A stretch of DNA of 40,811 nt, from the NCBI GenBank assembly GCA_021793575.1, contig JAJYSM010000027.1:1-40811 (forward strand). Reading direction: 5' to 3'. Below are positions 1-40,811 of the stretch, one piece after another. Numbering within the stretch: position 1 is the first letter of the stretch; each line of letters starts with the position of its first letter. This DNA is from Pseudomonadota bacterium (GTDB lineage: Bacteria > Pseudomonadota > Gammaproteobacteria > Xanthomonadales > Rhodanobacteraceae). A program made the position numbers and the translations under genes. Under the pieces are notes generated by a model. It saw nothing but the letters and a program-made list of their open reading frames with translations, was not told the origin of the DNA and made no database searches.

Positions 1-470
1 GCCGGTTCAACCTCAAGATTCTCGTCCCTCGCCTACTGGTCGCCGTCGCTCGCTGCAAACCTTGGCCAGAGTGGCGCTTGCGGGCCATCACACCCTTGCG
101 AACGGCTTAACTTCAGCGCGAATCAGGTAAGTCCTTCGCCAGCGTCAAGGACACGACCACAAGATTCGACCTGCAGGCTGACTTGCAGGGAAGATATGGA
201 CGCGCGCCTTGGCGAAGCCGGGGTCGAAAGCCCAATGCTCTCCACTTGAAACGTCAGGCCGCGCCTTCTGAAACCTCGAAAACGGTTCCAGGGTCAGTTA
301 CGCCGCAACCAGCTGGCCAGCTCTCTTGCAACCTGCCGAGGCATGGACTGCCGCCACCGCATCCGGTGCGCGGCAGGTCGCGGATCGGGGTGCCATCGGG
401 ATGATCCAGTGAAATCGTACGTGTCGTCAGGCAAGCGAGCTGGCGTTCGGCGGCAGCAACAGCACGCCGC
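1..470. other. Left-edge region without a recognised gene
   Basis: No reading frame here gives a protein I recognise on either strand. On the plus strand a short frame runs in from the window edge and stops near position 110, so the tail of a truncated gene cannot be excluded. The stretch lies downstream of the minus-strand dxs gene, and I see no convincing hairpin followed by a T-run that would end dxs transcription. The base composition is a little less GC-rich in the first 150 bases than in the dxs gene beside it. Confidence 0.5.
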
Positions 471-2354
471 TCAGCCCACGCTGGCGACGCTCAGCTGCGG
501 GAACCGCGCGTGGATGGCGCGGCGGATGCCGGGCAGATCGAGGCCGGCCATGCTCAGCACTTCCTCGCGGCTGCCGTGTTCCAGATAGACGTCTGGAAGG
601 CCGAGGTGCAGGATCGGCTTGACGATGCCGTGGGCGGCGAGGCATTCGGCCACGGCCGAGCCGGCGCCGCCGGCGATGGCGTTGTCTTCCAGCGTGACGA
701 AGGCGTCGTGGGTTTTCGCCAGCTCGACCAGCAGCGCCTCGTCCAGCGGCTTGACGAAGCGCATGTTGACCAGGCTGGCGTCGAGTTCGGCGGCGATCGT
801 GGCGGCCGGCGCCAGCATCACGCCGAAGCTGAGCAGGGCCAGGCCGCGGCCGCGGCGGCGCAGCTCGGCCTTGCCGATCGGCAGCGTGGCGAGGGTTTTC
901 TGCACGGCGATGCCGGGGCCGCTGCCGCGCGGGTAGCGCACGGCGGCCGGGCCGGCGTGCCGGAAGCCAGTGCTGAGCATCGTGCGGCATTCGTTCTCGT
1001 CGGCCGGCGCCATGATCACCATATTGGGCAGGCAGCGCAGGAAGCTGAGATCGAAGCTGCCCGCGTGGGTGGCGCCGTCGGGGCCGACCACGCCCGCGCG
1101 GTCGATCGCGAAGGTGACGTCGAGGTTCTGCAGCGCCACGTCGTGGATCGCCTGGTCGTAGGCGCGCTGCAGAAAGGTGGAGTAGATCGCCACGACGGGC
1201 TTGGCGCCCTCGCAGGCCATGCCGGCCGCCAGTGTCACCGCGTGCTGCTCGGCGATCGCCACGTCGAAATAGCGCTCGGGGTATGCCTTCGAGTAGCGCA
1301 CCAGCCCCGAGCCCTCTCGCATCGCCGGGGTGATCGCCAGCAGGCGCGGGTCGGCGGCGGCCATGTCGCACAGCCAGTCGCCGAAGACGTCGGTGTAGGT
1401 GGGCCTGGCCGGCGCGGATTTCTTCACCAGCCCGGCCTGCGGGTCGAACGGGCCGACCGCGTGGTACTCGATCTGCGCCTGTTCGGCCGGGGCGTAGCCC
1501 TTGCCCTTGGTGGTGATCACGTGCAGCAGCTGCGGGCCGGGCAGCTCCTTCACCGTGCGCAGCGCGTGCAGCAGTTGTGGCAGGTTGTGGCCGTCGATCG
1601 GACCGGTGTAGTGGAAGCCCAGCTCCTCGAACAGCGTCGAGGGCAAGAACATGCCCTTGGTGTGCTCCTCCCAACGCTTGAAGAAGCGACCGAACAGCGA
1701 CTGCCTGGGGATCGCCCGCTTGGCCCGCTCGCGCCATTCGTTGAGCGTGCGGCTGGCCATGGCGCGGGCCATCATCTTGGTCAGCGCGCCCACGTTTTCG
1801 CTGATCGACATGCCGTTGTCGTTGAACACCACCAGCATGTTCGGCTCCACGTCGCCGCCGTGGTTGAGCGCTTCGAACGCCATGCCGGCGGTCATCGCGC
1901 CGTCGCCGATCACCGCGACGACCTTGCGCGGGTCGCCCTTGCGCTGCGCCACGATCGCCATGCCCAGTGCAGCCGAGATTGAGGTGGAGGAATGGCCGAC
2001 GCCGAAGGTGTCGTACTCGCTCTCCTCGCGTCGCGGGAACGGCGCCAGGCCCTCCTTCTGCTTGATCGTGGTGATGCGCTCGCGGCGGCCGGTGAGGATC
2101 TTGTGCGGGTAGCACTGGTGGCCGACGTCCCACACCAGCCGATCCACCGGTGTATCGAACACGTGATGCAGGGCCACGGTGAGCTCGACCACGCCGAGCC
2201 CCGCGCCGAAATGGCCGCCGGAGCGGGCCACTGCCTCGATCAGGTACTGGCGCAGCTCGTCGGCCACGGCGGGCAGCTCGTCATCGGGCACGCGGCGCAG
2301 GTCGGCGGGCGTGTCGATGCGGGCCAGATGGGGGTAGCGGGCAAGCTCGATCAT
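471..2354 (-). CDS. dxs: 1-deoxy-D-xylulose-5-phosphate synthase
   Basis: Cytoplasmic thiamine-diphosphate enzyme that condenses pyruvate with glyceraldehyde 3-phosphate. The product feeds the MEP isoprenoid pathway and also thiamine and pyridoxal phosphate synthesis. The 627-residue length is typical. Visible landmarks are [10 protein letters not shown] near residues 45-54, the thiamine-diphosphate motif GDGAMTAG at 150-157 with NDN at 178-180, and a transketolase-type pyrimidine-binding domain with IAEQH in the second half. The frame is open much further upstream, but the family start is [10 protein letters not shown], which sets the ATG at 2354. It is followed by no other MEP gene. The HNH gene lies 119 bases upstream on the same strand and could be cotranscribed. 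Confidence 0.97.
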
Positions 2355-2473
2355 GTGCGTATTGTTGGCCCAGCGGCGGGGCGGGGCAAGGGCGGGACGG
2401 TGAACGAGGGGTGACATCGCGGCGCGATGGGCGGCCGGGAGCCAGCAGGGAACCGCCGGTGCGTTAGCGCCGC

Positions 2474-3118
2474 TCAGGCGGCAACGGGGCGCCGGTTGCG
2501 CGGCAGGTGGCTGACCAGAAACTCCATCTGGTCGGCCAGGATGTTGCGATTGGAGAGGATCAGGTGCTCGACCCAGCTGGGCCGGTATGGCACCGCCAGC
2601 AGTGGCATTTTGGCCTGCTGCGGCGTGCGGTTGCTCTTTTTCAGGTTGCAGGCGAGGCAGGCGCTGACCACGTTCTCCCACTCGTCCCTGCCGTGCTTGG
2701 AGATTGGCAGCACGTGATCGCGGGTCAGTTCGCCGCGGGTGAAATGGTCGCCGCAGTACAGGCAGAGGTGGCGGTCGCGCGCGAACAGCGCGGTGTTGGT
2801 CAGCGCCGGCGCGGGGTCGATCGCGTGGTCGCGGCAGTGGCCGGTGCTGGCGATGATCGGATGCAGCTGCAGCCGGCTCTGCGCGCCGAGAAGGCGGTTG
2901 TGGCCGCCGTGCACGGTGAGGCAGGGGTCGCCCAGCGTCCAGGCGACCGCGTCGCGCACGTACAGGCACACCGCCTGCTGCCAGCTGATCCAGTCGAGGA
3001 TGCGGCCGGAGGCGTCCAGCGACAGCACGCGCGTGGCGTGCAGATCGGCCCGATTCGGCACTTCCGTCTGCATGGCTTCGATCAGCGTGATTTCCATCGG
3101 CATGACATCCATCAGCAT
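2474..3118 (-). CDS. HNH endonuclease family protein
   Basis: A 214-residue protein whose C-terminal half is a zinc-stabilised HNH nuclease domain. CX2C is at Cys119/Cys122, the DH pair is at Asp134-His135, the central Asn is at Asn149, and a second zinc knuckle is at Cys154/Cys157 followed by Asn158. This is the McrA-like arrangement of small stand-alone HNH proteins found in many bacteria. The N-terminal about 110 residues resemble nothing I can name. No methylase, restriction subunit or phage gene sits nearby, so a restriction role is not supported. The ATG at 3118 is preceded by AAGGA at a good distance. The gene is upstream of dxs in the same direction. The substrate is unknown. Confidence 0.85.
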
Positions 3119-3357
3119 GTAGATCGTCCTTCAGCCTGGGCCTGGGAGAGCAGTTCAGCGATGCGCTATGCGTAATCCATGCCAGCATAGAACACTTTTC
3201 GTGGCAATTCGCAGGTTGCGGCGACTGCCGGTCTGGCCGCGCGGTCGCCCGCGCGTGACGGCGCTGATATAGTTATGGATCAAACAGATCCGACGCCGGG
3301 TTTGGGAGGGGGCGCCTCGGTGGCGACCCCGGCACGGCGGGGCTAGAGGTAAGCAAC

Positions 3358-4143
3358 GTGGCTGAAGTTCTTTTCTACGAGCGTCCGGTACCGCTCAACC
3401 GCAATGATCACAAGGATCTGCGCCTGAAGGGTGTGCCGAACGTGAAGTTCGCCCGCAACGTGCACTCGGTGCCGCTCACCGGCGCCGAGTTCGCGATCGC
3501 CGCGCGCGATCTGCTGATCGTGTTTGCCGGGGTGACATCGGCCGATGCCGGCCCGATCGCGCTGCTCGGCCTGCGACAGGACGAGAACCTCTACGTCGAC
3601 GCCGACGGCCAGTGGGCGCAGAACGCCTACGTGCCGGCCTTCGTGCGCCGCTATCCGTTCGTGCTGGCCGAGAAGCCGGTCGGCCAGGAGGGCGACGACT
3701 TCACCGTGTTTCTGGACGAGCGCTACGAGGGGTTCAACACCACCGAGGGCGAGCGTCTGTTCAAGGAGGACGGCACCGACACCGAGTTGCTCACCAACGC
3801 GGTGAACTTCCTCGGCGAGTTCCAGCAGAACGTGACGCGCACCCGCTGGTTCATGGATCAGCTGCTCAAGCACGACCTGCTGGAGCCGCGCAACGTGAGC
3901 CTGCAGAAGCCGGCGGCGAACGGCCAGGAAGCGAAGTCGATCAACCTCAACGGCCTGTTCGTGGTGAACGAGGAGAAGCTGCGCGCACTGGACGAGAAGA
4001 CCTGCCACGAGTTCGCCCGTGAAGGCGTGTTCGGCTGGGTCTACGCGCACCTGCTGTCGCTGGCCAACATCGACCGCCTGTCGGCCCGCCTCAGCCAGCG
4101 CGAGCAGGGCGAGACACCTGCCGCCGGCGTCAGCATCAACTGA
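3358..4143 (+). CDS. SapC family protein
   Basis: A 261-residue soluble protein of the SapC family (PF07277). The family was named after a Campylobacter surface-layer locus, but its molecular function is not established; in Xanthomonadales and Caulobacter relatives it often accompanies TonB-dependent receptors. The family look is seen in the N-terminal FYERPVPLNRNDHKDLRLK, the mid-region YVPAFVRRYPFVLAE and the C-terminal GWVYAHLLSLANIDRL. No signal peptide is visible. The start is GTG at 3358, preceded by AGAGG. No TonB-dependent receptor lies next to it. It is transcribed away from the HNH gene, with a 239-base divergent spacer. Confidence 0.85.
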   Translation: MAEVLFYERPVPLNRNDHKDLRLKGVPNVKFARNVHSVPLTGAEFAIAARDLLIVFAGVTSADAGPIALLGLRQDENLYVDADGQWAQNAYVPAFVRRYPFVLAEKPVGQEGDDFTVFLDERYEGFNTTEGERLFKEDGTDTELLTNAVNFLGEFQQNVTRTRWFMDQLLKHDLLEPRNVSLQKPAANGQEAKSINLNGLFVVNEEKLRALDEKTCHEFAREGVFGWVYAHLLSLANIDRLSARLSQREQGETPAAGVSIN

Positions 4144-4234
4144 TCCCAGCCAGACGGGCGCATCCGCATCCGGGTGCGCTCGCGGCATCCTGCCCAAGGG
4201 TCGCCTCGGCGCGATTCCAGCGCACACTTTTCAC

Positions 4235-4251
4235 CTTAAGACGATCCTAAG
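4235..4251 (+). promoter_or_regulatory. Candidate OmpR-type direct repeat before the efflux operon
   Basis: CTTAAG at 4235-4240 and CCTAAG at 4246-4251 are separated by five bases, so the half-sites repeat every 11 bases on the same face of the helix. This is the spacing recognised by OmpR/PhoB-family response regulators. The repeat ends about 22 bases before the outer-membrane-factor start codon. A weak -10-like CATGAT at 4263-4267 lies between. Binding by any regulator is inference; no regulator gene is adjacent. Confidence 0.4.
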
Positions 4252-4273
4252 CAAGCTGCGGCATGATGGGGCG

Positions 4274-5764
4274 ATGAGGATTTTTCGATCGCCATCGCTC
4301 GTCGTGAGCCGTCTTTCCGCCGCGCCGGCCGGATCGCCTTCGCCGCAGACGCCTGCCGCGCGGCTGCGGCTGGCGGCGGCCTTCGCCAGCGGCACCCTGA
4401 TCGCCGGCTGCGCCACGTATTCGCCCTCGCCGCTGGGTAACGGGCGTGGCACCGCTGACGTGGCCACGCTCAGCGTGGCGGCAGCCTCGATGCCCACGCG
4501 CGATCTGGCCGCACACACCTTCGACCCTGCCAACGGCCTGGACGTCACCGAGACGGCGATGCTGGCGGTGGCCAACAATCCGTACCTGCGCGTGCAGCGC
4601 GATGCGCTGGGCGTGGCGCGGGCGCAGGCATTTGCCGCCGGGCTGCTGCCCGATCCGCTGCTGGGCCTGTCGCGGGACCAGCCCAGCAGCGGGCAGTCCG
4701 GCCTCACCAGCGCGTTCGGCCTGGGCCTCAACTACGACGTCGGCGCGCTGCTGCTGCGCTCGTCCAAGCTGCGTGCGGCTCATCGCGTCAACGACCAGGT
4801 GCGGCTGGATCTGCTGTGGGCCGAGTGGCAGACGGTGGCGCAGGCCCGGCTGCTGTTCGGCGAGGTGCTGTCTACGCGGGCGCAGCAGCAGGTGCTGAGC
4901 CGCGAGGCGGCTGCGCTGGAACCGATCGACCGGCAGGTGCAACGCGCGCTGGCCGCCGGCAACCTCACCTTTGACGGGGCCAGCGCCGGCCTGAATGCGC
5001 TGGCCGACGTGCGCCGCCAATTGGCCCAGACCATCCGCCAGCGGATCCAGGCCGAGCACGACCTGCGCCTGCTGCTGGGGCTGGCGCCACAGGTGCCGCT
5101 GGATCTGGTCGGGCCGGTCTACCAGGCATCACCCACACCGGCGCAGGTGCAGCGCGCGCTGGTCCTGTTGCCGCGCCGGCGGCCTGATCTGCTGGCGCTG
5201 CAGGCCGGTTATGCGGCGCAGGAGGCGCGGCTGCGCGGAGCGATCATCGCGCAGTTTCCAGCGATCAACGTCGGCTTCCTCCGCGCGCGCGATACCGGCG
5301 GCGTCTATACCAACGGGTTGAACCTCGGTATCACGCTGCCGTTGTTCGATCGCAACCGCGGCAACATTGCGATTGCCAAGGCGACCCGCCAGCAGCTGCA
5401 TGACGACTACGACGCACGCCTGCTGGCGGCGCGCGGCGACATGCTCAAGCTGCAGCAGGATCTGGCCTCGCTGCACACCCAGATCGTTGCGCTGCAGGCG
5501 CACGTGGATCAACTCGACGCGGCGCGCCAGGCCGCCGAGCAGGCCTGGCAGGCCAACCTGCTGGACTGGCCCACCTACCTCACGCTGCGCGGCAGCGCGC
5601 TGGCCGCCGATCTGGAGCTGGTGGCACTGCGGCAGGAACAGGCGCGCCAGGCCATTGCGCTGGACACCCTGCTCGGCGGCGACTGGACCGATCAGGCACT
5701 GCCGCGCCCGGCCGCCGCCGCCCGATCCACCTCATCCCCATCCACTTCCAAGCGATTGCCATGA
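4274..5764 (+). CDS. TolC-family outer-membrane efflux lipoprotein
   Basis: First gene of a three-gene RND efflux operon; it would form the outer-membrane and periplasmic exit duct. The 496-residue protein has a long N-terminal export region ending in a lipobox LIAGC, with Cys46 as the predicted lipidation site. Two alternating helical repeats follow, as in the outer-membrane efflux protein family (for example residues around LRLLLGLAPQVPLDLVGPV and RRPDLLALQAGYAAQEARLR, the latter a family hallmark). The frame is open upstream as far as 4019. The ATG at 4274 is preferred because it places the lipobox near the N terminus, although GTG at 4304 is possible. The stop overlaps the next start (ATGA). 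The substrate is unknown. Confidence 0.9.
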   Translation: MRIFRSPSLVVSRLSAAPAGSPSPQTPAARLRLAAAFASGTLIAGCATYSPSPLGNGRGTADVATLSVAAASMPTRDLAAHTFDPANGLDVTETAMLAVANNPYLRVQRDALGVARAQAFAAGLLPDPLLGLSRDQPSSGQSGLTSAFGLGLNYDVGALLLRSSKLRAAHRVNDQVRLDLLWAEWQTVAQARLLFGEVLSTRAQQQVLSREAAALEPIDRQVQRALAAGNLTFDGASAGLNALADVRRQLAQTIRQRIQAEHDLRLLLGLAPQVPLDLVGPVYQASPTPAQVQRALVLLPRRRPDLLALQAGYAAQEARLRGAIIAQFPAINVGFLRARDTGGVYTNGLNLGITLPLFDRNRGNIAIAKATRQQLHDDYDARLLAARGDMLKLQQDLASLHTQIVALQAHVDQLDAARQAAEQAWQANLLDWPTYLTLRGSALAADLELVALRQEQARQAIALDTLLGGDWTDQALPRPAAAARSTSSPSTSKRLP

Positions 5765-6810
5765 ATGTGCAGCTCACCCGTACCGCCGCTGCACTGCTGG
5801 CCCTGGGCCTGCTGGTCGCCTGCAGCAAGAAGGCCGCCGAGCCGCCGCCGCCCTCGGTGGCGGTGACCACGGCCAAGGCGCAGCAGCGCAGCTTCACCGA
5901 CAGCATCGAGGCGTACGGCGTGGCGCAGGGCGATCCGCGTCACGCGCGCAGCGTGAGCCTGGCGCAGGGCGGGCAGGTGGTGGCGGTGAGCGTGGTGGTG
6001 GGGCAGTCGGTGCACACCGGCGAGCCGCTGATGAAGCTGGCCACCGATCCGCTGGCGCGCAACGCGTTCCTGCAGGCGCAAAGCGCGCTCACGCTGGCGC
6101 GCAGCGAGCTGGAGCGGGTGACCCGGCTGGCCGCGCAGCACCTCGCCACGCAGTCGCAGCTGGCCAGCGCGCGCAAGGCGCTGGCCGATGCCGGGACGGC
6201 GCTCGCGGCGCAGCGCCAGCTCGGTGGCGCCGAGGCGATCCAGATCGTCAGCGCACCGGCCGACGGCGTGGTCACCGCCGTGCAGGTGGCGCTGGGCGAT
6301 CGGGTGCCGGCCAACGCGCCGCTGCTCACCTTTGCGCCCACCTCGGCGCTGATCGCGCAGCTCGGTGTGCTGTCCGATCAGGCGGCGCAGCTCAAGCCCG
6401 GCATGCCGGTGACGCTGCGCGCGGTGTACGGCAAGCTCGAATCGGCCGAGGGTCGGGTCAGCATGCTGGGCCGCGCGGTGGATCCGCAGAGTCACCTGGT
6501 GCCGGTGCAGGTCAGCGTGCCGGCGGCGATGGCCGCGCAGCTGGTGGCTGGCGCCGCGCTGGACGCGCAGATCCATACTGTCAGCTACACCGCGTGGGCG
6601 GTGCCGCGCGCGGCGGTGCTGAGCGACGAGCAGGGCCACTACCTGTTCCAGCTCGATCATGGCAAGGCGCGCCGCGTCGACGTGAAGGTGCGCTCACCGG
6701 CTGGCAACATCCTCGGTGTGGACGGGCCGATCAACGCGAGCCTGGCGGTGATCGTGATGGGCGCCTATGAGCTTTCCGATGGCATGGCCGTGCGCGAGCA
6801 AGCCCAATGA
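5761..6810 (+). CDS. RND efflux periplasmic adaptor (membrane fusion) lipoprotein
   Basis: Periplasmic adaptor linking the inner-membrane pump to the TolC-like duct. It is a 349-residue protein with signal peptide and lipobox LLVAC (Cys21). The order of parts is typical: a lipoyl-like half with GQVVAVSVVVGQSVHTGEPL, a short helical hairpin (about residues 95-150), a second lipoyl half VSAPADGVVTAVQVALGDRV, then beta-barrel and membrane-proximal segments. The hairpin is short, as in adaptors of compact heavy-metal or orphan RND systems. The start overlaps the upstream stop (ATGA), and the end overlaps the pump start by four bases, so the three genes are translationally coupled. No metal-binding histidine-rich tail is seen. 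Confidence 0.92.
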   Translation: MNVQLTRTAAALLALGLLVACSKKAAEPPPPSVAVTTAKAQQRSFTDSIEAYGVAQGDPRHARSVSLAQGGQVVAVSVVVGQSVHTGEPLMKLATDPLARNAFLQAQSALTLARSELERVTRLAAQHLATQSQLASARKALADAGTALAAQRQLGGAEAIQIVSAPADGVVTAVQVALGDRVPANAPLLTFAPTSALIAQLGVLSDQAAQLKPGMPVTLRAVYGKLESAEGRVSMLGRAVDPQSHLVPVQVSVPAAMAAQLVAGAALDAQIHTVSYTAWAVPRAAVLSDEQGHYLFQLDHGKARRVDVKVRSPAGNILGVDGPINASLAVIVMGAYELSDGMAVREQAQ

Positions 6811-9800
6811 CGGCCACCCAATGGATGCACAAGCATCGGCGCTCGCTGCTGTTCCTGGCACTGATGCTGATGCTGGGCGGTTTGGTCAGCGCATTCAAAA
6901 TGCCGGTATCGCTGTTCCCCAGCGTGGCGTTTCCGCGGGTGAAGCTGACCCTGGACGCGGGCGACCGCCCAGCCGACCAGATGGCGGTGGAAGTGACCAC
7001 GCCGGTGGAGGAGGCGATCCGCCGCGTGCGCGGCGTGCGCGACGTGCGCTCCACCACCAGCCGTGGCAGCGCGGAAATCGCGGTGACCTTCGACTGGGGC
7101 GCCGACATGAGCCGCGCCCTGCTGGACGTGAATGCGGCGGCCGGACAGATCCTGCCCGAACTGCCCGCCGGCACGCGGCTGCAGTCGCGCCGGATGGACC
7201 CGACCGTGTTTCCGATCCTCGCCTACAGCCTGCGTTCGAAAACGCTCACGCCGACCCAGCTGCACGATCTGGCCGAGTACCAGCTGCGCCCGCTGCTGTC
7301 GGGTATCACCGGCGTGGCCCAGGTCAACGTGCAGGGCGGCGAAGTCGGCGAGTTCCACGTCGACGTGGACATGCGCAAGCTGCGCGCGCAGGGGCTGAGC
7401 CTGGATGACGTCAACCGCGCAGTGGCTGCCGCGGCCACCATCCAGGCACTGGGCCGGCTGCAGGATCACTACAAGCTGTACCTGCTGCTGGCCAACAACC
7501 AGCCGGTCACGCCGGCGGCGCTGGCCGACATCGTGCTGCGCGGCGACGCGCGCGGCGTGGTGCGACTGGGCGACGTGGCCACGGTGAAGCTGAGCAGCGT
7601 GCCGCAGTGGGTGCGGGTGAACGCCGATGGCCAGGACGCGGTGCTGATGCAGGTGTATCAGCAGCCCGACGGCAACAGTGTGCAGATCGAACACGACGTG
7701 CAGCAGCGGCTGGACAGCTACAAGCTGCCGGCCGGCGTGCGCGTCGCCAACTGGTACGACCAGACCCAACTGGTCAAGGGCGCCGCCAGCAGCGTGCGCG
7801 ACGCGATCCTGATCGGCATCGTGCTGGCCGGGCTGGTGCTGTTCGTGTTCCTGCGCAACGTGCGGGTGATCGTGGTGGCGCTGATCGTGGTGCCCTCGGT
7901 GCTGGCGATCACCGTGTTGCTGCTGTCCGTGCTGCACATGAGCTTCAACATGATGACGCTGGGCGGCATGGCGGCCGCGGTCGGGCTGATCATCGACGAC
8001 GTGATCGTGATGCTGGAGCACATCATGCGCCGGCTGCGCGAAGGCAGCGGGCCGGTGTCCGAGCGCATCGCTGGTGCCGCGTGGGAGTTCACCCGTCCGC
8101 TGACCGGTTCCAGTGCCGCCACGGTGGTGATCTTCCTGCCGCTGGCGTTTCTCACCGGCGTCACCGGCGCGTTCTTCAAGGCGCTGTCGCTCACCATGGC
8201 CAGCTCGCTGGTGATCTCCTACCTGCTGACCTGGGTGGCCGTGCCGCTGCTGGCCGAATGGCTGATCGACGAGCGCCATGCGGTCGAGCAGCCGCCGGGG
8301 CGCTTTTCGCAGCGCATGCTGCACGGCTACGAGAGCACGCTGGGCAAGTTGCTCAAGCGACCGCTATGGCTGCTGCTGGGCATCGTGCCGCTGCTGCTGG
8401 TGGGGACGCTGGCGTTCCGCCAGGTGGGCACCGGCTTCATGCCGAAGATGGATGAGGGCGGTTTCATTCTCGATTACCTTTCCGAGCCGGGCACCTCGCT
8501 GACCGAGACCAATCGGCTGCTCAACCAGGTCGAGAAGATCATCCGCGCCAACCCCTACGTGGCCACCTATTCGCGGCGCACCGGACTGCAGCTGGGTGCC
8601 GGCCTCACCGAGGCCAACCAGGGCGATTTCTTCATCCGCCTGAAGAACGGCCCGCGGCCGAGCGCCGAGGAAGTGATGGCGCAGGTGCGCACCCAGGTCG
8701 AGGCCAAGGTGCCCGGCCTGGAGATCGAGCTGGCGCAGCTGATGGAGGATCTCATCGGCGACCTGGTGGCGGTGCCGCAGCCGATCGAGGTGAAGCTCTA
8801 CGGCGACGATCCGCAGCAGCTGGACGACACCGCGCGCAAGGTCGCCGCGGCGATCGGCAAGCTCAACGGCGTGGTCGACGTGCGCAACGGCATCAACCCC
8901 GCCGGCGACGCGCTGGAGGTGCAGGTGGATGCGGTCAAGGCCGGCCTGGTCGGGCTCGATCCGGGCGCGGTGGTGCAGCAGGTTGACATGGCGGTGGCCG
9001 GCACGGTGGCGGCGCGCCTGCCGCAGGGGCCGAAGATGGTCGGCGTGCGCGTGTGGCTGGCGCCGGCGGCGCGCGCGCAGATGGAGCAGCTCAAGGCGCT
9101 GCCAATCCGCACCGCCAGCGGGCAGACCGTGCCGCTGAGCCAGCTGGCCACGCTGACCACGGTGCAGGGCCAGCCGCAGATCGTGCACGACAACCTCAAG
9201 CGCATGGTGGCGGTGACCGCGCGCATCAGCGGGCGCTCGCTGGGCTCGGCCATGGTCGACGTGAAAAAGGCGCTGGCCGCGCCGGGCCTGGTGCCAGCCG
9301 GCATGTATCACGAGCTGGGCGGCCTGTATGCGCAGCAGCAGACGGCGTTTCGCGACCTGACCATCGTGATGCTGGCGGCGATCGCGCTGGTGTTCACCCT
9401 GCTGCTGTTCCTGTACGAAAGCTTCCGCATGGCGCTGGCGATCCTGGCCACGCCGCTGCTGGCGATGTCGGCGGTGTTCATCGGGCTGTGGGTCACCGGC
9501 ATCGAGCTGAACATCTCCTCGATGATGGGCATGACCATGATCGTGGGCATCGTCACCGAGCTGGCGATCTTCTACTTCTCCGAGTTGACCGAGGCGCCAG
9601 CGGAGATGTCGTTGCACGAGGCCATGCAGTACGCCGGGCATCACCGCATGCGGCCGATCCTGATGTCGACCATCGCGGCGATCCTCACCCTGCTGCCGCT
9701 GGCGCTGGCGATTGGCCAGGGTTCGCAGATGCAGCAGCCGCTGGCGGTGGCGATCATCGCCGGCATGCTGGTGCAGGTGCCGCTGGTGCTGCTGGTGATG

Positions 9801-9863
9801 CCGGTGCTGTATGCGCTGCTGATGCGCAAGCGCGGCCGGCGGTTGCCGGCGGAAACGGCGTAA
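6807..9863 (+). CDS. Efflux RND transporter permease subunit
   Basis: Inner-membrane proton-driven pump of the AcrB/CzcA superfamily, 1018 residues. It has one N-terminal transmembrane helix, a large periplasmic domain, six helices, a second periplasmic domain and the final helices. Transmembrane helix 4 carries the acidic pair Asp397-Asp398 within GLIIDDVIVM, as in drug-type (HAE) pumps rather than the CzcA-type DFG...DG. In helix 10 the position of the AcrB relay lysine (Lys940) is a glutamate, Glu918 in GIVTELAIFYF. The gene overlaps the adaptor gene by four bases. Its 3' end is six bases from the convergent GNAT gene, with no obvious terminator. The substrate cannot be read from sequence. 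Confidence 0.94.
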   Translation: MTATQWMHKHRRSLLFLALMLMLGGLVSAFKMPVSLFPSVAFPRVKLTLDAGDRPADQMAVEVTTPVEEAIRRVRGVRDVRSTTSRGSAEIAVTFDWGADMSRALLDVNAAAGQILPELPAGTRLQSRRMDPTVFPILAYSLRSKTLTPTQLHDLAEYQLRPLLSGITGVAQVNVQGGEVGEFHVDVDMRKLRAQGLSLDDVNRAVAAAATIQALGRLQDHYKLYLLLANNQPVTPAALADIVLRGDARGVVRLGDVATVKLSSVPQWVRVNADGQDAVLMQVYQQPDGNSVQIEHDVQQRLDSYKLPAGVRVANWYDQTQLVKGAASSVRDAILIGIVLAGLVLFVFLRNVRVIVVALIVVPSVLAITVLLLSVLHMSFNMMTLGGMAAAVGLIIDDVIVMLEHIMRRLREGSGPVSERIAGAAWEFTRPLTGSSAATVVIFLPLAFLTGVTGAFFKALSLTMASSLVISYLLTWVAVPLLAEWLIDERHAVEQPPGRFSQRMLHGYESTLGKLLKRPLWLLLGIVPLLLVGTLAFRQVGTGFMPKMDEGGFILDYLSEPGTSLTETNRLLNQVEKIIRANPYVATYSRRTGLQLGAGLTEANQGDFFIRLKNGPRPSAEEVMAQVRTQVEAKVPGLEIELAQLMEDLIGDLVAVPQPIEVKLYGDDPQQLDDTARKVAAAIGKLNGVVDVRNGINPAGDALEVQVDAVKAGLVGLDPGAVVQQVDMAVAGTVAARLPQGPKMVGVRVWLAPAARAQMEQLKALPIRTASGQTVPLSQLATLTTVQGQPQIVHDNLKRMVAVTARISGRSLGSAMVDVKKALAAPGLVPAGMYHELGGLYAQQQTAFRDLTIVMLAAIALVFTLLLFLYESFRMALAILATPLLAMSAVFIGLWVTGIELNISSMMGMTMIVGIVTELAIFYFSELTEAPAEMSLHEAMQYAGHHRMRPILMSTIAAILTLLPLALAIGQGSQMQQPLAVAIIAGMLVQVPLVLLVMPVLYALLMRKRGRRLPAETA

Positions 9864-9869
9864 GCGCGC

Positions 9870-10343
9870 TCAGCGCACCGGCTTGGCCAGCCGCAGCAGG
9901 TCGGTGGCGTAGCCGCTGGCCTCGTACAGTGCGCGGGCGCGCTCGTTGCCAGGAAACACCGCCAGCGTCACCAGCTGGCAGTGATGCTCGCGGGCCCAGC
10001 CTTCGGCGTGTTCCAGCAGCGCCTTGCCGACGCCCCGGCCTTCGTGCTGCGGCGGTACCGCCAGATCGGAGATGTGGCAGTTGCTGCGCCCGGTGAAGAA
10101 ATCCGCCGTGCGCTGCAGGTGGATGAAGCCCACCCGCTCGCCACCCGCATCCTCGGCCACGAACAGGTAGCTGTTCGCCGGCTGATCCTCCAGATGCCGC
10201 AGCAGATCGTCGCGGATGCCCTCGATGCATTCATGCCGCCGCCGCCACGGGGGTAGCGTGAAATCGGCGAAGCGCGGCACCAGCGCAAGGATGAAATCGT
10301 CGTCGTCTTCGGCCAGACGAATCAGCAAGGGCGTGTCGGTCAT
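9870..10343 (-). CDS. GNAT family N-acetyltransferase
   Basis: A 157-residue acyl-CoA-dependent acetyltransferase of the GNAT fold. The acetyl-CoA pyrophosphate loop reads QHEGRGVG at 99-106, followed by helix KALLEHAEGWARE; a beta4 strand CHISDLAVPP precedes it. The late motif FPGNERARALYEASGY is the usual motif B. The length matches single-domain GNATs. The acceptor is unknown; nothing nearby suggests a toxin-antitoxin role. It is convergent with the RND pump gene and ends six bases from it. Confidence 0.9.
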   Translation of the reverse strand: MTDTPLLIRLAEDDDDFILALVPRFADFTLPPWRRRHECIEGIRDDLLRHLEDQPANSYLFVAEDAGGERVGFIHLQRTADFFTGRSNCHISDLAVPPQHEGRGVGKALLEHAEGWAREHHCQLVTLAVFPGNERARALYEASGYATDLLRLAKPVR

Positions 10344-10409
10344 GGGCAGTCGGTTGGCTGGCGGAGGCGAATCAGCGGATCACGTTGCCGTTTCTACACC
10401 CAGTGCCGT

Positions 10410-10570
10410 GGCGGCGAAAGTCCCGCCCGGTCGCGGTCGCACGGCCCCTGCATATTCCAAGCCTGCCTGCCGGCGGGCCGCGCGCGATCTGGTCGAGGCC
10501 GGCGTGCGGGTGACCCTGGTGGAGGCCGATCGGTTCGCCGCACCAGGCGCTTCGAGCTTGCCGGGGTAGT
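10410..10570 (+). pseudogene. Probable remnant of an FAD-binding oxidoreductase gene
   Basis: In one plus-strand frame ending at a TAG at 10567-10569, the residues ARDLVEAGVRVTLVEADRF resemble the alpha-helix and second beta strand of a Rossmann FAD-binding domain, as at the N terminus of DadA/MnmC-like flavoproteins. The preceding GxGxxG glycine loop is not intact and no downstream domain follows, so this would be a short, broken scrap between GNAT and the kinase gene. The match is short and could be chance in GC-rich DNA. Confidence 0.35.
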
Positions 10571-10590
10571 CGGGTCAGTGCGGCGCGCGC

Positions 10591-11430
10591 TCAGCTGTGG
10601 TCCAGCCTGGTCACGTGCCGGTCGTCGTCGAACGCCAACAGGCTGTCGGCGAGCGCCGGCAGGGTGGCCAGCGCGTGCCGGCTCAGCCGCTCGAAGTGCT
10701 GCAGAAACCGCGTTATCGCCGCGTCGTCCATCGCCAGCGGTGCGTGGCGGGCCAGCAGCGACTGCTCCTGCTGGCTGCGCCAGCGGTGGACGATCTCCCA
10801 GCACGGCGCCTGCAGCACGATCAGCGCATCGAATTTGCGCCACAGCGGTTGATAGCTGCGCAGCTGCTGGTTGACCCAGTGTCGCCAGCGGCCGTCGGCA
10901 TCTTCCTGCCGTTCCAGCGCATTCACCGGCGCGGCCAGCGCGGTCTGCAGCTGCGGGCGGATGCCCAGTGCCCAGCCCTCCACGAGCACCAGTTGCGGCG
11001 GACGCGTGACCTGCGGCCAGCGCGAAGGTGGCAGCCGCGTGTCGCGGCCCTTGTCGAAGCGCGGGTGCGCCACCGGCCGTCGCGTGGAGGCCTCCGGCAT
11101 GGCGGCCAACACCGACAGCAGCAGCTCGATTTCGTGGGTGCCGGGCACGCCGCGCGTGCGCAGCAACGGATGCACCTGCTGCGCGAGCAGCTCGCGCTCA
11201 CCGCGGGTGTAATAGAAGTCGTCCAGGGCGAGCACCTCGGTGGCCCAGTCGCGCGCCTCGGCGTGCGCCTTCAGGACCGCTGCCAGCGTGCTCTTGCCGC
11301 TGCCCTGCAAGCCGGACAGGCCCAGGATGTACGGCCGCCGCGAGCGTGCGATGCGCGCGGCGTAGTGATCGAGCAGGTGCTCGGCCAGCCCCTCGTTCTG
11401 CGTGTTCGCGTGCGCGCTCACTCGCGGCAT
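10591..11430 (-). CDS. D-glycerate 3-kinase-like P-loop kinase
   Basis: A 279-residue P-loop kinase of the glycerate kinase / Tda10 / YggC type, related to phosphoribulokinase and uridine kinase. The Walker A motif is GLQGSGKST at 40-48. The Asp pair and aromatics LDDFYYT at 69-75 are the substrate-side motif, and LVEGWALG is the Walker B-like strand. RFDKGRDTRLP is another family block. It likely phosphorylates glycerate or a related small acid, but the substrate is inferred from family. The frame is open upstream to 11565; MPRVSAHANT at 11430 is chosen because upstream residues are low-complexity and unlike the family. The gene diverges from pdxH. Confidence 0.85.
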   Translation of the reverse strand: MPRVSAHANTQNEGLAEHLLDHYAARIARSRRPYILGLSGLQGSGKSTLAAVLKAHAEARDWATEVLALDDFYYTRGERELLAQQVHPLLRTRGVPGTHEIELLLSVLAAMPEASTRRPVAHPRFDKGRDTRLPPSRWPQVTRPPQLVLVEGWALGIRPQLQTALAAPVNALERQEDADGRWRHWVNQQLRSYQPLWRKFDALIVLQAPCWEIVHRWRSQQEQSLLARHAPLAMDDAAITRFLQHFERLSRHALATLPALADSLLAFDDDRHVTRLDHS

Positions 11431-11654
11431 GCCGTGGCGACCTGAGTTGCCCCCGGCGCGGCCAGCTGGCGTGCCGCGACCGCACGATCCGGGTGCGTGC
11501 CACCGGTCAAAGCGGCCTCGCCTGTGCGGCGCGGCGTCGCGCTGCGCACGGACTGACTGCGGCACGACGGGAGCATTGCACTATCATCCGTCTTCTCCAT
11601 CCGCGTCATGATGGCGCGTGTCGCCCCCGATGCAAAAGGAAAGTTTTGAACGCC

Positions 11655-12242
11655 ATGCTCAATTCCGAGATTCTGGACACCTTCCGCCAGCTGCTGGAGC
11701 AAGCCAGGGCCAGCGGCGACCCCGAGCCGACCGCGATGAACCTTTCCACGGTCGACAGTTCCGGCCGGGTGGCCTCGCGCATCATGCTGCTCAAAGGTAT
11801 CGACGAGCGTGGTCTGCGCTTCTACACCAATTACCTCAGCGACAAGGGCAGCCAGCTGGAGGTGCATCCGCAGGTCGCGCTGTGCTTCCACTGGAAGCAG
11901 CTGCGCGATGGCGTGCAGGTGCGCGTCGAGGGCGCCGCCCGCAAGCTGCAGCCGGAGGAATCGGACGCCTACTTCGCCAGCCGCCCGCGCGGCAGCCAGA
12001 TCGGCGCGTGGGCCTCGCTGCAGTCGCAGACGCTGCCCGATCGCGACACCTTCGAGCAGCGGCTGGCCCGTTACGAGCAGGAGTTCGAGGGCCGCGAGGT
12101 GAGCCGTCCGCCGCACTGGGGCGGCTACGTGGTGGAGCCGGATGCGCTGGAATTCTGGTACGGTGCGCAGTTCCGCTGGCATGAGCGGGTGCGCTGGAAC
12201 CGGCACGGCCAGACCTGGACCAGCCGGCTGCTGTACCCGTGA
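11655..12242 (+). CDS. pdxH: Pyridoxamine 5'-phosphate oxidase
   Basis: FMN-dependent cytoplasmic enzyme that makes pyridoxal 5'-phosphate from pyridoxamine or pyridoxine phosphate (synthesis and salvage). The 195-residue length is that of the shorter PdxH proteins. FMN-binding residues lie in RIMLLKGIDERGLRFYTN and SDKGSQL. The C-terminal block FWYGAQFRWHERVRW, ending in LLYP, is the substrate and dimer signature. AAGGAAAG at 11636-11643 supports the ATG at 11655; the in-frame TTG at 11646 would be too close. A possible promoter is TTGCAC with TATCAT near 11575-11587, though these boxes are too close together for a standard spacing. The stop overlaps the next GTG start. Confidence 0.95.
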   Translation: MLNSEILDTFRQLLEQARASGDPEPTAMNLSTVDSSGRVASRIMLLKGIDERGLRFYTNYLSDKGSQLEVHPQVALCFHWKQLRDGVQVRVEGAARKLQPEESDAYFASRPRGSQIGAWASLQSQTLPDRDTFEQRLARYEQEFEGREVSRPPHWGGYVVEPDALEFWYGAQFRWHERVRWNRHGQTWTSRLLYP

Positions 12243-12679
12243 GCCGCGCGTTGCCGGCGGGATACGTGGCGCAGAGCACCTTCGTGGTGCACACGCCCGG
12301 CCGCGGCTTCAGCGAGATCACCGAGGCCGTCGGCCAGGTGGTGGTCGCCAGCCACGTGCAGACCGGCATCGTCAACATCTTCACCGCGCACACCAGCTGC
12401 TCGCTGCTGCTCGGCGAGAGCGCCGACCCGACCGTGCGCGAGGACCTCGAGCGCTGGTTCGCGCGCGCCGTGCCGGACGGCGACGCGCTCTTCCGGCGCG
12501 CCGCCGAAGGCCCGGACGACATGCCGGCGCACGTGCGCAGCATCCTCACCGGCGTCAACCTCAGCGTGCCCGTGCACGGCGGGCGCCTGCTGCTGGGCAG
12601 CTGGCAGGGCGTCTACCTGTGGGAACACCGCACCGACCCGCACCAGCGCAAGGTCACGGTGACCGTGCTGGGGCACTGA
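12239..12679 (+). CDS. YjbQ/UPF0047 family (secondary thiamine-phosphate synthase enzyme)
   Basis: A 146-residue single-domain protein of the YjbQ family, which has weak thiamine-phosphate synthase activity in some members; the physiological role is still unclear. Signature blocks are HTSCSLLLGES starting at His51, EGPDDMPAH at 90-98 and GSWQGVYLWEHR at 120-131. The conserved histidines and aspartates form the likely metal or phosphate site. GTG start overlaps the pdxH stop (GTGA), so translation is probably coupled. The gene lies between a PLP enzyme and a BtuF-like gene, a cofactor-flavoured neighbourhood. Confidence 0.92.
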   Translation: MSRALPAGYVAQSTFVVHTPGRGFSEITEAVGQVVVASHVQTGIVNIFTAHTSCSLLLGESADPTVREDLERWFARAVPDGDALFRRAAEGPDDMPAHVRSILTGVNLSVPVHGGRLLLGSWQGVYLWEHRTDPHQRKVTVTVLGH

Positions 12680-12683
12680 GCGC

Positions 12684-13538
12684 GTGGCCGTTCACGACGC
12701 CCGCGTGCCAGGCGTGCCCGAGCGCACAGCCGCCGATCATTTCCCGCAGCGCATCGTCTGCCTCACCGAGGAGTCCACCGAGGTGCTCTATGCGCTGGGC
12801 GAACAGCGGCGCATCGTCGGCATCTCCGGCTTCACCGTGCGCCCGCCGCAGGCGCGCCGCGAGAAGCCGAAAGTCTCAGCTTTCACCAGCGCCAAGGTCG
12901 GCGAAATCCTCACGCTCGAACCGGATCTGGCGATCGGCTTCTCCGACATCCAGGCCGACATCGCGCGCGAGCTGATCAAGTGTGGCGTCGAGGTGTGGAT
13001 CAGCAACCACCGCAGCGTCGACGGCATCCTCGCCTACATCCGCCGGCTCGGCGCGATGGTCGGCGCCCACGCCAAGGCCGAGGCCTACGCGCAGCGCGCC
13101 GAGCAGCACATCGCCGACATCCGCGCCGCCGCCGCGCAGCTGCCGCGGCGGCCGAAGGTCTACTTCGAGGAGTGGGACGAGCCGATCATCACCGGCATCC
13201 GCTGGGTTGCCGAGATCATCGGCATCGCCGGCGGCGAGGACTGCTTCCCCGAGCTCGCCCGCGAGCCGCTGGCCAAGCAGCGCATCCTGGCGAACGGCGA
13301 CGAGGTGGTACGGCGCGCGCCGGACATCATCCTGGGCTCATGGTGCGGCAAGCGCTTCCGCCCGGAAAAGGTCGCGGCGCGACCGGGCTGGGACACGATC
13401 CCGGCGGTGCGCCACGGCGAGTTACACGAGATCAAGTCGCCGATCATCCTGCAGCCGGGGCCGGCGGCGCTGGTGGACGGGCTCGACGCGATCCACCGCG
13501 TCATCGCCGCGTGGGCGCACCAAAAGCATCGCGACTGA
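12684..13538 (+). CDS. BtuF-like (cobalamin/iron-siderophore) binding protein without signal peptide
   Basis: A 284-residue protein with the two-lobed fold of class III periplasmic binding proteins (PF01497). Features include RIVCLTEESTEVLYALGEQRRIVGIS at the start, VGEILTLEPDLAIGF, a long connecting helix around SVDGILAYIRRLGAMVG, and IPAVRHGELHEI in lobe two. Proteins of this type bind cobalamin or ferric siderophores for ABC import. Here the N terminus (MAVHDARVPG) shows no signal peptide, and the start is fixed by the yjbQ-like stop four bases upstream. No ABC permease or ATPase is adjacent. The gene's stop codon lies inside a REP-like palindrome. The function is therefore open. Confidence 0.8.
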   Translation: MAVHDARVPGVPERTAADHFPQRIVCLTEESTEVLYALGEQRRIVGISGFTVRPPQARREKPKVSAFTSAKVGEILTLEPDLAIGFSDIQADIARELIKCGVEVWISNHRSVDGILAYIRRLGAMVGAHAKAEAYAQRAEQHIADIRAAAAQLPRRPKVYFEEWDEPIITGIRWVAEIIGIAGGEDCFPELAREPLAKQRILANGDEVVRRAPDIILGSWCGKRFRPEKVAARPGWDTIPAVRHGELHEIKSPIILQPGPAALVDGLDAIHRVIAAWAHQKHRD

Positions 13539-13551
13539 AGTCGCTCCCACA
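13526..13551. repeat. REP-like palindrome at the end of the BtuF-like gene
   Basis: GCGACT-GA-AGTCGC at 13531-13544 is a perfect six-base stem with a two-base loop, inside a longer string ending in CTCCCACA. From memory this kind of sequence (GTGGGAGCGACTTCAGTCGC in the other orientation) is dispersed widely in Pseudomonas and Xanthomonadales genomes. Here it supplies the last codons (KHRD) and the stop of the BtuF-like gene and occupies the short space to the convergent yggT gene. Confidence 0.6.
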
Positions 13552-13567
13552 TCCCACGAGAGAAAAC

Positions 13568-14143
13568 TCAGCCGCCCAGCGCCAGCCGGGTGCCCAGGTC
13601 GAGCAGCGGCGCGGCGATCAGCAGGCGCGCCAGCAGCAGCGCGATCATCACCGCCATCGGGGCGAAGTCGATCTGGCCCGCGATCAGCCGGCCGTGCAGC
13701 GGGCGCAGCAGCGGTTCGACCAGGTTGCCGGCCAGCCGCAGCAGCGGCTGCCGGCGATCCACCGCGAACATGCTGAGCAGCGACCAGCCGAAGATCAGCA
13801 CCAGGTAGAACACCAGCAGGAAGTCGAGCAGCTCGGCCAGCGCCAGCAGCAGCAGGCCGAGCGGATGCGGCATCACGCCGACCAGGGCAAACAGCAGCAG
13901 GCGCTTGAGCAGCATCACCAGCCACGCCAGCAGCAGCGCGGCCAGGTTGATCCGGCGCCAGTTCGGCAGCACGCGGCGTAGCGGCGCCAGCACCGGGTTG
14001 GTGGTGCGATAGACGAACTGGCTCAGCGGGTTGTGGAAATCCGCGCGGCAGGCTTCCGCCAGCAGGCGCAGCAGCAGCAGGGTGGCCAGCGCGTCGAAGG
14101 CCAGTCCGATCAGCAGCGCGAGCGCGTTCTGCAGGTAGATCAT
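13568..14143 (-). CDS. yggT: YggT family integral membrane protein
   Basis: A 191-residue inner-membrane protein with two YggT repeats. The hydrophobic segments are around residues 5-30, 66-90, 95-120 and 160-185. The recurring NPL(S)QFVYRTTNPVLAPLRRVLP block and NLVEPLLRPLHGRL are the two family loops. The family has been linked to osmotic shock resistance, but its molecular role is unclear. The ATG overlaps the proC stop (ATGA), as in many gammaproteobacteria where yggS-proC-yggT form an operon. It converges on the BtuF-like gene. Confidence 0.9.
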   Translation of the reverse strand: MIYLQNALALLIGLAFDALATLLLLRLLAEACRADFHNPLSQFVYRTTNPVLAPLRRVLPNWRRINLAALLLAWLVMLLKRLLLFALVGVMPHPLGLLLLALAELLDFLLVFYLVLIFGWSLLSMFAVDRRQPLLRLAGNLVEPLLRPLHGRLIAGQIDFAPMAVMIALLLARLLIAAPLLDLGTRLALGG

Positions 14144-14964
14144 GCGCTGGCATCCAGTGCGGCGGCCAGGGCAGCGCCGCGTTCGGTAGCTGCCGCCATG
14201 GCGCGCGCGACCATCCGCGCGAGGCCGTCCGCGGCGAAGCTTTCCAGTGCCGCCTGGGTGGTGCCGTTGGGCGAGGTGACGCGCTGGCGCAGCACGGCGG
14301 GGTCCTCGCCGCCTTCGGCCAGCATGCGGCCGGCGCCGAGGCAGGTGTGCGCGGCCAGCGCACGCGCGCTGTCGCGCGGCAGGCCCTGCGCCACCGCGGC
14401 CGCCTCCATCGCCTCGACCAGCGCGAAAAAGTACGCCGGACCGGAGCCGGACAGCGCGGTGACGGTGTCCATCAGCGCCTCGTCGTCGATCCAGCGGGTG
14501 ATGCCGGCGGCATCCAGGATGTGCTGCGCCAGCGCCTTCTGCGGTGGGCTGACCCGGCCGTTGGCGCACAGTCCGGTGGCGCCGGCGCCGATCAGCGCCG
14601 GCGTGTTGGGCATGCAGCGCACGATCGGCAGGCTGGCCCCGAACCAGCGTTCGAGCTGGTCCAGCCGCACGCCGGCGGCGATCGAGATCAGCAGCGGGCG
14701 ATGCTGCTGCAGGCTGTCCTGCAGCTCGGCGTGGATCGCCGGCATGATCTGCGGCTTGACCGCCAGCACGATCACTTCGGCCTCCGCCGCGGCCAGCCGG
14801 TTTTCGGCATAGCAGGCTACGCCGAATTCGCGCCCCAGCGCGTGGCGCGCCTCGGCCAGCGGCTCGGCCACGCTGATGCTGGCGGCGGCCACGCCGGTTT
14901 TCAGCAGGCCGCCGATCAGGCTGCGCGCCATGTTGCCGCCGCCGATGAAGGCAAGTCGTGTCAT
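14140..14964 (-). CDS. proC: Pyrroline-5-carboxylate reductase
   Basis: Catalyses the last step of proline synthesis, reducing pyrroline-5-carboxylate with NAD(P)H. The 274-residue protein begins with the dinucleotide motif FIGGGNMARSLIGG, has VLAVKPQ after the Rossmann sheet, and carries the catalytic and dimer signature TALSGSGPAYFF followed by E-A-M-E-A. TSPNGTTQAALE is the usual C-terminal block. The gene leads the proC-yggT pair. The yggS (PLP homeostasis) gene usually found immediately upstream is not present: the next 362 bases hold no gene before pilT on the other strand. Confidence 0.96.
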   Translation of the reverse strand: MTRLAFIGGGNMARSLIGGLLKTGVAAASISVAEPLAEARHALGREFGVACYAENRLAAAEAEVIVLAVKPQIMPAIHAELQDSLQQHRPLLISIAAGVRLDQLERWFGASLPIVRCMPNTPALIGAGATGLCANGRVSPPQKALAQHILDAAGITRWIDDEALMDTVTALSGSGPAYFFALVEAMEAAAVAQGLPRDSARALAAHTCLGAGRMLAEGGEDPAVLRQRVTSPNGTTQAALESFAADGLARMVARAMAAATERGAALAAALDASA

Positions 14965-15326
14965 GCAGGTTCCTTGACTGATCCAGGGCACTGCCCTCGC
15001 GGCAGCGCACGTGACAGCGTAACCGCGTTTGCACCGCCAGGGCAGATGCTGATGGATGGCGCCGCTGCCGTGGCGTCGCGCCGCTTGCCAGCCAACCTTG
15101 CAAAGCGTGTCGGCGGTCTGTGTTCCCGCCGCGCGAAAGACTGGCCGCACGGCCGCCTGGCCGAGTAGTATCGGGACAGCTGCAAGGGGGTTCAGGCTTA
15201 TCTTCCGGGTGGTTCGGTGGCGGCTGCGCCACGCGCTGCGGCGCACCACGCCCGGCAAGGCCGCTGGCCGCCTGATGCAGTATCGAATTCATGCGATCCA
15301 CGACGATCGGTTGAGGAAAACGACAG
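14965..15326. other. Divergent proC / pilT intergenic region
   Basis: This 362-base spacer carries the promoters of proC (minus) and pilT (plus). On the plus strand a -10-like TAGTAT at 15165-15170 is visible without a good -35. I find no fragment of yggS, the gene that commonly sits here, and no protein I recognise in any frame. AGGAAAAC just before the pilT ATG is the ribosome binding site. Confidence 0.6.
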
Positions 15327-16364
15327 ATGGACATTGCCGAACTGCTGGCCTTCTCGGTCAAGAACAAGGCCTCGGACCTGCACCTCTCGGCCGGGCTGCC
15401 GCCGATGATCCGCGTCGATGGCGACGTGCGTCGCATCAACATCCCCGCGCTGGAACACAAGCAGGTGCACGGGCTGATCTACGACATCATGTCGGACAAG
15501 CAGCGCCGCGATTACGAGGAGTTCTACGAGACCGACTTCTCTTTCGAGATTCCCGGACTGGCGCGCTTCCGCGTCAACGCGTTCAACCAGAACCGCGGCG
15601 CCGGCGCGGTGTTCCGCACCATTCCGTCGGAGGTGCTGACGCTGGAAGACCTGGCCTGCCCGCGCATCTTCAAGGAGCTGATCGAACAACCGCAGGGCCT
15701 GATCCTGGTGACCGGGCCGACCGGTTCGGGCAAGTCGACCACGCTGGCGGCGATGGTCGACCACATCAACAAGAACGAATACGGCCACATGCTGACGATC
15801 GAGGATCCGATCGAGTTTGTGCATACCTCGCAGAAGTGCCTGGTCAACCAGCGCGAGATCCATCGCGATACGCTGGGCTTCAACGAGGCGCTGCGTTCGG
15901 CGCTGCGAGAGGATCCGGATTACATCCTGGTCGGCGAGCTGCGCGATCTGGAAACCATCCGGCTGGCGCTGACCGCGGCGGAAACCGGGCATCTGGTGTT
16001 CGCCACCGTGCACACCAGCTCGGCGGCCAAGACCATCGACCGCATCATCGACGTGTTCCCTGCCGGCGAAAAGCCGATGGTGCGCTCGATGCTGTCCGAA
16101 TCGCTGCGTGCGGTGATCTCGCAGTCGCTGCTGAAGAAGGTCGGCGGCGGGCGCATCGCGGCGCACGAGATCATGGTGGGCATCCCGGCGATCCGCAACC
16201 TGATCCGCGAGGACAAGGTGGCGCAGATGTACTCCTCGATCCAGACCGGCCAGCAGTTCGGCATGCAGACGCTGGACCAGACGCTGCTGGATCTGGTCAA
16301 GCGCGGCCTGGTGACGCGCCAGGAGGCGTCGACCTACGCCAAGAACAAGGATGCGTTCAAATGA
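15327..16364 (+). CDS. pilT: Type IV pilus retraction ATPase PilT
   Basis: Hexameric cytoplasmic ATPase that powers pilus retraction and twitching. The 345 residues include the N-terminal PAS-like part, Walker A GPTGSGKSTT with Lys136, an Asp-box and His-box region around VGELRDLETIRLALTAAETG and FATVHTSS, and the PilT-specific AIRNLIREDK at 288-297, needed for retraction. Length is standard. The gene is followed by pilU in the same direction, separated by a 163-base gap taken up by an inverted-repeat element whose left arm overlaps the pilT stop codon. Confidence 0.98.
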   Translation: MDIAELLAFSVKNKASDLHLSAGLPPMIRVDGDVRRINIPALEHKQVHGLIYDIMSDKQRRDYEEFYETDFSFEIPGLARFRVNAFNQNRGAGAVFRTIPSEVLTLEDLACPRIFKELIEQPQGLILVTGPTGSGKSTTLAAMVDHINKNEYGHMLTIEDPIEFVHTSQKCLVNQREIHRDTLGFNEALRSALREDPDYILVGELRDLETIRLALTAAETGHLVFATVHTSSAAKTIDRIIDVFPAGEKPMVRSMLSESLRAVISQSLLKKVGGGRIAAHEIMVGIPAIRNLIREDKVAQMYSSIQTGQQFGMQTLDQTLLDLVKRGLVTRQEASTYAKNKDAFK

Positions 16365-16512
16365 AGCGGGGAACGGGGAACGGGGAACAGGGAACGTGCG
16401 GTTCGACGAAAAATCGGTACGCACGGTCCCATCAAGCTTCAAACCGGAGCTGCGGCCCTCGGGCCTCCGAGTACTTGGCATTCCCCGTTTCCCGTTCCCC
16501 GTTCCCCGTTTC
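16363..16512. repeat. Long inverted repeat with GGGGAAC units between pilT and pilU
   Basis: The left arm (16363-16396) is made of tandem GGGGAAC-like units; the right arm (16479-16512) is its reverse complement at 30 of 34 positions. The 82-base centre contains a smaller GGCCC/GGGCC hairpin. The left arm begins within the pilT stop codon and the right arm abuts the pilU Shine-Dalgarno, so the element fills nearly all of the space. Similar GGGAATGGGGAAT-type palindromes occur between genes in Xanthomonadales, from memory. There is no coding capacity, so it would have to move with help from elsewhere, like a MITE. Confidence 0.85.
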
Positions 16513-16527
16513 AGGAGGGCTCCCGCG

Positions 16528-17700
16528 ATGAGCGATTTCGATTTCACCTCGTTCCTGAAACTGATGGTGCACAAGAAGGCCTCGGATCTGTTCATCACCG
16601 CCGGTGTGGCGCCTTCGATGAAGGTGCAGGGCCGCATCGTGCCGATCACCCAGAGCCCGCTCAGCGTGCAGCAGTCGCGCGACATGGTGCTCAACGTGAT
16701 GACGCCGGGCCAGCGCGAGGAGTTCGAGAAGACCCACGAGTGCCAGTTCGCGATTTCCGCGCAGGGCGTGGGCCGCTTCCGCGTGTCGTGCTTCTACCAG
16801 CGCAACTGCGTGGGCATGGTGCTGCGCCGGATCGAATCGAAGATCCCCACCCCGGAGGAGCTCAACCTGCCGCCGGTGATCAAGCAGCTGGCGATGACCA
16901 AGCGCGGCATCATCGTGTTCGTCGGCGCCACCGGCTCGGGCAAATCGACTTCGCTGGCGGCGATGATCGGCTACCGAAACCAGAACTCGACCGGCCACAT
17001 CATCACCATCGAGGATCCGATCGAGTACGTGCACAAGCACGAGGGATGCATCATCACCCAGCGCGAGGTCGGCATCGACACCGACAGCTGGGACAACGCG
17101 CTGAAGAACACGCTGCGCCAGGCGCCGGACGTGATCATGATCGGCGAGGTGCGCACGCGCGAGGGCATGGACCACGCCATCGCCTTCGCCGAAACCGGCC
17201 ATCTCGTGCTGTGCACGCTGCACGCCAACAACGCCAACCAGGCGATGGACCGCATCCTGCATTTCTTCCCCGAGGATCGCCGTAGTCAGCTGCTGATGGA
17301 CCTGTCGCTCAACCTCAAGGGCATCGTGGCGCAGATGCTGATCCCCACCCCCGACGGCAAGGCGCGCCGGGTGGCGGTGGAAGTGCTGCTGGGCACACCG
17401 CTGGTCCAGGACTACATCCGCCAGGGCGACATCCACAAGCTGAAGGAAGTGATGAAGGAATCCGGCCTGCTCGGCATGAAGACCTTCGACCAGAGCCTGG
17501 TCGAGCTGTATCACGCCGGCGAGATCAGCTACGAGGATGCGCTGCGCCATGCCGACAGCTCCAACGAGGTGCGCCTGCGCATCAAGCTGGCGCAGGGCGG
17601 CGACGCGCATACCCTGTCCCAGGGCCTGGATGGCGTGGAGCTGGAGGAAACCCGCGACGCGCACAACTTCGGCGGCGGCAGCGGCCTGCTCAATCGCTGA
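16528..17700 (+). CDS. pilU: PilT paralogue PilU, accessory retraction ATPase
   Basis: Second retraction ATPase that works with PilT to pull pili under load. The 390-residue protein has Walker A GATGSGKSTS with Lys139, VIMIGEVRTREGMDHAIAFAETGH, and the HANNANQAMDRI region. It is longer than PilT at the C terminus, ending in GGGSGLLNR. The start ATG at 16528 follows AGGAGGG at 16513-16519. The same frame is open upstream through the repeat element, but those residues are repeat-encoded. A strong hairpin 22 bases after the stop ends the transcript. Confidence 0.97.
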   Translation: MSDFDFTSFLKLMVHKKASDLFITAGVAPSMKVQGRIVPITQSPLSVQQSRDMVLNVMTPGQREEFEKTHECQFAISAQGVGRFRVSCFYQRNCVGMVLRRIESKIPTPEELNLPPVIKQLAMTKRGIIVFVGATGSGKSTSLAAMIGYRNQNSTGHIITIEDPIEYVHKHEGCIITQREVGIDTDSWDNALKNTLRQAPDVIMIGEVRTREGMDHAIAFAETGHLVLCTLHANNANQAMDRILHFFPEDRRSQLLMDLSLNLKGIVAQMLIPTPDGKARRVAVEVLLGTPLVQDYIRQGDIHKLKEVMKESGLLGMKTFDQSLVELYHAGEISYEDALRHADSSNEVRLRIKLAQGGDAHTLSQGLDGVELEETRDAHNFGGGSGLLNR

Positions 17701-17721
17701 GGCGCGCCCGCGGCAACCATC

Positions 17722-17756
17722 GAAACAGGAGCCCGCGAGGCTCCTGTTTCGTTTCA
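17722..17756. terminator. Bidirectional hairpin between pilU and the BON gene
   Basis: GAAACAGGAGCC at 17722-17733 pairs perfectly with GGCTCCTGTTTC at 17739-17750 across a five-base loop. It is followed by GTTT on the plus strand and preceded by ATCG on the minus strand. The 12-base stem lies 22 bases after pilU and about 46 bases after the minus-strand BON gene, so it can end both, although the T-run is short. Confidence 0.75.
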
Positions 17757-17795
17757 GTGAGCGAGCCGCCGTCCCGATGGATAGATACCACTCAC

Positions 17796-18164
17796 TCAGT
17801 GCGCCTGCTGCGCGCGGACGGTGAGGCCGCTGGCATCGACCGTCTTGACGCCCTTGACGTGCCTGGCCACACGCTCGGCATGCAGCTTTTCCGCCGCGGT
17901 CGCGACGGTGCCGCCGAGCGTAACCACGCCGCCGTTGGTCGATACCGAGATATCGCCGGCCTCGATGCCCTTGGTGAGGCCAAACTCGGATTTCACCTTG
18001 GTGGTGATCCATGCATCGGCGGCCTTGTCGGGTACCGTCTGGTTATCGGAGGCCTTCTGCATCGGCGCCCCGTGTGCGGCCGCCGCCGCGAACGGCGCCG
18101 CCGCGAAGGCGAGCATCAGGCCGGTGGCAAACATGCTGTGGCGGATCATCGAACGTGTATGCAT
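17796..18164 (-). CDS. BON-domain periplasmic protein
   Basis: A 122-residue exported protein. The signal peptide spans about residues 1-30 and is Ala-rich, with likely cleavage after the AAAAA stretch. The mature part is one BON domain: DAWITTKVKSEFGLTKGIEAGDISV, then GGVVTLGGTVATAAEKLHAERVARHVKGVKTVD, as in OsmY-type proteins, which bind membranes or surfaces and are often stress-induced. AGGAG sits before the ATG. The 5' side carries two adjacent hairpins. It is convergent with pilU, sharing the terminator. Confidence 0.9.
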   Translation of the reverse strand: MHTRSMIRHSMFATGLMLAFAAAPFAAAAAHGAPMQKASDNQTVPDKAADAWITTKVKSEFGLTKGIEAGDISVSTNGGVVTLGGTVATAAEKLHAERVARHVKGVKTVDASGLTVRAQQAH

Positions 18165-18189
18165 GGCAATCTCCTGAGCGGATGAAAGT

Positions 18190-18232
18190 CTGTCGCGAGC
18201 GACAGCCGGAGGTCGCGAACGGCGACTTCCGG
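18190..18232. repeat. Two adjacent hairpins upstream of the BON gene
   Basis: CTGTCGC-GA-GCGACAG at 18190-18205 is a seven-base stem. Directly beside it, CCGGAGGTCGC at 18206-18216 pairs with GCGACTTCCGG at 18222-18232 over a five-base loop, perfect if one G-U pair is allowed. The two structures touch each other and would lie 26-68 bases upstream of the BON start codon. They look like a paired REP element or a structured 5' leader; I cannot decide which. Confidence 0.6.
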
Positions 18233-18353
18233 AGCGCATGGCAACAGCCGCTGCGTGAACACGATGTGCTGATGCCGGGGCGCGGTTCAGCCGCCGGGCA
18301 TGCGTGCCCCCAGGCGAGCGCGAGGCAGCGGCATCACCGTGGCGACAGGCATG

Positions 18354-18383
18354 AAAAAGCCGGGATGCGCGAAGCACCCCGGC
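18354..18383 (-). terminator. Terminator of the large lipoprotein gene
   Basis: On the minus strand a ten-base GC-rich stem (GCCGGGGTGC against GCATCCCGGC, one mismatch) with a five-base loop is followed by a run of five T residues. It starts 17 bases after the lipoprotein stop, the classic form of a rho-independent terminator. Confidence 0.8.
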
Positions 18384-18399
18384 CGTGTGCGGCGACCGT

Positions 18400-20190
18400 T
18401 TACTTGAGCAGGGTCTGGCTGGTGATCACCATGCCGCTGTCGTCGATGTGCATCTCGGCATCGATGCTGTCGACCCGTTGGGCCTGGGCCTTCATCGTGG
18501 CGAACTGGGCCTTCGAGCGGGCCGCGTTGGCGGCCACCTGGGCGGCGTCAGCGGGGGCAGGGCTGCCGTCGAGCGTGGGCTGGTCGCTCTTGCTCATGGC
18601 GGCGGTGGCGGCCGCCAGGGTGTCGACTTTCTGCTCCATCAACTGCAGCCAGGTGAGATACATCGCGCCGCTCAGATGCATGCGAAACATGCGCCCGGCA
18701 TCGCCTGGAGTCGACTTCAGGGTGTCGCCAAGTCTGACGTCCTCGCCGGCACCGATGCCCAGCGCCAGCGCCTTGCCGCTGATGGCAATCCATGCAGGTT
18801 GCCCGAGCATACCCACCATGTCTGCTGGTAGCGCTACCGGCTTGCCGCCATCGACGGGCTTCAACTGGGTCAGCGCCGGCACCATCATCTGGCCCATCGC
18901 CAGCAGACCGGTGGGGTTGTTGGTGCCCAGCACCAGCCGCCCGGTAAACGCAGGTCGCACGGTGTTCGCGCCCGCCACCAGGCTGTCCAGCGCGATGCGC
19001 AGGCCGAGCATGTCGCCGAACGGCGGTATCGCCGCCTTCTGCAGCAGCGGACCGAGCTTGGTGAAACTGTCATTGATATCAGTCAGCGCGGGGCAGGTGA
19101 ACGGCTTGGCCGCCACTGCATCGGCCTGTGCCAGCCAGAATGTGCGCAACTGCGCCACCGGCAGCGCGAGGCTCAGGTCAAAGGGCGCGCTGCCGTTCTC
19201 GCCCAGTCCGGGCAGGTCCACCTTGAGTCCGGCGAACGCTTTGCTGATGTCCGCGGCCAGCGCCACGTCGAAGCGTGCGTCCTGGTGTTTCGCATCCAGC
19301 CGGGTGTAGCCGAAGCTCATCGCCGGCACGCGCGCGGCCAGGCGCGCCGCCTCGGTGGTGCAGGCGGCGGGCGTCTGCAGCTGGTTGGCGACCGGCTCAC
19401 CGGTCTTGGCCGATTCGGCCTGGGCATGCGCCTTGCGCAGCGCGGTCAGCAGCGGGTCGCTGCCACCCAGCGCCAACGGCAGCGCGCGGGTCAGGTCGAG
19501 ATCCCCGACCAGCCATTTCTGGTAACCCTTGGCCTTGGCCAGCGCGTTCAGGCGGCCGTCGTCCTGCAGGCTCTTCTGCGGCCGGTCCAGCCCGAGCACC
19601 TGCCGCAGCAACGCCGGCGAGGCGTCGGCCGGCAGCAGGGCGGCGACCGCCTGCTTGCCGACCATCGCCAGGATCACTTCGGTGCCCGACGCGCTGGAGA
19701 CGAAGCGGCGGTAGCTCTGCGCGCCGATTTTGGCGGTTGCCAGCGACTTGCCATAGGCGGTTTCCAGGCGGCCGATGAAGCCATCGAAGGCTTTCGGGTC
19801 GCTGAGTTCGAAGCGCGCCACTGGCGCCAGCCCGACACCGTACAGGGCCCAATAACCCTTGAGATTCAGGCCGGTATTGCTGGCAAATGACTCGATGGTC
19901 TTGCCGTTGAATTCGGCGCTGAGCGCGCGCAGCAGGCGGGCGCCGTCCGGATCCTTGGTGGCCAGCTGGTCGGCCGCCGCATTGATGTTGGCCAGCTGCG
20001 CGGGGAGCTGTGCGTCGGCCTGGGCGAGCATGGCCTGGCGGGTGGCGTCGTTCAGCACATCCAGATTGGCGATCACGTACGGCGTGTCCGCCGGCACGAA
20101 AGCCAATGGCGCGTTCTTGTCCTTGTGTGCGCAGGCCGCCAGCATGATGCCGGCCAGGCCCAGCGCGATGAAGCGCGTAGTCGATCGCAT
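18400..20190 (-). CDS. Large lipoprotein of unknown function
   Basis: A 596-residue protein with a clean lipoprotein signal peptide: charged start MRSTTRF, hydrophobic IALGLAGIM, lipobox LAAC with Cys20. I do not recognise the family. The mature part is rich in Ala and Leu and has only a few cysteines (around TPAACTTEAARL and FTCPALTD), which could form one disulfide. It opens with FVPADTPYVIANLD, a phrase also seen in uncharacterised DUF3352-like proteins. The start at 20190 is chosen because the in-frame codon at 20226 would add a non-hydrophobic prefix; GGGGAT precedes it. It has its own terminator and no operon partners. The cell-envelope location is the only safe statement. Confidence 0.85.
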   Translation of the reverse strand: MRSTTRFIALGLAGIMLAACAHKDKNAPLAFVPADTPYVIANLDVLNDATRQAMLAQADAQLPAQLANINAAADQLATKDPDGARLLRALSAEFNGKTIESFASNTGLNLKGYWALYGVGLAPVARFELSDPKAFDGFIGRLETAYGKSLATAKIGAQSYRRFVSSASGTEVILAMVGKQAVAALLPADASPALLRQVLGLDRPQKSLQDDGRLNALAKAKGYQKWLVGDLDLTRALPLALGGSDPLLTALRKAHAQAESAKTGEPVANQLQTPAACTTEAARLAARVPAMSFGYTRLDAKHQDARFDVALAADISKAFAGLKVDLPGLGENGSAPFDLSLALPVAQLRTFWLAQADAVAAKPFTCPALTDINDSFTKLGPLLQKAAIPPFGDMLGLRIALDSLVAGANTVRPAFTGRLVLGTNNPTGLLAMGQMMVPALTQLKPVDGGKPVALPADMVGMLGQPAWIAISGKALALGIGAGEDVRLGDTLKSTPGDAGRMFRMHLSGAMYLTWLQLMEQKVDTLAAATAAMSKSDQPTLDGSPAPADAAQVAANAARSKAQFATMKAQAQRVDSIDAEMHIDDSGMVITSQTLLK

Positions 20191-20285
20191 GATGATCCCC
20201 GGGATTGGTGAATGTCGCGCCGGCATTATGCCTGTTTGTGGTGCGTCGCGGCATGCGCCGCAGGTGTTCGGACCATGACGGATGA

Positions 20286-21212
20286 TCAGCGCGCCAGCAC
20301 CTCGTTCAGCACCGCCATGCGCACGAACACGCCGTTGCCGACCTGCTCCAGGATGCGCGATTGCGCGCCGTCGGCGACCTCGCTGGCGATCTCGATGCCG
20401 CGGTTGATCGGCCCGGGGTGCATCACCAGGCAGGTCTTCGCGGCCAGCTTCAGCCGGCGCTGATCCAGCCCGTAGCGGGCGAAATAGGCCGCCTCGTCCG
20501 GCAGTTCGGTGGACGCCATGCGCTCTTTCTGCAGCCGCAGCATGATCACCGCATCGGCGCCGCGGATGGCTGCGTCGAAGTCGTCGTAGCGCGGACAGCC
20601 GTCGAATTCGTCAGCGGCCGGCAGCAGCGCCTCGGGGCCGCACAGGCGCAGCTCCTTCACCCCCAGCGTGGCCAGCGCGTGCAGATCGGAGCGGGCCACC
20701 CGCGAGTGCCGAATGTCGCCGCAGATCACCACTGCAAGGTTTTCGAAATCGGGCCGGTGCTGGCGGATCGTCAGCGCGTCCAGCAGGCCCTGGGTGGGAT
20801 GCGCGCGGTTGCCGTCGCCGGCGTTGATCACTGACACCCCGCTCATCGCGTGGCGCACCAGCTCGTCGGGCGTACCTGACTGCTTGTGCCGCACAATGAT
20901 CGCATCCAGGTGCATCGCCTCCAGCGTGTGCAGCGTGTCGAACAGCTCCTCGCCCTTGCTGGTGGAGGAGAAGCCGATGTCGAAGTTGACCACGTCCGCA
21001 CCGAGCCGGCGCGCCGCCAGCTCGAACGAGGTGCGGGTGCGGGTGGAGGCTTCAAAGAACAAGTTCAGCACAGTGCGCCCGGCCAGCACATCAAGCTTGC
21101 GGGTGCCGTGCGCGCAGGCGTCGCGCAGCGCCTCGGCGCGGTCGAGCAGACGCTCGATGGTGTCGCGCGGCAGATGTTCCAGGGTGGTCAGGTGGCGCAG
21201 GCGTGGGCTCAT
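20286..21212 (-). CDS. pyrB: Aspartate carbamoyltransferase catalytic subunit
   Basis: Catalyses the first committed step of pyrimidine synthesis, joining carbamoyl phosphate and aspartate. The 308-residue protein has the carbamoyl-phosphate motif STRTRT at 56-61, HPTQ at 138-141 and HPGPINRG near the C terminus. There is no pyrI regulatory subunit beside it, and no pyrC-like pseudo-dihydroorotase downstream, unlike in Pseudomonas. The upstream neighbour is ruvX, 37 bases away in the same direction, but pyrR, which sits between them in Pseudomonas, is missing. No attenuator is visible. Start at MSPRLRHLTT is by family comparison. Confidence 0.97.
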   Translation of the reverse strand: MSPRLRHLTTLEHLPRDTIERLLDRAEALRDACAHGTRKLDVLAGRTVLNLFFEASTRTRTSFELAARRLGADVVNFDIGFSSTSKGEELFDTLHTLEAMHLDAIIVRHKQSGTPDELVRHAMSGVSVINAGDGNRAHPTQGLLDALTIRQHRPDFENLAVVICGDIRHSRVARSDLHALATLGVKELRLCGPEALLPAADEFDGCPRYDDFDAAIRGADAVIMLRLQKERMASTELPDEAAYFARYGLDQRRLKLAAKTCLVMHPGPINRGIEIASEVADGAQSRILEQVGNGVFVRMAVLNEVLAR

Positions 21213-21249
21213 GGGCGGCAGGTCGGAGGGGAAAAAGGGAAGGGGCCGC

Positions 21250-21699
21250 TCAGCGCTCGCCGGCGTCGGCGATGGTGACCGGGGTTTCGCCCAGCAAGTG
21301 CTCCAGGATGACTGCGGCGGCCTCGGCGTCGATGCTGGCGGCATCGCGCCGTCGGCGCAGCCCGGCGGCGCGGCCGGCGGCAAAGCGACGGGCGGCCTCC
21401 TGCGAACTGTGCCGTTCGTCGAGCAGAAGCACCGGCACGCCGTAGCGCTGCTGCAGCTGGCCGGCAAAGCGGCGCGCGCGGCGGCTGGCTGGCTGCTCGC
21501 CGCCATCCAGCGCCAGCGGCAGGCCGACCACCAGCGTGTCCGGCAGCCACGCCTGGTGCAGGGCATCGAGCTGGCTCCAGTCCGGCTCGCCGTCGCGCAT
21601 CGCCAGTGTGGCCAGCGCCCGCGCGCTGGCAGTTATCCGATTGCCCACCGCCACCCCGGTGAGCCGACTGCCGACGTCGAACCCCAGCACGCAGCTCAT
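21250..21699 (-). CDS. ruvX: RuvX/YqgF RNase H-like Holliday junction resolvase family
   Basis: A 149-residue protein with the RNase H-like fold of YqgF, essential in many bacteria, acting in 16S rRNA 5'-end maturation and possibly as a Holliday junction resolvase. The first catalytic Asp is in GFDVGSRLTGVAVG; the second acidic block is LLLDERHSSQEAARR, and the final Asp is in DAASIDAEAAAVILEHLL. VVGLPLALDGGEQ is the core strand. The ATG overlaps the yqgE stop by four bases, so the two are coupled. Confidence 0.95.
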   Translation of the reverse strand: MSCVLGFDVGSRLTGVAVGNRITASARALATLAMRDGEPDWSQLDALHQAWLPDTLVVGLPLALDGGEQPASRRARRFAGQLQQRYGVPVLLLDERHSSQEAARRFAAGRAAGLRRRRDAASIDAEAAAVILEHLLGETPVTIADAGER

Positions 21700-22265
21700 G
21701 CGTGGCCCGCGTAGCCGGAGAGCTGGCGCGGATCGATGCCAACCAGTCCGGCCGCCGCGCTCCAGCGCTCCTCCAGCGGCGTGTCGAACACTACCCGGCT
21801 GGAGGCTTCGGCGGTGAGCCATGCATTGCCCATCAGCTCCTGCTCCAGTTGGCCGGCGTCCCAGCCGGCGTAGCCCAGCGCCATGATCGCCTGCCGCGGA
21901 CCGTCGCCCGCAGCCATCGCCACCAGGATGTCGCGCGAGGTGGTGACCGACCAGTCCGCATTGATGCGATAGCTCGATTCCCAGTGACCCGGCTCGCGAT
22001 GCAGCACGAAGCCGCGCTCCTGCTGCACCGGGCCGCCGATCAGCACCGGCGCATCGGCGAGGTCGCCATCCATGCATTCGAGCTGCATCTGCGCCAGCAC
22101 ATCACCGAGTCGGTAGTCGGACAATTGATTGACCAGCAGGCCGACTGCGCCGTTCTCGTCGTGCTGGCAGAGCAACGCCACGCCGCGCGAGAACGGCGGT
22201 TCGGCCAGGTTCGGCATGGCGATCAGGAAATGGCCGGCGAGGGTGTTGGGCGCGGTGATGCTCAT
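21696..22265 (-). CDS. yqgE: YqgE/AlgH family protein
   Basis: A 189-residue protein of the YqgE/AlgH family (UPF0301); function unknown despite a proposed regulatory role in Pseudomonas alginate production. Typical blocks are LAGHFLIAMPNLAEPPFSRGV, NGAVGLLVNQ, VLIGGPVQQERGFVLH and ALGYAGWDAGQLEQEL. It almost always precedes ruvX, as here, with a four-base overlap. A -10-like TACAAT lies so close to the ATG that a very short or absent leader is possible. Confidence 0.93.
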   Translation of the reverse strand: MSITAPNTLAGHFLIAMPNLAEPPFSRGVALLCQHDENGAVGLLVNQLSDYRLGDVLAQMQLECMDGDLADAPVLIGGPVQQERGFVLHREPGHWESSYRINADWSVTTSRDILVAMAAGDGPRQAIMALGYAGWDAGQLEQELMGNAWLTAEASSRVVFDTPLEERWSAAAGLVGIDPRQLSGYAGHA

Positions 22266-22277
22266 GTGCGCATTGTA
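22266..22277 (-). promoter_or_regulatory. Possible -10 element of yqgE next to the start codon
   Basis: On the minus strand TACAAT occupies 22277-22272, only six bases before the ATG at 22265. Transcription from it would begin at or within a base or two of the start codon, and no Shine-Dalgarno is seen. The expected -35 (CGCAGC) is poor, so the call is weak. Confidence 0.25.
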
Positions 22278-22333
22278 AGCCCGCGCAGGCGGCCGCTGCG
22301 CGCATTCGATCGGCTCGAGCCGGCGCCGCGCAC

Positions 22334-23194
22334 CTACTTGTTGCGCAGCACATCGCCCGGCAGGAATTGCCAGGTGCGGGTGATGTACAGCTCGTCCACC
22401 TTGGCATCCGGAGGCAGCGGCGGAAACGGCGCGGCCAGCCGCACGATGCGCTCGGCGGCCGCGTCCAGCAGCGGCTGGCCGGAACTGCGGATCACGTCGA
22501 TGCTCTTGATGCTGCCGTCGCGGCGGAGCCCGACGGTGAGCAGCAGATCGCCGTAGAGCTTGCGCCGGCGCGCTTCGTCCGGATAGTTGAGGTTGCCGAT
22601 CCGCTGCACCCGGTCCGACCAGCCGCGCATGTAGCTGGCGTAGACGTATTCCCTGGTGTTGGCCGAGATGAACTTCTTCCGCGGCCGCTTGGCCAGCGCT
22701 TCGGTCTGCTGGCGCAGCTCGGCCGCCAGCTGCGCGATCGCCTGTTGGCGCTTGAGGTCGGCCGCGTTGGGAGCCTGCTCGCGCGGATCGACCTTGGTCT
22801 GCGCAGTGCTGCTGGGCACGCTGAAATCGCTGTGGCCGCGGGTGGTGACCAGCCGGGTGGGCGTGGCCTCCTGCGGCGGCGGCGTGGTGGCCTCGACCGG
22901 CTGTGGCGCAATGCCCGGATCCGGCCGCGGCAGCGCGCCGGAAAACATCTGCGACGGCCGCGCCGCGCGGTCGCTCTGGCCGCCGCCGCGGTTGTTCGCC
23001 TGGGCCAGGAAATCCGCCTTGTCCGGCGCCTCCTGGTTGGCCACATTCATCAGCGTCACATCCAGCGTGGGCAGGCTGGGGCGGGGCCTGGCGAAGTGGA
23101 AAGTGATGCCCAGCAACAGCACGCCGTGCAGCAGCAGCGAAAACAGCAGGGTGGCGCCGATCGGCTCGGGCGCGGTGGCGGCGGCTTGGCTCAC
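22334..23194 (-). CDS. TonB family protein, likely the TonB3-type of the pilus locus
   Basis: A 286-residue TonB-like energy transducer. One transmembrane helix spans about residues 13-33 and carries the S-x3-H arrangement (Ser19, His23) that contacts ExbB/ExbD in TonB. A proline-containing periplasmic spacer follows, then a C-terminal TonB domain with YMRGWSDRVQRIGNLNYPDEARR and VGLRRDGSIKSIDVIRSSG. It is encoded next to gshB and just before the pil-chp genes, the same place as tonB3 of Pseudomonas aeruginosa, which is needed for twitching motility there. No exbB/exbD is nearby. GTG start overlaps the gshB stop. Confidence 0.9.
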   Translation of the reverse strand: MSQAAATAPEPIGATLLFSLLLHGVLLLGITFHFARPRPSLPTLDVTLMNVANQEAPDKADFLAQANNRGGGQSDRAARPSQMFSGALPRPDPGIAPQPVEATTPPPQEATPTRLVTTRGHSDFSVPSSTAQTKVDPREQAPNAADLKRQQAIAQLAAELRQQTEALAKRPRKKFISANTREYVYASYMRGWSDRVQRIGNLNYPDEARRRKLYGDLLLTVGLRRDGSIKSIDVIRSSGQPLLDAAAERIVRLAAPFPPLPPDAKVDELYITRTWQFLPGDVLRNK

Positions 23195-24168
23195 GCGGTG
23201 CGGTTTCCGGAAACGCGCTGCTCGATGACGTCGAACAGCTGGCCGGCAATGTTAAGTCCGAACTGCGCGTCCAGCTCGCGCACGCAGGTCGGAGATGTGA
23301 CGTTGATCTCGGTCAGGTAGTCGCCGATCACGTCCAGCCCTACGAACAGCAGCCCGCGGCGGCGCAGCTCGGGGGCCACCTGGCTGACGATCCAGCGATC
23401 GCGCTCGGACAGCGCCACACCTTCGCCACGGCCGCCGGCAGCGAGATTGCCGCGAAACTCGTCGCCCTGCGGAATGCGCGCCAGCGCATACGGCACCGGT
23501 TCGCCGTCCACCACCAGGATGCGCTTGTCGCCGGCGCTGATCTGAGGGATGAACTTCTGCGCGATCGTCAGCTGGCGCCCGTGGCCGTGACCATCACCGG
23601 CCAGCAGCGTCTCCAGCATCGAATTGAGGTTGCTGTCACCGGCCTTGACCCGGAAGATGCCGCGTCCGCCCATGCCGTCGAGCGGCTTCAGCACCGCCTC
23701 GCCGTGCTCGCCGACGAAACGGCGCAGCTCGGACGTGCTGCGCGACACCAGGGTGGGTGCGATGCACTGGGGAAACTGCAGCGCGAACAGCTTCTCGTTG
23801 CAGTCGCGCAGCGCGCGCGGATCGTTGACCACCAGCACGCCGGCTCGCTGGGCGGCTTCCAGCACCATGGTGTCGTAGGTGAACTGCGCATCGACCGGCG
23901 GATCCTTGCGCATCAGCACCACATCCATCCCGCATAGCTCGCGCCACTGCGCCGGCGCCAGCGTGAACCAGTGCTGCGGATCCTCGCGCACTTGCAGCGG
24001 CGCGCTGTGCGCCCATGCCACGCCATCGCGCAGCGCCAGGTCACCCTGCTCGAAATAATGCAGCGCGTGGCCGCGATGCTGCGCTTCCAGCAGCATGGCG
24101 AAGCTGGTGTCCTTGGCTGTCTTGATGGCAGCGATGGGGTCCATCAGTACGCCGACCGAAAGGGTCAT
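23191..24168 (-). CDS. gshB: Glutathione synthetase
   Basis: ATP-grasp enzyme joining gamma-glutamylcysteine and glycine to make glutathione. The 325-residue protein has the N-terminal GVLMDPIAAIKTAKDTSFAM, typical of GshB, the ATP-grasp core with VVLMRKDPPVDAQFTYDT and VLKPLDGMGGRGIFRV, and the C-terminal FVGLDVIGDYLTEINVTSPT. The start ATG at 24168 follows GGAGAA; the open frame upstream is not family-like. The gene heads the gshB-tonB-yqgE-ruvX-pyrB run and is divergent from pilG. Confidence 0.97.
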   Translation of the reverse strand: MTLSVGVLMDPIAAIKTAKDTSFAMLLEAQHRGHALHYFEQGDLALRDGVAWAHSAPLQVREDPQHWFTLAPAQWRELCGMDVVLMRKDPPVDAQFTYDTMVLEAAQRAGVLVVNDPRALRDCNEKLFALQFPQCIAPTLVSRSTSELRRFVGEHGEAVLKPLDGMGGRGIFRVKAGDSNLNSMLETLLAGDGHGHGRQLTIAQKFIPQISAGDKRILVVDGEPVPYALARIPQGDEFRGNLAAGGRGEGVALSERDRWIVSQVAPELRRRGLLFVGLDVIGDYLTEINVTSPTCVRELDAQFGLNIAGQLFDVIEQRVSGNRTA

Positions 24169-24367
24169 GGTGGTTCTCCGTGAATGGGGTCGCGTGGGCA
24201 GACGACGTGAGTGCTGCGGTTGTGCAGGCATGCGATGGTCGCCGAGCCGCGCGACCGCGACAAGCCACAGGTTTCGCGGCTGTCACGGCAGGCCAGATGC
24301 TGTCACTATGAGTCATCTTTTGTTCCGCGCGGACTGCAGATCAGTCGACACAGACCAGGATTATTGC

Positions 24368-24397
24368 TTGACAGTCTCGGCGGGCAGGCAGTAAACA
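24368..24397 (+). promoter_or_regulatory. Possible sigma-70 promoter upstream of pilG
   Basis: A perfect -35 hexamer TTGACA at 24368-24373 is followed after 18 bases by TAAACA at 24392-24397, a weak -10. If used, it would give a leader of about 130 bases for pilG. Confidence 0.4.
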
Positions 24398-24471
24398 ACA
24401 AGGCTTGAGGCGCACCGCCGCAGAGCGGGCATTGTCGAAGCCAAGCCGCAAAATTTTACATGTGCGCATTG

Positions 24472-24487
24472 CGGCATGTTTGTTGCT
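24472..24487 (+). promoter_or_regulatory. Candidate sigma-54 promoter of the pil-chp operon
   Basis: CGGCATGtttgTTGCT matches the -24/-12 consensus TGGCACG-N4-TTGCW except at two positions, with GG and GC exactly spaced. Transcription would start near 24498, leaving a leader of roughly 36 bases that carries AGGGGGAG before the pilG GTG. Confidence 0.55.
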
Positions 24488-24533
24488 TGCATGGTTGTCT
24501 ATCCTGAGCTCGAGCGGGCCACAGGGGGAGTAA

Positions 24534-24944
24534 GTGAATTTGAACGTGAGTACTAGTGACCTGGCCGGCCTGAAGGTCATGGTGATCGACGACTCCAAGA
24601 CGATTCGTCGCACGGCGGAGACCTTGCTCAAGAAGGAGGGCTGCGACGTGATGACGGCGGTCGATGGATTCGAGGCGCTGGCCAAGATCTCCGACCAGAA
24701 GCCGGCGATCATCTTCGTCGACATCATGATGCCGCGGCTGGACGGCTATCAAACCTGCGCGTTGATCAAGAACAACCCGCTGTTTCGCGCCACGCCGGTG
24801 ATCATGCTCAGCTCGAAGGACGGGCTGTTCGACAAGGCGCGCGGTCGCATCGTGGGTGCCGAACAGTATTTGACCAAACCATTCACCCGTGACGAACTGC
24901 TGGGTGCCATCCACCGCCACGTCAGCACGACACCCAGCCGCTGA
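24534..24944 (+). CDS. pilG: Twitching motility response regulator PilG
   Basis: Single-domain CheY-like response regulator that promotes pilus extension downstream of ChpA. The 136 residues have the acidic pair Asp19-Asp20, phospho-acceptor Asp63 in FVDIMMP, and Lys115 in YLTKPF. The N-terminal about 12 extra residues are typical of PilG compared with PilH. The start GTG at 24534 follows AGGGGGAG at 24523-24530; the spacing of three bases is tight, so the in-frame GTG at 24546 is an alternative. First gene of the Pil-Chp operon. Confidence 0.95.
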   Translation: MNLNVSTSDLAGLKVMVIDDSKTIRRTAETLLKKEGCDVMTAVDGFEALAKISDQKPAIIFVDIMMPRLDGYQTCALIKNNPLFRATPVIMLSSKDGLFDKARGRIVGAEQYLTKPFTRDELLGAIHRHVSTTPSR

Positions 24945-24966
24945 CTGCAGACTCTGAGGGGGACCT

Positions 24967-25338
24967 GTGGCCAACATTCTCATCATCGACGACTCGCCGA
25001 CGGACATCCGCGTGTTCAGCACGCTGCTCGAGCGTGCCAGTCACCAAGTCATTGCGGTCAGCAGCGCCGAGGAAGGCATCGAACGGGCGCGCGCTGCGCC
25101 ACCAGACCTGATCATCATGGACGTCATCATGCCCGGCATGAACGGCTTCCAGGCGACCCGTACGCTCACCCGCGACCCGCTCACGGCGGCGGTGCCGATC
25201 GTGATGATCACCACCAAGTCGATGGAGACCGACCGCGTCTGGGGCATGCGCCAGGGCGCCCGCGCCTTCATCACCAAGCCGGTCAACGAGAAAGACCTGC
25301 TGGCTTGCATCAACGAACTGCTGTCGAGCGGGACATGA
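24967..25338 (+). CDS. pilH: Twitching motility response regulator PilH
   Basis: CheY-like single-domain regulator, antagonist or phosphate sink to PilG in Pseudomonas. The 123-residue protein has Asp8-Asp9 at the N terminus, phospho-acceptor Asp52 in IIMDVIMPG and Lys104 in FITKPV. The GTG start at 24967 follows GAGGGGGACC. The gene lies 22 bases after pilG and its stop overlaps the pilI ATG (ATGA). Confidence 0.95.
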   Translation: MANILIIDDSPTDIRVFSTLLERASHQVIAVSSAEEGIERARAAPPDLIIMDVIMPGMNGFQATRTLTRDPLTAAVPIVMITTKSMETDRVWGMRQGARAFITKPVNEKDLLACINELLSSGT

Positions 25339-25874
25339 ATCAGTCCGTCAATCGCACGCCGTTTGAAATCCTGGCCCGATACGAGCGGCTGTCGCTGGCG
25401 CATGCGTCCGACACACAGGAAAAGCTGGAGGCGCCGGGGTTGTGGCGCGGCATCGCTTTCCGCGTCGGTGCGCGGCTGCTGGTCAGCGGCATCGATGAGA
25501 TCAACGAGCTGCTGGCGGTGCCGGTGCTGACACCGGTGCCGGGCACCCAGCCATGGTTGCTCGGCGTGGCCAACGTGCGCGGCAACCTGGTGCCGGTGAT
25601 CGATTTCGCCCGTTTCCTGTTTGGCGAGCGCACCCAGCACACCGATCGCAGTCGCCTGCTGGTGGTGCGCCAGGGTGGTGGCAACGTGGCGTTGCTGGTC
25701 GACGAGGTGTTCGGCCAGCGTACGGTGGACCAGACCCAGCGGCGCGAGGCGGGGCGCGAAGCTGATCCGCGACTTGTTCGCTTCGTCGAACACCGCGTGG
25801 GCGAGCAGCAGTTGGCGATCTTCAGCATGAACCGGCTGGTGCGCGCGCCGGATTTCCGGCAGGCAGCGGCCTGA
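25335..25874 (+). CDS. pilI: CheW-like coupling protein PilI
   Basis: CheW-type adaptor joining the receptor PilJ to the kinase ChpA. The 179-residue protein has the CheW core WRGIAFRVGARLLVSGIDEINELL, then VPGTQPWLLGVANVRGNLVPVIDF, the standard second half of CheW. An extended N-terminal segment (about 35 residues) is seen in PilI proteins. ATG overlaps the pilH stop. The downstream gap to pilJ is 133 bases. Confidence 0.93.
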   Translation: MNQSVNRTPFEILARYERLSLAHASDTQEKLEAPGLWRGIAFRVGARLLVSGIDEINELLAVPVLTPVPGTQPWLLGVANVRGNLVPVIDFARFLFGERTQHTDRSRLLVVRQGGGNVALLVDEVFGQRTVDQTQRREAGREADPRLVRFVEHRVGEQQLAIFSMNRLVRAPDFRQAAA

Positions 25875-26007
25875 GCTCGGTCCGGTTCAAGGCAAATTAT
25901 TCAGAAGGGCCGGTGCCCGCAGTGGCCGGAAACTTGAGACAACAAGTACCAGGCTGGCATCCGCACCATGAGGCGGAGCCGGCAAGATTCGAACGGATGA
26001 GGTGAAC

Positions 26008-28038
26008 ATGAGCACTACCGGGGGCGTCAGCAGGGAACGGGGTTACACCGCACTCATTGTCCTGCTGCTGATTGCGATTGGCTTCGCGGCACTGGATTTT
26101 TTCCTGCTCAACCAGAAGAACGGTGAGGATCGCCAGGCGATCGCGCTGACCACGCAGATCCAGGTGCTCTCACAGCAGACCGCGAAATTCGCGTTGGAAT
26201 CTGCCAGCGGCAACGTGGAGTCCTTCAAGGAGCTTGAAGGCACCCGCAACGCGATCGATTCGGCGGTGCAGCGGCTGAAGAACGGCGATGCCGCCACTGG
26301 CATGCATGCTTACGCCAACAACAATACCACCCCCGCCGGCCAGGCCGTGAGCGCGCTCGGCGCCTCCTGGAAACAGCTCGACGCCGACATCAACAAGATC
26401 CTCTCCAACAAGGCGGTGGTGCTCGACTCCGGTCAGCGCGCCGCCACCCTGTCGCAGCAGATGCCGCTGCTGAATTCCAGCATGGATCAGGTGGTCACCA
26501 TCCTGCAGCAGCGCAACGGCAGTTCCGAGCAGATGCTGGGAACCTCCCGCCAGATGCTGTCGGCCGACCGCATCATCCGCCGCGTGCAGGAGGTACTGCA
26601 GGGCGGCGACAATGCGCAGCCGGCAGCCGATGGCCTGGCCCGTGACGCACAGCTTTACGGCAGCGTGCTCAAGGGCCTGATTGAGGGCAACACCGACAGC
26701 GGCGTAAAGCCGATCAACGATCCGAATGCGCGCAAGATCCTCACCGGCATGGACGACAGCTGGAGCAAGCTGACCGACCCGGTGGCCAAGCTGGTCGCCG
26801 CCGCCGGCAACATCGCCGACGTGAAGCACGCCGGCAACCAGGCCTCGCTGGATTCGCAGACCGTGCTGCTGCGCGCCAACGACCTCGCCGAGCAGATCGG
26901 CAAACTGCCGCTGCGGCGGCTGTTCCCGAATGTGTGGTGGGGTCTGTTCGGCGCGATCGGTGCGGTGGCGTTCTCGCTGCTGCTGGTGATCACCCTGGTC
27001 AGCGACCAGCGCCGCCGGTTCGCCAGCAGTACCGAGCTGAACCAGCGCAACCAGGAGGCGATCATGCGCCTGCTGGACGAAATGGGCTCGCTCGCCGAAG
27101 GTGACCTGACGGTCAAAACCACGGTGTCCGAGGACATCACCGGCGCGATCGCCGACTCGGTGAACTACGCCATCGACGAGCTGCGTTCACTGGTCACCAC
27201 GATCAACGAAACCTCCGAGCAGGTGTCGTCCTCGGCGCAGGAAACCCAGACCACCGCGCGCCACCTGGCCGACGCGGCCGAGCAGCAGGCGCAGCAGATC
27301 AGTTCGGCGACCTCGGCGATCAACCAGATCGTGAGTTCGATGGACATCGTGTCGAAGGATTCCGCCGAGTCGGCCGACGTGGCCGAACGCTCAGTGAAGA
27401 TCGCCTCGCACGGTGCCGAAGTGGTGCGCGAGACGATCTCGGGCATGGACTCGATCCGCGACCAGATCCAGGAAACCTCCAAACGCATCAAGCGGCTGGG
27501 CGAATCCTCGCAGGAGATCGGCTCGATCGTGGAACTGATCAACGACATCGCCGAGCAGACCAATATCCTGGCGCTCAACGCGGCCATCCAGGCGGCCTCG
27601 GCCGGTGAGGCCGGCCGTGGCTTCGCGGTGGTGGCGGACGAAGTGCAGCGACTGGCGGAACGCTCGACCAGCGCCACCAAGCGCATCGAGACACTGGTGC
27701 AGACGATTCAGTCCGATACCAACGAGGCGGTCAATTCGATGGAGCAGACCACCGCCGAGGTGGTGGCCGGTGCGCGCCTGGCGGAGGACGCTGGCAGCGC
27801 GCTGGGCGACATCGAGCGCGTCTCGCACGATTTGTCCGCGCTGATTCAGAACATCTCCACCGCGGCGCGCGCGCAGTCCGCGGCGGCCACGGACGTTTCG
27901 GTATCGATGAACGCAATTCAGGAAATCACTTCGCAGACCTCGCAGGGTGCGAGCCAGACCGCCGACTCGATCGGTACGCTGGCTCAGCTGGCGAGCGACC
28001 TGCGGCGCTCGGTGGCGCATTTCAAGTTACCGGGTTGA
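26008..28038 (+). CDS. pilJ: Type IV pilus chemoreceptor PilJ
   Basis: Methyl-accepting-chemotaxis-like receptor of the Pil-Chp system, 676 residues. TM1 is about residues 14-34 ([15 protein letters not shown]), a helical periplasmic sensor of PilJ type follows, and TM2 is about 308-332. A HAMP domain then leads to the signalling coiled coil with hairpin tip near 514 ([20 protein letters not shown] ... [18 protein letters not shown]). AGGTG at 26000-26004 supports the ATG at 26008; GTG at 26002 is possible. The usual partner methyltransferase gene pilK does not follow. Confidence 0.95.
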
Positions 28039-28142
28039 GATCGGCCGATGTCGATATCAGTACGGTCCAGATCAGTATTTTGACGGGGGGCATTCTCGCT
28101 GGTTGCGTGATGCGTGCATGGTGCAACCGCTGAGAGAGGCGC

Positions 28143-31100
28143 ATGAGACTTCAAGACCACATCGATTTCACCACCCTGCAGTGGGTCAAGCCGGAGCTCG
28201 ACGAGACACTGTCGATCGCCCGCGAAGCGCTGGAGTCCTACGTCGACAATCCGGGCAAGCGCGACTACATGCGCACCTGCACGGATCACCTGCATCAGGT
28301 GCATGGCACCCTGCAGATGGTCGAGTTGTATGGCGCTGCGATGGTGACGGCAGAGATGGAGGCGCTCTCGCTTGCGCTGCTGCAAGGCAGCGTCACCTAC
28401 CGTGAGGAAGCCTATGCCACGCTGATGCGCGGCCTGATGCAGCTGCCCGATTACCTTGAGCGGCTGTCCAGCGGCCATCGCGATGTACCGGTGGTGCTGC
28501 TGCCGCTGCTGAACGACCTGCGCGCCAGTCGCGAACAACCGCCGTTGCCCGAGTCGGCGATGTTCCGCCCCAACCTCGACGCGTTCCTGCCGGAGCAGGC
28601 GCCTGCGGCGATGAACGAGTCGTACGCCGAGGCGCATCGCGGTGAGCTGCTTGATCTGCGTCTGCGTTTCCAGCAGCAACTGCTTGGCTGGTTTCGTGGG
28701 CAGAACCCCGCGCAGCAACTGATTGGCATGCGCAAGACGTTGCTGTCGATCACAGCACGCTGCTATCACGTGCACGGCCGCCGGTTGTGGTGGATTGCCG
28801 CCGGCGTGCTGGAGGGGCTGGAACAAGGCATGCTGAAGAGTCAGGCCGGTGAGGTGCGCCAGCTGATCGGCAAGGTCGATCGCAGCATCCGCCAGCTGAT
28901 CGAACACGGCGAAGACAGCTTGCGCGGCGACGCGGCGGGCGAGCTGGCGAGCAAGCTGCTCTACATCGTGGCGCAGGCCACGCAACGCAGTCCGCAGATG
29001 GAGCTGCTGTGCGAAACCTACGCGCTGGACAGTCTGCTGCCGAATGCCGGCGAACTGGAACATGCCCGTGGCTCGATGGCCGGGCACAACCGCGCGCTGC
29101 TCGATTCGGTCTCGCGGGCGCTGAAGGAGGATCTGTTGCGGGTGAAGGAAGCGCTCGATCTGTTCCTGCGCCAGCCGGATGGCGATCCGGCCCAGCTGGC
29201 GCCCCAGGGCGAAATGCTGGAGCGGGTCGGCGACACGTTGGGCATGCTGGCGCTGGCAGTGCCGCGTCGCGTGATCACCGAGCAGCGGCGGGTGCTGGAC
29301 GAGATCATCAACCGCATGCGCCCGGCTGACGAGGAGACCCTGCTCGACGTGGCCGGCGCGCTGCTGTATGTCGAGGCATCATTGGATGACCACATCGAAA
29401 GCCTTGGCTCCGAAGAGGAAGCCGGCGCCGGCAGCGCTGCCACCCAGGGGCTTCCGCGCAGCGAGGCGCTGGGAGTCGTCAGCGCGCTCATGCAGGAGGC
29501 GATCAGCAACACCGTGAAGGTAAAGGATGCGATCGTCGCGTTCGTCGAATCCGGCTGGGAGCACAGCCGCCTCACCGGTACGCCGACCCTGATGGAAGAA
29601 GTGGCCGGAGCCATGCGCATGATGTCTGCGCCGCGTCCGGGCGAACTGGCCGAGGGCGTGGGCCGATTCATCGGTCATGAACTTCTCGGCGACCGGCGCG
29701 TGCCCAGTGGTGCGCAGATGGATCACCTGGCCGACGCGATCGCCGCACTGGAGTATTACCTCGAAGCCGCCCGCGAGCATCGCGGTGGGCTGGAGCATAT
29801 CCTCGATGTCGCCGAGCACAGCCTCGGCCTGCTCGGCTACTGGCCGGTGCCGGCGGCGCGGGCGTTGCCGCTGCCGGTCGATGCCGAAGTGGTCGCCGAG
29901 GCGCTGCCAAGCGCAGCCGGCAACCTCCGGAACGAGCAGCATCCGGAGCTTTCAGAGTCGGTCAGCGTGCTTCCCGGTGATGATCTCGGACACCTGTTCA
30001 TCGGTCACAGCGAACCGCTGGCATCGCCGGTTCACAACCTCGACGGGCTGCGGCTGGCCGAGACCGAGGCGACCACGCCAGCCGTGCTGGATGGTGCCGC
30101 GATGGATCAGCACGACGACTGGATCGAAGTCGAGGAAGAGCAGTTCGAGCAGGTGCCGGTGCGCGACGCGCTGGCTGCCAACACTGCCTTCAATGCCAAC
30201 GCTGAAGGTATCGACGACGATATTCGCGAGATCTTCCTGGAAGAGATGCAGGAGGAAATCGACAATCTGCAAAGCGCAGAAAAAGTCTGGCTGGCCGACC
30301 CCGCTCAGACTTCCGCGCTGATCAGCATCCGTCGTTCGTTCCATACGCTGAAGGGCTCCGGGCGTCTGGTCGGTGCCGGCGTGCTGGGCGAGTTCTCGTG
30401 GAAAGTGGAGGACATGCTCAACCGCGTGCTGGACAACTCCATCGAGCCGCACGAGCAGATACAGGCGCTGGTGCACCATGCGATCGAGGCGCTGCCGCCT
30501 CTGCTGGCGGCGCTGAAAGGGGAGGGCCAGCCGAACACGCCACTGAGCGCCATCATGCAGGTTGCCGAACAGCTGGCAGCAGGTCGTCCGGCCAGGCTGG
30601 AAGATCACGCCGCGCCGGCCATGGAGACGGTCCGCCGGGTGGTACGCCGTCGCGTGCCGGCTCCGCTGAAAGCAGCCAGCGATGCCGTTCCGCAGGCCAC
30701 TCTGACCGATGCCCAGGCCGAGCCCGAGCACGCCGTCACCGAGACGCCGGTCGAGATGTTCGCCGGGCCGGTGCTGCCGCCGGTCGATCCGGTGCTGCTG
30801 GAAATCCTGCGCAGCGAGGTGGCGCAGTATCTGCAGACCATCCGTGCCACGATCCTGCGTGGCGGGCAGGAATTGCCGGTCAGCGAAGAGCTGCTGCGCG
30901 CCGTGCACACGCTGCATGGCGCCATCGCGATGGTCGACATTCCCATGCTGACCCAATTGCTGTCGCCGCTGGAAGGCATGTTCAAGCGGCTGCGCGCCTC
31001 CAATCTGTCGCTGTCGTCAGAGGGCGTCCGCCTGCTGGGCCAGTCCGCCGACGTGGTTGATCAGGTGATGACCCAGTTCGATGCGGCAGAGCCGCAACTG

Positions 31101-34100
31101 CCGCACGTGGAAGAGCTCACCGCGCAGATCATCGCGATGCGCGATCGCTATCCCGAGTCACAGGTCGCACATGTCGTGTACGAGCCACGTTTCGACGAAG
31201 CGCAAGCCGAGACGGCGACAACTGCAGCGGATCAGGCCGAGAGCGACGCTGCCGCCATGACCGCGTCGCTCGAGGCCAGCATCACCGAGGCCGCCGCGAG
31301 CGACACGTCGCGGGCAGAGGAACCGGCCGCGGCGGTCGATCCAGAGGCTGCGCATCACGCCGAGCTGGCCGCCGAACTGGTGGCGGCGCTGGGCGCCTTC
31401 GAGCCTGAGGTGGCCGCCGCCGAACGCGCGGCGGCCGAGCAGGTCGCCGCTGAAACGGCGGCGGTCGAAAAACGGGCTGCCGAGCAGATGCTCGCCGAGC
31501 AGGCGGCGGAACACGCCGCCATCGAGCTTGCCATGGCCGAGCAGGCCGTCGCCGAGTTGGCAGCGACCGAGCAGCACGAGGCGGAACGAGTGGCCGAACA
31601 GGCGGCCAGCGAGCGTGCCCAGGCCGAACAGGCCGCAGAGAAATTGGCCGCCGAGCTGGCGGCGACCGAACAGGCTGCTGCCGAACAGGCTGCAGCGGAG
31701 CCGCGGGCGGCCATCCAGACCGAACCCGCGGCAGCGGTGGAGCCGGAGCCCAGCTTTGCGCTGGCTGGTACCGACCATATCGACGCCGACTTGCTGGAAG
31801 TATTCATCGACGAGGCGCGTGAGATTCTCGATCACGCCGACGACGCACTGGCGCAATGGCACGCCGAGCCAGCCGATCTGTCGCCGGTGGCCGAGCTGCA
31901 GCGCGATCTGCACACGCTCAAGGGCGGCGCGCGCATCGCCGGCCTGATGCCGGTGGGCGATCTGTCCCACGCGATCGAGACACTGCTCGAAAAGCCGATT
32001 CGCGATCCGGCCAAAACCGGGCCGCTGATCGCCGCGCTGGAGGCCAGCTTCGATCAGCTGCACGCACTGGTGCAGCAGGTATCGCAAGGCGTCACGGTCG
32101 ACTATCCGCAGGCCACCATCGATCGGCTGCTGGCGCTTGCCGGCGAGACCGCGTTGGCCGACGACGCCCTGCTGGCGGCGGTGGCGATGCCGGCGCCGAA
32201 GGAGGCCGTCAAGCCGGCCCCGATGGAGGCGCTGGCGGGAGCAGCAATGGCGGGCAAACTGCCTGAACTGCTGCCGGAGCTGGAAGAAGAGATTCATTCT
32301 TCGCAGGAACAGATCCGCGTTCGCGCCGACCTGCTGGACAGCCTGGTCAACCATGCCGGCGAAGTGGCGATCTACCGTTCGCGGCTGGAACAGCAGGTGG
32401 CTGGCTACCGCTTCAACCTGGTCGAGCTGGAACAGACCGTGGCGCGCCTGCGCAGCCAGCTGCGCATGCTGGAAATCGAGACCGAGGCGCAGATCATCGC
32501 GCGCTTCCAGCGCGAACATCGTGAGGCTGGTCTGGCCGCGTTCGATCCGCTCGAACTCGATCGCTACTCCCAATTGCAGCAGTATTCCCGCGCGCTGGCC
32601 GAATCGGTATCCGATCTGGTGTCGATCCAGAACATGCTGGACGAACTCACCCGCCAGGCCGAGACCCTGCTGATCCAGCAGTCACGCGTCAGCACCGAGC
32701 TGCAGGACGGCCTGTTGCGCACGCGCATGCTGCCATTCGACACGATGGTGCCCAACCTGCGTCGCACCCTGCGCCAGGCAGCACAGGATCAGGGCAAAAG
32801 CGCGCAGCTATACGTCGCTGGTGCGCACGGCGAAATGGATCGCAACCTGCTCGATCGCATCAAGGCGCCATTCGAGCACATGCTGCGCAACGCTATCGCG
32901 CACGGCATCGAGACCCCGGCCGAACGCCGCAAGGCTGGCAAGCCGGCCGAAGGTGCGGTGCATATTCGGGTCGCGCGCGAGGCGACCGAGGTGGTGATCC
33001 GTGTCAGCGACGACGGCCGCGGGCTGGATCGCGAGGCGATCCGCAAACGCGGCATCGAACGCGGGCTGTTGCGTGCCGACATCAAACCCACCGACAACCA
33101 GCTGCTTTCGCTGATCACCCAGCCGGGTTTCTCCACCGCAGCAACGATCACCCAACTGGCCGGGCGCGGCGTGGGCATGGACGTGGTTGCCAACGAGATC
33201 AAGCAGCTTGGTGGTTCGTTGTCGATCGAATCCGAACAGGGCAAGGGCAGCGTGTTTGTGCTGCGGCTGCCGTTCACGCTGGCGGTGACGCAGGCCATCC
33301 TGGTACGCATCGGCGAAGCCACGTTCGCCATTCCGATGACCTCGGTGCAGGGCGTGGCGCGGGTCAATCCGGACGACCTGGCCGCCTGGCTGGCCGAGCC
33401 GGAGCCGATCTTCGAGTACGGCAACGAGCCTTACGGCATTCACGATCTGGCCGAACTGCTGGGTCTGCCGCCCGGCCTGCCGGACGAGAACGAGCAGCAG
33501 CCGCTGCTGCTGACTCGCGCCGGCGACCTGCGCGCAGCCATTCGCATCGATGCGGTGCTGGGCTCGCGCGAGATCGTGGTCAAGTCAGTAGGTCCGCAGA
33601 TCAGTTCGGTGCCGGGCCTGCTTGGCGCCACCATCATGGGTGATGGTTCGGTGCTGATCATTCTCGATCTGGCCCCGCTGGTGCGCCATGGCATCACCCG
33701 CCGCCAGCAGCGTCTGGCCGATGGCCTCAGTGCGGTGCAGGCGCCGGTCATTGACGAAGTGCGGGTGCGGCCGCTGGTGATGGTGGTGGACGATTCGATC
33801 ACCATGCGCAAGGTCACCAGCCGCGTGCTGGAACGTCATGAATACGAAGTCAGCACGGCCAAGGACGGTGTCGATGCGGTGGAGAAACTGCACGAGCGCG
33901 TGCCGGATCTGATGCTGCTGGATATCGAGATGCCACGCATGGACGGCTACGAGCTGGCCACCCACATGAAGGCAGACCCGCGATTGCGCGATGTGCCGAT
34001 CATCATGATCACCTCGCGCAGCGGCGACAAGCATCGCCAGCGCGCGTTCGATATCGGCGTCGATCGTTATCTCGGCAAGCCCTATCAGGAGGCCGAATTG

Positions 34101-34151
34101 CTGGTGCAGATCAGCGAGGTGCTGGAGCAGCGCGCCGGAGCCGCATCATGA
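28143..34151 (+). CDS. chpA: Pil-Chp hybrid histidine kinase ChpA (PilL)
   Basis: Very large CheA-type kinase, 2002 residues, that phosphorylates PilG and PilH. Reading from the N terminus: a FimL-like region with Hpt-like His54 (QVHGTLQMVE), Hpt domains with His734 (HTLKGSG), His922 (HTLHGAI) and His1257 (HTLKGGA), an Ala/Glu-rich helical spacer of about 130 residues before the last Hpt (1070-1202), a dimerisation helix, HATPase with HMLRNAIAHGIE near 1579 and GRGVGMDVV, a CheW-like domain (about 1716-1860), and a C-terminal receiver with phospho-acceptor Asp1927 (LLDIEMP). The number of Hpt domains is typical of ChpA. The stop overlaps the chpB ATG. Confidence 0.96.
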   Translation: MRLQDHIDFTTLQWVKPELDETLSIAREALESYVDNPGKRDYMRTCTDHLHQVHGTLQMVELYGAAMVTAEMEALSLALLQGSVTYREEAYATLMRGLMQLPDYLERLSSGHRDVPVVLLPLLNDLRASREQPPLPESAMFRPNLDAFLPEQAPAAMNESYAEAHRGELLDLRLRFQQQLLGWFRGQNPAQQLIGMRKTLLSITARCYHVHGRRLWWIAAGVLEGLEQGMLKSQAGEVRQLIGKVDRSIRQLIEHGEDSLRGDAAGELASKLLYIVAQATQRSPQMELLCETYALDSLLPNAGELEHARGSMAGHNRALLDSVSRALKEDLLRVKEALDLFLRQPDGDPAQLAPQGEMLERVGDTLGMLALAVPRRVITEQRRVLDEIINRMRPADEETLLDVAGALLYVEASLDDHIESLGSEEEAGAGSAATQGLPRSEALGVVSALMQEAISNTVKVKDAIVAFVESGWEHSRLTGTPTLMEEVAGAMRMMSAPRPGELAEGVGRFIGHELLGDRRVPSGAQMDHLADAIAALEYYLEAAREHRGGLEHILDVAEHSLGLLGYWPVPAARALPLPVDAEVVAEALPSAAGNLRNEQHPELSESVSVLPGDDLGHLFIGHSEPLASPVHNLDGLRLAETEATTPAVLDGAAMDQHDDWIEVEEEQFEQVPVRDALAANTAFNANAEGIDDDIREIFLEEMQEEIDNLQSAEKVWLADPAQTSALISIRRSFHTLKGSGRLVGAGVLGEFSWKVEDMLNRVLDNSIEPHEQIQALVHHAIEALPPLLAALKGEGQPNTPLSAIMQVAEQLAAGRPARLEDHAAPAMETVRRVVRRRVPAPLKAASDAVPQATLTDAQAEPEHAVTETPVEMFAGPVLPPVDPVLLEILRSEVAQYLQTIRATILRGGQELPVSEELLRAVHTLHGAIAMVDIPMLTQLLSPLEGMFKRLRASNLSLSSEGVRLLGQSADVVDQVMTQFDAAEPQLPHVEELTAQIIAMRDRYPESQVAHVVYEPRFDEAQAETATTAADQAESDAAAMTASLEASITEAAASDTSRAEEPAAAVDPEAAHHAELAAELVAALGAFEPEVAAAERAAAEQVAAETAAVEKRAAEQMLAEQAAEHAAIELAMAEQAVAELAATEQHEAERVAEQAASERAQAEQAAEKLAAELAATEQAAAEQAAAEPRAAIQTEPAAAVEPEPSFALAGTDHIDADLLEVFIDEAREILDHADDALAQWHAEPADLSPVAELQRDLHTLKGGARIAGLMPVGDLSHAIETLLEKPIRDPAKTGPLIAALEASFDQLHALVQQVSQGVTVDYPQATIDRLLALAGETALADDALLAAVAMPAPKEAVKPAPMEALAGAAMAGKLPELLPELEEEIHSSQEQIRVRADLLDSLVNHAGEVAIYRSRLEQQVAGYRFNLVELEQTVARLRSQLRMLEIETEAQIIARFQREHREAGLAAFDPLELDRYSQLQQYSRALAESVSDLVSIQNMLDELTRQAETLLIQQSRVSTELQDGLLRTRMLPFDTMVPNLRRTLRQAAQDQGKSAQLYVAGAHGEMDRNLLDRIKAPFEHMLRNAIAHGIETPAERRKAGKPAEGAVHIRVAREATEVVIRVSDDGRGLDREAIRKRGIERGLLRADIKPTDNQLLSLITQPGFSTAATITQLAGRGVGMDVVANEIKQLGGSLSIESEQGKGSVFVLRLPFTLAVTQAILVRIGEATFAIPMTSVQGVARVNPDDLAAWLAEPEPIFEYGNEPYGIHDLAELLGLPPGLPDENEQQPLLLTRAGDLRAAIRIDAVLGSREIVVKSVGPQISSVPGLLGATIMGDGSVLIILDLAPLVRHGITRRQQRLADGLSAVQAPVIDEVRVRPLVMVVDDSITMRKVTSRVLERHEYEVSTAKDGVDAVEKLHERVPDLMLLDIEMPRMDGYELATHMKADPRLRDVPIIMITSRSGDKHRQRAFDIGVDRYLGKPYQEAELLVQISEVLEQRAGAAS
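31353..31750 (+). other. Ala/Glu-rich helical spacer inside chpA
   Basis: The encoded residues, about 1071-1202 of ChpA, are built almost entirely from Ala, Glu, Gln and a few Arg and Lys. AEQAA, AAEQ and AERAA recur in loosely repeated units such as AAEQVAAETAAVEKRAAEQ. This would form a long charged helix, single or coiled, between the second and third intact Hpt domains. The DNA is correspondingly repetitive (GCCGAACAGG-like units). Confidence 0.75.
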
Positions 34152-35854
34152 CCCCAACCGGGCCGGCGGTTGCGCTGCTGTTTGACGATACCGAGTTGGG
34201 CGGCCAGTTGCGCGAGGCATTGCACGAACGCGGCGCGCGCATCGTGCACGAGGGCGGTGTGGCCAGCCTGAGCCGCGAGCTGCTGCAGCGTATCGGCGTT
34301 GAGGTGCTGGTGGTTAATCTGGACGACACCGCCGACGATGCGCTCGACCAGTTGTACGAGGTGATCGACGGCGACCATCCGCGCGTGGTGTTCAACGACG
34401 CCCAGGCTAGCCGCGCGTTGGCTGGCTGGGATCGCGCGCGCTGGGCAAGGCATCTGGCGGTCAAGGTGCTGTCCGCCGGCGACGTCGATCCGCCGCGGCC
34501 GCTGGCCGCACGTGACATCGAAACTCCGCCACCAGCCGTGGTCGCCGCACCCGCGCCAACCGATGACGCTGTAACGCCAGCGTCCGTAGTCGAGCCGCAC
34601 GCGTCCGTTTTCTTGGCTGAGGCGTCGGTGCCGCCACATGCGCCCGATCGGATCGATACTGCACACAGCGTGGCGGCAGTCGCCGAATCGGAAAACCTGG
34701 CGGCGGAACTCGAAGCGCTGCTCGCCGCCGGTGACGAGCCTGCCGAGGAGGCAGGTACCAGCAGCTCCGGCCTGCGTTTTGCCGATGGTGAGGAACCGCC
34801 ACCGCTGCATGACGGCAACTTCTTCGGCACGCCGCCGGTGGCGTCGGCTGCCGGGGATGCGGACGGCAGCGAGCCGCGGCTTCCGGCGGAAGCCCAGGCA
34901 GCGCCGCCACCCGCAGTACCGGCACCCCCGGTGTTCCACCTCGATCACCTGCAGTTGTCGCCGCTGAGCGACGCCAGCATGCCCACGTTGCCTGCCGCTG
35001 CTGCCGAGGCAAACGCAACCACGACCATCGCCGCGCTGGTGCGGGCACCCGACAATTGGGCGCTGCTCGACGACAGCATGTCGCCGGTCGGTGTTTCGAT
35101 CGAGCAGCCGGCTGCCGCCGACTTCGGTATCAACAAACTGAGTGCCGCCGAGTTCCTGGCGCCGGATGTGGTACCGGTGGATCCCGCGATCGAGCCAGTG
35201 ATGAGCCTGCAGCTGATCTCGCGGGAAGAGGCGATTGCCCCGCAGGCCTATGAACACGTGAGCGAGATGCTGCTCGACGACACCGGCAGCGCGTTGAGCC
35301 GGCTGGTGCTGCTCGGCGCGGCGGCTGGCGGCGCCGCCTCGGTGGCGGCATTTCTTGCCGCGTTGCCGGCCACCTCGCGGCTGACCTTCGTGCTGCTGCA
35401 GCATCTGGTCGGGCAGTCGGCGCAGAACCTGGCGGAGCAGCTGGCCGGTCTGGGCACGCTGCCGGTGCGGGTGGCCACGCAGGGCGGCCGCGCCCGTGTC
35501 GGCGAGCTGCTGGTGGTGCCGGCCGGGCAGCAGGCCAGCGTGTATCGCGATGGCCGCATCGAACTGCGGGCTGCTGACTGCGAAGCAGCGCAGAGCCCGT
35601 CGATCGACGCCAGCTTCAGCATTGCCGCCCATGTGTTCGGTCGTGACGCGCTGGCGATCGTGTTTGCCGGGCGCGCCACTGATGCAGTCGCCGGTGCGCA
35701 GGCGATCCACGATCGCGGCGGCCAGGTCTGGGTAGAGTCGTCGTCCGGTGAGCACTTTGCCGACATGGTGAGTGGCATCTTTGCCGAACGACTGGTGAGT
35801 TTTTCCGGTGCGCCACACGAGCTGGCGGCGCACCTGGTCGAGGTGTTTCCATGA
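34148..35854 (+). CDS. chpB: ChpB, CheB-type methylesterase homologue lacking the catalytic serine
   Basis: A 568-residue protein. The N-terminal about 110 residues look like a degenerate receiver (VALLFDDTELGGQLREALHE, VLVVNLDD). A long Ala/Pro-rich linker follows (about 115-380). The C-terminal domain is CheB-like. Its nucleophile motif GASTGG reads GAAAGG, with Ala392 where the serine should be. The other triad positions are kept: His419 (LLQHL) and Asp512 (GRATDAVAG), and the distances (27 and 93) are close to those of Salmonella CheB (26 and 96). The protein is probably inactive as an esterase, or uses another mechanism. It overlaps chpA and chpC by four bases each. Confidence 0.85.
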   Translation: MTPTGPAVALLFDDTELGGQLREALHERGARIVHEGGVASLSRELLQRIGVEVLVVNLDDTADDALDQLYEVIDGDHPRVVFNDAQASRALAGWDRARWARHLAVKVLSAGDVDPPRPLAARDIETPPPAVVAAPAPTDDAVTPASVVEPHASVFLAEASVPPHAPDRIDTAHSVAAVAESENLAAELEALLAAGDEPAEEAGTSSSGLRFADGEEPPPLHDGNFFGTPPVASAAGDADGSEPRLPAEAQAAPPPAVPAPPVFHLDHLQLSPLSDASMPTLPAAAAEANATTTIAALVRAPDNWALLDDSMSPVGVSIEQPAAADFGINKLSAAEFLAPDVVPVDPAIEPVMSLQLISREEAIAPQAYEHVSEMLLDDTGSALSRLVLLGAAAGGAASVAAFLAALPATSRLTFVLLQHLVGQSAQNLAEQLAGLGTLPVRVATQGGRARVGELLVVPAGQQASVYRDGRIELRAADCEAAQSPSIDASFSIAAHVFGRDALAIVFAGRATDAVAGAQAIHDRGGQVWVESSSGEHFADMVSGIFAERLVSFSGAPHELAAHLVEVFP

Positions 35855-36399
35855 GTGATGTTGATCTGCTGCCGCGTGAAATCCGCTGCGTGCTGGTGCC
35901 GGTAGGCAACCTGCGCCTGCTGTTGCCCAACGCCACCGTCGCCGAAGTGATCACCCAGGGCACACCCGAGCCAGTGCCGGATGCACCGCAGTGGTTGCTC
36001 GGCCGCATCGCCTGGCGTGGCTGGCGCGTGCCGCTGGTGTCGTTCACGCAGCTGGCCGGCGCCGAGGAGGGCGACGCCGCGCTGAGCGTGCGCGTGGCGG
36101 TGCTCAAGGCGCTCGGCGGCGATCCGAAGCTGCCGTTCATCGCCGTACTGACGCAGGGCTTCCCGCGTCTGGCCACGCTGAACGCCGAGCTGATCATCCC
36201 CACCCATGACGGCAGCGCGCTGCCTCCGGGCGTGCGCGCCCAGGTGCTGGTGCGCGACGACGTGGCGGTGATTCCCGATCTGGAGTGGATCGAGGCCGAG
36301 CTGCTCGGCCTGCTCGACGCCGCCGACGCGAGCGAGTCGGCGGCAGCGGTTGCCGTGAATGATGATGAGCCTGCCGAGTCGTCCGGCACGGACGACTGA
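35851..36399 (+). CDS. chpC: CheW-like protein ChpC
   Basis: Second CheW-like coupler of the Pil-Chp operon, 182 residues. The fold is visible in PVGNLRLLLPNATVAEVI, PVPDAPQWLLGRIAWRGWRVPLVSF and the final strand region QVLVRDDVAVIPDLEWIEAEL. The acidic C-terminal tail (DASESAAAVAVNDDEPAESSGTDD is split here only for description) follows the fold. The ATG overlaps the chpB stop. chpD and chpE, present in Pseudomonas, do not follow; the next gene is the convergent rsmE, 14 bases away. Confidence 0.9.
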   Translation: MSDVDLLPREIRCVLVPVGNLRLLLPNATVAEVITQGTPEPVPDAPQWLLGRIAWRGWRVPLVSFTQLAGAEEGDAALSVRVAVLKALGGDPKLPFIAVLTQGFPRLATLNAELIIPTHDGSALPPGVRAQVLVRDDVAVIPDLEWIEAELLGLLDAADASESAAAVAVNDDEPAESSGTDD

Positions 36400-36413
36400 G
36401 CGGCGCGCTTCTT

Positions 36414-37148
36414 CTAGAAGTCGCCGTGGCACGCCTGCAGTGCGGCCAGCGCAGCCAGCCCCGCGGTCTCGGTGCGCAGGATGCGTGGCCCCAGCCGCAG
36501 CCCGTCGAAGCCGGCTGCGCCCAGCGCGCGGATGTCGCGCTCGCCCAGCCCGCCCTCTGGTCCCACCACCAGCAGGCCGCCCGCGTTTCCGAAACGCAGC
36601 TCACGCGGCGTGCGCGCTGCCTCGGGCAGCAACGCCAGACGCAGCGCAGCGTCCCCCTGCAGGCCGTCCAGCCAGGCCGATAGAGACAGCGCCGGGGTGA
36701 TTTCCGGCAGTCGCGCGCGGCCGCTCTGCTCGCAGGCGCTGGCCGCCACCGCACGCCAGTGCGCCAGCCGCTTTTCAGCGCGGGCCGCGTCCAGTTTCAC
36801 CTCCGAACGCTCGGTCAGCAGCGGCACGATGCGGGCCACGCCCAACTCGCTCGCCTTCTGCACGATCAGATCCATCTTCTCGCCGCGTGCCACGCCCTGC
36901 GCCAGCGTGAGCGCCAGCGGCGATTCGTTGGCCAGCGGCTGCCGCGCTGTCACCCGCACCACCACTTCGCGCTTGCCCAGCGCCACGATCACCGCCGGGT
37001 AGTCGCAGCCGTCGCCGTTGAACAGAATCAGCGGGTCGCCCACGGCCAGCCGCAGCACGCGCGCCACGTGTTCGGCTGCCTGCGTCGGCAGCGCCCATTC
37101 GGTGCCGCTGGCAAGTGCCAGCGAGGCGTGGATACGGATGTCTCGCAT
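36414..37148 (-). CDS. rsmE: 16S rRNA (uracil-1498-N3) methyltransferase RsmE
   Basis: SPOUT-class methyltransferase that modifies U1498 in the decoding centre of 16S rRNA. The 244-residue protein has an N-terminal PUA-like half (HVARVLRLAVGDPLILFNGDG), a helix with QGVARGEKMDLIVQKASELG, and the trefoil-knot SAM-binding block LLVVGPEGGLGERDI followed by LRLGPRILRTETAGLAALA. These are the family signatures. The start at 37148 (MRDIRIH) is chosen by family length. In Pseudomonas, too, it lies close behind the chp genes. Confidence 0.96.
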   Translation of the reverse strand: MRDIRIHASLALASGTEWALPTQAAEHVARVLRLAVGDPLILFNGDGCDYPAVIVALGKREVVVRVTARQPLANESPLALTLAQGVARGEKMDLIVQKASELGVARIVPLLTERSEVKLDAARAEKRLAHWRAVAASACEQSGRARLPEITPALSLSAWLDGLQGDAALRLALLPEAARTPRELRFGNAGGLLVVGPEGGLGERDIRALGAAGFDGLRLGPRILRTETAGLAALAALQACHGDF

Positions 37149-37327
37149 GGCGCGGCCGACCGAAAAACGCAGCATAGCCGAGCTGCGCAGGCTCGACGCA
37201 GACTCGCTCCCGCGAGCAGGAAAGCTGAATCCCGGCGAGAGGGTGGTCGCTGCAGCATTTGCCTCGTGCCGGGGATCGGTGCAGCATGCGCTGACCCGCT
37301 GCGGCTGGAATCCAGAGGTATCTCGTC

Positions 37328-37651
37328 ATGTCCATGCCATGCATTGCCACGCTCGCCCTGATGACCGCGCTCGGCCTCAGCGCGGCGGTAGACGCACAGC
37401 AGGCCACGCCGGCCGCTGCGGCTCCCTCCGACCAGGCGCGTCAGGACGCCTCCGCGTCACGCCATCGCATCCTCAAGCCCGGCGACCGCAACTGCCTGCA
37501 AAGCACCGGCAGCCTGATCCCGCCGCGCAAGGGCGAATGCCTGCCGGTGGCCGGCCGCAGCTACAGCGGGCGCGAGCTGCGCCGCACCGGCGCCATCGAT
37601 ACCGCCCACGCGCTGCAGATGCTCGATCCCCGCATCAGCCTCGGCCACTGA
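37328..37651 (+). CDS. Small secreted protein of unknown function
   Basis: A 107-residue product with a signal peptide (MSMPCIATLALMTALGLSAA, likely cut after AVDAQ). A short Ala/Gln-rich linker follows. The mature C-terminal 60 residues carry two cysteines in CLQSTGSLIPPRKGECLPVA and then GRSYSGRELRRTG and ALQMLDPRISL. The two cysteines probably form a disulfide. I recognise no named family, though proteins with this CLxxTGSLIPP pattern seem to occur in relatives. The ATG at 37328 follows AGAGGT; the in-frame ATG at 37334 would also work. It lies between rsmE (divergent) and bioA (convergent). Confidence 0.75.
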   Translation: MSMPCIATLALMTALGLSAAVDAQQATPAAAAPSDQARQDASASRHRILKPGDRNCLQSTGSLIPPRKGECLPVAGRSYSGRELRRTGAIDTAHALQMLDPRISLGH

Positions 37652-37670
37652 GCGCTGCGCGACGACTGCA

Positions 37671-39035
37671 TCAGCCGCGCACGGCGCGCTCGATGCCCGC
37701 GATCGCGACGTCCACCAGCTGATCGATCTCCTGCGTGGTCACCACGTACGGCGGCATGAAATACACCACGTCGCCGAGCGGGCGCAGCAGGGCGCCATGC
37801 TGCAGCCCGTGCAGGTAGACGCGCAGGCCGCGCCGCTCGACGGCGGCAAACGGGCGCCGGCTGGCCTTGTCGGCAACCAGCTCGACCGCCGCGATCATGC
37901 CGCACTGGCGCACGTCCGCCACGTGGGGATGGTCGCGCAGCGGCGCCAGCCGCGCCGCCAGATGCGCCGCCAGCAGGCGGTTGTGTTCGAGCACCGGCTC
38001 GTCGCGGAAGATCGCCAGCGTTTCCAGCGCCACGCGGCAGGCCAGCGGGTTGCCGGTGTAGCTGTGCGAATGCAGGAACGCCTTGCCGGCGCTGTATTCG
38101 GCGTAGAACGCCGCATAGACATCGCGGGTGGTGAGCACCGCGGACAGCGGCAGGAAACCGCCGGTGAGGCCTTTCGACAGGCACAGGAAATCCGGGCTCA
38201 CACGCGCCTGCTCGCAGGCGAACAGCGTGCCGGTGCGGCCGAAGCCCACGGCGATCTCGTCGGCGATGAAGTGCACCGCGAACTCGTCGCACAGTGCGCG
38301 CAGGCCGGTGAGGTAGCCGGGGTGATACATGCGCATGCCGCCGGCGCATTGCACCAGCGGCTCGACAATCACCGCGCAGGTCTCGTGCGCGTGACGCTGC
38401 AGCAGCACGCGCAGTTCGCCCAGCCTGCGCGCGGCGATCTGCGCGGGCGATTCGCCGGGCTCGCCCTGGTAACTGTCCGGCGAAGGCGCCAGGATCGGCG
38501 TCAGCAGCAGCGGCGCGTAGGTCGTGCGGTACAGCGCCACGTCGCTCACCGACAGCGCGCCCAGCGTCTCGCCGTGGTAGCTGCCGCTGAGCGCGATGAA
38601 GCGGGTCTTTTCGCCGTGGCCGAGATTGAGCCAGTAGTGGAAGCTCATCTTCAGCGCCACTTCGATCGCCGCTGAGCCGTTGTCGGCGAGGAACACGCGC
38701 TCCAGTCCGGGCGGGCTGATGCGCACCAGCTCCTCGGCCAGTTCGATCGCCGGTTCATGGGTGAAGCCGCCAAAGATCACGTGCTCCAGTGTGTGCGCCT
38801 GCGCCGCCAGCGCGGCGGCGATGCGCGGGTTGGCGTGGCCAAACAGGTTGGTCCACCACGAGCTGATGCCGTCGAGATAGCGGCGACCGTCGGCGTCAAT
38901 CAGCCAGGCGCCCTCGCCGCGCACGATCGGCACCATCGGAATGCTCTCGTGATCGTGCATCTGGGTGCACGGATGCCACAGGTGTTTCAGGTCGCGCGCG
39001 GCGAGCGCGGCGTTGCGGCTGGTGGTCAGAGTCAT
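37671..39035 (-). CDS. bioA: Adenosylmethionine-8-amino-7-oxononanoate aminotransferase
   Basis: PLP enzyme of biotin synthesis that converts KAPA to DAPA with S-adenosylmethionine as amino donor. The 454-residue protein starts with HLWHPCTQMHDHE, a BioA hallmark, followed by DGISSWWTNLFGHANP. The PLP residues are Asp259-Glu260 (IADEIAVGFGRTG) and Lys288 (LSKGLTGG). The large open frame beyond 39035 is not part of it: MTLTTSRNAA is the family start. No other bio gene is adjacent. It is divergent from the gspN-like gene across 67 bases. Confidence 0.97.
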   Translation of the reverse strand: MTLTTSRNAALAARDLKHLWHPCTQMHDHESIPMVPIVRGEGAWLIDADGRRYLDGISSWWTNLFGHANPRIAAALAAQAHTLEHVIFGGFTHEPAIELAEELVRISPPGLERVFLADNGSAAIEVALKMSFHYWLNLGHGEKTRFIALSGSYHGETLGALSVSDVALYRTTYAPLLLTPILAPSPDSYQGEPGESPAQIAARRLGELRVLLQRHAHETCAVIVEPLVQCAGGMRMYHPGYLTGLRALCDEFAVHFIADEIAVGFGRTGTLFACEQARVSPDFLCLSKGLTGGFLPLSAVLTTRDVYAAFYAEYSAGKAFLHSHSYTGNPLACRVALETLAIFRDEPVLEHNRLLAAHLAARLAPLRDHPHVADVRQCGMIAAVELVADKASRRPFAAVERRGLRVYLHGLQHGALLRPLGDVVYFMPPYVVTTQEIDQLVDVAIAGIERAVRG

Positions 39036-39102
39036 CCGGCTATGATCGGGGCTGCGCGATGGGCGCTCAAGCTCGTCCACCAACCATTCCGGAAATTGCC
39101 GC

Positions 39103-39915
39103 TTGAAGTACCTGCGAAAAGGGTTGCTCGGCCTCGCCGTGCTGCTGCTGGCCGGCGCGCTGCTGCTGTGGTTTCTGCCGGCGCGCTGGCTGCAGCCGCG
39201 GATCGAGGCGCGGCTGCACGGGCTGCGCCTGGCGCAGGTGCAGGGCCTGCTGTGGGACGGCCGCGCCGGGCAGGTGCTGGCCGCCGACGGCCGCGTGCTG
39301 GGCAGCCTGCGCTGGCGCCTGTCGCGGCGCGCGCTGCTCGGTGAGGGAGGCCTGCAGTTGGATTTGGCCGGGCCGCAACTCGGTTTTACAGGTGCAATGC
39401 GGCAGCTGCCGGGCGGCCGCGTCGAGTGGTACGCGGTGACCCTGCACGCCGAGCTTGCGGCCCTGCATCCGCGCTTGACTTCGCCGCTGGGCCAGCCGGG
39501 CGGCACGCTGCAGCTGACCGTCGCGCATGCGCTGCTGCAAGGGGGCTGGCCGCTGCAGCTGCAGGCCACCGCGCAGTGGCAGCATGCGACGCTGCAGACG
39601 CACGCCGGCGCGCTGACGCTGGGCGAGCTGCAGGCACAGGCGCAGGCGCACGACGGCGTGATCCAGGCGCAGCTGCGCGATGACGGGCACGGCCCGCTGC
39701 AGGTCGTGGCGCAGGCGCTGCTGAGTCCGCTCGGCTGGCGACTGGACGCCACGCTGCGCGCCCGACAGACTGATCCGGCGTTGCGCCGCTGGCTGTCCAC
39801 GCTGGGCCCGGCGGACGCGGACGGCACGGTGCATATTCACCGCCGCGGCGGCCTCGCGGGCAAAATGCTCGTTGCGCCGCCAACCACCACCGGAAACCCG
39901 CATGCACCCCGATGA
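39103..39915 (+). CDS. Type II secretion system protein N (GspN) family
   Basis: A 270-residue bitopic inner-membrane protein. One transmembrane helix covers about residues 7-25. The periplasmic part has the family phrases LPARWLQPRIEARLHGLRL and VQGLLWDGRAGQVLAADGRVLGSLRW, followed by repeated beta-strand segments. GspN links the outer-membrane secretin to the inner-membrane platform, but no other gsp gene lies in the window, so this is an orphan whose partner system would be elsewhere. A TTG start at 39103 is the only start in frame at this position. Its 3' end overlaps the next gene by 14 bases. Confidence 0.8.
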   Translation: MKYLRKGLLGLAVLLLAGALLLWFLPARWLQPRIEARLHGLRLAQVQGLLWDGRAGQVLAADGRVLGSLRWRLSRRALLGEGGLQLDLAGPQLGFTGAMRQLPGGRVEWYAVTLHAELAALHPRLTSPLGQPGGTLQLTVAHALLQGGWPLQLQATAQWQHATLQTHAGALTLGELQAQAQAHDGVIQAQLRDDGHGPLQVVAQALLSPLGWRLDATLRARQTDPALRRWLSTLGPADADGTVHIHRRGGLAGKMLVAPPTTTGNPHAPR

Positions 39916-40690
39916 TCTTGCCATGGCGCTGGCCGCCGCCCGCGAAGCCGCCGCCGCTGCCGCCGAAGTGATCCGGCATTACTGGAAGCGCGGCGTGGTG
40001 GTGGAGCTGAAGGCCGACGCGACGCCGGTGACGATCGCCGATCGCGAGGCGGAGCGGGCGATCCGGCAGGTGCTGCAGGCGGCGCTGCCGCAGGCGGCGA
40101 TCTACGGCGAGGAGTTTGGCCACGACGGCGGCAGCGAACCCGGCGGGCTGCTGTGGCTGGTCGATCCGCTCGATGGCACCAAGAGCTTCGTGCGGCGCAC
40201 GCCGTTCTTCTCCACCCAGATCGCGCTGATGGATGCCGACGAACTGATCCTCGGCGTGTCCAGCGCGCCGATCTACGGCGAGACGATGTGGGCCAGCGCC
40301 GGCGGCGGCGCGTGGCTGGACGGCGAGCGTGTGCAGGTGGCTGACACCCGCGCGATCGGGCAGGCCTCGATCTCCACCGGCAACATCAAGACGCTTACCG
40401 CCGATACACGCTGGCAAGCGCTGGGTCAACTCATCCGCGACAGCAACCGCATCCGCGGCTACGGCGATTTCTGCCACTACCACCTGCTGGCGCGCGGCAG
40501 CCTGGATCTGGTGATCGAGTCGGACGTGAACATCCTCGACATCGCCGCGCTGGCGGTGATCGTGCGCGAGGCCGGCGGCGTGTTCACCGATCTGCTGGGT
40601 GCGTCGCTGACGCTGGACACGCGCAGCGTGCTGGCCGGCACGCCGGCGATCCACCGGCAGGCGTTGGGGCGGCTGGCGGCCGCGCGCTAG
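39902..40690 (+). CDS. Inositol monophosphatase family protein, HisN-like
   Basis: A 262-residue, Mg-dependent phosphatase of the IMPase family. Metal ligands are in GEEFG (Glu70 or Glu71) and WLVDPLDGT (Asp88, Asp91); the last metal site is in NILDIAA. The phrases DPLDGTKSFVRR, RGYGDFCHYHLLARG and REAGGVF are closer to HisN-type histidinol-phosphatases than to CysQ or SuhB, from family memory, so either histidinol phosphate or an inositol phosphate may be the substrate. The ATG at 39902 overlaps the gspN-like gene by 14 bases; an in-frame start at 39872 is less family-like. The stop TAG at 40688-40690 lies where an IS element may begin. Confidence 0.88.
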   Translation: MHPDDLAMALAAAREAAAAAAEVIRHYWKRGVVVELKADATPVTIADREAERAIRQVLQAALPQAAIYGEEFGHDGGSEPGGLLWLVDPLDGTKSFVRRTPFFSTQIALMDADELILGVSSAPIYGETMWASAGGGAWLDGERVQVADTRAIGQASISTGNIKTLTADTRWQALGQLIRDSNRIRGYGDFCHYHLLARGSLDLVIESDVNILDIAALAVIVREAGGVFTDLLGASLTLDTRSVLAGTPAIHRQALGRLAAAR

Positions 40691-40811
40691 TGTAGTGTTG
40701 CAATCTTGAATGAACTTATAAACAGTCCGCCTGTCTCATGTTTTACGACGAGGCCAGCGGGAGAGATATCGTGCGAGTTACCCCCCCACATTGTGCTGAG
40801 CGACGAGGAGC
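40690..40811 (+). mobile_element. Probable left end and start of an IS630-family transposase
   Basis: After the phosphatase stop, base composition shifts to A/T-rich for about 80 bases. A GTG at 40771 then starts a frame MRVTPP. One frame over, the residues HIVLSDEE run to the window edge. MRVxPxIVLSDEE is, from memory, the standard N terminus of IS630-family transposases. The two frames meet at a run of seven C residues (40781-40787); one C fewer would join them into MRVTPHIVLSDEE. IS630 elements insert at TA, and the phosphatase TAG supplies one. The rest of the element is outside the window. Confidence 0.5.

What the first reader, a model, noticed from the sequence alone, without database searches (positions are those of the whole stretch)
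34148..35854. ChpB has lost the CheB catalytic serine while keeping histidine and aspartate
In the CheB-like domain the nucleophile motif GASTGG is GAAAGG, so Ser is Ala392. His419 and Asp512 and their spacing (27 and 93 residues) match the Salmonella triad (164, 190, 286). The window also lacks pilK, the CheR-type methyltransferase that follows pilJ in Pseudomonas. Loss of both halves of the methylation cycle, while the 568-residue protein is kept intact with a long linker, suggests a dead esterase that now works as a scaffold, dock or phosphate-sensing partner of ChpA and PilJ.
Basis: partly seen in the sequence, partly recalled or inferred. Interest (0 to 1): 0.7.

Follow-up and report, generated by a model that had tools for sequence, protein, structure and literature searches.

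The report
Dead methylesterase kept in pilus chemotaxis
In a large group of soil and plant bacteria, the enzyme that should reset the sensor of the twitching-pilus system has lost its catalytic residue, in lineages where its partner enzyme is gone, yet the protein is kept and shows new conserved residues, so it probably now works as a binding partner instead of an enzyme.

Summary
Confirmed. ChpB (34148-35854, 568 aa) has Ala392 where CheB has Ser164; His419 and Asp512 are kept. It is a clade trait: Ala in 116 of 121 close homologues, His and Asp in 121 of 121. pilK is absent: pilJ and chpA are 104 bp apart, and the genome's four CheR matches share contigs with its other four CheBs. Of 152 distinct ChpB domains, 21 of 22 beside pilK have Ser-His-Asp (the 22nd, L168, is frame-broken after an intact GASIGG); of 113 without pilK, 98 lack the serine. 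Inactivation arose at least twice: the window's family (Ser to Ala/Thr) and the Xanthomonas family (Ser to Gly, His/Asp mostly lost). Against a simple rule, 13 of the 113 keep the triad. Purifying selection and newly fixed residues argue for a kept non-catalytic role; the scaffold mechanism is inferred. By-product: PilJ residue 620 tracks pilK best of 389 columns scanned. No structure model was obtained.

The parts
34148..35854 (+). chpB, 568 aa: receiver-like N-domain, Pro/Ala-rich linker, CheB-like domain
34148..34522 (+). Receiver-like N-domain (residues 1-125), probably not phosphorylatable: Asn57 (codon 34316-34318) at the likely Asp position
   Evidence: no Pfam hit at E 0.01; alignment to the CheB receiver below significance puts VVNL on TLDV; column; codon
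35306..35836 (+). CheB_methylest domain (residues 387-563)
   Evidence: 94.9 bits; same place found
35321..35323 (+). Codon GCG of Ala392, at the position of the catalytic serine (CheB Ser164)
35402..35404 (+). Codon of His419 (CheB His190)
35681..35683 (+). Codon of Asp512 (CheB Asp286)
28039..28142 (+). 104-bp gap between pilJ and chpA, where a CheR gene lies in pilK-bearing operons; no room for it
   Evidence: CheR gene between pilJ and chpA in 22 loci
26002..28038 (+). pilJ chemoreceptor, 678 aa; Thr620 (codon 27859-27861) where 18 of 22 pilK-bearing relatives have Glu/Asp, and Ala624 (27871-27873) where 22 of 22 have Gln
   Evidence: the scripts' column numbers 630 and 634 are 10 higher than these residue numbers
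28143..34151 (+). chpA/pilL hybrid kinase, 2002 aa (four Hpt stretches, H-kinase_dim, HATPase, CheW, receiver), overlapping chpB by 4 bp
35851..36399 (+). chpC, CheW-like, overlapping chpB by 4 bp

Best explanation
ChpB here is a pseudo-methylesterase: a CheB-family protein that can no longer demethylate or deamidate PilJ by the usual serine mechanism, kept as a non-catalytic partner of the Pil-Chp array. Shown: the serine is replaced throughout the clade; pilK is gone; the gene is intact, overlaps chpA and chpC by 4 bp each, and is under purifying selection; some residues variable in triad-intact ChpBs are fixed. Inferred: pilK was lost first, the esterase had nothing to remove, catalysis decayed, and the domain survived because it still binds something in the array (PilJ, ChpA or PilG) and tunes signalling or polar localisation sterically.
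For: Ala392 in 116 of 121 homologues against His and Asp in 121 of 121. PilK and an intact triad go together: 21 of 22 against 13 of 113 distinct domains. On a 97-row operon tree, 8 independent starred pairs differ in PilK: the triad (L168 counted as intact) goes the same way in 7.1 on average, the other way in 0.0, median p 0.016. A separate inactivation in Xanthomonas and relatives: Gly at the serine in 240 of 240 hits, the best 120 listed of 1763 (counted) and of 1345 (counted). Median dN/dS over 815 non-independent pairs: CheB domain 0.34, its last 89 residues 0.22, N-domain 0.25, linker 0.49. Fixed only in the dead clade: R467, D468, Q518, A519, D522, E547, L563; switched: S507A, Q530E; kept: H419, D487, D512 and nine more. 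In Xylella fastidiosa, deleting chpB significantly reduces twitching (PMC9956873, passages).
Against: I saw no binding, enzyme or localisation assay for this clade. A few members also lost His (L022, L106, L114), as mere decay would give. 13 of 113 distinct domains keep Ser-His-Asp without a local pilK. With rows of the order alone the pair test is not significant (5 pairs, 4.0 same, 0 other, median p 0.125; 4 pairs, 2.9 same, 0 other). Xylella's own ChpB was not found or examined, so the link to its phenotype rests on its family. A PilJ pair proposed as a methylation site elsewhere, here QE413/414, is kept in 78 of 78 rows of the dead group, which could mean that methylation goes on. dN/dS by Nei-Gojobori is rough at these distances, and the newly fixed residues may partly reflect that the dead clade is more alike (mean identity 0.54 in the diverse subset against 0.47).
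Confidence: 0.68

Rival explanations
1. Decaying relic: ChpB has no function since pilK was lost and persists only because its gene overlaps chpA and chpC.
For: Loss of the first G of the GG, P396 and M509, and scattered loss of His; dN/dS of the CheB domain 0.34 is not strict; chpB was not found in 10 surveyed operons without pilK.
Against: Stop-to-stop frames of 497 aa or more in 103 of 104 serine-less loci outside family f2; the exception, L190, lies at a contig end. dN/dS well under 1; new invariant residues; His and Asp in 121 of 121; Xylella chpB deletion reduces twitching (PMC9956873, passages).
Confidence: 0.17
2. Still an enzyme: Thr392, Ser398 or another residue acts as nucleophile, or the domain does another reaction with His419 and Asp512.
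For: Thr at 392 in 26 of 99 rows; Ser398 in 67 of 99 rows, Ala in 20 of 21 triad-intact relatives beside pilK; His and Asp kept in all 99 by the group's definition and in 121 of 121.
Against: 73 of 99 have Ala at 392. Position 398 lies six residues beyond the nucleophile and 31 of 99 have Ala there. G394, P396 and M509 around the site are lost and S507, Q530 are switched.
Confidence: 0.07
3. PilJ is still methylated, by one of the genome's other CheRs, and demethylated by one of its other CheBs; ChpB is dead because it is redundant.
For: The own genome has four CheR and four serine-bearing CheB; PilJ keeps QE413/414.
Against: Two same-genus genomes (G164, G242; 99% complete) give no CheR match yet keep serine-less ChpB (L199, L200). 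PilJ of the clade lacks the acidic residue 620, and in the window also Gln624.
Confidence: 0.15

Closest known systems
CheB methylesterase/deamidase (PDB 1A2O, 1CHD, 6YMZ)
   Same: CheB domain by sequence, with the His and Asp of the triad and the PSID motif; a receiver-like domain in front (weak)
   Different: No nucleophilic serine; Asn at the likely receiver phosphosite; long linker; no cognate CheR
ChpB of Pseudomonas aeruginosa Pil-Chp
   Same: Part of Pil-Chp; its receiver is thought not to be phosphorylated (PMC12632253, passages)
   Different: The P. aeruginosa protein works with PilK on PilJ methylation (same passages); here there is no pilK and no serine. The P. aeruginosa sequence itself was not aligned here; eight other pilK-bearing operons of the class outside the order were (L167, L168, L170, L172, L175-L178)
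ChpB of the Xanthomonas family (Xanthomonas, Stenotrophomonas)
   Same: pilK absent from the operon in 20 loci, nucleophile lost, protein kept
   Different: Separate inactivation: Ser to Gly within an otherwise kept GxGG-type loop, and His and Asp mostly lost

Membership tests
CheB methylesterase family (Pfam PF01339), by homology | Match to the family profile over the whole domain, above the curated cut-off | tested here: met
   94.9 bits against cut-off 24, profile 1-174 of 174
CheB protein-glutamate methylesterase (enzyme) | Ser-His-Asp catalytic triad | tested here: not met
   Ala392 at CheB Ser164; His and Asp present
CheB protein-glutamate methylesterase (enzyme) | Esterase or deamidase activity on a chemoreceptor | not testable with these tools
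   no assay
CheB protein-glutamate methylesterase (enzyme) | Phosphorylatable receiver domain | tested here: inconclusive
   Asn57 at the aligned Asp, but the alignment of this domain is below significance
NCBIfam CheB subfamily models NF001965 and NF009206 | Score over the curated cut-off | tested here: not met
   86.6 against 293 and 83.8 against 342 bits; a triad-intact ChpB (L101) also fails, 128.3 and 129.9 bits
Pil-Chp ChpB | Gene between chpA and chpC in a pilJ-bearing operon | tested here: met
Pil-Chp methylation cycle as in P. aeruginosa | pilK methyltransferase in the operon | tested here: not met
   104-bp pilJ-chpA gap; the four CheRs share contigs with other CheBs

The most novel reading that the evidence does not exclude
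Type IV pilus chemosensing in this order has repeatedly become adaptation-free: pilK is lost first, PilJ loses a PilK-dependent acidic site (window PilJ residue 620), and ChpB turns into a non-catalytic regulator at least twice independently. Intermediates that keep Ser-His-Asp with no CheR match in the genome would be one-way deamidases, or caught in transition. Position 620, one helical turn before the usual C-helix site, would mark the PilK target patch of PilJ in this order; [quoted passage not shown]
Probability: 0.4. Interest if true: 0.75.

Novelty: new variant of a known kind. Interest (0 to 1): 0.6.

Why it matters
Database sources name a number of these proteins (putative) protein-glutamate methylesterase (rows), although the hits counted from Xanthomonas, Stenotrophomonas and relatives have Gly at the serine (240 of 240) and those of the window's family mostly Ala (116 of 121). 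If they act without catalysis, nature has separated the structural from the enzymatic role of a CheB protein, and the Xylella twitching phenotype of chpB would need a non-enzymatic explanation. The step series (pilK plus triad; no pilK, triad kept; no pilK, serine lost; chpB lost) makes the order of decay of receptor adaptation testable. [quoted passage not shown]

Tried and rejected
Rejected: Ser398 as replacement nucleophile (by alignment). Rejected: loss of serine peculiar to this strain. Rejected: loss of all PilJ methylation motifs; the pair that I equate with P. aeruginosa Q412/E413 by motif and spacing (not by aligning that protein) is kept in 78 of 78 rows of the dead group, so that pair is no evidence for loss of methylation. 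Not obtained: a structure model, and so no fold search.

Literature: searches gave no papers; in the listings (titles and starts of abstracts) of searches I saw no report of a serine-less ChpB or a pseudo-CheB; 40, 62, 81 and 82 list only part of their hits (20 of 56, 20 of 69, 20 of 22, 8 of 30). Passages only were seen of PMC12632253, PMC10896506, PMC9956873, PMC7056806 and PMC3927602. This covers only the held open-access library. Patino et al. 2025 (PMC12129077) is not held; Cursino et al. 2011 was seen only as a reference.

Method slips: the PilJ column numbers come from a stop-to-stop frame and are 10 higher than the 678-aa numbering used in this report (found and checked). The pattern matched no locus and that only 3 of 121; alignments replaced both. 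In one search seed rows L002 and L008 were read on the wrong strand and L004 was cut; L002, L004, L005 (a copy of the window) and L008 were taken out. In one search several best domains were wrong stretches and were redone. The group called dead_f2 holds 24 rows, of which four (L106, L108, L145, L187) are not of family f2. Dropped before counts: L139 (a CheR-CheB locus that is no ChpB), L001-L009 and L071-L083 (own-genome pieces and short same-genus loci), L144 and L180 (no ChpB seen, incomplete), L180 also from the tree; L205-L208 were fetched and not analysed. L104 and L027 count among the 13 triad-intact domains but were set as not intact in the order-only pair test (L104 only in the all-rows test and). 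Trees are quick ones with SH-aLRT only, and warns of long branches.
Full report
WHAT IS THERE. The window holds a Pil-Chp operon on the + strand: a receiver protein (24534-24944), pilJ (26002-28038), chpA/pilL (28143-34151), chpB (34148-35854) and chpC (35851-36399). ChpB has 568 residues; Pfam sees one domain at E 0.01, CheB_methylest, at 387-563 (94.9 bits). Aligned to solved CheB (1A2O, 1CHD, 6YMZ), Ala392 sits on residue 164 of 1A2O, the catalytic serine (its role is recalled), with no gap between residue 384 and the motif, and the QH and TD stretches hold His419 and Asp512. The serine-to-alanine claim is right.

IT IS A CLADE TRAIT. In 121 proteins (the window and the best 120 listed of 622 hits) residue 392 is Ala 116, Thr 2, Ser 2, Gly 1; His419 and Asp512 are 121 of 121; the first Gly of the GG is Ser in 72 and Asp in 33. 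Named contigs place relatives mostly in Rhodanobacter and Dyella, one in Frateuria (61 loci).

NO PILK. The pilJ-chpA gap is 104 bp. The genome has five CheB and four CheR matches; four CheBs share contigs C73, C22, C100 and C48 with the four CheRs, and ChpB on C13 is the only one without.

SURVEY. I fetched operons from the order and from the class. Of 178 loci and the window examined, 166 gave a ChpB, with 152 distinct CheB domains. With a CheR gene between pilJ and chpA (pilK): 22 domains, 21 Ser-His-Asp; the other, L168, is frame-broken just after an intact GASIGG. Without pilK, with pilJ in the stretch: 113 domains, of which 98 lack the serine, 13 read Ser-His-Asp and 2 (L108, L145) have a serine in the aligned place but lost the rest. 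Of the 13, L104 (GSSAEA) and L027 (GASVDG) have a degraded loop. For 17 domains pilJ was not in the stretch (12 without serine, 5 intact). In 10 further loci neither pilK nor chpB was found in the stretch: L141, L142, L148, L154, L166, L169, L171, L173, L174, L179. A serine-less ChpB beside a pilK was not seen in these 22. From the literature, the Ralstonia solanacearum cluster (pilG, H, I, J, chpA) is described as lacking chpB and chpC (PMC7056806, passage).

TWO INACTIVATIONS. In family f1 (the window's) most sampled genera have Ala or Thr at 392; the 99 rows with Ala or Thr plus His and Asp form the group compared. Genera g2 and g16 of f1 keep pilK and GASIGG (L101, L120, L111), and g4 and g12 keep a serine motif (GASIGG, CASIGG or GASVGG) without pilK (L102, L107, L110, L116, L117, L119, L198). 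In family f2, two genera (L121, L122) keep pilK and serine, and the other 20 loci have Gly at the serine with His and Asp mostly lost (L164 keeps both). L158 of f2 is identical to a Xanthomonas arboricola protein and L159 is 96% identical to a Xanthomonas protein. In 240 of 240 listed hits of those two searches the position is Gly: 120 (two of them read AGIDG) and 120; most that bear a name are Xanthomonas or Stenotrophomonas. The 41-row tree makes the f1 dead group one clade (97*), apart from the f2 rows, which sit with the pilK-bearing L121 and L122 (100*). The order seems to be: pilK lost, then the serine. Against a strict rule stand the domains with an intact triad and no local pilK; of their genomes G110, G214, G261, G265 and G281 are listed without a CheR match, and G030 and G066 are not among the matching genomes.

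STATISTICS. On a 97-row tree of PilJ plus ChpA, 8 independent starred pairs differ in PilK; the intact triad (L168 counted as intact) goes the same way in 7.1 on average and the other way in 0.0 (median p 0.016). Within the order alone there are 5 pairs: 4.0 same, 0 other, median p 0.125, not significant by itself. In the 41-row mixture tree there are 4 pairs: 2.9 same, 0 other.

SELECTION AND NEW CONSTRAINT. Median dN/dS over 815 non-independent pairs is 0.25 (N-domain), 0.49 (linker), 0.34 (CheB domain) and 0.22 (its last 89 residues); Nei-Gojobori values, so rough. Stop-to-stop frames are 497 aa or more in 103 of 104 serine-less loci outside f2; L190, at a contig end, is shorter. Comparing 29 diverse dead domains (of 85 distinct) with 29 triad-intact domains of the order: fixed only in the dead ones are R467, D468, Q518, A519, D522, E547 and L563; switched S507A and Q530E; lost I393, G394, P396, Q431, M509; kept in both H419, P458, I486, D487, F506, G508, D512, G516, G524, G525, L559, A560. 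The dead set is more alike (0.54 against 0.47), which favours fixed columns, but loss around the nucleophile with new fixation near Asp512 is what a changed function would give.

THE RECEIVER. The N-domain aligns to the CheB receiver only below significance, with VVNL over TLDV. In the 38-row alignment 30 rows have Asn there, two outgroup rows (L172, L177) Asp, L140 Ser, P0122 and P0179 Ala, and three cannot be read. The review says P. aeruginosa ChpB is not thought to be phosphorylated (PMC12632253, passage). A phosphate-sensing role is therefore unlikely.

THE RECEPTOR. Residue numbers here are those of the 678-aa PilJ; the scripts' numbers are 10 higher. If methylation stopped, PilJ should show it. 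The pair that by motif and spacing equals P. aeruginosa Q412/E413 (numbers from PMC10896506, passages) is QE413/414 in 78 of 78 of the dead f1 group, so it is kept for another reason or methylation goes on. But column 620 is Glu or Asp in 18 of 22 pilK-bearing and 2 of 123 pilK-less PilJs. Within the order it is Glu in 14 of 14 pilK-bearing rows and in 1 of 117 pilK-less rows (L154). Four pilK-bearing rows outside the order have no acid there (L167 Gly, L168 Gln, L175 Ala, L178 Asn), which speaks against a universal site. In a scan of 389 PilJ columns (residues 290-678) it ranks first for going with PilK across independent pairs (4.62 of 5). Over all rows the acid gives 6.0 same, 0.1 other (8 pairs, median p 0.031, range 0.016-0.22); within the order Glu gives 4.6 same, 0 other in 5 pairs (median p 0.0625), and 3.9 of 4. 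Several neighbouring columns also rank high (445, 633, 449, 613), so a patch may be involved. By alignment to a Thermotoga MCP (2CH7), 620 lies three to four residues before its EE pair at 623/624 (that this is the usual C-helix site is recalled). Gln624 is kept in 22 of 22 pilK-bearing rows and is Ala in the window. I read 620 as a PilK target or recognition residue; not shown.

FUNCTION. The only functional data I saw for this order: in Xylella fastidiosa, deletion of chpB significantly reduces twitching and does not change natural competence (PMC9956873, passages). Xylella belongs to the Xanthomonas family (recalled); its own ChpB was not examined here. In P. aeruginosa, ChpB sits denser at the leading pole and needs PilG for that (PMC12632253, passage). 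I infer that the kept function is binding in the array, by the CheB-like domain, without catalysis. Chance of dead catalysis about 0.93; of a kept non-catalytic role about 0.7.

LIMITS. Genomes of the genome search are unnamed, so family names are inferred from named hits. Absence of pilK or chpB beyond the own genome means absence from the fetched stretch, unless one search is cited. No experiment.

Noticed in passing
window 27859-27861 (PilJ residue 620) and PilJ of 145 grouped loci: PilJ column 620 is acidic in 18 of 22 pilK-bearing PilJs and 2 of 123 pilK-less ones; first of 389 columns for going with pilK.
   Followed up: partly
L107, L110, L116, L117, L198, L129, L130: ChpB with an intact Ser-His-Asp triad in genomes that gave no CheR match: an esterase apparently without any methyltransferase.
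   Followed up: partly
L124, L125, L129, L130: In family f12, without pilK in the operon but with the ChpB triad, PilJ 620 is Gln, the form that a CheB-type deamidase could convert to Glu.
   Followed up: no
window 27238-27243 (PilJ 413/414): The QE pair that seems equal to a site proposed in P. aeruginosa is kept in 78 of 78 PilJs of the serine-less f1 group, so it may serve structure more than methylation.
   Followed up: partly
L168 7785-8390 and upstream: chpB of a pilK-bearing operon is frame-broken just after GASIGG; may be an assembly error.
   Followed up: no
L027: Named contig of Rhodanobacter lindaniclasticus has GASVDG: serine at the nucleophile place inside the serine-less clade, but without the first G of the GG.
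   Followed up: no
L022: The window's nearest row in the tree (named contig Rhodanobacter sp. L36) has Thr at 392 and Arg in place of His419.
   Followed up: no
P0122-P0361 (mostly Xanthomonas and Stenotrophomonas where named): Some source names call these protein-glutamate methylesterase or even glutamate methyltransferase although the nucleophile position is Gly in all 240.
   Followed up: yes
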